Source: Acholoe squamosa | Lineage: Eukaryota > Annelida > Polychaeta > Phyllodocida > Polynoidae | Direction of reading: 5' to 3' | Assembly: GCA_949317995.1 (NCBI GenBank) | Contig: OX439045.1 | Location: 41,311,693-41,375,692 of the forward strand | DNA length: 64,000 nt | Part shown: positions 1 through 64,000 of the stretch, piece by piece | Layout: every line of letters starts with the position of its first letter | Position numbering within the stretch: position 1 is the first letter of the stretch | Notes under the pieces: model-generated | Databases searched by the model: none | The model's input: only the letters and a program-made list of their open reading frames with translations | What the model was told of the DNA's origin: nothing | Position numbers and translations under genes: made by a program

Positions 1-1234
1 GTGCTAGAGAGAGTAGATGCAGTAACAGTACAATACATGTATATGCAGCCAAACAGGGGCCTAGGGTCATCATGCCTGACAAGCGAGTGAATGAAGACAT
101 TCACCAACTGCCATATCTTCACATTGTTGTTCTCATCTGTGCTATCTCACCTTACATATACACTCTATCGTATTCCTTGTATTCTACTATATTTACATTA
201 ACACCAAAAAAAGTAACTCTAAAATCTCACCCCACGCCATGACTCTTGATTCAAAGAAGCTATGGGTTTTTTTTTGTTTTTTTTTAACTTGAAATTACAT
301 GTATCAAGGTTGTGCATCACAGAATCACCACTTTCGTGGAGAAAATTCCTTTTAGAGTCTATAGGCTCTAAGCTCTAAAATTTATATATGCTCCATAATC
401 CACACAACTTCATCCAGTCTTAGGCACTAATTGCTTAACCCATAAGATAAGCTGTATACAAATGTACTTTAATTTGAGATTATATTGTCCACCTACCTTG
501 GTGTGCGTCTCGGTGTACACTGCAGATCTAAGTGGAGACTAAGGTAAAGTGTATATACATGTATGTATGTATCTTCTGCCTTATCTAATCTGTGTGGAAA
601 AGGGGTTATCTATGGTGCTGCTGTACACTGGATCCAAAGATGACTTCCAACTTACAAATAGAGATTAGTATTATCAAAGTAGCGTATGCTGTATGATATA
701 GGGCACATAGCTATCCCTGTATGGAGGTCGCCATTTTGGTTTTTAGCCCCTGATGCCATCTTGGATTCTGTCAGGGAATTATGGGTAATCTCTTATCTTC
801 ACTCTCATCCACCACAGAACAATGGTCACTGATAAGACTGATAGGGGAGATAAGCTGCACCCTGTCCTTTATCTTAATCACCCTAATTGCCTCCCCATTG
901 TTTCAGGTGTAAGGGGAGAGGCTTAACTTGATAATGAGAGAATATCCTGGGTGTACTCAATGTGGGTGACATGTGGTCTCTTATTGAAATCTTAAAGTTG
1001 TATTTCTCTTGTATTTAAAGTATCAGATACTATGCTTATCTAGTAAAAGTTGAAGGTTTTTGCTATCCAAAGATATGAATTTTATAGAATATCTACAGAT
1101 AGTACATGAGGATGAGACCATCAAAGTTAACTATACAAAGAGGCTAATTGTAAGTTTAGCCCCGACTACATGAGCCACCTGGCAGTTTTTCTTATCACTA
1201 GCAACGTGCTAGTCCCGTATACGCCGTGTGTATC
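1..1234. other. Non-coding, no feature recognised
   Basis: AT-rich sequence with T-runs at about 265-285. No gene, transposon end or tandem repeat seen. Confidence 0.5.
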
Positions 1235-1435
1235 ATATAGGACTTGGTATATGGAGGCTTAGTGGAGTCAACATCTTGAATTTCGCTGGTTGAGCTAAAA
1301 CCCACTGATAAGACATAACATGATGGGTACCTTGTACCTGGTTAACACCCACTTCCAGGGACATGCTGGTCCCATTTGATCAGTTCTTATCAGTGTGTGT
1401 CGCTGGAACCAGCTCCAGACCAGCTAGTCGCTAAT
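1235..1435 (-). repeat. Dispersed repeat, copy 1 (inverted relative to 28.3 kb)
   Basis: About 200 bp alignable with 28318-28520 on the other strand, sharing CCAGCTCCAGACCAGCTAG and CACCCACTTCCAGGGACATG. No coding frame or clear termini; class unknown. Confidence 0.7.
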
Positions 1436-2258
1436 AGAATAACCCATCATACATTCCATGTTTTACAGTAGGGTACATCTTGGTCACCGACTTGGCAATG
1501 ACAGAACCTATACACATAGATCATATTTAGTGAGATTATCTTACATCTACTGTAGCTGATAAGAACATTTGGAAATGCGTTGTTTAAAAGTAACCCACTC
1601 ACCCACTAACGGAGATTCCGTTTTTCATGGATTAGTGAGTTTTCGCGTGAGGACATAAATCTTTACGGCACCCCCGCCTTCGATTAGTTATCAGCAGGTT
1701 TTTCTTTGTTATTTTTTTTTATGTTTATTTTTTGCTGAAAATTGGTGAATTATTTTCCTTTCTTTTTGCCGCCCATCCTCCTCCGATCCACGGAACCCTA
1801 CTCCCCCCCCCATCTTGATATAAAGTGAGCTCTCCCTTAATCTAGGAGACATTGACCTAGAAATGTATCTTGAGTTATCCATTTCTATATGTTGTGGCTT
1901 GTCTTTTCCTATCTCTGACACCCTGCTTTCTAGCTATTGTTTAAACATGCCTCAAGTACAATTACTTGTGTTATCAGTGTTTACTTTTGACATCCTGTAT
2001 TTCTTTAAAAGGCCCTTTGCTATATCCTTGATATGTTTCAAAAGATTATTTCAAGGTTTCATGAAGGGGTCAGACATTACTATACACTAGAACTCTGAGA
2101 GTTTCCGTGAATTATGACCATACTTGTCTTGCTGTTGTGTGATATTATTCATCGTAAGAGTTTTTAATTGAATAAATCTATATAACCAGCGACCAGCGGG
2201 TTATACCGATGTTGCATATGGTCCTGTGGACGCGAGTATCATAAGGGCTGCATCCACT

Positions 2259-2281
2259 GCGACGGATGGACCATCCGTCGC
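2259..2281. other. Perfect 11-bp palindrome
   Basis: GCGACGGATGG and CCATCCGTCGC separated by one A. Confidence 0.7.
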
Positions 2282-2763
2282 CCTTCATCCGTTTTTTGCT
2301 CCATAGAAATCAATGATGTAAATAAACAATGGTACATGGACATGTGGCATGTGTATGAATGAAGGTTAAGTCTAGGCCACAGGCCTACTTGTTATTGGCT
2401 TATAAGTTCAATGAAAAAAAAATGTTTAAGTTCTATGCAGCCCCTAAAGGGTTAATGGTTGTGTGCACCAACAATGAGGCGTCAGTAATCCACCTCCCAC
2501 CTTCAAGCCCCAATGAACAGCTGACTATGCTCTATCTCTTAGGTGCAAAAGCCAGCTGTCCAAGCCATTTTGTCATACCTGGTTCAGCATATTATTTACT
2601 AAATGCATATAAGGTCAAGGAGAGATTTTTCAACCATGGCCTAGCTGTGGTGGCAATTGTTCAGAAATACACTAAAGACCAGATTTTCCTCTATGTTCCT
2701 ATGTCTGTCAGAAACCCTCTTTAATCTAATGTGGTTCTGTGCGGCAGTTTCCATACATATGAA

Positions 2764-2791
2764 TGTGTTATTGACTAAAGTCAATAACACA
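2764..2791. other. Perfect 13-bp inverted repeat
   Basis: TGTGTTATTGACT and AGTCAATAACACA separated by AA. Confidence 0.75.
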
Positions 2792-5099
2792 ATCAATGAA
2801 TTTTACCTCCACGCACTTTAAAAAATTGATCTAGATGTCTAACACATGTGCTGATATAATTAGACATCTGACAGGCTAAGGGATATGTATGTATGACCAA
2901 CTGATGGAGCATATTGTTTGAATATCTTCATTTGTCCACAAGTTCCATTTCACAGGAAGCAGCATGTGCCATGTGGAAAATTATCAGGGTTTGTTTTTGT
3001 TTGTTGTGGAACAGGAGATTGTGCCACATTGAAATACTCTACTAAAAATATGTGTCAACCTAAAATAATCACCATAAAATATATCATATTCATATAAAGA
3101 TCTGGTAGCCCCAGTAAAGATTTCAATCATTTTATTTGTATCTGTTCCAGTCATGGGTATGGGGAATGAAAGTACCAGCAACCTGACACAGGTGACTGTG
3201 CCACCCAGCCTGCAGACGCTGACCATACTATCATGCATCAGTCCATATATACCGGAAGTGCTGATGCGCATGGTGGATGCACCCCTTTACATGCAGGCCA
3301 TACTGATTGTGTATGCACTGCAGTCACCAGCTCTAGCCTAATTAACATGCATTTTCGTGAGACTTGCAGTATGTAGGGGGTCGAAGCCACTCTACACATT
3401 GGTACTCCCCACATCTGTAGGTGTGAAAACACTCATCATACCTTTGAAGCTGTAAATATATATATTTCAAGTCACTTTGAGGTACCTTCTGAGTCCTAGA
3501 AGTACTTTTGTATGTAGGGTGGGACAGAGCGGATTCCCACCAGGTATTACATAACTGACCCCTGAAACCAGTGTAAGGCACATGCTGGTGACCAGCCTGA
3601 GCTAGACACTATGGCGCCACCCCTATCCCGCTAGGTCGGAATATTGATAGATATACGGAGAAAACTGCACGAAAATCATCCACACATGAATTGAACATCC
3701 TATACTATATTTTTCATACAGTGCACATACAAGTATTATTCACATCTACATCAGCTGTATAATAATGAAAAGTAATTTGCCTGGTATTTTGGTGTTGTAA
3801 ACATTTCTTTTTATTAAGTAGAATGTTGCTAGTGTGGGTGCTGACGATACGATAGCTTGTGGTAGAGTATATATGCCCAACTGTAAAGTGAGGATATACA
3901 ACCTATACACACTGCCATCTGTAGAGAGGCAGGGGAACAACATGGCAACGATAGTGGTTTCCAATTTGTTGAAATTTATTACATGTTATGGTGATGATAG
4001 TGATATAATATTATGGGAATAAACACTCTGCCAGTAATTTAAATATTATAAAACTGTAGAGAAAATAATAAGGCCCTGACTTTGATAGTGAGATTAAATC
4101 CCGGAAAGATCTGCAAACACAGTCTTTGGACCTATTGTTACAATGTCCCAGAACTGGATCAATATCATCTGGAAGTATGGTTTCGTAAACATTTGGTAAT
4201 ACACCAAGATACTGAATAATGTCGATCTGTTAATCTTCTGTAAACCTACCACACAGAGCATTAACGTTGGGATTCCATGGTTGTATTCATATCTCAATCA
4301 TTACAAGCAGTAAATATAGCTAATGGCTCAGACCCCAATCCACCCCCCCCCCCTCCCATGCTCAGTCTTCAGCTAATAAGGTGTGAGAGAGATTGGCAAT
4401 CTGATATGACAGCACCACCATTGTCTGAGAGCTAAGAGCTTCAATCAGAACTACAAAATAATTAGTCAAGATCTTCACACCATCTCTGAAGCGACATCAG
4501 TTTCTGCCAGAGGCCATCTGTGTTTGCCAATTCAACATAAAAACGCCAAATCGCCTTTTCAATGCACACAGCATGTAAATTAGGAGCATGTCAAAGTTAA
4601 AGAGCAGGTAATGCGGTGTTTGCTCTGAGAGCAATATAGGGCTTTTTAATTCAGATATTTTTTTCTCCTCTTTTAATGTCTGACTGCCACATCATCACCT
4701 CTAAATTCATGTCCTAAATATCAATATCAGGATATTGTTTTATCAGAAGGAAAAGCTAACTACTGGACATCTCCATATCATACTGGATATATTTAATCAA
4801 AGAATAATCCTATGTCCAAATGATTCTGGCTATTGCTGTAGGCTTGTGAACACTGCATGTGTCTCTATATGGCATCTATGTGTTATAATTGCAACACCCA
4901 TAGATGCACAGCACCATGATTGTCCCAGGAAGTAAATTGTGATTCTAAATTCTGCTACTACTATCGAATTAATTATGGACCGTCCAATCCGATTACCACA
5001 GCTTCATGACTAAAACATGGATGCTGTTGACAGGGTTGAAGGGACAGAACCGGGTTACTCTTTTTTAACGTTTTCTAGTATGTCTTTATAAATGGGTAT

Positions 5100-5239
5100 A
5101 TAAGTTAATATGCTCGTTGGGTATATAATAATAATAACAATATTATAATAAATATTATATCAATATCACAAGTGGAATAAGGAAGGAGACAGTGGGTTTG
5201 GTGAGAATTGACTTAGTCAATATCAATTCTGTACATGCC
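5100..5239 (-). repeat. Split direct repeat B2 (3' end of Ngaro element)
   Basis: 140-bp copy of B1 at the outer 3' end. It is separated from A2 by 113 bp (5240-5352) of A/T-rich sequence made of ACAATA-like words and holding no ORF. Confidence 0.92.
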
Positions 5240-5352
5240 TTTATTAATAAGACAATAATTTAAAATACAATACATTAACAATATAACAATATAAATACAA
5301 TAATAGATACAATAACAATGTAAATACAATATACACAAAGATAAGATTAAAA

Positions 5353-5557
5353 GTTAAAATTTCCGGCACCACCCAGCGTGGTGTGTGCCGCTCCGAGGAT
5401 ACACGCCAACTGACGGTTAATTGGATCCCGCAGCTTTTATAGGAGCTATCTGTTTACTATGACGTCATACATACCAATGCGCGCCCTGGAGGAAAAGTAG
5501 ATCCAACCACTGCACATATTAATTATATATATATACACGGGTGTATATAGTCCCATA
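5353..5557 (-). repeat. Split direct repeat A2
   Basis: 205-bp copy of A1 placed directly after B1, the internal B1A2 block that in known split-repeat elements serves as the template bridge for completing the cDNA. The TGACGTCA site recurs at 5460-5467. Confidence 0.93.
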
Positions 5558-5694
5558 AGTTAATATGCTCGTTGGGTATATAATAATAATAACAATATTA
5601 TAATAAATATTATATCAATATCACAAGTGGAATAAGGAAGGAGACAGTGGGTTTGGTGAGAATTGACTTAGTCAATATCAATTCTGTACATGCC
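5555..5694 (-). repeat. Split direct repeat B1
   Basis: 140 bp, identical by eye to 5100-5239 (offset 455). It follows the recombinase ORF and abuts A2, sharing ATA at 5555-5557. AT-rich, with a cluster of AATA-type words. Confidence 0.92.
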
Positions 5695-5730
5695 AAAAAC
5701 CGCCAAACACAATGGATACACCATTCCACA

Positions 5731-6639
5731 CTATAACATCACATCTAGAGCTAATAAGTCCTGTTTAGAATCATGTAAATAATTATACACAACATTAGAT
5801 TTCCAATTTGCCCTCTTTTTAATATCATCGACCTTTAAACCAGAATCTTTTAACAAAGTTGCTCCACCATGTCGGAGTGAATGAGTTGAAACTCTGTAGG
5901 GAATACCACAGTCTATAGAAATGGACTTCAACCTGGTATTAACATAGTTATAAGTCAAAGGTTTGTTACCTATAGTGAACAATGATCCACTGTTAGATTT
6001 TTTACAAATTTTCAAATACCTAGCTGGACATAGACCAGAATAATCATTTCTCTTCAAATATACCACATAAGGTTTCCTACCATACTGGTCAGTTTTAGAA
6101 GATCTAACATCAATGCGAATGCAATCAACAGATAAAGAGATATCTCTGGATTTAAAGCTATGAGGGGAGTCCACTACATGACCCACTCTAAACACACCTC
6201 GGTAACACAAAAGGATAGCTGACCAGAAGACTACATCCTCATACACAGACAAATTCAACTTAGATTTGATCTTCAGCATATCACCTGGAGTCAAAGGATT
6301 AGTTTTAATAGAAGAACATTTATAATTACGTTCAATACCATCCAGTGTCTTTTTTACAATAAAATTACTACTATAATCAGAATAACCTTTTAATTTCTGA
6401 TAATACCATAACGCGGACAAATAGTTCCGAACAGATACAGGTTTCATTTTATCTGATAAATATACACCATACAACGAAGCTTGAGAAGGAGAACACGGTA
6501 GGGGACTAAAATTAAAAGTTTTACAAAATTTTTTGTACCTGCCAAACTGCTGTTTGCGAACCTTACGTGTGGACTCAGCCACGCCCCTGTACAAAAACCT
6601 TCTCCTTCTCCGCTCCAGCTCCCTCAGATCTGGAAGCAT
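5731..6639 (-). CDS. YR: Tyrosine recombinase of the Ngaro element
   Basis: 302 residues, typical size for a DIRS-order recombinase. The N-terminal part (about 15-100) resembles the SAM-like core-binding domain of phage-type integrases (SVRNYLSALWYYQKLKG near 69-84). The catalytic half shows the family set: Arg in YRGVFRVGH (R151 best fits), the H-x-x-R box in THSLRHGG (H253, R256), W279 in the usual third His/Trp position, and nucleophile candidates Y285 or Y287 in VVYNYLHD. The enzyme is known in this order to insert the circular DNA copy without a target duplication, and the element ends here agree with that. It is the last ORF, overlapping the RT ORF by 65 nt in a different frame. The first Met lies in that overlap, so frameshift or reinitiation is possible. 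Confidence 0.94.
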   Translation of the reverse strand: MLPDLRELERRRRRFLYRGVAESTRKVRKQQFGRYKKFCKTFNFSPLPCSPSQASLYGVYLSDKMKPVSVRNYLSALWYYQKLKGYSDYSSNFIVKKTLDGIERNYKCSSIKTNPLTPGDMLKIKSKLNLSVYEDVVFWSAILLCYRGVFRVGHVVDSPHSFKSRDISLSVDCIRIDVRSSKTDQYGRKPYVVYLKRNDYSGLCPARYLKICKKSNSGSLFTIGNKPLTYNYVNTRLKSISIDCGIPYRVSTHSLRHGGATLLKDSGLKVDDIKKRANWKSNVVYNYLHDSKQDLLALDVML

Positions 6640-8497
6640 AGCAACACATGTTATAACTAGTTAACACATTTTTACATTTCAGAGGAACACCTTTGTAATC
6701 TAGTCTAGACAAATGGTCTGCTAAAACATTCTCCTCAGATTTAATATATGTCGCATATATTTCAATATTATGTATAAAACATAGCCAAAAAATTTCCCTC
6801 AGCCAGGACATACACAATTTATTCCTGGATCTACCAGTGTTCAACATGGCCAAGACCTGCATGTTGTCAGTAATACAATGAACTCTAGTGTTGGAGAACT
6901 TCTTCACCCAGCGTTTAAGACCTACCATAACCGGGTAGAGCTCGTACACATTAATATTCCTATGATGAACTTTCAGATTATCAATTTTTGGGGCCTGAAC
7001 AAAATGACCCACACAGTCCAACATAGGGTTAGAATCAACCCAGGTACCATACAAATAATCCTTATCAAACCAGGCTCCAAAACCCCGTATAGACGAATCA
7101 GAATACATAGGGGTACATTCGTTATCATTCAAAATGATATTTTTGCAATTGAAAATTCTACAGAAATCCCTCCACCATAGCAGGTCATTTTGGGTTTCCT
7201 CATTAAGTTTAATAACACCCCTATTCCTGGCCCTTGCACAAAGATCAAACAGTCTCCTGCTGAAGGTTCTACCACCACGTACTACCTGGGAACAAAAAGA
7301 CATCAAACCACCAATCTTCTGCAATGTCTTCTTAGATACGAATTTCTTACCCAAACACTCGTCTATAGCTGTAGTCATTTTATCTAACTTACTCTGGGGG
7401 AGCGACAACTCCATAACAGTAGAATCAATGGTTATACCTAGAAAAGTACACACCTGGCTGGGCTCAGTCACCTTCTCTTTAGATACCACGAACCCTAAAT
7501 ATTCCATACATTCAATCAGGGTGTTCCTTTTACGTAAACAATCCTCTTCAGTATGGGCTATGATAATAAAATCATCCAGGTAATTTACTATCCTATCTAC
7601 ACCATAAAATTTTGCAATAATAGTCAAAAAATCAGATATTCTACTAAATATATATGGAGCACACTTTAGACCAAATGTCAAACGGTTACTTTCAAAAAAC
7701 TCATCTCCATTACCAAGATTCCACCTGAAGCCTTGATAGCCTACATGTGGGCCATAAACGTTAATACTTCTATAAGCAGATTTTAAATCTACTACACACA
7801 TAAAGTCGTTCCTATCAAGTTGGCAGGTAACAGTGCTAATAGAGTTATACGAGAAGCTTTTGGACGTTGTACTCATAAAGTTATTAATAGAGATATCCGC
7901 AGGCATACTGCAGTCAGTGATGGGACGAAGCTTACCATTAGATTTTTCCACACCCCCTAGGGAGTGAATACATTTGGGTTTAGATTCAGTTTTTGTAACC
8001 AGGCCCTGGTTCAACTCCTCCACAATAATACCACACATCTCGTTGTAAAATCTACCTTCTAAAATAGACTTATAATTTTTACAATCATATGTTGTATCAC
8101 ACCCTGGGTCCACTATTTTGAAACCCTCGGTAAAACCACACCATAGAAAATCAGACTCAATCTGATTGATATTAATAAGGTCTGACTGTCTAAGAAAACT
8201 AGCAAGTCGACACGGGAGTATCTGAGCCCTCCTACCATAAATGAAGTGCTCACACATACATATACCGTTAATACAACTGTCATAGACCCTGATGCTGGGT
8301 CTATTTAAACATTCCACCGTAAAAAGTGGTTCAACCTCACCCTGTACTGGGCAGCTATGGGAAATAAACAAATTCTTTGATAGATCACAAGAATTAAAAA
8401 TATTTACATTATCATTATTAACATTATCACCCGGAATGATAGAAACGGGTGGCTCAGGAAGGTCTACCATACATACTACACTAAAATCAGGCATCAA
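6575..8497 (-). CDS. pol: DIRS/Ngaro reverse transcriptase - RNase H polyprotein
   Basis: 640 residues. An N-terminal part of unknown role (about 1-180) precedes the reverse transcriptase. Visible RT motifs are the template-grip segment GKLRPITDCS (about 188-197), catalytic Asp in VVDLKSAYRS (D237), LTFGLKCAPYIF (about 273-284), and the YLDD box at 306-309. RNase H follows with its acidic residues in place: D467 (YSDSS), E519 (YELYP), D544 (ITDN) and D594 (ADHLSR). Together these domains copy element RNA into DNA and degrade the template. There is no protease or DDE integrase and no methyltransferase domain, which separates it from DIRS1 and PAT-like elements. It overlaps the recombinase ORF by 65 nt in another frame. 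The start taken is the first Met, which is unproven because no conserved domain begins there. Confidence 0.95.
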   Translation of the reverse strand: MMPDFSVVCMVDLPEPPVSIIPGDNVNNDNVNIFNSCDLSKNLFISHSCPVQGEVEPLFTVECLNRPSIRVYDSCINGICMCEHFIYGRRAQILPCRLASFLRQSDLININQIESDFLWCGFTEGFKIVDPGCDTTYDCKNYKSILEGRFYNEMCGIIVEELNQGLVTKTESKPKCIHSLGGVEKSNGKLRPITDCSMPADISINNFMSTTSKSFSYNSISTVTCQLDRNDFMCVVDLKSAYRSINVYGPHVGYQGFRWNLGNGDEFFESNRLTFGLKCAPYIFSRISDFLTIIAKFYGVDRIVNYLDDFIIIAHTEEDCLRKRNTLIECMEYLGFVVSKEKVTEPSQVCTFLGITIDSTVMELSLPQSKLDKMTTAIDECLGKKFVSKKTLQKIGGLMSFCSQVVRGGRTFSRRLFDLCARARNRGVIKLNEETQNDLLWWRDFCRIFNCKNIILNDNECTPMYSDSSIRGFGAWFDKDYLYGTWVDSNPMLDCVGHFVQAPKIDNLKVHHRNINVYELYPVMVGLKRWVKKFSNTRVHCITDNMQVLAMLNTGRSRNKLCMSWLREIFWLCFIHNIEIYATYIKSEENVLADHLSRLDYKGVPLKCKNVLTSYNMCCYASRSEGAGAEKEKVFVQGRG

Positions 8498-8539
8498 AAT
8501 ATCAGAATCTAATGCAGGACCTTGCCTAAGTGAAATTTC

Positions 8540-9568
8540 CTAGTCTTTCTTGTTCTTTTGACATTTGTCTTTACCATGGTTTGACATGCTACAAATCTCA
8601 CAAATATGACGATACCTGCACGGGTCCTCCCTGCAACCCTCGGCTCTGTTGAAAGCATAACAGGTTCGGTTGGATTGTTTTGATTTGAAAGACTTAGGTT
8701 TAGACCCACCCGCCTTCTGCGCTTGCACCGTTCCGTCATAAGACAGGTGCCTCAAAATATCCTCACTTTTAACATCGCCAAACGATCCAACACCTTCAAA
8801 ATTAGCCCTATTCTTGACCGCTGAATCGTATGCTACGAGAGCCTTCAACGTGTATATCCTGGTAGAAGATTTCTCTACCAGAACTTCAATATGCTTAACC
8901 ACATCGAACACGTCTTCACCCTCCTCTAACAATTGCTTAACCATTCTGACGTTAACGATCAGTAGTTTCTCGATACTGTCCATTTTTTCACCTTTTTTCA
9001 AGAAATTTTTCTGGTCAAACGTACCTCTAGACTTTGTAGCATGTCGATGATTACTCCTTGAGGCATTAGATCCAATAGAACCCGATGAATCCGTCGAAAC
9101 ACTACGGTACGAAGAAGACCTACTCGAAGATCCAAGATGGCGACGACCTGCCCTGTCGCCGTGGAGACCCCGGTAGTCAGGCGAGCGCTGTCGGCCCCGC
9201 CCCCGTTGCTTGGTTACCATGTTGACTGTGGAATGTTTATCAACACCACCACGTGCACGACCTGTCTCAGTCTCGCCAGTCGCTGCTGAAGTACTTGTTC
9301 GATTAACCGCCTGGTTCTCCAATAAAGACCGGATATTTTCGAGCTGCTGCTCCATACGAGTAGTACGCTCTTCCAGCTCCCCGATATACGTCTGGTCAAC
9401 AGGTAAATCCAATGAACCCCCAGTAGCGGTTGGGGAAGATGATCCATGACCACCCCCATTGGAATCTACACTGCTCGATATCCTAGAGTTGGCAATATTC
9501 CCTGGTTTTTTAGGCGACTTCTTGGTCTTGGACCTTCGTGTGCCGCTAGTTGTTCCTTTCCTACCCAT
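8540..9568 (-). CDS. gag: Gag-like protein of the Ngaro element
   Basis: 342 residues. The first 60 or so are basic and Ser/Gly-rich. A helical stretch follows near residues 60-90 with acidic and basic side chains (possible coiled coil), then an Arg/Ser-rich segment, then a more folded-looking region from about 190 to 280. The C-terminus carries two zinc motifs: C303-x8-C312-x4-C317-x3-H321, of CCCH shape, and C323-x2-C326-x4-H331-x4-C336, of retroviral-knuckle shape. By position (first ORF after A1) and zinc motifs it should be the nucleic-acid-binding structural protein of the particle. The rest of the sequence is not recognisable, as is usual for gag. The first Met is at 9568, 46 nt inside A1. 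It ends 42 nt before the first Met of the RT ORF, so the RT must be reached by reinitiation, a spliced message or another route. Confidence 0.85.
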   Translation of the reverse strand: MGRKGTTSGTRRSKTKKSPKKPGNIANSRISSSVDSNGGGHGSSSPTATGGSLDLPVDQTYIGELEERTTRMEQQLENIRSLLENQAVNRTSTSAATGETETGRARGGVDKHSTVNMVTKQRGRGRQRSPDYRGLHGDRAGRRHLGSSSRSSSYRSVSTDSSGSIGSNASRSNHRHATKSRGTFDQKNFLKKGEKMDSIEKLLIVNVRMVKQLLEEGEDVFDVVKHIEVLVEKSSTRIYTLKALVAYDSAVKNRANFEGVGSFGDVKSEDILRHLSYDGTVQAQKAGGSKPKSFKSKQSNRTCYAFNRAEGCREDPCRYRHICEICSMSNHGKDKCQKNKKD

Positions 9569-9614
9569 AATGATAGGTTAAACACCGTATTAACTTGGAA
9601 AAACGGATAAAACC

Positions 9615-9819
9615 GTTAAAATTTCCGGCACCACCCAGCGTGGTGTGTGCCGCTCCGAGGATACACGCCAACTGACGGTTAATTGGATCCCGCAGCTTTT
9701 ATAGGAGCTATCTGTTTACTATGACGTCATACATACCAATGCGCGCCCTGGAGGAAAAGTAGATCCAACCACTGCACATATTAATTATATATATATACAC
9801 GGGTGTATATAGTCCCATA
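9615..9819 (-). repeat. Split direct repeat A1 (5' end of Ngaro element)
   Basis: 205 bp, identical by eye to 5353-5557 (constant offset 4262). As the upstream end of the minus-strand element it should hold the promoter. It includes a perfect TGACGTCA (CRE-like) palindrome at 9722-9729 and a run of TA dinucleotides near the outer end. The promoter role is inferred from position. Confidence 0.93.
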
Positions 9820-11350
9820 CTTATAAGTATATGTATGTGCCATAAGCTATTTGCTTTCAGGCTATTGGCGGTTAGCTGATTTTACATAATGAGCATGGCA
9901 GTTGGCTGATTCCATATAAATACCCTTTCAATGAGACGTTATATAGCAACATTAATGAGGATACCTATAGCCCTTGTCCGGTTCAGTAAAACGACGCAAC
10001 GTCATTCAATGACTGGGAAACCTTTCGTGACTTCCACTAGATATATGATATGATGAATTCCTTAATTTAGATAGGAAGCTGGGGAAATGCGGACAAGGTA
10101 TATGGTCAATTACTAAGGAGCTCACCAATAACAACTGTTCTATAGTGACAAAAACCTACAAAAAAGCCACAGTTTGATTTCTGTGCGAAGTACTTAGCCA
10201 CACTAAGAGTGTGAATTGGCCTATCAGCCACAACCCATACAAAAGCAAGGTTTTATGGAGATATCAATTCCACTGCCACCTAGAACAAGATCAAACTGCT
10301 AGGTCCTAACCCACATCGCAAACAACTCTCGAAAGCCAATATCCCAAAACACGAGAGCACAGTAATGACATCTGACACCGTGTTGTGGGAAGTACTTCAG
10401 ACCCACTCAGTTGGTATTGATCTACCTTTTTTATGTAGTTTCAATGGAGCTGTTACTGGGAGCTGTTGGGATCTACCCGTAGCAATGTTGGGCTTTGGCC
10501 TGTGATTTCTATATACTGGGTACACGTATACATACAGGGAATTGTGGTGTACAAAGTTCATGATAGACCATCCTATAAAACCTCAAACACAAAATATTTA
10601 TAACTCTGACATGCTGTGGGGTAGGTGCTCCCCCCCCCCCCAACAAAAAAAAAAAAAAAAAAATAGCGGCTTGACTAGTACATTTCAACTTCTTTGATGG
10701 TATTGCCTCTAGAATAAAATGCTATACCTGTAGCCATGTATTGTGATTTGCTCACATCCTATATTCTACTAGTTAGTCTAGTATAGCCTATTCTTCCACA
10801 TAGATGGTGACGCATGTATTAGGACTGTCATATCTCCCCAGGGACGACTCACGTGGATAAACCACAAGTCTACCACAGTCCTTCACAGAGCTACCACGCT
10901 AAATTTACTCAGGACATTGTTAATAAACTTGGGTGGCAGAAGTTTGGAACTAACAGTAACAGCAGACATAGCTATCTCCAGTCGAGTCATCGGGTAAGAG
11001 GGAATGGACGTATGCACTATGTTACAAAAAAAAAAACAAAAAAAAAACCACAAGAGCCCAGTGTGTTTTTTTTTCTGGCTTTAGCCCCGTAAGAGTAGCA
11101 TGATGTCGCATGGCTCATGTACCCTGCTTGGTCATCATGACACTTACAGGCGAGTCTACTCACAAGCACAGTATTGGTGTATGACCATGTGTGCATCGTC
11201 TCATAGGCTTGGCATGATGCATTTATGAAAATAGCTCTAGTGCATCAAGTGGCCCTTAAAAGGTTAAGAACAATCATTCATATTGCATTCCACTTGGTCA
11301 AGTCTAATGTATTATATTGATTGTTGCTAATATACACTGGAAGAGATGTA
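9820..11350. other. Non-coding, homopolymer runs only
   Basis: A C-run followed by an A-run near 10630-10662 and A-runs near 11030-11048. No gene recognised. Confidence 0.5.
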
Positions 11351-11362
11351 CCTACTACTAGA

Positions 11363-11546
11363 CAGGCTTCCCTAGTCCACTTAAAAGGGTCTTTCTCCTC
11401 TTTCCTATCCCTTCAGATGTGTGTGGTGCACATATGCACGGGCACCAACACATTGTTATGTGAAAAAGTGTAATGTAGTTCTCGCCATGAATATGACCTT
11501 AGCTGTAGAAATGGCGTTAAACATCTATTACTCACTCACTCACTCA
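11363..11546 (+). mobile_element. SINE copy 1, 12-bp target duplication
   Basis: 184 bp ending in CACT repeats and flanked by CCTACTACTAGA at 11351-11362 and 11547-11558. Head resembles GGCTTCCCTAGTCCACTT; the 3' half contains ATGACCTTAGCTGT and GGCGTTAAACA, shared with the copies at 27.5 and 32.6 kb. No clear tRNA-type box A/box B pair is visible, so the promoter type is open. Confidence 0.85.
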
Positions 11547-11558
11547 CCTACTACTAGA

Positions 11559-13434
11559 TCCTTCAACACAAATAGAGTATCATTGTGTTACCTATATATT
11601 TTAGCAGGTATTGCGATCCAGAATTACCGGCATTCTACAAGAGCAAGATGGATGAGCTTCAACTACAATACCCAGGTGGCGCTTATATCACCGCCAACAT
11701 ATGTAGTAGTATATAAGGTGATCCATTTGAATCAGTGCCTGTTTGACACTGCCTCATTCCAAGCTGCAATGGTACTTCATTATACCCCACAAAGAAGCCA
11801 TGTATAGTCCTAAAATGTTTAAGGCTGTGTTACAGGCACAAGTATGATTGACTTCCATATGCTATGGCCATAACTCTCCAGGGTTGCATTCAATTTCATG
11901 AATCATGGCAACGAATAGGCATGATGCATTGGCAATGAATAGGCATGATGCATAATACATTAGCAGCCCTTAGACTAGTTCTGTTACGAACCCAGACAAT
12001 AGTCTGGGTTCTAGTTTGGGTAATGGGCTGACAACTGAGGAGCCTGTAAAGTGTGGCTGGTCCCCTTTTCAGTTTCCCTCTTTGTAATGTTGGCATCTAC
12101 ACATAATAATCTAGGGCTTGGTATTATCAAATAAATGCCTGGTGCAAGGGAAAGTCCCTAAGCTGGTAACTGGCAAGGGTTACCTACTGTGTTAGGAGAG
12201 TGATCCCACATGTGGGGATGTCAACAATGACTCAGATGTCAACAATGTCCACCTGGAAAGAAAAGGTGAAAGATTTGCTGGGCCACCCTTCGAGGCCAAA
12301 GCAGGAGGAAGTGATGGCCAGGATTTTACAAAAGGAGCTTCTGACCTTGGTCAGAATGTAAACATTGCCATGTGCTTTCTTACTCTGCAGGCACAACTCC
12401 CGAAAAGCAAAACTTCCCCTTGCACATGTGCAGAGCAGTACTTCCTCTGATGGCCATTCTCACAACAAAGTTTGAAAACCATTCTGACAATAAATGTCCA
12501 AAAATGATTGAAAGGGATTAATAACACATGCTGACAACAAGGTAGGCTTGCAGAAAAGTGTTTAAGGAAGTGGTTTGAGCAAACTGTATAATATTTGGTG
12601 GTACCATCCCGGAGTTTGGAGACTGTGAAGTGGTAAAGGTAGACTCATAGCTGTAAGGGGAAACCAGGCCTATGATACAGTGTACTCGTAGGCCAAACAG
12701 GCCTACCCTTAGACTAGTGAGATCAGTGGCATGCGGTGAGCCCGCTCAGGCCACTGTTATGACACCTATATATCTTTGTACTGCTGCTGGGGGTGGGGTG
12801 GACAGAACTGGTGGAGGGAGCAATGGGACACAGTCACCCAGGCTGCTGTTATGACGCCTATATATGGTGTGGAGTATAATTACATGTAGGCAATCAGGAG
12901 GCAACGTTTAAGCATTTTCATGTTTATACCGGGTGTTTATACCACCATGTGCATTGATGTCTAGTCAATCACATAATAATACAAAGCCCTTAAAGAGTTA
13001 ATCAATGGTTGTGATCAGCATGGCCAGGGCTATACTTATGCATCACTATAAACCTACAAATGGTCACAAAAATCAATCAACAAGCGGGATACTTTATGAA
13101 AAGCACAATAATGACAGAAGGATATATTATTCAAACACACCGTTCAACTTATAGAAACCATACTTGTATGCCTAAAAAACGTTTTTAAAGATATTTCTAT
13201 CAATAATGAGATTGTTTACAGTAACCATGACAACCTATGTCACAAAAATGTATATTTTATAAATTATACCAATATCATTCTATGTACACCCTTTATGAAG
13301 AATTATTTATAAAAAAAACACGGTAAAAAAAGTTCAGTTGACAATTTATTGCAAATAACAATGAATTTACCCAGAATGCATCTGAAACCATTGTGTAACC
13401 AACGACTCACGATGTACCTTATACCTGTATCTAT
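11559..13434. other. Non-coding, little seen
   Basis: Contains the palindrome at 11988 and words like CCCTTAAAGAGTTAA (about 12988) that recur at 13588 and resemble eroded ends of TTAA-type elements. No gene recognised. Confidence 0.45.
11988..12011. other. 10-bp inverted repeat
   Basis: GAACCCAGAC and GTCTGGGTTC around AATA. Confidence 0.65.
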
Positions 13435-13506
13435 GACATTTGATTAACCCTGATGAAGGCACATGTGCCGAAACTATTGGTTCAAATTGGCTGAATAAAT
13501 GTCCTC
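13435..13506 (+). ncRNA. Hammerhead-like ribozyme motif, intact core boxes; PLE remnant
   Basis: CTGATGA at 13450-13456, an extra A, stem II GGCA/TGCC around CATG (13458-13469), then GAAAC at 13470-13474. Flanks GACATTT (13435) and AAATGTC (ends about 13503) can pair as an outer stem I. An AATAAA (13495) and a later A-run (13560-13569) suggest the 3' end of a retroelement. The cleavage side fits only loosely (GTT). The extra A before stem II departs from the minimal consensus but is shared by all motifs in this window. Confidence 0.5.
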
Positions 13507-13594
13507 ATTAAAAGCCCAAAGTTGGAATCTAGTTGTGTTGTTTATACATCTTCAATTTGAAAAAAAAAATATGTAGGACCATGCAGCCCTTAAA

Positions 13595-13764
13595 GAGTTA
13601 ACCCATGGTCGTGACAAGGGTGCCTGTTGAAGTGTAAATACCACCAACAGATGGTTCACATAGGGGATCTTGGGCAGCAGAGTTAACCCATGGTCGTGAC
13701 AAGGGTGCCTGTTGAAGTGTAAATACCACCAACAGATGGTTCACATAGGGGATCTTGGGCAGCA
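13595..13764. repeat. 85-bp tandem duplication
   Basis: Two adjacent identical 85-bp units (13595-13679 and 13680-13764) beginning GAGTTAACCCATGG. Identity implies a recent event. Confidence 0.9.
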
Positions 13765-16154
13765 TGTGACGGCCCCCAGACAGCAAGGAGAGCATTTTGC
13801 CCGGATGGGTCTCTTCTAATTAAAGGTGTGATAAAAACAAGTCTACTACCCTTGGGTTGTTATGTGTATCTAAGGACCCCAGGAACCTATACTCTATCCC
13901 CATGGCTAAATGACCTGCTGGTACCCCTACCACCATACCCTGGCCACGCAATAGGTTTATACAGAGACCAGTATTCTACAACCTACCAGCTGTGCAAAGT
14001 TCCTAGAGACACTGTATTTTCCACTATGAGCAAAAAAAAAGTAAGGTCCGTACCGAATGAAGTATATGAGTGACGTCTAGTCAATCACAAAATAAAGTGG
14101 TAGAGGCAGTAGCAAATGGTATTTGATTCTAGCACAGCTATTGATTCTATGTTAAAGGTGATTTCCAGCCATTAACCAATCGATCTACAATCAAGTTAAT
14201 GGGTGCAAACAGGTGCTCGATCCTGCGGGACAGTTTCAAAATTTCCTCTTTGATGTCTTTGAGCTACACCCCAGAAATCCGAAGAGCCACAATAGGTGTC
14301 ACTTTTAGACAATCAATACGTGTAAGAATGGCCATGCGAGAGAAAAAAAAAAGAGAAGAGGACAATGGTCTAAACAGGAAAAACTTTCCTCTTTTGAAAA
14401 TGAGTGCGTCTTTTTCACCTTCCCTTTGGTTACATTTCTTGACCTTCTATGTTAACTCATTCATAACCCTTCCGTCGTTACAATGCATCAACACAGCCTT
14501 TCATTAAGCCTACATACAATAGGTAAGCTAGTCCCACGACCCGTATATAATTACTAAATAACCTACTTGGCTCCCAAAGCAATGCATTACAATGCAGAGG
14601 AAAGAGAAGATAAATCATTTGGTTCCAAAAACACAGACGGTGACACCCCAGGAACCACGTCCAGGGAAAATAACTTAGCTATTCGATCTGAGATGAAAGC
14701 AGGTCAAAGCCTGTTGGTGTTAGGTTCAGAGCCCCAGCGTCCTCTACACGGACTAAGCCTGCCCAACACCAAAGCAGCTCTCCATCACAACATGTCCGGT
14801 CCCAGGCGGCATGAATAACAGCAATCCTAAATTAGGACGCACCATATCAATAAGGTCATCTGTGTGAGCAACTACTGGGAAGAGCTTTGAGATTGGGTGA
14901 AGGGGATCTCCACCTAGACCTGAGGGCACAGGAATCGGGGATAGAGGGGGTGTAGCCCAAAAGGAGGTGATTTCTGAGCATTTTCATTTTCTCTCGTTTC
15001 GTTTAGTTTTGTCTATGTCTTTTTTTCTTTCTAATCATGCATGGCTTTGGCACCAATGTCTATGGTGGAAGACACGCTTAGGCCTATGCAGAACACTCTC
15101 AGTTTAAACCTGGTGGTATAAAATCTCAGGGGATCACACCAGGCAATGTGCTCTTGTTATTAAAGAATATCATATAAGCGTTGATTCCATCAAAGCCGAT
15201 TGTTGTCCGATTTTGTCATCGGCTTGCGTCGGGGACACATCAGGAACCGTCGGGAACTATCGGCCAGCTATCGGGCACTATTGGATAACTGTCGGGCAAC
15301 AATCGGGCTCAAATTGGGTTCTGTGGAACAGCTCTATTTTAAGCATCAGGAACCATCGGAAAGACGTCGGGGATGGTCCTGTCAGGTACCAGATTTTTTC
15401 TAACTGATTAGAAAAAATCGGGTACCCATCCGCCTCTATGCAAAATCGGCCCGATAATCGTGAACAATTTCATTTTTTCCTTGGTGGAAGAGGTCAAAAG
15501 AGTGAGATTTGAGGCTGAAAATTCTTCTATCGGGCTGCTATTGGCCCGACAAAAGAAATCGTATTCATGGGTGACCCGGTCTTTTGATCTACAGGCTGTA
15601 AAATGTCATTTTGACCGGAATGCAACACCACTTGGTGTATATATCATCATCTATATATGTAATCCTACCCAGGCCCAAAACATGACGAAAATGATCACAC
15701 TATAATATCACATCTAAATGATCTTTTCTAGGTGATGACAGTATGTGTAACTTGTTCTGAAATCAATAATGAGGTGACATTATAAATATCTTATGGAAGC
15801 TTTGTTTAAACTTACCATTGGTGGAGCGTTTCCCTTCTCCAAGGAAGACATCGGATCCTGCAAGACAAGGAACATAATTAGATATAAATGGAGTTTCCAA
15901 GCAAAGCTAATAAAACATCGGGCATGGAGCAGATGGTTTCAATGAAGTGAGAAGGATGTGAAGTATTTGGATCACGCCTGATGCGGAGCGGAGACACTGA
16001 CCGAGAATCCTGACGCATTAAAGACATAATTATTTTGGGAGGGGGGGGGGATCTAAAGGTAATACAGTTGACACTACCCTCGATGCGTCCAATTATATGC
16101 GAATTCCTGGTCCATGTATCTATGTAGGTCTATATCTTACAAGTGATACGTGTA
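13765..16154. other. Non-coding, CGGG-word stretch at 15.2-15.6 kb
   Basis: Only the quasi-periodic CGGG region and its hairpin stand out. Short open frames here lack any family signature. Confidence 0.45.
15385..15426. other. Hairpin in a CGGG-rich stretch
   Basis: GGTACC and GATTTTTTCTAA pair with TTAGAAAAAATC and GGTACC, loop CTGA, one mismatch. It sits in 15190-15560, where ATCGGGC-like words recur every 10-15 bp; source unknown. Confidence 0.65.
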
Positions 16155-16800
16155 TACCATAATCTCCCGCATATAAGGCGCGTCTTATACGCGAATCAGA
16201 TCGTGACTGGGTCTTATACGCGGGAGGGTAATTGCCTTGAGCTGGGGGTGCGCCTTATACGCGGGGTACCTCCAATTTCCAATCCAGAAAGATGCACACA
16301 GAGTCATGTATTTTCTTTAACCAAAGAAAAGGTGTAGTCTAACCCATGGTGCTCTAAACACCCTTAAACTGCTGATTGAAACATGCCATTCTGCTCACCA
16401 TAAAAGTGTTTGGAAATGTGTGTACACCCAACTCACTGAGAGCTTTGTTAATTACACTATTGACCTTTTAATCAAGAGAATCCATGCAGCATTATAATCA
16501 ATGGCATGTTTCATTCAGCAGGTTAAGGGTATTTAGAGCACCATGGTATCAGCTACACCCTTTCTTTGGTTAAAGAAAATACATGACTAGTTGGGATGTT
16601 GGGAAAGAAAATAACTTTGGGAGAAGGCTTGACCTACCCCTTCTGGTTTTGCCTTATATGCGGACCAGCCTCCCTTAGTTGGGGGTGCGCCTTATACGTG
16701 GGATTTTATAAAAATCAATTCAGAAGGATTAGGTGCACCTTCTACGCGAACTGGCCTTCTCTGAGTTGGGGGTGCGCCTTCTACGCGGGAGATTACGGTA
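16155..16800. mobile_element. TA-flanked MITE (CCGTAA family), copy interrupted by another element
   Basis: Ends TACCATAATCTCCCGC and GCGGGAGATTACGGTA are inverted repeats, with repeated CGCCTTATACGCG words inside. A 287-bp palindromic element (16302-16588) lies within. TA duplication and end type suggest the Tc1/mariner-pogo superfamily, but no transposase is present. Confidence 0.75.
16302..16588. mobile_element. Palindromic element nested in the 16155-16800 MITE
   Basis: Inverted arms of about 80-90 bp beginning AGTCATGTATTTTC and ending with its complement, enclosing about 100 bp. Both arms include CTTTAACCAAAG or its complement. No coding capacity. Confidence 0.7.
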
Positions 16801-18314
16801 TATGGAAAATGAGTCGACTAGCCTTTCTTGATCCAACGGTATGAATACGATATGCCAATATCCTCTGTGGACATGCTCTGTCTTACAGAAAGGAACCACA
16901 TTGATGCTCCCGGTGACAGTTGTGTTAACAACAACAAAAACCATGTCTCCACTAATGACAGCTCTTACAGGAGACATGGCGTATTGATTTTAGAGGAAAG
17001 CTGATGAAGACTGGGGCATTAAGAGCAAGGACTGGATCAGGATTCCATAACGCCATTCACGTCAGATTCCCATTTTCCATGAAGAAAATGAGATAGGGGT
17101 GTGCAGAAACTGAATACTGTTCTCTGTTGCTGTTCTACTCCCCACCCACCAGTTATACGGTAATCAAATATCATCAAAATCGCGATGAAAATCGCTGCTA
17201 AAGTATGATTCGCTTTGACGACATTAGTCAACTAGGACACCATACGAAATAGGCCTATATCCAGACACCTTTGAGATCAGACAGTATAATTACATGTGTT
17301 ATCTAATTAGAAACGAAACGTCATGTTTGTACCAGCTTTCGTAGATCTCTGCCTATATGCTTCTATGAGAAATCAAATATTTTTTTATTTTTATTTTTTT
17401 CTTTACGCAATGCCTCTGAAGGCAGAAGATTGTCACTTCGATCAATTTATGAGATCGTCCTATGGAACTATTAAAAGAAAGTGTTCTCTTTCATACATCA
17501 ATGTTTCCATAATCCATGTTTCTGAACAAACTCACACAACTTGATAACTTCAGTCGACACTCTTCATCATGAACCGTAACAGTGACCTGACACAGATCCT
17601 CCAGCTTTTGTTTCTACAAAAGGGTACTTGATGAATACTACATGCCTTCAGAGGCAGGACTAAACACATGCAAACGACATCATGTTACCAGCTGAAGAGG
17701 GCTTTTGTATATCAATGTACCAGTATGATCAGTTCTATTATTCGCCATTAATCATCAAATAAAGGCGGACATGTACCTGGGTTTTATCACCTATACACAG
17801 GAAAAATTAAAAATATCTTGAAAAGAAAAAGACATCAAATCAAATTAAGACAGCTATAGAATCTCTTTCCAATACTGACAAACTACGTTCAGACCATATG
17901 TGTCGGGTTATCAAGTGCATCCTCCGATTATTCGGTCTTGCACACACAAGGGGCAGGTTAGTTTAGGATGGACATGGTCATTGGTCACAAAGAATTGTTC
18001 AGATGACCTGGCTTTTCATCTGCTTTCTAACAGTACTTAACACATGGCGACCTCTGCCGTAAAACTGGGAGTTGAAAGGAATACTGAATAGACGTATCAG
18101 AATACAATATCTTAATACTACATGATTTTAGCCCAACACTATTAAATGAATATTCTTAATAGATGTACACAACGATGGATTCCAGAGATCATACACGAAC
18201 CTGGGCCTTTCTGGTCATAAATGGTAGGCGATTTGTGGTTTATTATTACCTTATGAGACAATTCACACAAAAGAGAGTTTCCATCAATACTCTACATTGA
18301 CCCCATCCCCTCTC
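16801..18314. other. Non-coding, no feature recognised
   Basis: GCCTCTGAAGGC at 17411 and its complement at 17644 form a distant inverted pair. Nothing else seen. Confidence 0.45.
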
Positions 18315-18776
18315 AAGGTTACATGGACGTAAATGCTGCCCTCTCGTGAGTCATATGGTATTCAGGCCTGCACTGAAGGTGATCTGGGTGCTGATTGGCT
18401 TAGAAATCATATGCAAGAAATATTGGTAAAATTATGAAAAAAATCACAAGTGACCCCAAATAGTTCCTAAATGGAACAGTAGATGAGTTTTTATATTTTG
18501 CCAAGGTTTGGGGATTTTATCAGGTCTGCAAATGTTCATCTGGCCAATGGAGGTTTTGAGGCCCAAAATAGGGTAGAATGGCACTTGCTGTACGTATCGC
18601 TCCCTTAGTTAAGATTTTCAGGGTTAAGCCTATCCTATATTCTAACACATTGTGTCTGAGAGATGGTTTAATCTTGCTATGGTCGAAAATATTACCAACG
18701 AACATTACGGGGGGCTGTTTTTATGTGTTATGCTATATAGAAACATAGAGGAAATGGAATTAGTTCCACGTAACCT
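18315..18776. repeat. 462-bp direct repeat, left copy
   Basis: Matches 19686-20147 at constant offset 1371, with one difference seen (G at 18571, A at 19942). Each copy begins AAGGTTACATGGA and ends TCCACGTAACCT, a short inverted terminal repeat. No TG...CA ends, primer-binding site or ORF. Confidence 0.85.
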
Positions 18777-19685
18777 ATAGGATGATTGGACATTTGACCT
18801 GCCTATTTCAAATGCCCTTTTAATGTCATTTTTCTGTTACAGCAAGGATGGTTTTACAGGAATCTGGCCAAATTAGTCACAGAAATGGTGTGTAAATAAA
18901 AAAAATAGGAAAACCTTGCTTGCGGAGGTAGGGTAATTCACTAAATATTGCAGTTTCTATGAATCTCCCAAAACATAACTTTTTCTGGACATAAATCACC
19001 TACAGGGTGAAATTTTCAGCAGAAAATGACATTTTAGCCTCATTTTAATCTTCCTAGGGTTATTGATGCACAGATATCCATGTAGGGCCTACCATAGGGT
19101 CCATTGGAAGTTTGGTCGGGTTTGCGGTGTTTCGTCAAAGTTTCAGTGAGAGCGCAACTATCTAATTAACCAGTAGTAATTTATCCCCCAGTGCAAATAT
19201 TAGTACAATATTGATAACAGGTATTCTTGATGCATGTAACAGAAAAGGCATGCCTTAAAAAATGATCCCCAGGTAAGATATGATCTGTAAAAAGTGGGAT
19301 TAATTATAGGCCTAATATTAATCATTTTTCACCAGTTTTATCATGTTTTTCATGATTTTGTGAGTTTTTCTGGCAAAATCCTAACAATATTTTGCAAAAT
19401 CAATGCCCCCTTCATCATCAGGTGACTGAATTCAATGCAAATATGCAATTTGACAGCTCTAGAACTGCTGCTTGTGCAGTGCATAGATCTTTGATGATAA
19501 AAGTCGCTGCTCGGAAATCACATTAAAAACTGGTAGGAATTTCAGTGTGAATTGCACACATCAATCCCCTCATATCATAACATTGAGAAAGGCTGTTGCC
19601 ACCAAACTTTAGGATTTTATAGGACAGACCCTAAGGTTTGATAGGAAAAACATTTTAGTTTTATCTGAAGACCCTACCCCTAATT

Positions 19686-20147
19686 AAGGTTACATGGACG
19701 TAAATGCTGCCCTCTCGTGAGTCATATGGTATTCAGGCCTGCACTGAAGGTGATCTGGGTGCTGATTGGCTTAGAAATCATATGCAAGAAATATTGGTAA
19801 AATTATGAAAAAAATCACAAGTGACCCCAAATAGTTCCTAAATGGAACAGTAGATGAGTTTTTATATTTTGCCAAGGTTTGGGGATTTTATCAGGTCTGC
19901 AAATGTTCATCTGGCCAATGGAGGTTTTGAGGCCCAAAATAAGGTAGAATGGCACTTGCTGTACGTATCGCTCCCTTAGTTAAGATTTTCAGGGTTAAGC
20001 CTATCCTATATTCTAACACATTGTGTCTGAGAGATGGTTTAATCTTGCTATGGTCGAAAATATTACCAACGAACATTACGGGGGGCTGTTTTTATGTGTT
20101 ATGCTATATAGAAACATAGAGGAAATGGAATTAGTTCCACGTAACCT
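19686..20147. repeat. 462-bp direct repeat, right copy
   Basis: Partner of 18315-18776. The 909 bp between them (18777-19685) are AT-rich and non-coding. The pair could be terminal repeats of a non-autonomous retroelement, or two copies of a small inverted-repeat transposon brought together by duplication. Confidence 0.85.
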
Positions 20148-21059
20148 CAACGCCACTTTTTTACATATACAGTAAAAGACCCAATTTCCGGACAGTAAAT
20201 GATTGTATATATCTCATTGTCCCCATCTTTTGACATGTTAAGGATACCTATTTATTGTGACATGTATCAGAATGATTTTCATATAGGTATGATATTTCAT
20301 TGTGAATTATTGGTCCATAAAATGTCACAATAGCCCCTAATTCCGGACATAGGCCCCTAATTCCGGAAAGTGGAATTATCATTTAGATACAATGTAGAAT
20401 AATAAGATTGTCTTTGGACTTTACTATCCTACAAGATCATCTAAATGGACACTAGCCTTGTGTTCAACATACATCATTCCTGGGTAGTATCAATGGAGGT
20501 TTAGGGGCCTCAAATTTTTTTTTCAGAAATCTGGTGACTACCATATGGCTGCCCATGCAATATTTGTCATATATGAACTAATCCAAGATGTTATTGATAT
20601 AGATTTAAATTTCTATAGATAGACAGACATATATTAACAAACATATGAGCAGAATTGCAAAATAGTCTAGTTGCCAAGGGCTGATTTTCCAGGTAACCTT
20701 GCACAAATACCCTAATAGGTTATGAGTGAAGTCGGTATTTATCTATATATTACAGGGTGTCCAGAATTAAGTGCCCCTTAGTGGTAGGGTGGTCCTATTG
20801 TTAAGTCATTCATGAAATGTAATAGAATTGATATAAACGTAAAAAGTCCTCCAGATTACTCAATTTTTGGTTTATATGGATGCATTGAACATTACTGAGA
20901 GTTTGAACTTTAATAGCATTCTAGACACCGTCTTATTCAATACGAGGATGCACTTGCTTGAGGATCTAAGATTTTTAATATATTTTAATTTTAAGGACTT
21001 TGTACGATTAGTTGAGAATCTAATTGTTGAGAACTTTTGAGATAGGTACAGCAGTGCTG
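20148..21059. other. Non-coding
   Basis: CCCCTAATTCCGGA occurs twice (about 20333-20365), with an inverted relative at about 25370. No gene recognised. Confidence 0.45.
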
Positions 21060-21550
21060 TAGTGAATTCTTTATGAGTATTTTAAGACTAATTGCTGACA
21101 AATTGTGAGTAAATACTGATATATATATATATTGACTAATTGCTTACAAATAGTGAGTAATTACTAACATATATTGATTAACCGCTGACAAATAGTGAGT
21201 AATTACTATCATTCCATAGCACGAACACTAACCTGTTATAGCCATAAACTCAATACAATTTCATGTACCGTAAAAACACAGATTAAAACACAAATTAAAA
21301 CACAGAATGACGCCAACATTTTCAATCGAACACCAGAGACTGGAGAAATGGAAAGACCTCCATTATTGAAAGACCTTATATATATTGACTAATTGCTGAC
21401 AAATTGTGAGTAATAACTAACATATATTGACTAATTGCTGACAAATAGTGAGCAATTACTAACATATATTGACTAATTGATGGTGAATTCTGAGTAAATA
21501 CTGACATGCATTGACTAATTGCTGATAAATAGTGAGTAATTACTGACACT

Positions 21551-21788
21551 TACCGTAAACTCCCGCGTATAAGACGCGTCCTCTACGCCAAACAAATGCC
21601 TGGTGCGTCTTATAGGATTTTTTCAAGTTGGGTGTGCGTCTTATACGAGGGGTTTATTTTACTATAGAACAGTACTGGATTGACAAAAATCACCCTGAAA
21701 ATGTGCGTCTTATACGGGAAAATGCATGTGCTAAGTTTGGGGTGCGTCTTATATGCGCAGTGCGTCTTCTATGTGGGAGATTACGGTA
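21551..21788. mobile_element. TA-flanked MITE (CCGTAA family), in the 42-bp satellite
   Basis: Starts TACCGTAAACTCCCGCG and ends GGGAGATTACGGTA, with GCGTCTTATACG words inside. Close relative of the copies at 22387 and 46156. Confidence 0.8.
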
Positions 21789-22386
21789 GTCCATATATGT
21801 CAGTAATTACTCACAATTTGTCAGATATTAGTCAATAGTGAGCAATTACTAACATATATTGACTAAAAACTGATAAAATGTAAGTAACAACTACCATTGC
21901 TGACAAATAGTGAATAATTACTAACATATATTAACTAATTGCTGAAAAATAATCGATAGATACTGACATATTTTGACAAATACCAGTCAAGACAGGATGC
22001 ACAATTGAATAATAGCTATTTCTCTGTTATATATTGACTAATTGCTGACAGATTATGAGTAAATACTGACATGTATTGATAATTGCTGATAAAGAGTGAT
22101 TAAGTACTGACGTATATTGACTAATTACTGACAAATTGTAAGTAATTACCGATATATATTGACTAATTCCTGACAAATAGTGAGTAATTACTAATATATA
22201 TTGAATAATTCCTTACAAATAGTGAGCAATTACTAAAATATATACGAATTGCTGACAAATAGTGAGCAATTACTACCATCTATTGACTAATTGCTGACAA
22301 ATAGTGAATAATTACTAAGATATATTAACTAATTGCTGACAAATAGTCAATAGATACTGACATATTTTGACAAATAGCAGTCAAGG

Positions 22387-22623
22387 TACCGTAAACTCCC
22401 GCGTATAAGACGCGTCCTCTACGCCAAACAAAATGCTAGGGAGTCTTCTAGCTTTCTCTCAAGTTGGGGGTGCATCTTATACGAGGGGTAATTTTACTAT
22501 AGAAATGTACTAAATTTACAAAATTGAACCCTAAGAGGTGCGTCTTATACGCGAAAATGCTTCTACCAAGAAGGGGGTGCGTCCTATACGCGCACCGCGT
22601 CTTCTACGCGGGAGATTACGGTA
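22387..22623. mobile_element. TA-flanked MITE with a visible empty site
   Basis: Same family as 21551-21788. Left junction is AGCAGTCAAGG then TA, right junction TA then GGATGCACAATT. A related satellite unit at about 23003-23027 reads straight through with a single TA, so insertion with TA duplication is shown within the window. Confidence 0.88.
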
Positions 22624-23240
22624 GGATGCACAATTGAATCAGTGGCTATTTCTGTTATATATTGATTAATTGCTGAAGGATTGTGAGTAAATACTGACAT
22701 GTATTGATAATTGCTGATATATAGTGACTAAGTACTGACATATATTGACTAATTGCTGACAAATTATGAGTAATTACCGATATATATTGACTAATTCCTG
22801 ACAAATAGTGAGTAATTACTAATATATATTGAATAATTGCTGACAAATAGTGAGTAATTACTAACATATATACTAATTGCTGACAAATAGTGAGCAATTA
22901 CTACCATCTATTGACTAATTGCTGACAAATAGTGAATAATTACTAAGATATATTAACTAATTGCTGACAAATAGTCAATAGATACTGACATATTTTGACA
23001 AATAGCAGTCAAGGTAGGATGCACAATTAAATCAGTGGCTATTTCTCTGTTATATATTGATTAATTGCTGACGGATTGTGAGTAAATACTGACATGTATT
23101 GATAATTGCTGATATATAGTGACTAAGTACTGACATAAATTGACTAATTGCTGACAAATTGTGAGTAAATACTGATATATATTGACTAATTGCTAACAAA
23201 ATGGTGATTAATTACTAACATATATTGATTAACCGCTGAC

Positions 23241-24430
23241 AAAAAGTGAGTAATAACTATCATACCATAGCACTAATACTAACCTGTTATAGCCTTAAAC
23301 TCAATACATGTACTGTAAAAGCACAGATTAAAACACAAATTAAAACACAGAATGGCGTCAACATTTTCAATCAAACACCAGAGAATGGAGAAATGGAAAG
23401 ACATCCATTCAGCAATGACACACATCTATATATATGGAAACGTACCAAGATACTGGATAATTATGCTAATTATGCAAATAATATGCACGGATATGGAATG
23501 TTTGGTATCAATCTGGGGTGTTTCGTCCCCCTAAAGGACATGCCCACCTAAAAAATCGGTTTCGAAAAAGAATAAGCGAAATAATTTTATTGACTAGGTG
23601 CCTTTTCGGCCCAGCCAGTCCACCTGTGCCCTTACCATGGTGTGGATGCGCACTACCTTCTGCCAAAAGATACCTGTTTTGCACTCAACTGGCAAAAAAA
23701 GGCTATGTTTAAGGCAGGAAGAGGTTGAAAAAGGGTTTTTTGAGGGGGGCTACATGCCAGTGCAGGACTGGCAAAAGGGGGTGCAGGGGGTAGTCAAAAA
23801 CCTCATATAGGAGTTTTCCCATAGTGTGACCTACGATTTAAGGGTATTTCGAGCTGGCGATCATCATGGCGATATTTATTTTCAAATCTGCACAATGGGA
23901 ACAAAGTTATCAATAATTTTAGCAATTTTAGCGATGTTTTGAGGGTATTAATGATACCATAGGCTTAGATATTGATGTTTTAAAGCTATGACAGCACAAA
24001 AATGGCCATAACTTTGCCGATACATACTATACTACTCGAATGAGCCAAAAACTCATTACTACAGTAATGCTTTGCCGATACACACTATACTACCGAGACT
24101 GAGGAGCCCTTGTGAGTAACCAGAGTAGCCAGCGGATTTTGCCTGGCTAACAAATGGTTATTAATTACTAACATATATTGATTAACCGCTGACAAATAGT
24201 GAGTAATTACTATCATACCATAGCACTAATACTAACCTGTTATAGCCTTAAACTCAATACATGTACTGTAAAAACACAAATTAAAACACAGATTATACAA
24301 ATTATACAGTCTAACAGATGTAACTATCTAACCCTGACCCTACAAAATGATATAAAGTGTCAATCTTATTGAGTTCCTAGCACCAATGGCACGTCAGTTT
24401 GAACTCCTAATAAGTACATCAATGAACAGA
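23241..24430. other. Satellite-flanking, non-coding
   Basis: Mixed fragments of the neighbouring array (for example 24140-24310) around unrelated sequence. No gene recognised. Confidence 0.5.
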
Positions 24431-24670
24431 ATGACCTGGGATGAAAACAATACAGTACAGGTACTTGGAGGCGCCTAGATCTGGTGTAGAAGCTATCAGC
24501 CCACCCCAGAACGACCTGGGACAATAACAATTCACTACAGGTATTTGGAGGCGCCTAGATCTGGTGTAGAAGCTATCAGCCCGCCCCAGAACGACCTGGG
24601 ACAATAACAATTCACTATAGGTACTTGGAGGCGCCCAGAACTGGTCTAGAAGCTATCAGCCTGCCCCAGA
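24431..24670. repeat. 80-bp tandem repeat, three units
   Basis: Units start at 24431, 24511 and 24591 and contain TTGGAGGCGCC and AGAAGCTATCAGCC. Confidence 0.88.
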
Positions 24671-24851
24671 ACGTCTTCAAGGGCCACAGAGTGATTTAGT
24701 TAATTGGACGCAACATATCCTCCAAATATAATAATGCCACTCTATTGGGGCTCCTAATATGGGAATGGCATGCATGTTTATGGTCCCAAGACTCCAAATA
24801 AACCAATGCCACGCCACTTAGAACTCCTAATATAATGAGGGTCATCATACT

Positions 24852-24859
<8 letters not shown>

Positions 24860-24910
<51 letters not shown>
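24860..24910. repeat. TA microsatellite
   Basis: About 25 TA units after GTGTGT. Confidence 0.95.
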
Positions 24911-24913
<3 letters not shown>

Positions 24914-25787
24914 GGTGGCCTTTAGAACTTAGAACCAAGGGCACCGGGTTTTGCATGGCTACAGTGGCACAGTCATTGAGGCCCTATAGTACTTTTACCA
25001 GGGGTACCTGAAGCCGTTCTGAAGCCCCAAACGGCTTCAGGTACTTTAGTCAAAAAGCAATTAAGACACTGTAGATAGATGTATTGAGGATTCTTCTCCT
25101 AAAGGGAAATAATCCAATAACAGAGAGTCCGGTCTTAGCTGGGTGGTTAGTGAGCATCATTTTATCCATTCACCTGAACCTTAGACATTCCAGGTCCAGG
25201 TCAATCACACTTTTACCCATGTTTTCTGAGGAAAACCTATTATTTCAGAAGTTGTTAGTTGAGGACACATGTACATATATGTTGTATAGCACTATTTGAT
25301 TTGAATCGATCAGATATCAATTACCCTAATCACTATTCTAGCCAGGGTTTCCCGAATTTGGGCCTGTCCGGAATTAGGGCCCAGTACTCTAAAAGGGGAT
25401 TTGTAAAGGAATATATTATGTATTCTAGTCATGACATGTATCATGCCGACAAATGAAGATAAGGCACTGTGCCGCTACAACCAAGGGCTAAGAGTAGCTA
25501 TCAAGAAGTTGCTAGTCCCTGGGGCCATAACCTGTTTCTCCTGCATGTGCATGACCAAGTATGATGTGACGTATAACACTCTCCTCGTGACAGTGTAAAA
25601 CACTAACTGTGGTCTCTGTGGTCTGGTATGTCTGGTCCCCAGAGAGTTGTTTTGCAGCCCATCAGATGTATGCATGCCCCCCCCCCCCACCCTGCTCCCC
25701 CAGGGTACTTTTACCCCTATTTGTCGGTCACTGAGTACGCTATGTGCTTATTGGGGTGTAGAGGGTGGTGTTTTGCCAAAGGCAACA

Positions 25788-26063
25788 TACCGTAATCTCC
25801 CGTGTATAAGGCGCGTCTTATACGGGGGTTTTAGTTCTCATTGGATCCACAAGGGAGACTTTCTTTTGATATCTTACATGTCCCCTTGGTCATAATAGGA
25901 CATAAGGGGCCCAGGAGGTTCCGGGGTGGCCCAAGATACACATAGGTTTTTGAATTTTTAAAATTCATTCGGTAGAACCAAAGTTATGAATTTTTTTGAG
26001 AATTTTCCAAAACTCTGTGCGCCTTATACGTGGGCTGCGCCTTATACGCGGGAGATTATGGTA
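25788..26063. mobile_element. TA-flanked MITE (CCGTAA family)
   Basis: 276 bp, TACCGTAATCTCCCG at the left and CGCGGGAGATTATGGTA at the right. Internally closest to 62376-62657 (shared GTAGAAC and AAGTTATGAATTTTT blocks). Confidence 0.8.
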
Positions 26064-26697
26064 CATTCTGTTATGTGAGAAACTAGGTTTGGGCGTTTAT
26101 GATGAGGCATGAAATGGACTTGGGGATGGGAGTAATCTTAATAGAGATTGGAACAGAAATTGTCCACCACTGCTTCCATTACCCATACCAGGCTAGTACT
26201 TGTGGACCAACAGGTTATCAACTTAATAGCCACCTTTATCGGAGTGCATATGATATCTTATAGTATACAATATAATGACAAGGGGAAATGTTTCCATTAG
26301 TATTTTAGTTAGGAACATGTTTTCAACAGACTCTGAGCATACCTAATGCAGCATCTGGTGCATTTTGACTAACTGCAACTTTATAAAATTCAACAGACAA
26401 GACTACCGCCTGTCCTTATGCTAGCCGCTATGGTGCCACTTATATCAGAATCATCTTATCTGGTTTACGGTAATGACTACAAAAAATATCAACATGAAAA
26501 ATAAATATGGCCGTTCCTTTACTAAACCAGGCTTCAAGATGCACTGAACTTTGTTTATATTCCATAGGAAAGTGTACAATACATGTATGTATATTGAAAA
26601 TAGGTAAATATAAATCCTACTGGGCACACTTGACTATACCTTATGTCAGTTCTCCTGGCGTGGACCCTGACTGAGCGGTCGTAATCTGCTTCATTAA

Positions 26698-27020
26698 GGG
26701 AGTGATCATTTTTTAACAACAGGGGGGGGCCGGTGGGTTTGAGGGGGGGGTCAGAATTTTTTCAACCCCTTGACCGGGGGGGGTCAGAATTTTTTCAATA
26801 CCTGTGATGGGGGGGGTCAAAATAATTTCACCTGTTTTCAGTGGAAAACCCCGTGCGTTACTATAGGCTAAAAGGGGACATCCGCGCACGATTTTTGTCC
26901 CTTATGGGGGGGGGGGTCGAAAAAATTTTACCCCCTCAAGAGGGGGGGGTCGAAATTTTTTTCGCGTGTCCGCGCGCAAACCCACCAGCCCCCCCCTGTT
27001 GTTAAAAAATGATCACTCCC
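26698..27020. mobile_element. Harbinger/Tourist-like MITE, copy 1
   Basis: Ends GGGAGTGATCATTTTTTAAC and its complement; flanking TAA at 26695-26697 and 27021-27023. GGG-type ends with a three-base TWA duplication are the hallmark of PIF/Harbinger MITEs. The interior is G/C-run rich and non-coding. Confidence 0.75.
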
Positions 27021-27530
27021 TAAGTGGTTTCAATTAAATGACTCCCTACACCCCAGGATGCTGTCCTCCAATCTGATTTATATGGTTACTACATCTATTA
27101 CCACAGGTCCCAATCTCCTGACCCCTTGTTAACTACTTGATACTGAGAAGCCCCTCCAGTACACTGTGGTCATTATATGTACATTGTGGCCCCTTTATGA
27201 TTTGACACTCCTCCACCAGGTACCCTTAATGTCTTTACTATCCAAGCAGACAGCCTCTCTCTACATAGTCATGCTGAGAAGTCTTTAGCCAAGGCCTTTG
27301 TCGGCAACGCCAGCAGAACTGACATAAGGTATAGTGAGCTGTCACTTCCAGTTATCTAGTCCACTCAAAACACCAGAAAGTAAAAAGAACTATCCAATTT
27401 TCTATTCCTATATGCGACACAACAGTTTTTTACCGTCCCAATTCACTGACTATAGTCTGGAGATTAGAACTGGGTGATAAACACGCTCTACCTGTCCCAT
27501 ATATGGCCTAAACACGTCAGAGAATTAGGG

Positions 27531-27715
27531 AGTGAGTGAGTGAGTAATAGATGTTAAACGCCATTTCGACAGCTAAGGTCATATTCATGGCGAGAACGAC
27601 ATTACACAATTTCACAGAGAAATGTGTCAGTGCCAGCACATATATGCACCACACACATCCTGAGGGATAGAAAAGAGGAGAAATAGACCCTTTTAAGTGG
27701 GCTAGGGAAGCGCGT
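27531..27715 (-). mobile_element. SINE copy 2, 12-bp target duplication
   Basis: 185 bp, same family as 11363-11546 in the opposite orientation. Flanked by AGAGAATTAGGG at 27519-27530 and 27716-27727. The (GTGA)n run at 27531 is the complement of the 3' tail. Confidence 0.87.
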
Positions 27716-27846
27716 AGAGAATTAGGGTGGCGATATCAACATATTGTAGGTCTGGCTATCAATGAGGGCAAGGCCCTTGGCCGTAAATGAGAGAAGGTTG
27801 TAGGGTTTAACCATGTGTTACAGGCACTTATTTGGTCTAAGACCAT

Positions 27847-27923
27847 TAGTCCACTTGGCTTTTCGCCGGCGAATGAGCCATACATTTCCTATGTAAATTG
27901 CTGCGATAGAGGCCAAGTGGACT
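27847..27923. repeat. 77-bp hairpin repeat, copy 1 of 3
   Basis: Arms TAGTCCACTTGGC and GCCAAGTGGACT with a loop holding ATGAGCCATAC. Related copies at 35244-35321 and 39150-39226. Confidence 0.65.
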
Positions 27924-28317
27924 CTCGATATAACGATAACAGCCCCAATAAATTCATGTCACACGTCTTATGTTGGCTCAATGTTTGACAAATGACGAGG
28001 AAACTGACATCCATTTCATTATAATCAGCACCACATGTGTCTAATTGCCTGCAGGGACCACCGATGCAGCCAAGCGTGATAGATAAAAAGAAAATTTCGG
28101 GGAAATGACGGAAAATTATGGCTACGAGCAAGAGACGGAATTGGTGCAGTTAAGATAAAATCTAAAAGTTTTTTTTTATCCATGAGAAATTGCAGGCCCT
28201 ACCTACATTTCTTGGTCCCTTTTCAAGAGCCACCATAATCCAGCCATAATCACTTTCATCACAGAAAATCCTGTTTACATTTGAGTCATACCTTGTTATC
28301 TGTAAATGCACCTTACT

Positions 28318-28520
28318 CTATTGGCCACTAGCTGGTCTGGAGCTGGTTCCCCCCACACACACACTGATAAGAACTGATAAGATGGGACCAGCATGTCCCT
28401 GGAAGTGGGTGTTAACCAGTGACAAGGTACTCATCATGGTATATGGCTTATCAATGGGTTTTACCTCAACCAGCGAAATTCAAGATGGAGGCTCCACTAG
28501 GCCTCCATACTGAGTCCTAT
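28318..28520 (+). repeat. Dispersed repeat, copy 2
   Basis: Counterpart of 1235-1435, from CTAGCTGGTCTGGAGCTGG to the GCCTCCATACTGAGTCCTA region. Confidence 0.7.
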
Positions 28521-31500
28521 TGATCTTATCTACCATGTAATCACTGAGTACTTCAACCATTAGTGTAGCCGTTCAACTTTCTTATGTAGACAAACCAGTC
28601 CATATTAGGCTTTAGGCAGGGCCTATAACTATGCCCCGAGCCTTTAGGGATTCAGCTACATACCTTTAGTGTTGTATTTAAGGATATATATGGAAGACTG
28701 GACCTTGATTATAGCAAAGGTCTAAGGTAAAATGTTCAAAGATATTCGAAGATAGTGTTCAGTATGGCTATTACGATGGGTAAACCATGGGGGCCAGATG
28801 AACATGATACACATGTATATATCATACGGGTATACCCTAGATATATTTTGACTACCTTTACAAAGTAAATGGCTATGTCTGTAAGGTGGGGATTTTCCCC
28901 CTACCTTGTAAAACCTAAAAAGTGGGATCATCTGTGCACGCTATACAGTGAGATTTTGTGATTCCCTAAACAGAGAACAATTGTGACCAGGCAAGCAAAA
29001 ACACCCCTCTGCAGAGAATTCATATCAAAGTTCATGTCAAGATGTTTAAAATAAGACATCATTGGGTTAAATATTCCTAGTAGATATATCAGAACCCCTC
29101 CTTGGACATAGGTCGTCATTCATATCTGAAATCGATGATTAAGCTCTAAATACATTATAAACCATAATAATGTCTAAAACACGATTAATCAGCCTTTTTC
29201 ATAAAAAAAAATACATAATGATAACGTGATTTTTATCATAGATTTTGATGTAGAAGGAATTTTCCATTTCTGTTCAAATTTTGGGTTTGTGGTGAGGATC
29301 CCCGGAAATTGACATAAAAATCTACCAATTTTGATTGTTGGGATGGTTGCCATGGCAACCAGGAACTGGAATATAGGTTGATATCTCACAAAACATGTTA
29401 ATTTTACCATCCAAGTATGGGCCATTTCTACTGAAAATGGTGCATTTTAAATGAGACCATTGAATTATGCATCAAAAATTAGCTTAATGTATTTTTATAA
29501 TGATGTTAGAGTTATTTTGCCCTTCAATACCCCCTGGTGGCCAAATGGGGAATTAAAAATCCCCGTGGAGGGGTGTTCTTGCTTGATGGGTCACAATTAT
29601 CTATGTGTCCGGAGACAGTGGAATTCTATTTACCATACACTGTGAGAATATGGACGTTCTCACTGCTCATGCTACCACATGAGCGATGAGATGCCCGTGT
29701 CCACTGCCCGTCCTCTGCTGTCTGGTCGTTCTATATATTACTCACTAGAGCCTCCCAGCCCTCATACATCTTGATCGAATACGGCCATTGTTATTTTGAA
29801 GGCACCCTTTCAAGCTATTCTGGGGAGGTTCTACAGTTGTTTATAGGTACAGAAGGAGCCTTCTCAATCAAGTATAGCTGGGCAGTGAGCATGGTCACTT
29901 GACTTTCTATGGTGATTGACAACACTGTGTATATCTGAGGCACTACTCACTATCAGCTCTTACCATACGAATGCTATATAGAGATCTGCGATATCCAGAC
30001 AAAAAAAAATATCAAATTTTCTAAGCCACTCCCCCCCCCCCTCCGCTTCATATAAAAGATAAATGATGAATTGAACCTGGGCGGAACACTAGGTGCAGGG
30101 TTGACAACTCTCACGCATTGGCACACACTCCAGTACAGGGTTGGGCTATAAACAGTATGGCGTGAGAGTTGGCAACCCTGTAGATGAAGATGGACCTTTG
30201 AAAATTTATGCCTACTTTGTCAACCTGGTGCAGAGGTAATCACTTGTCTTATTTCGTCTGATTACATTTTTTGCTGAGATGTACTAACGATAGTTTAGTA
30301 ACACATGTTCCACATCAATGAACTGCCTGTCACATACTGGAAAAGTATGCATATGTTCATTCTAGGATGAAAGGGTATACAATGTCTCTTTATTTACTCA
30401 GTCTTAGTGGTTTTGTGAATAAACATACACGACACCATAGAGTAGCTCTCTATCTGGTATACAGGTCAAAACCACTATGGACTCTATCAAAAATATAGTT
30501 AACAGTATTTGAGGAACTTCACTTTTGACAAGTCTATTCACAGGTCCTTGGTAAAATCAATACGGGGGGACCTCATGTTTGATATACTATACAAAAGAAG
30601 CGTGGTGTAACAACCTGCCCATGTCAGTTGTCACCTTATAGACCGGCTTAACCAGTAGGTACTGTATGCGTGTTTACTCACATGTGAAGCCATGGTCATG
30701 GACTGGTGCTGGTCTAGACTCTAGTGGGTGGTACTTCCCTCAAGGTAAATTCCGTGAATGATGCTGAGACAAGAGTGACTGACCAACAACAGTGGTGCCA
30801 GCCTCCGGCAGCAATCTGCCCAGTGGAGGACAGTGGGTGGATGGTGTAAGGTGTACTGATATAAGGGATGTGTGTGATGAGTTGCACTAGCTAGATGTCT
30901 GGTGGCTGTCTAACAGAAAGTGAGTGTGGCAGGTATAATGCTCTCCAGGACAGAAGCCAGTAGGTCTGGTGGGGTGTCAGCTGTACGACCAGGCCCTATG
31001 GTGGCCTAGATCCAGGTCCCTCTCACCTGACTGGGGTTGCTACAGGAGTAAACAGGAACTGAATTTTGGTGTTTTGGCCCCGGCTGTATAGTGTTTGTGT
31101 GCTGTGTGTATGAGGTTAGTGCTATGTGAGTGTTGGCTCAGTAGCTTTACAAGTCAAGCAGTGTGTACAGATGGGTGAGAATAAAGAGGGCAGTGAGTAT
31201 AAAGCTGTGGTGAGAGATGTGTGCATGTAGAACGTATGCTGGCAGACAGTGACCTGGTGGTGTGGGACTACCACTGACCCAGTACTCCTACCACCACGTG
31301 TTGTGGTATTTGTCTCTCTATGTCCTGGCCTCACGTCTCCTGGTACTCAGAGAGTGCCTGGTTGCACCACTACCGGCTGGTTGACACACTGCTACTGTAT
31401 CCAGTCACCCTTTTCTCATATCTGTATAATTTGACAGCAGCTCACAGTGCTCCATTAGTTCGGTTCTACCCAGTTTGCATAGTCGAAGTACAGCTGCAGA

Positions 31501-32538
31501 ATCGGTAGAAATGATGGAGCACTATGAGCTACAAACTGTTACAATCAGACTGTGCAAACATGGTAGAGCCATGCATCTAATGTATACTAGGTGCTCCCTG
31601 GTTAAAGGGGTGAAGAACCATCATAGCAAGAAGCATCCTATTACATTCTTGATCATAGATCTGGGCTATTACAGGCAAAGAGGGGTCTTATGTACTAATG
31701 TCGAGTCCTGGAAAGTCGTAAAGTATAGTTACCAGTCCAGATTTCCACCATTAAATTAATAATCTTCTTTCAAACCTACACTCCTGCTTAAATGACTAGA
31801 TTAGGGGAATCTTTAGCTAGCATAAAGTGGCACAGCCATGTCTAGGTCCCACAGCCCATTTGGGGAAGAAGACATGAATGGGTAATTCATCTCCAAGGGT
31901 TTTATTGACTCCAATCCTCCAGTGCTTCAGTAATCAGTCAACAATTTCAGCTTTAAACACCACATCACAATTCCACCATGTTTCCAAAATAACATTATGA
32001 CTCCAGCAAATATTAACAGGCTCCATGGCTGATGGTAAATCATTCAAGTCCACATAAAAATTCAACAATCGAGCACCTAAGTGAAGTGTCCAATTATTAC
32101 AATCAGTAATACAAATATAATTGCCAGCTTTCGCTTATAATGTATCCTCATAACCATGTAGTGAGAGGGAGTGAGAAAGAGTGCCAATGAATAAGGATGG
32201 GTGGATCTTCCCTATCCTCAAGTTCCCAGACATCCAAGTGATACTCCCAATGGGGACTCACTTAGACTGAGATCCCTAATGAGCACTCCAGAAGGTGTAA
32301 CTATCCACAAGTCGTTTTAAAATTTTCAATCTATTTCAATTGCAAAGCTGCCGAATATAAATATCTTCCCCGTTTGATACCAGTTCGTACTGCCGATCCC
32401 GATGTCTTGAGCACAATTCCCGCTCCCCTACCTCTACCCAGGCCTTATATACTTACTGGACACCGGCTGTTTTGGATTTACTCACTCAATCTTACACCAC
32501 TTGGACTTCCACCCCTGACATTGCTCTTGTGGATCATT
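28521..32538. other. Mostly unannotated, non-coding
   Basis: Apart from the hairpin element at 30096-30180 and a diverged minisatellite unit near 31435, no structure was recognised. Short frames look random. Confidence 0.45.
30096..30180. mobile_element. Small hairpin element with CAGGGTTG ends
   Basis: 85 bp whose 21-bp arms match at 20 positions (start CAGGGTTGACAACTC, end GAGTTGGCAACCCTG). Looks like a minimal hAT-type MITE. Flanks do not form a duplication. Confidence 0.55.
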
Positions 32539-32552
32539 TAGAGGGGAATAGA

Positions 32553-32828
32553 CGGGCCTCCCCAGCCCCAGGCCATCTTTAAAAGGGGTCTATGTCTTGC
32601 TTTTCTATCCTCTCTGAGTGTGGGTGGTGTCCATATGCGCGGGCACTGGCACATATTCATTCCTTGAATCTCCTCTTTCCTGTCCCCTCTTTCTTACATG
32701 TGTCTGGTGTCCATATGCACGGGCACAGGCACATGTATTCCTTTGTGACGTGATGTCTAATGTACTTTTTCCGCCATGAATATGACCTTAGCTGTCGGCT
32801 TGGCGTTAAACAACCATTACTCACTCAC
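32553..32828 (+). mobile_element. SINE copy 3, 14-bp target duplication, internally duplicated
   Basis: 276 bp, flanked by TAGAGGGGAATAGA at 32539-32552 and 32829-32842. Longer than its relatives because the central block containing GGTGTCCATATGC is present twice in diverged form (near 32626 and 32706). Confidence 0.85.
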
Positions 32829-33299
32829 TAGAGGGGAATAGATCGTCACACTCCATAGGGACATAATCTTCGCTACCAGCACGACCAGCTCCCTGGGCCT
32901 GCAGGCCTATAAGGACTTAATCTCCCAAGAGACGCCCTCAGATCTACACTCCCATGGAACTGTGAACACCCGATACCCTATAGGAGTACATGTATATCGT
33001 GTCACTGGTCGTTTGGAGCTCCATAGGAATGTGCCCTCTCCCGGTGTATATTCAATACTCCATAGGACCACATCCAGCCATTGATTACTTACTAGTCCTA
33101 TAGAGCTGTAACCTCCCACAGCTCTAATACTGCCAAACATACATTTAACCTGATTATAGGAGTGTACCCCAGGAATTGATCAGTTAGTGCGGACACTGAA
33201 TACTCAGCGAACTCTGCTCCCCCAGGCTGCCAGTCGCGCTACATAAGTTCACATGCTATTTCTAACTTTTTCAGATCTAGTCTGACGGCAGCTGTCAGA

Positions 33300-33545
33300 G
33301 CTGATGGTGCTCCATCAGTCCTGCCCTGTTTGCATATTCTAACTGCAGCTGATGGTGCTCCATCAGTTCTACCCTGTTTGCATAGACTAACTGCAGCTGA
33401 TAGTGCTCCAGCTGATGGCGCTCCATCAGTCCTGCCCTGTTTGCATATTCTAACTGCAGCTGATGGTGCTCCATCAGTTCTACCCTGTTTACATACACTA
33501 ACTGCAGCGCATTGTGCTCCATCAGCTCTACCCTGTTGTGAACTC
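33300..33545. repeat. 48-bp minisatellite
   Basis: About five units with GATGGTGCTCCATCAGT and CCCTGTTTGCAT, one cut to 15 bp near 33396. The period is a multiple of three, so both strands show open repetitive frames without coding meaning. A diverged single unit lies near 31435-31500. Confidence 0.85.
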
Positions 33546-34605
33546 TAACAGCCAGCACTAAATACACACAGCAACCCTGATAATTACCTGGTCAATACAT
33601 GTCAGCTGTGCTAGGTGTAGGTACTGATCTGTAATATAACCAGTAGTTTTGTATCGAAATTACGTTATCTTTTGAAAAAAATATTGATAATTACAAAATA
33701 TTTGCCGCAATTTAGTAGATATTAAATCTTAATGCTATCACACCCCTCCCTAAAAAAAAGACGTCCATATGTTTATTGGAGTGTCCAGATTAAGAGTAAA
33801 TGAGTAATTTAGCCTTTCAAAGCAACGTGCCAATAACCCATATAGACCCTAGCCTTGTAAGTAGAATCACCCTATCTATTCACCTCAAACTGTTCAATGG
33901 CCCCCTATGCCATCTGTCTTTTCACCCAGGTAACCCTGGATGACCCCTTGGAGCTACCAATCAAGGCTCCTCCTCCCAGGTCACTACGCAGTTACTACTG
34001 GGTCTCAACCAACCAACCAGTAGAAATTGATGTTTCTTCAGAATGCAGTCAATCACCTGGTGGTTTTGTATATATTTGTCATGAGACATGCTCGTGGTGA
34101 GAACTGTGCTAATTTCAAAGAAAATGCAAAGATACACAATCTATAGTCATATTCCAGTGAACAATTACTATTCTGGAATCATCCAGTATTTTGCATGTAC
34201 TTCGTTCGCACTGTATATCCATGATATTCTATGTGTTTAATTTAATGTCTCCACTTTGCATGTAGTTTTTATCTTATATACTAAGCTATTGACCCTGTAA
34301 TTACCACTTTATAATCAATAGGGGCTGCCCACGTGATACAGGTGTGAGATAAATTCCAGAAGTGCTAGTCCTGTGTCAGCAATGCCCCATTGTTTGTCTG
34401 TATAACAGTGCCATGGAAGCGCAACTGTTTTTTTCCCTCAGAATAAGCTTCTTTGTGAAAACGTGTTAGGCCTACTGATTTGCAGACATCTACAGGGTGG
34501 CCATTGCCTTCATATTGCCTTCCCTTTAAGCCCAGTGTAGGTCCATCCCACATAAAATAACATCACGTCCCAAATGTACTAGAAAGAGCAAGTTAGTGGG
34601 TAATA

Positions 34606-35213
34606 CCCAGTAAACACAGACACGTGTATCAACCTAAATGAACATAGTCTCTAGGTATCAACTACGTAGATGTCCTACATAGAATCATCTGAAAATGTTA
34701 TGTCCTGAATACGTTCCCAGAACGTTAAGAACAATTTCATGTGATTTCATGTGCATCTTGATACATCTATGCAAAATACGTAATAAAACGTAAAATTACA
34801 TTTGGTTTGAACCTACCTTCTCCCATGAGAAAAATAGAATAGCCATTTTCAAAACTCCCGACACCAGGATTTGAACCCACGTTTTGGTTTCCTTATGATA
34901 TGAAGGCAGGAATCTAACCTATGTGGCCACGGAGCCAACTTATGGGCCGATGGTATTAGGAGGCACTTGTTTGGCAAGTCATTATGACCTCTTTACCACC
35001 ATTGATGTTTCAACAAGAAGATTCTAAGTCCATATATGAAAGAAATTCTAAAGAGAGGTATATATACAAATTTTTACTATGTTGCACCATGTCAAACCAT
35101 GTAAATTCTATCTAAACGTTCAACCAAGGTAACCAGGGTATAACATTTTAAGTTGTTTAAACGTTTGATATCTACCAATTTGCTATGTTGGATAAAGTTT
35201 TGTGTTTACTGGG
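34606..35213. mobile_element. Inverted-repeat element with CCCAGTAAACACA ends
   Basis: 608 bp bounded by a perfect 13-bp inverted repeat, CCCAGTAAACACA and TGTGTTTACTGGG. Contains ACGTT-rich words (CCCAGAACGTTAAG) and a tRNA-like segment (34862-34945, minus). No target duplication recognised and no transposase. Confidence 0.65.
34862..34945 (-). other. tRNA-like segment (box A and box B), inside an inverted-repeat element
   Basis: On the minus strand TGGCTCCGTGG fits box A and GGGTTCAAATCC fits box B at normal spacing. The full cloverleaf does not close well, so this is a tRNA-derived repeat rather than a working tRNA gene. Confidence 0.5.
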
Positions 35214-35243
35214 AAGGGCAGACAAGAGATAAAGTGTTACCCA

Positions 35244-35321
35244 TAGTCCACTAGGTCCCCTTTTCCAGATTTTATATCGGCTTTGTATGGCTCATTTGCG
35301 CGATAGATGCCAAGTGGACTA
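35244..35321. repeat. 77-bp hairpin repeat, copy 2 of 3
   Basis: TAGTCCACTAGG and CCAAGTGGACTA form the arms. The loop has TGTATGGCTCATTTG, nearest to copy 1 inverted. Confidence 0.62.
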
Positions 35322-36330
35322 TGTGTTTTAGGGATACAATTCTAAACAGATTCACACATAAGCAGAGATCGGGCAGAGATAGAGATAGAGAGAGAGATAG
35401 ACAGTGACAGAGAATCGGAAATACATGTAGAAATGACTCAACATTCTACTTCTTCACTCGGAAACACCATTACTTTTGTTGCTGATATTTCTTTCCTCAT
35501 TTTGTTGCAGAGACTTGGAAAATAGCTACTCAACAAAAGGACGTATAATTTTGTCACATACGGTATATGAATAAGTTATGATGAAATGTGGCTTTTGGGA
35601 GGCTAAATTGCTATGGATGGGTATTGATGGTTTATGAACCATTTTGGATTCCTAAGCTACTGAGCTGGTGTAATGTAACTGTTAATTATAAGGCCTCAGC
35701 AGAAGAATCTTACAATTTGTTTGATAATCTTTCAATAAAACTGTATTTTTACGGTTTTGAAATGTTCACTGGAATATAAAGCATTTAGAGCTTATCTACT
35801 ATTCCCAGTTCGGCAAAGCAACCAATGTTGGACAGGTGACTGTGGCAAATATACTTGGAATATATTAGCTCAAGATATATCATTTTAAAGCCTGTGACCT
35901 AAAGTGTAAAATGATATTTCCAACCAAGAGGCATGTTATTCCTTCTCTGGTCAAATATCATTCTCACAAACTCATGGGGTGGCTTATATGCGAGGTTTTG
36001 CGGTACTATAAAGGCCCTCAGCCTGCCGTATAGCGTCTGCCATTTTGACACCAGACACTGTGTATGCTCATAATGTATGCATTCATGCAACTGCATATCA
36101 GAGGTGCTGTACAGGGATACATAGTGGCAGTGTCAACATTTAGAGGAAGTGGTGGTGCCTGCAAGAATAATTTCCTACAACGCATCGGATATCCAGGTGA
36201 GGAATCAAGGCATACTTGTCCAAAGCTGTGTGTACCGTGCCCCTAGATCTAATGTATTGTCTTGATATACCCTTATGCTATAAATAACGTCATTTCTATG
36301 AATGAGATATACTCCCTGGGTGCCGAAAGG

Positions 36331-36379
36331 CAATATCATGTATTGGAGCCATCGCCCATGGCTTCAATACATGATATTG
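36331..36379. other. Long near-perfect hairpin
   Basis: Arms CAATATCATGTATTG and CAATACATGATATTG extended by AGCCAT/ATGGCT give about 22 paired bases around CGCC. No matching copy noticed elsewhere. Confidence 0.7.
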
Positions 36380-36486
36380 ACTTGAGGCAACAGGATTATA
36401 TCTGACATACACCCTGCTTTCATACACTGAATTTGTATGGCAAGCTTATTACAGGTCTATTTCTCTTATAATGGCCCATGTATGTT

Positions 36487-36646
36487 CAGGGATGTAAGTC
36501 AAAATTCTGAAGACATGTCATATTCAAAAATTCTGCATTTATTAACAAAACTTTGATCCAAGAAAGGCAATTCAGTTAAATCTGTTAGACATGTTTGATT
36601 CCAAAAATTCTGAAATCAGACAAAATTCTGAGAACTTACATCCCTG
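36487..36646. mobile_element. hAT-like MITE
   Basis: 160 bp with ends CAGGGATGTAAGT and ACTTACATCCCTG and TATGTT on both sides (36481-36486 and 36647-36652), possibly an eroded 8-bp duplication. Interior repeats AATTCTGA words. Confidence 0.7.
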
Positions 36647-39149
36647 TATGTTATCTGGTATAACCCTCTAGGAGGTTATATGATCATCAAACAGATTCCT
36701 CATGTCCTATCATAGAAACAGGACAGTTCTTAAATCTGCTTGAAGAGTGGAGCCTCCTTTTGAGATTTCCCTATCCAACAAATTAGTAAAACATGCTCTG
36801 CACACACACACAGCTGAGAGACCACGACCTCTAAGTGTCTGGTACTTCTGGTTAGTACTGCTGTACTCTGGGTACAAATCCTGTACCCGGTAGCTGTAAT
36901 TTTCAAGTTTTCACTAGAGTCAATATTCTAAGTGAAATGTTAATTTTTGTTGGATTTCATACAAAACACAGGCCAGTCACTGAATCATTTGGTTTGTTTG
37001 GCATGAATGAGTAAAAGGAAACCAAACTGTTCTATAGGACTATACCCAGCAAATTGTTGTGAGTCGTCAACCTGTGTGAAGTGGCCCACACATCTCGCTA
37101 GATGGAACACGATGTCGTTATAGCACAAGATCACCAGCAATAGCAATTGCTATGCCATGTGAGTCTAACACACACTGGCGAAAGATGACGGAATGAGTTA
37201 TCACTCAAAAAGGAGTCACCATTGATGACCAATCATGGCGACAGATGACGACAATTTGCTGGGTATTATGCCCACTTTATGTAGAAGTGTAAGGCTTTAC
37301 TTTGTGGGATTGTCTCATGAATTTAATGTTCCACTTCCCAGACTAATCAAGATTTGGCTAAATACTGACCAACTATTAACCTCAGATCAGCATGTGTCAC
37401 TCCTGGTGTGGTGCTAGAGTACAGGGTATTTCTCATTTGAGTTCTCGGAATTTGGGTTCAAATCCACAGAGGATTTTACATTTCTGTCACTCATTTAGTA
37501 CTAAAAGCCAGATGTAGTACTTAAGCTATTCTATGACTATCATAATTGCATGGGTCCCGATGGCTCGGCTAAATGTTCTGAGGATGTGGGTATGAATCCT
37601 GTCAAACGCACAGGGGAGCTTGGAGAGAAAGGAATCCTGTGCGATATAACCAGGTCCTAGGGGTGTATTGTGATATAATTACCTGGCCTATAGGGTATTT
37701 ACCTTATTGAGTGTTGAGTATTCTGTGGATGTCACTGAGAAATTTCTATAACTCTCTTTAAGAATTATGAACCCATGCATGCATTTGGGCACCCAAACCC
37801 ATTTTAGAACGTGGATATGTCCCTGAACGACCCCAAGCAAGATAACTTTGAAACATTGTTTTGTCTCTTTTTATTAGTATGTGCACATGCTTTCCCTCGA
37901 TAAGCACTTCTGGGTTTAGTAGCCTTGTGCTCGCATTTTCTCTCACTTACCACACTGGAATATATTTCAGTGTGTGTGAAGCGTGAGATGCATATATGTA
38001 TAATGTTCGCATTCATAAGCTGTCAAACAAAACAAATAAATGTGTTTAGATCCATGTCTCTCTACGTTGTACTAATTCTATGCTCCACCAATGAATAGCA
38101 CTGCCTGCAGGCTTTACATATATAAAAAGGGTGGAAATTTCTTTTCTTTGTATACTTTCTGTATGAAATTTAATACAAAGAATACCGATGTTCTTCCACT
38201 TGACACAGACATACCGCTTGACCCATTCTCCTGGTTGTTACATGACGTGTACATTATGCTATTAATGCTAGAGGCTGTGATGATATGACACACTAGCATG
38301 TTGATATAAACTGTAGCGGCCCATGACCCTGATATATAGCTGGATGTAACATAAGAGCCATGTTAGGGCCACGTGTTGGGGAGCAGTAATTAGCCTACTC
38401 TCTCCCACCAGCCTAACCCTGTAAGGGCCGCATGATTCCCCTAGGTTCATGCTCTATTTAATATCATCATAATGCAACAATGCAGTGTTGGCAAGTCTAC
38501 TCACCAGCATAATGCTGACCCATTGGCAGTGTAGGCCTGTGAATCCTGTAGATTCAGGAGGATGTATGAATGCAGCCCTGGTGAGCCTAATTGCATTCAT
38601 GGATCATGGCAATCAATGGTTAAAACCCACCATATGGCACTTAAAGGGTTAATTAAGACCTTTCAGTATGTCATCATGCCCTGACAAGGTCGTGTTGAGC
38701 GCCGACGTCACCAGCTGGCGCCAACAGCAATGTGCCACCGGTCGTGTACTGAAAAAAGTACCACTCTCACTGGTGGTGATCTCTTTGAGCTAAATCAAAT
38801 TATGCTTGAGTTTAACCCGGCAGTTTAACATAGCATGGAGAGGCGAAACAAACACTTAAAACCTGCTACACTACCAGGCTTGGCTAAAGCCAGCTTTCCA
38901 CGTCGAAAACGCACAGAGAAAACAAATGCTGCACCGTTATCCACAGCTCGTCAATCTGTCATATTTCACAGGATGGCTGCCATAAATTTCACTAGGGTAA
39001 CTGCCTTTTTTCAGTTTCCATGGGGTAGCACTAGTCATATTTCATAGAATAACTGCTATATTTCACAGGGATGCAGTTTCACAGAAAACAGCAATGGCAA
39101 ATTTCTGGGACTGCCCCCGACAGACTACCTTCACTTTCATAAAGGCCAG
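36647..39149. other. Non-coding with scattered tRNA-like fragments
   Basis: Box-B-like words occur near 36873 (GGGTACAAATCC), 37453 (GGGTTCAAATCC) and 37595 (GGGTATGAATCC); two have weak box A words upstream. Probably old tRNA-derived SINE debris. Confidence 0.35.
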
Positions 39150-39226
39150 AGTCCAATAGACCTCTGTCGCCAGATTTTTATATAGTATTTGTATCACTCA
39201 TTCGGCCGACAGAGGCCTAGTGGACT
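39150..39226. repeat. 77-bp hairpin repeat, copy 3 of 3
   Basis: AGTCCAATAGACCTCTGTCG and CGACAGAGGCCTAGTGGACT form a long near-perfect stem. Loop shares GTATCACTCATTCG with copy 2. Confidence 0.65.
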
Positions 39227-39899
39227 ATAGGTTTAAGCAACACCATTTATCTTGGTCTACACCAATATACATGATTAACAGAGGGTCACATTTCCTGTGT
39301 AACCTTCGGCAGATATATTATCTCCTGATCAGAAGCTGCTGTATACTGGAGCATCACACACAAAATAATGGGTCTAGGTAAACCCTTCATCAGATAATGT
39401 TCATATGCTAATAGCTAGTGGCAGGCACCATGGACGACCAGAGTGAATAGCTGTATAATGTACGAGGATAGGTGTAGTGGTGTAGTCCCAGCTCTGGTCT
39501 TTATCTATATAGATGAGCCCTGGGACATGGCCTGACATCACCCCCAGTCCTGCCTGTCATGCCTTGCTGTGTTCCATGCACGGCTTCTGATGTGATGCAA
39601 GGCTTCAAATGGGCATCCCTTTTCAATGGATACACCAGATCTTTAAAGCAATAAAATTCAATTTGAGATGGTGTCTCCCACAGTACTGGTTCGTGTCGGG
39701 GGGGGGGGGGGGTGACTCCACATTGACAAGGGGCCGCTTTATTACTACAATGCTATGCATGGTATTCTCAATACTGGAGAACGTAATCACGTTGATTGAG
39801 CAGGCAGAACCTGAAATCAAGGAGATAACTGATACATGTATGTGGTAAACAGGCAAACTCTAAAATCTACTAGACCTTGGTTCACATTAGGGAGTGGTC

Positions 39900-40183
39900 A
39901 TTATTTATCAACAGGGGGCGGGTGGTGGGTTTCCGCCCCCCCTTCGACGACAGTCAAAATTTTTTGCACCCCCCCAAACCGGAGGCGTGGAGAATTGTCG
40001 CGCCCCTATTTGAGCTATAGTAGCGCGCGGGCTTTTTTGCTAAAAAGAGGGTAAATTTTTTTAGCCCCCCCCCCCTCAAGAGGGGTCAAAATTTTGTTAG
40101 CCCCCCCTCGGGAGGGGTCTGAAATTTTTACACCCCCCCTCAAACCCACCACCCCCCTCTGTTGATAAATAATGACCAGTCCC
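39900..40183. mobile_element. Harbinger/Tourist-like MITE, copy 2
   Basis: Ends GGGAGTGGTCATTATT and AATAATGACCAGTCCC; flanking TTA at 39897-39899 and 40184-40186. Interior shares CCCACCACC blocks with the other copies. Confidence 0.75.
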
Positions 40184-40264
40184 TTACTCAGCTGGAGATG
40201 CCTGTATATGTTTGTATGACCATCCCTAGGGATTGGTTATACATGTACATACATGTATAGCTGA

Positions 40265-40501
40265 GGGCGTTGGTTAAAAAAGGTTACACTCTATTTTGAC
40301 AAGATTCACACTAACAACCTCAGATTTCTGTTTGAACCACTGCAACTATACTTGTCATCTGGTGGCATAAGTATTGCTTCTGATTACTATGGCTTCACGA
40401 CTGATATTACTGCTAAACTGGCAGCCTCAATTTTAGACAACCACAACAACATAATGAAAAACTACCGTGCACCAAGAGCTACACCCATAGAGCTGCCATA
40501 A
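40265..40501 (+). other. Open stretch without Met, possible terminal exon
   Basis: 78 codons between a TGA (40262) and a TAA (40499-40501), with a balanced residue mix such as FLFEPLQLYLSSGG and ITAKLAASILDNHN. An AG at 40281-40282 (GTTAAAAAAG) could serve as acceptor, although the tract before it is not pyrimidine-rich. I do not recognise the protein, and chance openness of this length is quite possible. Confidence 0.2.
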
Positions 40502-42722
40502 AACCTCAGTTTTAAGGCACAGCTAGATGCTAGATAGACCATTGCTGCAAATAATAAGATGCACACTATAGGCAAGTTTATGATATTATTATTCCTTCAA
40601 TTCAGGATATTAACATTCCTTCAAGTAGGGGTATGCTTTGGATTTGAATAGAAATAAGTGCAGTGATACTAGACGATACGCTTAATTATGCTCTTTATAT
40701 TAATACTCTATACAATATATACATTTAGGTAGAGCAAATCTCATCACTGTGTAGCTACTCAATACATATGTTCAGTAGCACCTTGTCTGCGAGACGCACC
40801 CTGAGTTGAAAGAAATGCTATTGAGGGTAGCTGGGGTTTCACATTGGTCTATTCCGTACTGCTATAATACAACTAGTATAAGTTAAATGCAATTTCTACC
40901 TGAATTCAGGCAGATTTTATATAATTATAAGGCTAGCAAGCATCTATCATTCTATATAAGCCGCGCCTTATACACAAGGTACTATCGACTTTGGTGCTAC
41001 TCTAAACACATTTTTCACGTATGAGCTGACACTACCATAAAAACCATCACCAGAGAAACCTTTTTATATCCCACCTGCCGACGGTTTGGATCCATTTGTG
41101 CGTTTTATCGTTTCCAGTGCTATGACTTGACACAGCCTGATGAGACTGCTTAGGGATCGCTTGCTGCCTGAAATATTAAAGAGGCAGTTCCCCTCAGGAT
41201 GTTTTTCTCTGACAGTAATTTCAAGGCGATGGTTGATGACAGTAAGTCTGGCTGCCGGGTGTATCAAAGTGACAGTTAAATATTAGGAAACCACTTTAAC
41301 CAGAAATATTTAGGTCAATCCTAGCCTAGGTGACAGACACAAGATTTCAACAAAGCAGAGGCGCAGGAAAAGGGGGGCCAAGGGGGCCCGCCCCCCAATC
41401 ACAGAGCAGGTGGGGCCTGAATATGTCTGCCCCCCCCCAAAAAAAAAAAGAAAAAATGTCAAGCCCCATTATAAAATGTACAAGATTCCCACAGCTCACC
41501 ACTCAAATTGGACAATTTTTTCATTAAGATAGGGAAAATTGTTTAAAGATAAGGCATCAAGGAATAATCTATTATATAAATCCCATACAGCATTGCATCA
41601 ACACCAGCACACTGAAGCCGATAATTCATGGTGGCTGGAGTAGACTGGCTGGGGTAGGGGCCCCTGCCGCCCCCTGCCCTCCCTAATGAAGATTTGCTTT
41701 CTATGCCTCTGCAAAGTTTAAATGATATACTCATAAATGTTGTGTCAAACAAACTCTGGTGCAAAACAAGGGAGAACAGGTCCAATTGAATCAAACCAGG
41801 ACAAAAAAACTTAACGCGTCTGGAAACTGAAAGTTGTTAAAAGATAAGTGAGCCAATTAGAATAATTCATTGACTACAAGTATTTGCAACAGTAAACATG
41901 TCTTAACAAGTTACAAGATGACCCAGCTATTTGTTCATATATCATAAACGATATCAAATAACATTTAATCACCGGGCATTTTACATAATTGTGCAGTTTT
42001 TCTCAGTGTATGGCAAATGAGCTGACAAAAGGTGCAGATGAACGTTTAGAGGGGTCCCTTTAAACGTTAGAATTTGGCGAGACTTACCAGGGTATAGTTA
42101 AATGTAAACTAGACAGCAATTTTGAGTGACAGCAGTTCAAATGGTAACCAGTTACCAGTATGGGGGCCATGGAACAAGAGAGCAGAGAAAGTGGGGGAAA
42201 AACCAGGATTGCATCAGTCCAACCCTATAATATACATACAGCCTTACTGATATCTTAACATCAATCTACACCTGCAGCTCATAATACAGGTATATACTCT
42301 AACTGCGATCTGGGATTGGTGCTGGATGAGACCCTCCCACCTCCCACCACTTTATTTTGATAGCACCTGTGGACACCTACTAAGCCACTGACCCTACTGC
42401 TGCCCAAGCAGAACTACTGAGGCATGACTGAGTAGTCCCCCCCCCCCCCACCAACCCACCCAGGACTGCGGAGCAGTAGCTGAGCGTCCCCCACCTACAC
42501 CCAGTGGTGTGCCTGCCTGCCTACCTACAACCACCCACCCTCCCCCTGCCTACTATACCCACTGGTGATTGTCTGATGGTGTCACCACCTACCCACCCTG
42601 CCCTCTGCCTTCACACCAAACCGGCTTAATTGGTGACAAGTTTCTAATTATAGCTATGTCTCGACCAATCAAACATCAGTCATGCTAGTCAGGTGTAGTG
42701 GTCTACCTAAATCTGATCCATG
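40502..42722. other. Non-coding, one MITE fragment
   Basis: A GGCGCAGGAAAAGGGG fragment near 41357 resembles the 50.1-kb MITE. No gene recognised. Confidence 0.45.
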
Positions 42723-43818
42723 CCCGGACCAGAAGGCAGTATCTACTTCCCCTATCAGTGGCTACTGAGAATATGCTGATCAACAACTGCATTTTGCAGT
42801 AGGTACTGCTGAAAAACTTCCAAAACAGCTGACTCTACACTGCATTTCCAGTATAGACTCAGTAGTGTACTGACTATCAACTGAGTATGCACTGCATCTT
42901 CAGGCTAGAATCAGTAGTCCACTGACTCTCAACTGAATCTTAATAGATACCAAAAATGTCACACTTTGTGCAGAAGCATAGATGCAGTAGTCTACTGACT
43001 ATCTACTGGTATCGCTCTGTCCATTCATGGATTATTTATTGGGCTACTAACCTGATGCTTCTGAGACAGTCCATAGTGTGAATGTCAGAATGGTTGTGAA
43101 CAGTAATTCAAAAGATTCAGTAATGAAATTCTGAAACTATCCAGTGTTTGTGAAGAAAAGCATAATTATACCTTTTGCATATGATTATGTTATTGAGTGC
43201 CAGTAATACCCTCTTGCTATGATAGAAGTTACCCAGTACTACTGAATCAATACTACCCCCCTCCTATATGAGTTGCATGCACTACTATAGGGAGTAATGA
43301 CAGCTCCACATAGCTGATAGGGTGGTGGCTCAGGGGGCTAATGTGTTGGTACAGTAGTCAGAAGATCCCAAGTTCAAATCCAGCAAGGACCACCTAGAGA
43401 AGCATTGGTAGTGCCAGTACTAAAGCAGCGGCTGCTTCTTTTATGCTTCCACCTGCCCCCAGCAGTAGTTTTCAGTATGATCTACTGCTCACCTACTGCT
43501 ATAGCAGCAGTCATGCAGTAGTGCTGATTGAACACTGCCCAAACCCCATGGTCATACAGCAATAAATAAGTAGATACTGTTTAAATGCTGCCATTTTACA
43601 TAATTGGGCCAACTGATTCAATACTGCTTGCATGCTGATAATACTACTGTTCTGCTACTGAACCACCACTGCCATGTTCTGTGTGCTGAGCATTAGACTG
43701 CCAGTAGATGCTGATATGGTACTGTTTCTGATGCTGCTTTCACACTGAATAACTACTGTCACACCACACTGTTTTTCTACTGTTTAAATCCTGATTTTCC
43801 ACTGCATTTTGGTCCGGG
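42723..43818. mobile_element. 1.1-kb inverted-repeat element rich in CAGTAGT/CTACTG words
   Basis: Ends CCCGGACCAGAAGGCAGT and, inverted, CCCGGACCAAAATGCAGT. The interior is crowded with ACTGCT, CTACTG and AGTAGT words on both strands, like the subterminal repeats transposases bind. Includes a tRNA-like stretch at 43321-43395. No ORF and no certain target duplication. Confidence 0.6.
43321..43395 (+). other. tRNA-like segment (box A and box B)
   Basis: TGGCTCAGGGGG fits box A and AGTTCAAATCC fits box B. The ends GGTGGT and ACCACC can pair as an acceptor stem. The D arm is poor. Most likely a tRNA-derived SINE head inside the surrounding element. Confidence 0.45.
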
Positions 43819-44563
43819 TGCCCATTATTATATGGTGAATAAGGCCCAATCCATGTGTGGCTCCTTATATGGTAATGATTCTATTCTGGTCTCCTCTCCT
43901 AGCATAGTCTTAGACCTTCAACCTGCAGGATATCACTACAACATGACTACCAGTTTCCACCTATGAACTATGGAGAATGAACACCCACACCTATTTACCG
44001 TATTTGGTTCATCAACACAACTCATTTGCATTGACCTTTGTAGGAGAAGATTTTAAAGCCACATGTACCTACCATGTTTCACCTCATACTATTATTTGGC
44101 AATAACAGATACCTGTTTCTCAATCCAACATTACTAATAAATACAAGCGAGGTACTCTGGTATGTGCTTTTTTCTATCTATTTCAATTTTCTTTATTTGA
44201 CAATTAAAATCAGACACAATCATTTTTACCAATTTTGGGGAAGCAATGTTGACGAAACTAAGGCCAATGATCGCAAATTTAAACTACCTGCTAATGAAAC
44301 ACCTGCTAAATTTCAAATTTAGTACTTGGTCATTATTTGTGTTCTACCAGCCATATCATAATTCTGAAACGATGCAATTTCCTACTAGTATATCGAATGT
44401 CAGATTGTTATTCTTTAAGTACTATAGTTGGTAGAGCACACAAAACCAGACACGGTTAATTTCACTATTGGTTGGAATTTTATTCAAACATTCAAAATGT
44501 CAATATGCAGGTACAGTCAATTTTCATGTAGGTGGTATATTAACAAACTGGATGATGATCTAC

Positions 44564-44594
44564 GTTTCGGCCAACTTCATTGGCCTTCATCAGG
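44564..44594 (-). ncRNA. Hammerhead-like ribozyme motif on minus strand; PLE remnant
   Basis: On the minus strand: CCTGATGA (from 44594), A, stem II GGCCAA/TTGGCC with loop TGAAG, then GAAAC ending at 44564. An AATAAA lies about 90 nt downstream on the same strand, the arrangement seen at 13.45 kb. No RT frame is left nearby. The 3' side (GTAGATC) does not give a clean cleavage triplet, so activity is doubtful. Confidence 0.45.
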
Positions 44595-45267
44595 ATGCTT
44601 TACCAGAGTAAGATAGGTAGGGTATATCAACGTTAGGATAAAATTATTTCTACTTCCTGGTTGTCATGAATGAAAGGTTACCATGGTTGCAATTTATATG
44701 ATATTATGGGATGGCTGATTGTATGACATAGGTGGTTCCATCTAGTGGCAGAGCTAGGAGTTATATGATCCATTCTTTCAAGTTTTGTATGTACCGGTAC
44801 AGATGGGAATATTATAAAGATTATACAATAGATAGCTTCCTATGATATGGGGAAGGATGTCATATTAGTTGCATTTATATTCTTGATAAATATATATCAA
44901 TGGCAGTGGTATATAGTCAGTCGTAGATGAATTGATGATTGGTTAATTATTGATTTCAATACGTCAAATTCTTGAGTATCGATAAATATTACCGGTACTA
45001 AAAAATTATAATATGATGGTAGCGCTATATAAAAAATTACATGCAAGCATGAATGAATTATATCTTCTTGGGGTTGGCGTTGTTTGTACTTCTTCTGGCT
45101 AGTCCTCTCTGCTGGAGAATGTTCAGGAAGTTATTCTTTCAGTATTCTATAAAGCATGCTGCACATAATACGGAAATTGTAAAAACCGTTAACTTATATC
45201 ATTTGATAGGGATGTCCGCTTCCACCGGTAAGGCTTTTTGTGATGAGAAAAGCATCTTGGGCATAAT

Positions 45268-45340
45268 ACATGTGGATCAACACGGTATAAGGTACGCCTG
45301 CGAGGGGGGGTGTGGGCGTACCTTGTTGATCTACACATGT
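45268..45340. other. Imperfect inverted repeat
   Basis: ACATGTG-GATCAACA...AAGGTACGCC pairs with GGCGTACCTTGTTGATC-TACACATGT around a G-rich loop. Possibly a tiny MITE. Confidence 0.6.
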
Positions 45341-45611
45341 GATATCATTTGATACTAAAAGCCTGGATACTAAGGCCAGATCAATACCACTTTGGTGTTG
45401 TGGTGTAATTATGTCTAACAGGTGACTTAACTGCATTATGCATCAAACAGCAATTTTTCTGCTCCCTTACTGAATTATAGATCTTAGCATCCAAATTTGT
45501 TCTCTCTCACCACACTTACCATCACATTGCTATTCTTTAGTTACTTCACAGATAATGCTGCAATACCCATTCTCCCTTACTACACTAGTTACAATCATAA
45601 CTATTTTTTCT

Positions 45612-45767
45612 GCTAACTGATTGCACTAGTAACATATATATTGTCTTTCTGCTAACTGACTGCACTAGTAACATATATATTGTCTTTTTGCTAACTGATT
45701 GCACTAGTAACATATATATTGTCTTTTTGCTAACTTACTGCACTAGTTACATAACTAGTCCCCTTAC
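45612..45767. repeat. 39-bp minisatellite
   Basis: Four units of GCTAACTGATTGCACTAGT plus AACATATATATTGTCTTT, with shorter degenerate echoes until about 45830. Confidence 0.85.
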
Positions 45768-46155
45768 TGCAATAACTAAATAACTTGTCTTAATGCTCCC
45801 TTACTGCACTAGTTACAAAACTTGTCTTAATACCACATAAATTCACTACAGTAACATAACTTGGTGCTACACAACTACACTGCACATCATGATGTCATGT
45901 TGCTGTCACTTATCTCTATATCATTTTACAACCTGTTATTGAAATGCAGATTGTACGATTACACCATGGAACATATCCATCAACCTTTATATTTGCAGAG
46001 TTCTACAGTGCTACATATACAGCAAGCCAAATCAAATTATTTTCCACATTAGGTATCAATATCTCAGACATAAGCCTGCATGGTATGCAAAGTGATGGAT
46101 CACTTATCATTGGCATCTTGTATAGGCTATCCTACAGGGCAGCAGGGTTTTTTAG

Positions 46156-46392
46156 TACCATAAAACCTCGCGTATAAGACGCGTCCTCTACGCCAAACAA
46201 ATGCCTTGTGTGTCTTATAGGATTTCTTCAAGTTGGGGGTGCGTCTTATACGAGGGGTAATTTTACTATAGAACAGTACTGGATTTACAAAATTGAGCTT
46301 TAAAATGTGCGTCTTATACGCGAAAATGCATTTGCTAAGTTTGGGGTGCGTCTTATACGCGCAGCGCGTCTTCTACGCGGGAGATTACGGTA
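46156..46392. mobile_element. TA-flanked MITE (CCGTAA family)
   Basis: 237 bp, left end TACCATAAAACCTCGCG, right end GGGAGATTACGGTA. Interior nearly matches the satellite-embedded copies at 21551 and 22387. Confidence 0.8.
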
Positions 46393-48431
46393 ATATACTT
46401 AAATGCTGTCAGTGACTGATAGTCTCTCACAGCTCCACAGTTGAGGTACACCTGGTGGTTATTGGCTACATCATGGTGTGGAGACTAAAGGGTAAGAGGA
46501 AAGTATGTCTATACCCATCTCTATGAATGTGTCTAGAGATCAACACATAAAAAGTTCATGTTGATCTCGAGTTGTGTAAACTTCTTCACTACCAAAAGTA
46601 CATATATTTATGTGAAGTATTCAAATCAGAGATGGTGCAGGTATATACATGCATTTAAATGCAGTGATGCATCCAGTTTGCGAATCATAATAGTTTCACT
46701 CTATAGGCTTTATCATAAGTTTATCACTGGGCAAATTACACTTCACTGATAAAACCGATTTACACTGCAAAAAACATTTAAACATCTAAAACACTTTATA
46801 ATCAAGCATGTTTAAAATTGAATGTATTTAGCTCAAATGAAGCGTTTAGAAAAGTGGGAGAGAAAAGTATTCATGTCGTCTTCGAGGTGGTAGTACAGGT
46901 GTACCTCCAGGTAAAATTGGGCACCAACCAAACAATATGGTGGCCTCCTTGTGTGTGTGTTGGCTACATGGGGGGACAGGTGACCTAGATGAGACTATGC
47001 AGGCCTGCCCCCTATGTGAGTCCCAGGGTGGCACACACATATATAGTAGCAGTACTGCTACACATATATACCGTTATAATAACTTGTACCAAGATAATTA
47101 TAACACCCTTATGCAAGTGTTTAAGTTCTAAGCAATGGTGTCTATTCCCTAAACACTGTTTTTTCAATAAAGAATATCCGTCTATCAAATTTTGAACCAC
47201 AACAAACCATGCCATTGTTGGCTTCTCAAATAATTTATTGTGCCTTGGAAGAAAACTTCGTAATCTGTTACACGCGGATCCCTGCATAATACGGCCAGAT
47301 AGTGAATATCATGCTAGATGATTTAGGTTACCACATTGTTACGCTAATATTTCTATGAATGCGTCTGGCCATCAAATAGTCTGGATCATTAAGGTATCAC
47401 AGCATAGGCCCACTGATTTAAACTGTGCAACATCATTCTAAAGACATTATCATATCCACTATTAGAGGGGGCCGTCTAAACATGCCAGCCGTGTGATACG
47501 CCCTTTGTGATACAATCTCTAGGCACTGCCCTTCAGTATCTAATCACATAGGGAGGTGGGCATAAAATTACTCCAGGCCTATGAGGGCAGCCACGACAAT
47601 AAGGCATACTGGTAATATTTTTTATATCTAACAGAGTAGGCGCACCAACCTTGCAATGTAATGGGCGTATCAGTATGAGCATGTAATTTATTAATGCCGC
47701 ATTTATTCACCACAACTATATTCATAAATCAGAAAGAGTCCTAAAGGCTAACAGACTTACAATAGCTTCCCTAGGTGGAAGCACCAGTTGGCGAGACAAG
47801 AGGCCATACAACATGAGATATTTTTGCCAACATTTGTCTCTGTTGCTGACAGAGGTTGAGATATATAGATTATTTTGGTATATGTTGCATGCATATAAGA
47901 GAGTACGATTATAATAAGTAAAATGGGACTACATAAACACCATCACGAAAAGGTGAAGCCATACAGTACTGACAGCAGAAGAAATCACTTCTATACAATG
48001 GTACATACCAGAGGCGTAGGAAGTAAATTTTCATTGGGGGCCTAGGGGTCTCGGCTGAGGGGGCCCACTATACTTTTATATATGCTTACATAGGGGACCT
48101 TCCCATAATTGGAGGGGGCAGGCCCCCTGACCCCTCTTCCCTGTGCCCCCGGTACACACTACATGTGTGCCTTCTTTAGAATGCATGTTACGAATAATCT
48201 CCGCCTGGCAATAAAAAAAGGAAACCTTCTAACCACCTTAAGGTGTAGTGGTAGATAATTCTAGGCCTACCTAGTCATAGTCAGCTAACTCTAAAGTTTA
48301 CCTATTAACCCATGTAATAAACCATGACTCACGCAGGCAATGGTTCACCCTGAAAGGATATCTACAAAATATCAAATATAATGCACCAATGTAAATTGCT
48401 TGAAAAGTGAAAAGCCTATGATTGGCTCCCA

Positions 48432-48601
48432 GGGGCCATCCATAAATGACACCAGGCAAAATTTGACCTTTTTAGACCCCCCCCCCCCTCGTCATGTTTT
48501 TTGCCAATTTTGCAATGCTGAAGGTATATGGAAAATTTATTTTGTCATGCCGGGCATGCCCCCCTCCCCCCTTCAGCATGATATCATTTGTGGATGGCCC
48601 C
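48432..48601. mobile_element. MITE with GGGGCCATCC ends
   Basis: 170 bp, ends GGGGCCATCCATAAATGA and TCATTTGTGGATGGCCCC, with CCA on both sides (48429-48431 and 48602-48604) as a possible three-base duplication. Open frames crossing it are incidental. Confidence 0.7.
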
Positions 48602-50093
48602 CCATGAGTTGTACACTCATCCTGTTGCATCAGCATTCCCTCACCCAGGTTATTCGCACCACCAAGCCAATATTTGCATAACTCCCGCCAAAACTGCACT
48701 ATTCGCACCATATTGCCAAAAAAGGCGGCAAAGTTGATACCTGGATCAACATCATATACCTTGACCATTGGAGGCAAAAAGCATCTTATGGCTGCCAACC
48801 AACTGAGTCTGTACATTATTGACAATTTCCTTAAAATTTACAAAACTTGGTAATGAAATACCTTTTCCTGCAAGACCCCTACATCTCCTCTATTAATGGC
48901 ACTACAAATTCACTAAGTAATTCTGCCTCTTATATATAAAATTTCCATCTTTTTTTAATCTTATTCGCACCACCAAAATGACTGAAAATGAGGTGACCCA
49001 GGGTGTCTCCTTATAACTCACTTTTCGAGTTAATTAACTTAACCATGTTTTGAAATGTGTGTAGTGCAGAGGCAAACCTAATGTCACTGAGCAACAAAAG
49101 GATTAATCTTAAGTTAGGTATAGGGCACTGTTATCAGAAGCAGTTCTAATTCCCTGACAATATTGCTGCACATCTATGCACCTGTGCACACCCGTAAAGC
49201 AACAATAACTATCGTTAAGGCCCGTGTATATAAGGCGCGAACTGAGGTTTTGAGGAAGTTATGACTCGCAGCAAAGGTCTGATATACCTATAGTCTATAA
49301 TGTAAAAGCAAATGTATAAGCCACACCCGATCTCATAAATGCTCTATAAACCGGAGTAAACACTGGAATGGTCTAACCCTTACATGCCCAGATTAGCAAA
49401 AGTGCGCTCTTAAGCATGTATACATATTCAATAGACCATCATGGGTTTATTATTTATCAGATTAAGATAATTTTAACACCAGAAGACTCGTAGTATCAAG
49501 GGCTTTCCAACGATACCAAATTTGTCATGGTGCATTAGGTAAATAATTATTAATAGATCCTATTGCAGAAAATAATTGATTGAAAATAGGCTTAAAAAAC
49601 ATGAAAAGTGCGCGCTCTGACTATGAGAATAATGGGAAAATACAGAAAATTCATTAAATTTACAGAAATATTGATAAAAATACCAAAAATATTGATAAAA
49701 TATTTTTCCTGTGATTTTCTACAAGGAATCCAATTATAATACATATCCTTTTCAAATTCCATCAATATAACTCTCTTTGAAATGTCAAAATAGTGCTTTA
49801 TGTATTGAAAATAGCCTATTCCCCACCAAAATCTAATTAAAAAAAGATTTCCAGAGCACCTTCATCCAAATCAGCCCATCTCAACATCTTTTGCCATCAT
49901 TATTCCCTAGTGACTCATATAAAACTCTAAACTATGCTTTGTATTACATTTTCTGAAAGCTATTGTACTGCCCTCTTTGTTATCATTTGAATAAGTAATT
50001 AAATGTGGACATAATATAGGTAATAGCCGCTACTATCTCAAGTGTGTTGAAAAATCAGGTTTCTCAAAATAATTCTGGGCACGAAAGGGCTAA

Positions 50094-50246
50094 CAGGGGC
50101 GTAGGAAGCAAATTTTTATTGGGGGGCCCAGGGGTCTCGGTTGGGGGGGGCCTGCTATATTTTACATGGGCTTATATAGGGAACCTCCTCATTATTGGGG
50201 GGGGGGGCAGGCTCCCCTTCCCCCCCCCCCCTTTCCTACGCCCCTG
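50094..50246. mobile_element. Short MITE with CAGGGGCGTAGGAAG ends
   Basis: 153 bp, left CAGGGGCGTAGGAAG, right CTTTCCTACGCCCCTG, with G-runs and C-runs between. A diverged relative starts at about 48011 (AGAGGCGTAGGAAG, to about 48155) and a fragment at about 41357. Confidence 0.65.
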
Positions 50247-51424
50247 TCTAAACGCAGGGTTTTACGATACACATGTGTGTCAAAAGGATGAGCAATATGT
50301 CCTGGCCTTGCCCAGGGATGAGTCTGGATGCAGTCGACCACTTCCAATCTGATTGGGGTGTTTGGCAGATGGTATTGTCATCACACAAGACATATGGGGA
50401 GCTTCACAGCCAAAAAGGCAGTCTCTTGAGAAGAATAGATTTTCTTTAAATTCAAGACTTAAATGGCACATATGATTATGAGGCCTTTAGCGTGGCATTC
50501 ACTTAGCCCTGTTTTTTTTTTACTATCGCTTATCTCATTCCACTAAAGTTCCCACTAATTGCATAACATTGTTATCATCTTTCCACTTAGCCTATTTATG
50601 TTCCCCTCAATTGGATTATGTTAGGCGCGTCGACAGCTTTCCATTGCCTCAATAAATAAGTTTAGATAATGAGCTTCGAGAGGCCCTCCACAAGAGCCAG
50701 TAGCGTCATAACTGTAGGATCTAGGGCACCTTCATTGTGATCTTGAGAAAATTAGATGAAAAAGATTTATAATCCCCCTTGCCATTTTGAGATATTTGTT
50801 AGACTAGGACAGGGCCAAGAGCCAACTAAAATCGAAATGCATTTGAATTAAACTGTAAGCAAAAGAGCGTTTGTTACATCAAGGGAAATCCTCGGGTTGT
50901 ATTACAATATAAATGCTTATTAGTATGCCACATTTGAAACAAATTATTCTTCAATCTTGAATCTTACTCAACCATAAACTGAGCCAGCCGTCCTTGCTAA
51001 AGTGAATTTGCATGGTAATACAATCTCAAATCAAGATGCAGTGTCATACAGAAAGCTCTACTTTTTAAATGTGGATCCCATTGTAGTCAAACTCTTCTCC
51101 GATGAAAGCCTGTACGGGTCGGGAGAAAAGTGGGCAATATTGACCATTTTAGATATTCTTTTTCCACCCGGAGCTGTACAGGCCTTTATTTGGGAATGCT
51201 TGGAACCCACTCTTTATCATATATGTCCATTGCCAAAACAGCAAAATTAATCACAAAATAACTAGCTTGATAATATCTAATATTGCAGCTGCTGCAACTT
51301 ATTAGTGCACACTGCTGCTGATAGATTCCGCGGATGATTTACATAAGGGACAACAAGATGACCTATCACTAAGACACAGGTATAAACAGAATATGCTGAC
51401 CAGGGGGTGATCATATGATAGGAG

Positions 51425-52159
51425 GATGGATAGAAAATACAGCGGGAGAGATCCTAATACCCAATCCTACTATTGATGACATAGTCTACATCTGGTTGAA
51501 TAAATATCGGTGCTACATGTGTTATAAATTGCGCAGTGAAGTGTCCTGGGGGATTATAAAGCAAAGCAATAAATAAATATTGCATGAGTCAAGAACTTTT
51601 AGGCACAGATATCTCCTATGCCGTTGTTATTTCTCCAATAGTTCCCCTCAGAACAGCGTGACAGGTGTTTTTTTTTTTCACAACCATTATCCATGTTGGG
51701 GACAGCAGTCCAAAAGCTTTTATTGAATTCTGCATCCACTGACAACTTAAATATTTTCAATAACCAAAAACGGTCTGAAAGTTCATGAATATTTGAAATG
51801 TTGACCAACTTAACGACCAGAGGTGCCACTCACTGGCCAACGAACACCAGGAAAACTAGACTTTGGACACATTTTTCCAGGAATTTAACATGAATTGATA
51901 TAGAAATCTTGGAATCAAATCCAGAAAATCCTGGTAAACCAGGAAAAGTGGAATCTCTGACGACGTAATAAAAAGAAGCTTTAGTCGCGGGATTCTTCCC
52001 TCTTCTTATTTTCCCTCCCGTCATCCTATCCCACGTATTTGCCACTAATTTCACAAGACTGTCTCTTTTTTGTCATCATCCTGTAATAGAGTTTTATACT
52101 GTTCTCTTAATTATTTAAAAAAAAAGATGGATAGAAAATACAGCGGGAGAGATCCTAAT
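51425..52159. repeat. 34-bp direct repeat pair flanking a 667-bp segment ending in A9
   Basis: 34 bp at 51425-51458 recur exactly at 52126-52159, immediately before the PLE pseudo-LTR. The 667 bp between them hold no recognised gene and end in TTTAAAAAAAAA. Either the PLE 5' junction copied nearby target sequence, or the segment is a retroposed piece with its own long duplication. Confidence 0.8.
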
Positions 52160-52162
52160 TTT

Positions 52163-52507
52163 CTCTCTAACGTTGGTATTTATTAATTAAGAATTCTGAG
52201 GTCACCAATTTTAGGAGCCTTCTCAGTCATTATTCCAATCCCACTGATTTGGGAGTCATTTACAATCTATGTGTTGCCACTACCACCAATTGTTTACTAT
52301 GGAACAAAAATTTTGGTCAGGCCTGCATAAGGCTCCCAACCACTAATAAGGTACTTGTTGTTATATTCAAATAAAACTAGCCTTGACAAAGGTCTGAAAA
52401 GACCGAAACATGTCGGCACTCTAGTATTCATTCTCCATGGATTATTATTATTTTTAAGTCACACGAGACACAAGAAAGGGTTTAGGGAGTATTTACCATC
52501 CTTCACA
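52163..52507 (+). repeat. Left pseudo-LTR of the PLE
   Basis: 345 bp, no difference by eye from 56652-56996. Contains a hammerhead-like fold at 52376-52425 with an AATAAA just upstream (about 52370). An open frame starting at 52355 inside this repeat runs into ORF1. The first bases follow a T-run whose length differs between the two copies (4 against 8 T), so the exact start is soft by a few bases. Confidence 0.92.
52376..52425 (+). ncRNA. Hammerhead-like ribozyme fold, left pseudo-LTR (core diverged)
   Basis: Outer stem ACTAG/CTAGT plus GCC/GGC; stem II GGTCT/AGACC closed by a GAAA tetraloop (52391-52404); then GAAAC (52405-52409), a 2-nt loop and GTC (52412-52414), the usual cleavage triplet. 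The conserved CTGATGA box is represented by TTGACAA. Relative to consensus, C3 is U and G8 is A, and both are catalytic-core positions. PLE pseudo-LTRs are known to carry hammerhead motifs. This copy looks like a hammerhead descendant that may be inactive. Confidence 0.55.
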
Positions 52508-52627
52508 ATATTTTTCCATATCCCCTTGGCATCCCCCGTGGGATCCTCTTTCATCGCTACACATAACAAATTTTGTTGTTTTCGGTTAGTCACCTCCCTT
52601 CACCGGGATTTACAACCCTCCATAAGC

Positions 52628-53374
52628 ATGGCTAACCAGAATCCATCTGTTGGATCACAACAAAATGGAGGAGTGCAAACTCCCCTCAGTAGCCACTCGT
52701 CTCGAACAGACATATCCTTCAATCCACGAGAGAATGAAAGGAAAAGAAACCGTACCGATTTTGAGGACGATGACACGCCATTCCGTAACCAAGGTCAAGG
52801 TCGTGGCAGGGGCAGGGGTCGAGGTCGCGGTCGCGGCCGCGGTCGCCCTGGCAACTATGACGCAACTAGTACAGACGCAACTAGAAGGCTCCCGCGCCCA
52901 GATACCAATCCACGCTTAGTGCAGATTTTGAATAACTCCAACAAAGTATGGTACAAAACCCTCAAAAAATTGGCCCTTGGTGTTACAAAGTGTACACACC
53001 ACTCTGATTTTCTCCAGTCACATTTGGACAAGAATACAAGCCCGAGAGGGCTACAGGTAAATGTCAATGCTCAAATTCCAGATATCACCGCTGAGTTCTT
53101 CATCAAATGGGAAACAGCCCATTGTGAGTTTAGCACACGACTAACCCTACTCCTACGTGAATTTTGGTTCTCTAGACAAACCAAATTACAGAAAGCCCTG
53201 GACCTAACAACCACCCAGATGAAAGAAAACTGTTCCACAGAAGAAAGTGAAATTATTCTAGAATGCATCCAGGAAGAGCAGAAGAAAGCGGCGAAGGAAC
53301 TCAAAGAAAAGGCAGAAGGCAAAATAGGCACTTCAGACGGCCCAACCAGTCCAACAACAACCCCAGTACTATAG
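52628..53374 (+). CDS. PLE ORF1: RGG-rich, basic N-terminal protein
   Basis: 248 residues from the Met at 52628 (MANQNPSVG...). The frame is open back to a Met at 52355 inside the pseudo-LTR, which would add 91 residues of less protein-like sequence, so the later start is preferred. After a Ser/Asn-rich lead comes a run of alternating Gly-Arg (an RGG/GAR box, encoded at about 52795-52850) likely to bind RNA. A Lys-rich region and a helical, charged C-terminal tail (EEQKKAAKELKEKAEG) follow. The segment with THHSDFLQSHL and SPRGLQV resembles what usually forms the N-terminal part of single-ORF Penelope proteins. It overlaps ORF2 by 112 nt, with ORF2 in the -1 frame, so ORF1 may be extended into the RT by frameshift, or the frame was broken by a recent indel. 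Confidence 0.75.
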   Translation: MANQNPSVGSQQNGGVQTPLSSHSSRTDISFNPRENERKRNRTDFEDDDTPFRNQGQGRGRGRGRGRGRGRGRPGNYDATSTDATRRLPRPDTNPRLVQILNNSNKVWYKTLKKLALGVTKCTHHSDFLQSHLDKNTSPRGLQVNVNAQIPDITAEFFIKWETAHCEFSTRLTLLLREFWFSRQTKLQKALDLTTTQMKENCSTEESEIILECIQEEQKKAAKELKEKAEGKIGTSDGPTSPTTTPVL

Positions 53375-55560
53375 TAAATCTGTCACAACATACCTTGACG
53401 GAGGATGAAATATCCCTCCTATCCAAAGGCCTCAGCTTTATTCCTACACCCAGTGACCCCCACCCGGCTCACACATTAAGGGACTGTTTATTCTTTACTA
53501 GAAAAATCAGGTTAAATGAATTCTTCAAGGAGGATGAATCCCCTCACAGGTCTGAAAATTTCAGACCAGATCTACCACCCAAGACCTGGACTCCACCATC
53601 GGGCAGGAACCAATATGTAGACTGCTACAACACATCCCTCACCCATCAAGTCATCACTCTGAATAAAACACATCACATAAAAGACAACCTAACACCTGGG
53701 GAACGAGCTGCCCTAAAGAACCTCTCTACAAATGACCAAATCATTATCAAAAGTGCAGACAAAGGAGGTGCAGTCGTGATACAAGATGTCACGAAATATG
53801 AACAGGAATGCCTACGCCAATTAGAAGACACTACCTTCTATCAAGAAATCGACTATAACCCGACAGCCTGTTTCAATCAGTCTGTAATACAAGAATTAAC
53901 TACCCTGGAAATACAGGGCCACATCACCAAAAAAGAGAAACTAGCACTGTCCAACAACTATCCCAGGACCCCGATCTTCTATTGCTTACCTAAGATCCAT
54001 AAACCTAATGTACCAGGCAGACCCATCGTCTCTGCTTGCAATGGACCTACAGAAAAAATCAGCTCCTATGTAGATAAGGTGATAAAACCACTAGCCCAGA
54101 GTCTCCCAAGCTACATAAAAGATACCACAGACTTTATCAACAAAATAGAGTCCATCCCACCTACTACCAACCATGAAGTACTAATGACAGTTGATGTGGC
54201 AGCACTTTATACGTCGATCCCACATGGAGAGGGCATCACAGCCTCAGTTGACTACCTAAACAGTAGGACAGTGAAGGATCCTCACACCTTTATTATTGCC
54301 AAATTGCTCTACACAATACTCCATACAAATGGTTTCAAGTTCAAGGACAGATATTTTGTACAAAAACATGGTACAGCAATGGGAACCAGAATGGCCCCCA
54401 ATTTCGCTAATCTATTCATGGGTTCTCTAGAGAAACAACTTCTAGAAAAAAGTCCAATAAAACCCAGAGTCTGGCTGCGTTACATCGACGATATATTCAC
54501 CATCTTACCAAGCTTAGAAGATGCACATACATTCCTGGGTTTCCTAAACAGTCAGCACCACTCAATTAAATTCACTGGTGAAATAAATGCAACGGAGGTC
54601 AATTTCCTTGATACTACAGTTTTTGTCACAGACACTGGCCTACTAAAGACAAAATTATACACAAAACCTACCGATGCTCACACATATTTGAACTTCCACT
54701 CATACCACCCGATGGCCTTAAAGCGCTCAATACCATACTCCCAGCTCATCAGACTAAAGAAAATTGACTTCAGAGAGGAAGACTTCAAGAGGGACAGCCA
54801 GAAATTATTATCATCCTTCCGCAAATATGGATACCCTAACAGAATCTTGAATGTGGCACTAGCCAAAGCAACAGCACTCAACCGGGACGACCTATTACAC
54901 CCACCAGAAAAGGAAGACTCACCAACTGTAACCTACACTACAGAATACAACCCCAAGCACATGCCCATCCCCAAATTCATAAAGGAAAATCAAGCCATAT
55001 TAGGAGCAGACCCAGTCCAAAATGAAAAACACCCCCCTAGGATAATTATTGCCTACAAGAAGGCCAGAAATCTGAAAAACTCTCTAGTACACTCTCCACA
55101 CCCACACGTCTCACTGCCGCCAGGATGCCAACCATGTGGCAAATGCAAACATTGTAGAAGGGTCCAGACATCAAAAACCATCACCAGCTCATCCAATGGC
55201 AAATCATTCAAAATTGTAGGCAACAATACCTGCACCACCAACAATGTCATCTATGTCCTAACCTGCACCAAATGTGGCAAACAATACGTCGGACAGACTT
55301 CTCATGCAGCGAAAAAACGCCTAGGCCAACATTTAGGAGGCATTGACCCAGAGTTGAAAAACCGCCCCATCCCAAGACCAGAACAAGAAACACCTGTGAC
55401 TGAACACTTCAATACAGCGAGGGGCTGTGGCCCAACAAGTATCATCATGCACATCGTGGATAGCACAGCACAATCCACTGCAGCGTTACTACGACTCGAG
55501 GAGGCATGGATACGTCTCTTAGCAACCTGGTACCCTTCGGGTATCAACGTCCAATCGTAA
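53263..55560 (+). CDS. PLE ORF2: Penelope reverse transcriptase with GIY-YIG endonuclease
   Basis: 765 residues. Recognisable homology begins about residue 39 (NLSQHTLTEDE, then LLSKGLSFIPTP), so the true start may lie after the Met used here or be reached from ORF1. RT motifs in order: KSADKGGAVVI; PKIHKPNVPGRPIVS (P243 onward); TVDVAALYTSIP with catalytic D311; GTAMGTRMAPNFANLFM (G370 onward); YIDD at 407-410; NFLDTTV (447 onward); and TKLYTKPTDAHTYL. A linker zinc motif has C622, C625, C628 and C631. GIY-YIG follows: VIYVL (I663, Y664), QYVGQT (Y675-G677), then LRLEEAWIR with E746/E747 as the metal-binding Glu. In this family the endonuclease nicks the target and the RT copies the RNA in place. 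No RNase H or integrase is present. The frame is intact. Confidence 0.96.
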   Translation: MHPGRAEESGEGTQRKGRRQNRHFRRPNQSNNNPSTIVNLSQHTLTEDEISLLSKGLSFIPTPSDPHPAHTLRDCLFFTRKIRLNEFFKEDESPHRSENFRPDLPPKTWTPPSGRNQYVDCYNTSLTHQVITLNKTHHIKDNLTPGERAALKNLSTNDQIIIKSADKGGAVVIQDVTKYEQECLRQLEDTTFYQEIDYNPTACFNQSVIQELTTLEIQGHITKKEKLALSNNYPRTPIFYCLPKIHKPNVPGRPIVSACNGPTEKISSYVDKVIKPLAQSLPSYIKDTTDFINKIESIPPTTNHEVLMTVDVAALYTSIPHGEGITASVDYLNSRTVKDPHTFIIAKLLYTILHTNGFKFKDRYFVQKHGTAMGTRMAPNFANLFMGSLEKQLLEKSPIKPRVWLRYIDDIFTILPSLEDAHTFLGFLNSQHHSIKFTGEINATEVNFLDTTVFVTDTGLLKTKLYTKPTDAHTYLNFHSYHPMALKRSIPYSQLIRLKKIDFREEDFKRDSQKLLSSFRKYGYPNRILNVALAKATALNRDDLLHPPEKEDSPTVTYTTEYNPKHMPIPKFIKENQAILGADPVQNEKHPPRIIIAYKKARNLKNSLVHSPHPHVSLPPGCQPCGKCKHCRRVQTSKTITSSSNGKSFKIVGNNTCTTNNVIYVLTCTKCGKQYVGQTSHAAKKRLGQHLGGIDPELKNRPIPRPEQETPVTEHFNTARGCGPTSIIMHIVDSTAQSTAALLRLEEAWIRLLATWYPSGINVQS

Positions 55561-55584
55561 CGTCCGTGACGTTACCCATACGTC

Positions 55585-56550
55585 ATGACGTCACAGTGGC
55601 GAAATACAAGCAACATGGACACCGGTTTCGCTTGTAGTATCTGTGACAAGATTTCCACCACTAAACAAGCACTGAGATTGCATCTAAATTCCTATCATGG
55701 GGAGACTAAAGTCAACTGTGCATACTGTGGATTAATTTTTGATAGGAAATCGAACCTTAATAGACATTTAAGGAGAAAACACCCAGATGAAAAACCGGAC
55801 CATGGAATATTATATCTCCCACCACCTCGACTGCAACCGACTGGGGCTGTCAACAAGAGATCAACATCCTACAAAAAAAGTAAGACTACAGCAAAATCAG
55901 AAAAACGATTGCAATATTTAAAAAAATGGGAAAAATATAATTTCTCCCAAAGTCCACTACCGCCGGTAAATTTTAGGATAACACCAGCCCCGACCCCCTA
56001 CACCTTGAAGCAAACACCGCCTTCTCCAGTCACCATCAATGGCATCACTAAACCAATGCACGGATTTTTCAACCCATTTAAAGGCAAAAAATCACATGTG
56101 AAAATCCACACTGACGCTACCTTCCTGCCCAAACAAGTCCCTACACGGGACATAGCCATGGATGACTACATGCAGCAAGTCGCCACCCACAACTTGAAAA
56201 TAGAAGCCTTGGACACCATGAAGCCCATCACCCCACAGAAACCTGGTACACCCATCATACCTTGGAGCCCTGAAATCCTGGCACCCATGGCAAATCTCAC
56301 TGAGAAAGACTATTCCTTCCTCACCATAGACGAAAGTACAGCGAGAAATGTACTAGGCCTACTTCCCACAGCCACATCGAGTCCTATACCATCCCTGGAG
56401 AACAAATCTGAAAACTGTGATATCTCTAACTGGGTGGAAATTCCATGGCCGGACAAGGAATACCCACCTGTCCCATTTGACAGTCCAAACCTACCTAGAT
56501 CCATTATGTCACGTGAGGATAGAATGACATATAAACCTCCGCAGCAATAA
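55585..56550 (+). CDS. PLE ORF3: C2H2 zinc-finger protein, unusual third ORF
   Basis: 321 residues, starting 24 nt after the ORF2 stop and lying wholly inside the element. Two classical C2H2 fingers sit at the N-terminus: C17-x2-C20-x12-H33-x4-H38 and C45-x2-C48-x12-H61-x4-H66. They are followed by a Lys-rich patch (KKSKTTAKSEKRLQYLKKW near 92-110) and a long Pro-rich, probably disordered tail to the end. A second Met at residue 11 leaves both fingers intact and is an alternative start. Fingers plus basic patch suggest DNA or RNA binding, perhaps targeting or chromatin contact, but that is inference. Typical Penelope elements encode only one or two ORFs ending in GIY-YIG, so this may be a captured host exon or a lineage-specific third gene. 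No stop interrupts it, which argues against passive debris. Confidence 0.8.
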   Translation: MTSQWRNTSNMDTGFACSICDKISTTKQALRLHLNSYHGETKVNCAYCGLIFDRKSNLNRHLRRKHPDEKPDHGILYLPPPRLQPTGAVNKRSTSYKKSKTTAKSEKRLQYLKKWEKYNFSQSPLPPVNFRITPAPTPYTLKQTPPSPVTINGITKPMHGFFNPFKGKKSHVKIHTDATFLPKQVPTRDIAMDDYMQQVATHNLKIEALDTMKPITPQKPGTPIIPWSPEILAPMANLTEKDYSFLTIDESTARNVLGLLPTATSSPIPSLENKSENCDISNWVEIPWPDKEYPPVPFDSPNLPRSIMSREDRMTYKPPQQ

Positions 56551-56651
56551 GTGATATATTCATGAGCAAACACCTGTGATTAACCTAACTTGTGATAACT
56601 CCTAGGAGAGTAGATGATCACCACCAAGGGCCTAGAGACAATATTTTTTTT

Positions 56652-56996
56652 CTCTCTAACGTTGGTATTTATTAATTAAGAATTCTGAGGTCACCAATTT
56701 TAGGAGCCTTCTCAGTCATTATTCCAATCCCACTGATTTGGGAGTCATTTACAATCTATGTGTTGCCACTACCACCAATTGTTTACTATGGAACAAAAAT
56801 TTTGGTCAGGCCTGCATAAGGCTCCCAACCACTAATAAGGTACTTGTTGTTATATTCAAATAAAACTAGCCTTGACAAAGGTCTGAAAAGACCGAAACAT
56901 GTCGGCACTCTAGTATTCATTCTCCATGGATTATTATTATTTTTAAGTCACACGAGACACAAGAAAGGGTTTAGGGAGTATTTACCATCCTTCACA
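56652..56996 (+). repeat. Right pseudo-LTR of the PLE
   Basis: 345-bp copy of the left repeat, ending at the same base before TTAAAAAAAAAGA. About 100 bp of non-coding sequence separates the end of ORF3 from it. Confidence 0.92.
56865..56914 (+). ncRNA. Hammerhead-like ribozyme fold, right pseudo-LTR (core diverged)
   Basis: Same sequence and same two core departures as the copy at 52376-52425. Being identical in both pseudo-LTRs, the changes predate this insertion and so belong to the source element. Confidence 0.55.
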
Positions 56997-57009
56997 TTAA
57001 AAAAAAAGA

Positions 57010-58214
57010 ACGGAGACGCAATGTCATAAACCTTTCACAAGAAAAGCTGATTTACTGGAGTTTGGTTTGATTGTTTTATCATTTTGCTTTAAGACTGAGT
57101 ATAGCAGCTAACCGTAAGAAATTCTGTCCAGGAATGTTGATCACATTTTGTGTGAATGTGTCATGATATCAAGACCTCTCATCTCTCTATAATACTATAC
57201 TACTGAAATACTGGGTGCATCTACTACACATTCATCCTGGGTGAATAATGACCTTATACCCAGAGAAACTTTGTTATATGTGACATGTACTGGGAAAAGG
57301 GGTCTTAGAACCCCCTGCACTAAGCCCCATTTTCGCAGATCGTGTCACATATTGAGCTGCTAATATCCCGTTTCTCCATATACTACTCTTTTCCAATATA
57401 TCTCTTGTTATCTTGACTTGTTTCTACATGTATACATCCTCCATCACTCTGTTTCAGCATCAGCCTTGGTCTGCTAATATCTCCATGTCCTTACAAATAT
57501 CAACTCTGTTACCTCAGTCTGCTCATAACTCATATAAATATACTACTCATATACAACATGCAAGTAAGCCTATGGACGGTTCATTAGTCTGCTCATATCC
57601 TATATAAAACTCAACAACAACTTTGGTAGGGAGTATAATACCATAGCCTGCTAATTAATACCCCCCATCTGCATAATATTACTCCTTGCCAACATCAGCT
57701 TTGGAACCTTAGCCGATAATCTAGTATGGTCTCTATTGAAGAAGACAGGATAAAGCTGGACGAAGACAGGGTATTCAGCTGGACAGGGTCACAATGCTTT
57801 TACCCTGCACTGTTAGGAAGATGTAAGCATACCCCTGGTGACCTTACGTCCTTGTTAGGAACAGTGACATCCGACAGGGCCAGATGCTCTATTTCCTGGT
57901 CAGTATCTAAATCCGGCTCGATGGGAACCTTCCAGCTTTGGCCTTAGGCAATGGATATTTCAATACTCCTCTGGATATTGGCTGTTTTCATATTAGTGTT
58001 AAGCTGTACACACTTCCTCAGGTACGAAAATTCTATGGCACAGGTAATCAATTATGGAAATAATCATGGAATAGTGGTGCATTCAGCATAGTCCTTCATG
58101 GGCGACATAGTCTAGTATTAAGCACTGGGGAATTCCTATCTGCCCCTTTGCTTCACTGAATTCAGAATGCTTCATATTACTAACGCCGAAAAGAGATATG
58201 TGGCATAAAAGAAA
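57010..58214. other. Non-coding, no feature recognised
   Basis: Sequence between the PLE and the 77-bp satellite. Short open frames lack domain signatures. Confidence 0.45.
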
Positions 58215-58516
58215 CCAGTCAGCACTCGCAGTCTCACGTAGCCCTGGGGAACTTACACAAACAATGTGTAGTGGTATCATTTAGCTGACACCAGTGTCAC
58301 AAGTCCGATTGGACAGGCCCCATATATAGCTTTGGGCACCAAGACAAACACTCTGTAGTGGTACCATTTACCTGACAATAATCAAGCTGTAAGACCCCAT
58401 GAAGGCACTCAGACAAACACTGTGTAGTGGTACAATTTAGCTGACACCAGTCAGGCTGTTCAGGTCCATATAGCCCTGGAGGCACTCAGACAAACACTGT
58501 GTAGTGGTACCATTAA

Positions 58517-58731
58517 CCCATCGAGGGCTAGCATCGACTATAGTCGACACCATGGTAGGCCTAGTGTCGACTATAGTCGACACCATGGCAGGCCTAGCAT
58601 CGACTATAGTCGACGCTCATTATATAGGATTAGTATAGGAATTGAAAATAGGCTCGTCCTCTAGGAACTATACTTTTTTCAGAGGCTGTCCCCATGGCCA
58701 GGGTAACAATTTTTGCTCTGCCCTAAAAGGG
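58517..58731. mobile_element. piggyBac-like MITE inserted in the 77-bp satellite
   Basis: 215 bp starting CCCATCGAGGGC and ending GCCCTAAAAGGG, flanked by TTAA at 58513-58516 and 58732-58735. Removing it and one TTAA restores the satellite text GTACCATTAAGCTGACACC, found uninterrupted at about 58802. It holds a 33-bp unit repeated almost three times, each with the palindrome TCGACTATAGTCGA. TTAA plus CCC ends point to piggyBac-type mobilisation. Confidence 0.82.
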
Positions 58732-61372
58732 TTAAGCTGACACCAGTCAGGCTGTTCAGGTCCATATAGCCCTGGAGGCACTCAGACAAACACTGTGTAG
58801 TGGTACCATTAAGCTGACACCAGTCAGGCTGTTCAGGTCCATATAGCCCTGGAGGCACTCAGACAAACACTGTGTAGTGGTACAATTTAGCTGACATTAG
58901 TCAGACTGTTCAGATCCATGTAACCCCGGAGGCACTCAGACAGACACTGTGTAGTGGTACAATTTAGCTGACATCAGTCAGACTGTTCAGATTCATGTAA
59001 CCATGGAGGCACTCAGACAAACACTGTGTAGTGGTACAATTTAGCTGACATTAGTCAGACTGTTCAGATCCATGTAACCCCGGAGGCACTCAGACAAACA
59101 CTGTGCAGTGGTACAATTAAGCTGACATCAGTCAGACTGTTCAGATCCATGTAACCCTGGAGGCACTCAGACAAACACTGTGCAGTGGTACAATTAAGCT
59201 GACATCAGTCAGACTGTTCAGGTCCATATAGCCCTGGAGGCACTCAGACAAACACTGTGTAGTGGTACAATTAAGCTGACATCAGTCAGACTGTTCAGAT
59301 CCATGTAACCCCGGAGGCACTCAGACAAACACTGTGTAGTGGTACAATTTAGCTGATACCAGTCAGACTGTTCAGATCCATGTAACCCTGGAGGCACTCA
59401 GGCAAACACTGTGTAGTGGTACAATTTAGCTGAAATCAGTCAGACTGTTCAGATTCATGTAACCCTGGAGGCACTCAGACAAACACTGTGTAGTGGTACA
59501 ATTTAGCTGATACCAGTCAGACTGTTCAGATCCATGTAAGCCTGGAGGCACTCAGACAAATACTGTGTAGTGGTACAATTTAGCTGACATCAGTCAGACT
59601 GCTCCGATCCATGTACCCTGGAGGCACTCAGACAAACACTGTGCAGTGGTACAATTTAGCTGATACCAGTCAGGCTGTTCAGGTCCATATACCCCTGGAG
59701 GCACTCAGGCAAACACTGTGCAGTGGTACAATTTAGCTGAAATCAGTCAGACTGTTCAGATCCATGTAACCCCGGAGGCACTCAGACAAACACTGTGTAG
59801 TGGTACAATTTAGCTGATACCAGTCAGACTGTTCAGATCCATGTAACCCTGGAGGCACTCAGGCAAACACTGTGCAGTGGTACAATTTAGCTGAAATCAG
59901 TCAGACTGTTCAGATCCATGTAACCCCGGAGGCACTCAGACAAACACGGTAAAGTGGTACAATTTAGCTGACATCAGTCAGTCTGTTCAGATCCATGTAA
60001 CCCTGGAGGCACTCAGACAAACACTGTGTAGTGGTCCAATTTAGCTGACACCAGTCAGGCTGTTCAGGTCCATATACCCCTGGAGGCACTCAGACAAACA
60101 CTGTGCAGTGGTCCAATTTAGCTGACACCAGTCAGGCTGTTCAGGTCCATATACCCCTGGAGGCACTCAGACAAACACTGTGCAGTGGTCCAATTTAGCT
60201 GACACCAGTCAGGCTGTTCAGATCCATATACCCCTGGAGGCACTCAGACAAATACTGTGTAGTGGTACAATTTAGCTGACATTAGTCAGATTGTTCGATC
60301 CATATGGCCCTGCAGGCACTCAGACAAACACTGTGTAGTGGTACAATTTAGCTGACATCAGTCAGACTGTTCAGATCCATGTAACCCTGGAGGCACTCAG
60401 ACAAACACTGTGTAGTGGTACAATTTAGCTGAAATCAGTCAGACTGTTCAGATCCATGTAACCCTGGAGGCACTCAGACAAACACTGTGCAGTGGTACAA
60501 TTTAGCTGACATCAGTCAAGCTATACAGGTCCATGTAACCCTGGAGGCACTCAGACAAACACGGTAAAGTGGGACAATTTGGCTGACATCAGTCAGACTG
60601 TTCAGATTCATGTAACCCCAGAGGCACTCAAACAAACACAGTAAAGTGGTCCAATTTAGCTGACACCAGTCAGACTGTTCAGGTCCATATACCCCTGGAG
60701 GCACTCAGACAAATACTGTGTAGTGGTACAATTTAGCTGACATCAGTCAGACTGTTCAGATTCATGTAACCCTGGAGGCACTCAGACAAACACTGTGTAG
60801 TGGTACCATTTACCTGACACCAGTCAGACTGTTCAGGTCCATGTAACCCTGGAGGCACTCAGACAAACACTGTGTAGTGGTACAATTTAGCTGACATCAG
60901 TCAGACTGTTCAGATTCATGTAACCCTGGAGGCACTCAGACAAACACTGTGTAGTGGTACCATTTACCTGACACCAGTCAGACTGTTCAGATCCATGTAA
61001 CCCTGGAGGCACTCAGACAAACACTGTGTAGTGGTACAGTTTAGCTGACACCAGTCAGGCTGTTCAGGTCCATATACCCCTGGAGGCACTCAGACAAACA
61101 CTGTGCAGTGGTACAATTTAGCTGACATCAGTCAGACTGTTCAGATCCATGTAACCCCGGAGGCACTCAGACAAACACTGTGCAGTGGTACAATTTATCT
61201 GACATCAGTCAGACTGTTCAGATCCATGTAACCCCGGAGGCACTCAGACAAACACTGTGTAGTGGTACAATTTAGCTGACATCAGTCAGACTGTTCAGGT
61301 CCATGTAACCCCGGAGGCACTCAGACAGACCCTGTGTAGTAGTACAATTTAGCTGAGATCAGTCAGACTACA

Positions 61373-61484
61373 TACCGTAATGGCCCGTTTAAGCGCCGGG
61401 GTCTCAATTAAGCGCCTGTCTCGTGTAAGCACCGGGGTACAGTGGATTTTAAATTAATGAGCGCTTATATGGGCCAATATGGTA
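61373..61484. mobile_element. Short TA-flanked MITE at the satellite edge
   Basis: 112 bp with ends TACCGTAATGGCCCG and GGGCCAATATGGTA and AAGCGCC words inside. It lies between the regular and the degenerate part of the 77-bp array. Confidence 0.7.
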
Positions 61485-62375
61485 GACCCCTATGTGGCCC
61501 TGGAGGCAGTCGGACACACACTGTGTAGCACTAGCATCAGACTGTACGGACCCTATGTAGCCCTGGAGGCACCCAAACACTGTGGAATGGTACCATTCAC
61601 TGACACCAGTCAGACTGTAAGGTCCTGTGTAGACCTGGTGGCAAAGGGGGAAATATTCAAATTCATCCTGGTGACTCGTGAGGGTGTTTCCCTGAATTGA
61701 ACAATTTTTCACCGACTTAAATTATACACAGACTGAATACATCTCCATATGAATCACATGGTGCTGTTGCCAATGGGAATTTTCTTCTAGATCTACAATG
61801 TTGGAGTTTTACGACAGTTCTATGGATCAGAATTAGCTATGATATATTACTCCACAGTTGCCATGCTATAAATCTCATTTATGTGCACATATGACACAGA
61901 TAGCAGTAGAGTGCCTCCTGCACCGGTGAGCTGGTTTGTCTTCTGTCAGAAGACGACTTTTTCATGAGGTTATTTGTTTATCAATAGAAAAAGGACAGCA
62001 ATGGTCCTCCCCTGGAAAATGCAATAAATATGCAAATCGCCATTCTAGAAGGCCAGCTAGATTAGATTGTATCTAGAGGGAGAATTTGCAATTCCCAAGC
62101 CTTGACGTTCAGAGAATTCAAGTGAAATTTACTTGAAGTCTCACACGACACTGCGATACTCTCAGAGGGATGGACTACTGATAAAATATATTCATCCGTT
62201 ATTTATTAAATTTGTGATAACGTAGGACTGGTTGTTACCAAACTGGTGTCTGTTCAGCAAATGAAAAAAGAACAAAAAAAATAGAGCAATTTATATATGT
62301 AGCATAGGTCCAGTAACCCCTTGTATACTATTAGTGCGTGCTTTTGCCCTTTAATATTATAGCATGTATAAATAC

Positions 62376-62657
62376 TACCGTAATCTCCCGCGTATAAGGC
62401 GTGTCTTATACGCGGGGTTTTAGTTCTTCCTGATCAAGGGGGAGATCAAGACCTTCATTTTGATATATTACACTCCCATATAACCCAATCAAGAGCAAAT
62501 TGGGTCCAGGGGGGTCCAAGGAGCACATAGCTTTTTGAATTTTGATAATCCATTCAGTAGAACAAAAGTTATGAATTTTTCATTTTTCTGACCAAATCTT
62601 CAAACTCTAGGTGCGTCTTATATGTGAGGTGCGCCTTATACGCGGGAGATTACGGTA
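62376..62657. mobile_element. TA-flanked MITE (CCGTAA family)
   Basis: 282 bp, ends TACCGTAATCTCCCGCG and CGCGGGAGATTACGGTA are near-perfect inverted repeats. A related but degraded end starts at about 62693 (TACCGTAAATTCTC). Confidence 0.82.
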
Positions 62658-63074
62658 ACATATATTCACTAATTACTGACGAATAGTGAGTACCGTAAAT
62701 TCTCTTGCATAAACCACATCCCTTGTATGAGCAGCACCCCTCGACTTTGGAGGGGGCTTTTAGGTAGATCTCATGCTTGAAAATTGTAGTTTTAGTACTG
62801 TTGTATAGTGTCAAATACCCACCCATAAGCCGCACCCTTTCTTTGGCGCGATCCTATAAGCCTCACTTTCATTTGGAGAGTGAGGCCGTTTTTCTGTATT
62901 TCAAATTAAAATTGTACCGTACTGTGTCCAGAACACACATGGATAATTAATATTAATCGGCCTATTAATCATGGGCAAAGTCTACAATCTGATATTCAAA
63001 AATAATCTAGGTTAATTACCTTATGACCTAAATAACAAATTATCGGAGAATTTAATGTCATAAAAAAAAAAATA

Positions 63075-63367
63075 TTTATCAACATCGGGGTTGGTGTATT
63101 TTTTGCGCAGCTGCGCGAAAATTTGTTATGTCCCCCTCGATGATGGTCAAAATTTTGTGCACCCCCCATGCCATAGGCGTGGAGAATTTCCACACCCCTT
63201 TTTGATCTTCAGTAGCATGCAGCCTTTTTTTGCTAAGAGGGTAAATTTTTTACGCCCCCCCATCAAGAGGGACCAAAATTTATGCCCCCCCTCAGGAGGG
63301 ATCTGAAAATTTTATGCCCCCCCTCAAACCCACCACCCCCCCACGTTGATAAATGATAACCACTCCC
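63075..63367. mobile_element. Harbinger-like MITE, copy 3, left end degraded
   Basis: The right end GATAACCACTCCC followed by TAA matches the family. The left end is only recognisable from ATTTATCAACAT and lacks the GGGAGTG terminus. Confidence 0.6.
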
Positions 63368-64000
63368 TAAAGTAAAGGAATATGGCAATAGGCCCTATAA
63401 AAAATATAATCTGTTAATGTTTTAAACTTTTTGAATTACAGTAGGCCTATGCCTAATAAAAAAAAAAATCAGCTTGGAAGTGGATATATCAAAAAGAAAG
63501 TCGGGAAATGCCCATAAATGCCCTACGGGCATTGATGCATGTACCCTTAGAAGATTTAGGATGATTTACCCTCAGGTCAAAGGCCAACATAAGAAGTTGT
63601 ATCCAGACCAAAGGGTGCCGCCACCTGGTGAGTTGGAGATGATCTAGTCAGTGGTTGTCATGGTGATATTGCTATGGTGATGTTGTCAGGGGCTTGTTCC
63701 ATTTGCGTAGGAACACAGCATCAGTTTTTGACGAACATTCTTTGCAAATTTACATATTTCTCTCATTGAATACGGCTGGCAGCCACTCGTGGTATCTGCC
63801 CAAGTTATGCACACTCCATACAGTTTTTAGTTATTACTACGGGAGGGGAATGGGAGTAGATAGAGCTACGAAAGTGGCAAGTCTTCAGCTGGGGATCCAC
63901 TGGGCCTAACACGAATTTCTTGCGACTTGCACCCGTGCATGTGTTCTCGCAGAGCGCTCGCAAATATCAAATAATTTCTTTGATTTCTGCGAATACTGTC

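Follow-up and report, generated by a model that had tools for sequence, protein, structure and literature searches.

A Penelope-like element of the annelid Acholoe squamosa with a probable accessory C2H2 zinc-finger gene downstream of its RT/GIY-YIG frame

The transposition of Penelope-like elements (PLEs) is described as poorly understood (PMC11167929), and how these elements meet chromatin or choose their sites is a question on which a separate DNA-binding gene would bear. In the Neptune clade the reverse transcriptase (RT) and the GIY-YIG endonuclease (EN) are joined in one open reading frame with a Cys-rich domain between them (PMC3846280), the elements have pseudo-LTRs (pLTRs), and there is an ORF1-type N-terminal part. 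Extra ORFs are reported for the Terminons, where they are of the GDSL, DEDDy, coiled-coil and TM types (PMC5408684, PMC6431247). Here we analyze a PLE located in a 64-kb stretch of the genome of Acholoe squamosa (the window) which has the order left pLTR, ORF1, ORF2, ORF3 and right pLTR (Table 1). This element shares the mentioned features of the Neptune clade but differs in that its ORF1 is a separate, overlapping frame and that an ORF for a C2H2 zinc-finger protein follows the endonuclease. On balance we consider it probable that the locus is a structurally complete Penelope-like retroelement of the Neptune type, probably a recent one, with three coding frames; ORF3 would be an accessory gene that is specific to this lineage and codes for a nucleic-acid-binding protein.

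Table 1. Features of the Acholoe squamosa PLE and of its insertion site; positions refer to the window
Feature	Position	Strand	Remarks
Left candidate TSD	52115..52127		13 nt, TTAAAAAAAAAGA; found by eye; matches 56997-57009
Filler at left junction	52128..52159		32 nt; copy of sequence ~700 nt upstream
Left pLTR	52159..52507	+	349 nt, identical to 56648-56996
Hammerhead-like motif, left pLTR	52383..52417	+	repeated at 56872-56906
ORF1	52628..53374	+	248 aa, RG-rich
ORF2	53263..55560	+	765 aa; RT, Cys-rich linker, GIY-YIG endonuclease
TGACGT/ACGTCA half-site cluster	55567..55593		4 hits, or 3 when the two overlapping ones of the perfect TGACGTCA are taken as one
ORF3	55585..56550	+	321 aa; two C2H2 fingers, basic and Pro-rich tail; alternative start 55615
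C2H2 finger 1	55627..55698	+	residues 15-38
C2H2 finger 2	55711..55782	+	residues 43-66
Right pLTR	56648..56996	+	349 nt, identical to left pLTR
Right candidate TSD	56997..57009		TTAAAAAAAAAGA; found by eye; directly 3′ of right pLTR end 56996

The element is bounded by identical direct repeats in the manner of the pLTRs of PLEs; the repeat search of the region 50500-58500 (repeats of at least 20 nt) shows 300 nt of this identity. Since ORF1 and ORF2 are intact and the pLTRs are identical, the element is probably recent, with the reservation that identical pLTRs say little about age in PLEs if one template gives both copies. Within the window there is no second copy of any of the ORFs or of the pLTR. 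Scanning viral contigs with ORF3 and ORF2 gave 6 and 9 pattern stretches, respectively, scanning with a 21-row alignment of ORF2 gave 73 stretches and scanning genome contigs with ORF3 gave 28 stretches, none of which was confirmed, and a tblastn comparison of plasmids with ORF2 yielded no match at 1e-5. Elsewhere in the window, the region 5731-9577 (−) contains three long stop-to-stop frames, of which one codes for an RT (RVT_1, 60.5 bits) and one for a tyrosine recombinase (Phage_integrase, 37.2 bits); the third has 345 codons and no domain. Together they presumably represent a DIRS/Ngaro-type element. A tandem array with a 77-nt unit lies at 58735-61369 (34.2 copies, 92% matches).

The insertion site is ordinary A-rich DNA, and the match between the two candidate target site duplications is therefore weaker evidence than its length of 13 nt implies. 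By analogy, such a site would be in keeping with the AT-rich cleavage preference of the Anolis PLE (PMC11167929). At the left junction an exact direct repeat of 34 nt (51425-51458 and 52126-52159, 701 nt apart) includes the GA of the candidate duplication. The 32-nt copy at this place is probably a templated filler, introduced at the junction which was closed last.

Both pLTRs contain a motif with hammerhead-like geometry and a minimal stem III, as judged from the fold and an assignment by eye. The fold of the region 52360-52430 has a z of −2.56, and 3 of 200 shuffled sequences were as good. Presumably a U/A pair takes the place where the usual C3/G8 core pair is expected, and there is no Rfam hammerhead match for the motif. 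The double change C3G/G8C is reported to restore cleavage in part (PMC11167929), and by analogy the motif with its swapped pair could be active. A loose pattern for the hammerhead core has five matches, among which those at 13450 (+) and 44593 (−), outside of the PLE, look canonical (CTGATGA, stem, GAAAC); neither has an Rfam match at the gathering score.

ORF2 combines RT (RVT_1, 38.1 bits, cut-off 29.6) and GIY-YIG (25.1 bits, cut-off 22.6) in one frame as is typical for PLEs, and having this endonuclease domain it is not of the endonuclease-deficient Athena/Terminon type. At least 3007 relatives were found at E ≤ 0.001 among the 7988 best-word-sharing candidates that were scored, the best with 42% identity. 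The best 120 of these 3007 relatives were listed, and 119 of them together with the window sequence form an alignment of 120 rows. The Pleurodeles protein P0012, which is part of the 21-row alignment, was left out here as an apparently duplicated or chimeric model. Between RT and EN the residues C625, C628, C631, C657, C668 and C671 are either invariant across the aligned relatives or conserved in 90% or more of them, and this Cys-rich linker, as found in Neptune-like PLEs, suggests that the element is of the Neptune type.

ORF3 had been described in the initial annotation as an intact frame of 321 codons which follows the RT/GIY-YIG ORF after 24 nt and codes for two fingers with the full Cys/His set, a basic patch and a Pro-rich tail, and our analysis bears out each of these points. 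The 24 nt are counted from the TAA stop of ORF2, and the right pLTR follows 97 nt beyond ORF3. The reading frame of ORF3 is that of ORF2, with an extra in-frame stop (TGA at 55567) in the gap. As read from the sequence the fingers are C17-x2-C20-x12-H33-x4-H38 and C45-x2-C48-x12-H61-x4-H66, joined by the linker GETKVN. Pfam zf-C2H2 (PF00096) matches in two stretches with an E-value of 2.3e-8 (34.5 bits, cut-off 25.2), and zf-H2C2_5, zf-C2H2_4 and a partial zf-BED (residues 40-67) are above their cut-offs at the same fingers. The basic patch extends from about residue 91 to 118. Neither Pfam nor NCBIfam indicates an enzyme domain above cut-off, the NCBIfam search giving a sub-threshold match alone (12.6 bits versus 508). 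A single-sequence AF2 model has a mean pLDDT of 40 with 276 of the 321 residues below 50, so the model neither shows nor excludes a further domain; the basic and Pro-rich tail is probably disordered.

Among the stop-to-stop frames of the window ORF3 ranks fifth in length. When its sequence was shuffled with preserved dinucleotides, the longest forward run free of stops had a mean of 83 and a maximum of 196 codons, and not one of 2000 shuffles reached 321 codons; an estimate with independent bases puts the probability of this length at 6.6e-8. With a codon model derived from ORF2, ORF3 obtains +0.10 in its own frame, as against −0.21 and −0.23 in the two remaining forward frames (z = 5.0, 500 shuffles). 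All seven overlapping sub-windows of ORF3 are positive; in the reverse direction two frames score below zero and one scores +0.03. The shuffles and the frame-specific codon usage lead us to reject a chance frame, and ORF3 is coding-like in this copy. Its AT and GC skews (0.25 and −0.23) resemble those of ORF2 (0.27 and −0.23), and outside of the element both values are reached, on either strand, by none of 571 overlapping and none of 59 non-overlapping scanning windows. The finger segment taken alone has a GC skew of 0.01, unlike ORF2, and the skew argument therefore rests mainly on the tail. With moderate weight the agreement in skew suggests that ORF3 has resided in the element for a long time.

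We compared the C-terminal ends of the related proteins. The view of the initial annotation that canonical elements end with GIY-YIG stands: behind the conserved GLN the tail has at most 25 residues in the 119 aligned relatives, and 117 of the 120 rows, the window included, reach the GLN column. ORF2 itself ends at this canonical terminus. A phmmer comparison of ORF3 with the RT/EN proteins of the 119 relatives returned nothing at E ≤ 10, and the domain annotations of the best 120 of the 3007 ORF2 matches include no C2H2 domain. A loose C2H2 pattern occurs in 28 of the 120 rows, in the Cys-rich linker or the GIY-YIG region and never in the tail. The short tails and the empty phmmer result lead us to reject that ORF3 corresponds to a C-terminal domain found in the aligned relatives.

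A separate downstream ORF is invisible in a list of proteins, and therefore the DNA of relatives was required. At this level 26 stretches were matched and two were confirmed. One of them (L001), with an RT that is 41% identical, has 3501 nt with identical ends of 77 nt, as would result from a PLE unit of 3424 nt that is circular or tandemly repeated, and is apparently the full repeat unit. Its RT/EN frame runs to 681, after which the next ORF1-RT frame starts at 1235. In the region 682-1500 (+) there is no ORF3-like frame, the only ATG frames of at least 30 codons having 48 and 32 codons, and tblastn with ORF3 gave as best match an E-value of 0.17 at 403-537, inside the RT/EN frame. The second sequence (L002) stops 261 nt past its RT/EN stop and contains no long frame there, this stretch being too short to decide. 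Thus ORF3 is absent from one out of one decidable relative. The initial annotation had named copies of the element without ORF3 as evidence against a third gene. L001 lacks ORF3 but belongs to a different family, and what is refuted is thus the generality of ORF3 in the group and not its conservation within the family of the window element. ORF3 is not general in this PLE group. L001 comes from the assembly of a Bathymodiolus symbiont and its DNA is probably that of the mussel; L002, also of PLE type, is from a Poribacteria MAG.

ORF1 matches the N-terminal part of a related protein (P0007), where this part is fused to the RT (phmmer E 2.9e-22), and the fused frame of L001 (E 1.2e-11); at E ≤ 10, nine of the 119 relatives are matched. 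Because ORF1 has these RT-fused counterparts, it is a shared part of PLEs and only ORF3 is extra. ORF1 would then correspond to the N-terminal part which some relatives carry fused to the RT, and it may have a nucleic-acid-binding role. In our element ORF1 and ORF2 overlap by 112 nt in different frames, and no slippery heptamer of the form XXXYYYZ is present in the overlap (53251-53374). In L002 there are likewise two overlapping frames, the first of which matches ORF1 only weakly (E 0.029).

We also inspected the junction of ORF2 and ORF3. The perfect palindrome TGACGTCA found there is, as we take it, a CRE-type (bZIP-type) site. The half-site TGACGT/ACGTCA occurs 23 times in the window, four times at the junction. 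When all hits are counted, this is the sole class among 1133 6-mer classes (with at most 30 hits each) that has four hits in 30 nt. With overlaps merged there are three hits in 30 nt, a value reached by eight of the 1133 classes, the one at the junction included, and the cluster is therefore only mildly unusual. As it was tested after being noticed, we treat it as a lead only; it hints weakly at a possible internal promoter. The RNA fold at the junction stands out only slightly (z −2.07, matched by 9 of 200 shuffles). The start context is stronger at Met11 of ORF3 (55615, AACATGG) than at Met1 (GTCATGA), so that the protein may start at Met11. Readthrough from ORF2 into ORF3 is unlikely because of the two in-frame stops. 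The route we prefer is that ORF3 would be made as a protein of its own from a short transcript starting near the CRE-type cluster, which would favour Met11; alternatively, it might be made by reinitiation after ORF2.

As to the function, our best guess from the sequence features is that ORF3 is an accessory nucleic-acid-binding protein. Its fingers may bind target DNA or the DNA or RNA of the element, and the tail could hold the ORF2 ribonucleoprotein at the bound site. Two C2H2 fingers contact about 6 bp. This is too short for a unique target, and tethering, chromatin contact or regulation would therefore be likelier than a new site specificity. In its full form, which we put forward only tentatively, the model is that a Neptune-type PLE lineage gained a C2H2 accessory gene with its own CRE-type promoter and that this separately made partner steers or tethers the ribonucleoprotein of the element's telomerase-like RT.

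The fingers of ORF3 resemble those of ordinary host C2H2 proteins (CTCF, ZNF568 and others), and ORF3 could thus be a passenger: part of a host zinc-finger gene that a template switch brought into this copy or into a recent ancestor, its frame open only on account of its youth and without a role in transposition. PMC6431247 mentions that host DNA is transduced by PLEs, and both the absence of ORF3 from L001 and the deviating GC skew of the finger segment would fit. A recent capture should, however, match a host protein along its full length. In a phmmer search of 5.8 billion proteins only one of 560 candidates was found at E ≤ 0.01, a multi-finger protein covering 15% of ORF3 with 35% identity, and for residues 70-321 none of 286 candidates was found at E ≤ 10. 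The PDB contains 94 distinct sequences with a match at E ≤ 0.01, the best being CTCF, and the best stretches (for the best 60 of the 94) all lie within residues 7-73. Since no host protein was matched along the length of ORF3, recent capture from a conserved host gene is unlikely. This holds for a word-based search which requires shared words of five residues, so that a fast-changing homologue of ORF3 could escape, and for a database in which the host's own proteins are possibly not included. Codon usage and the overall strand asymmetry of ORF3 also fit the element, and we regard this explanation as rather unlikely.

Still less likely in our judgement is that ORF3 is a regulator which binds its own pLTR or the palindromes at the junction and tunes transcription, or which counters host silencing. 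Two adjacent fingers with a short linker, the cluster of palindromic half-sites at the 5′ end of ORF3 and the lack of an enzyme domain above cut-off are what one would expect of such a protein; against it, TGACGTCA is presumably a bZIP-type site and no obvious target of these fingers, and the cluster is only mildly unusual after merging overlaps. That ORF3 is part of a second mobile element inserted into the PLE's 3′ UTR would agree with its absence from the RT polypeptides of the relatives and from L001, but we consider this very improbable. No repeat of at least 20 nt bounds ORF3 in the region 50500-58500. In this size range the region has the pLTRs and the left-junction repeat, an inverted pair upstream of the element and, beyond 57500, three families of direct repeats. 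Moreover, ORF3 is just 24 nt away from ORF2 and 97 nt from the pLTR, is in the frame of ORF2 and has a similar skew. The accessory gene is our preferred interpretation of ORF3.

Extra ORFs in PLEs as such are already known. The Neptune-like PLEs of fish and molluscs that bear an esterase (PMC5408684) have in common with our element that a protein function has been added, which is an esterase there and a C2H2 protein here. The Terminons or Athena elements of bdelloid rotifers also combine a PLE-type RT with several extra ORFs, but unlike the element from Acholoe squamosa they are endonuclease-deficient, associated with telomeres and up to 40 kb in size (PMC5408684, PMC6431247). PAc, the Poseidon element of Anolis carolinensis, resembles our element in its pLTR, RT-EN and AT-rich insertion sites and possibly in its hammerhead motif; it differs in belonging to the Penelope/Poseidon clade, in the single ORF given in its description and in having an active hammerhead with C3/G8 (PMC11167929). 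In the titles and abstract openings of the literature searched we found no PLE with a C2H2 ORF, which is no proof of absence. If ORF3 is conserved, it would extend the capture of genes by PLEs from the types described in PMC5408684 to a C2H2 protein.
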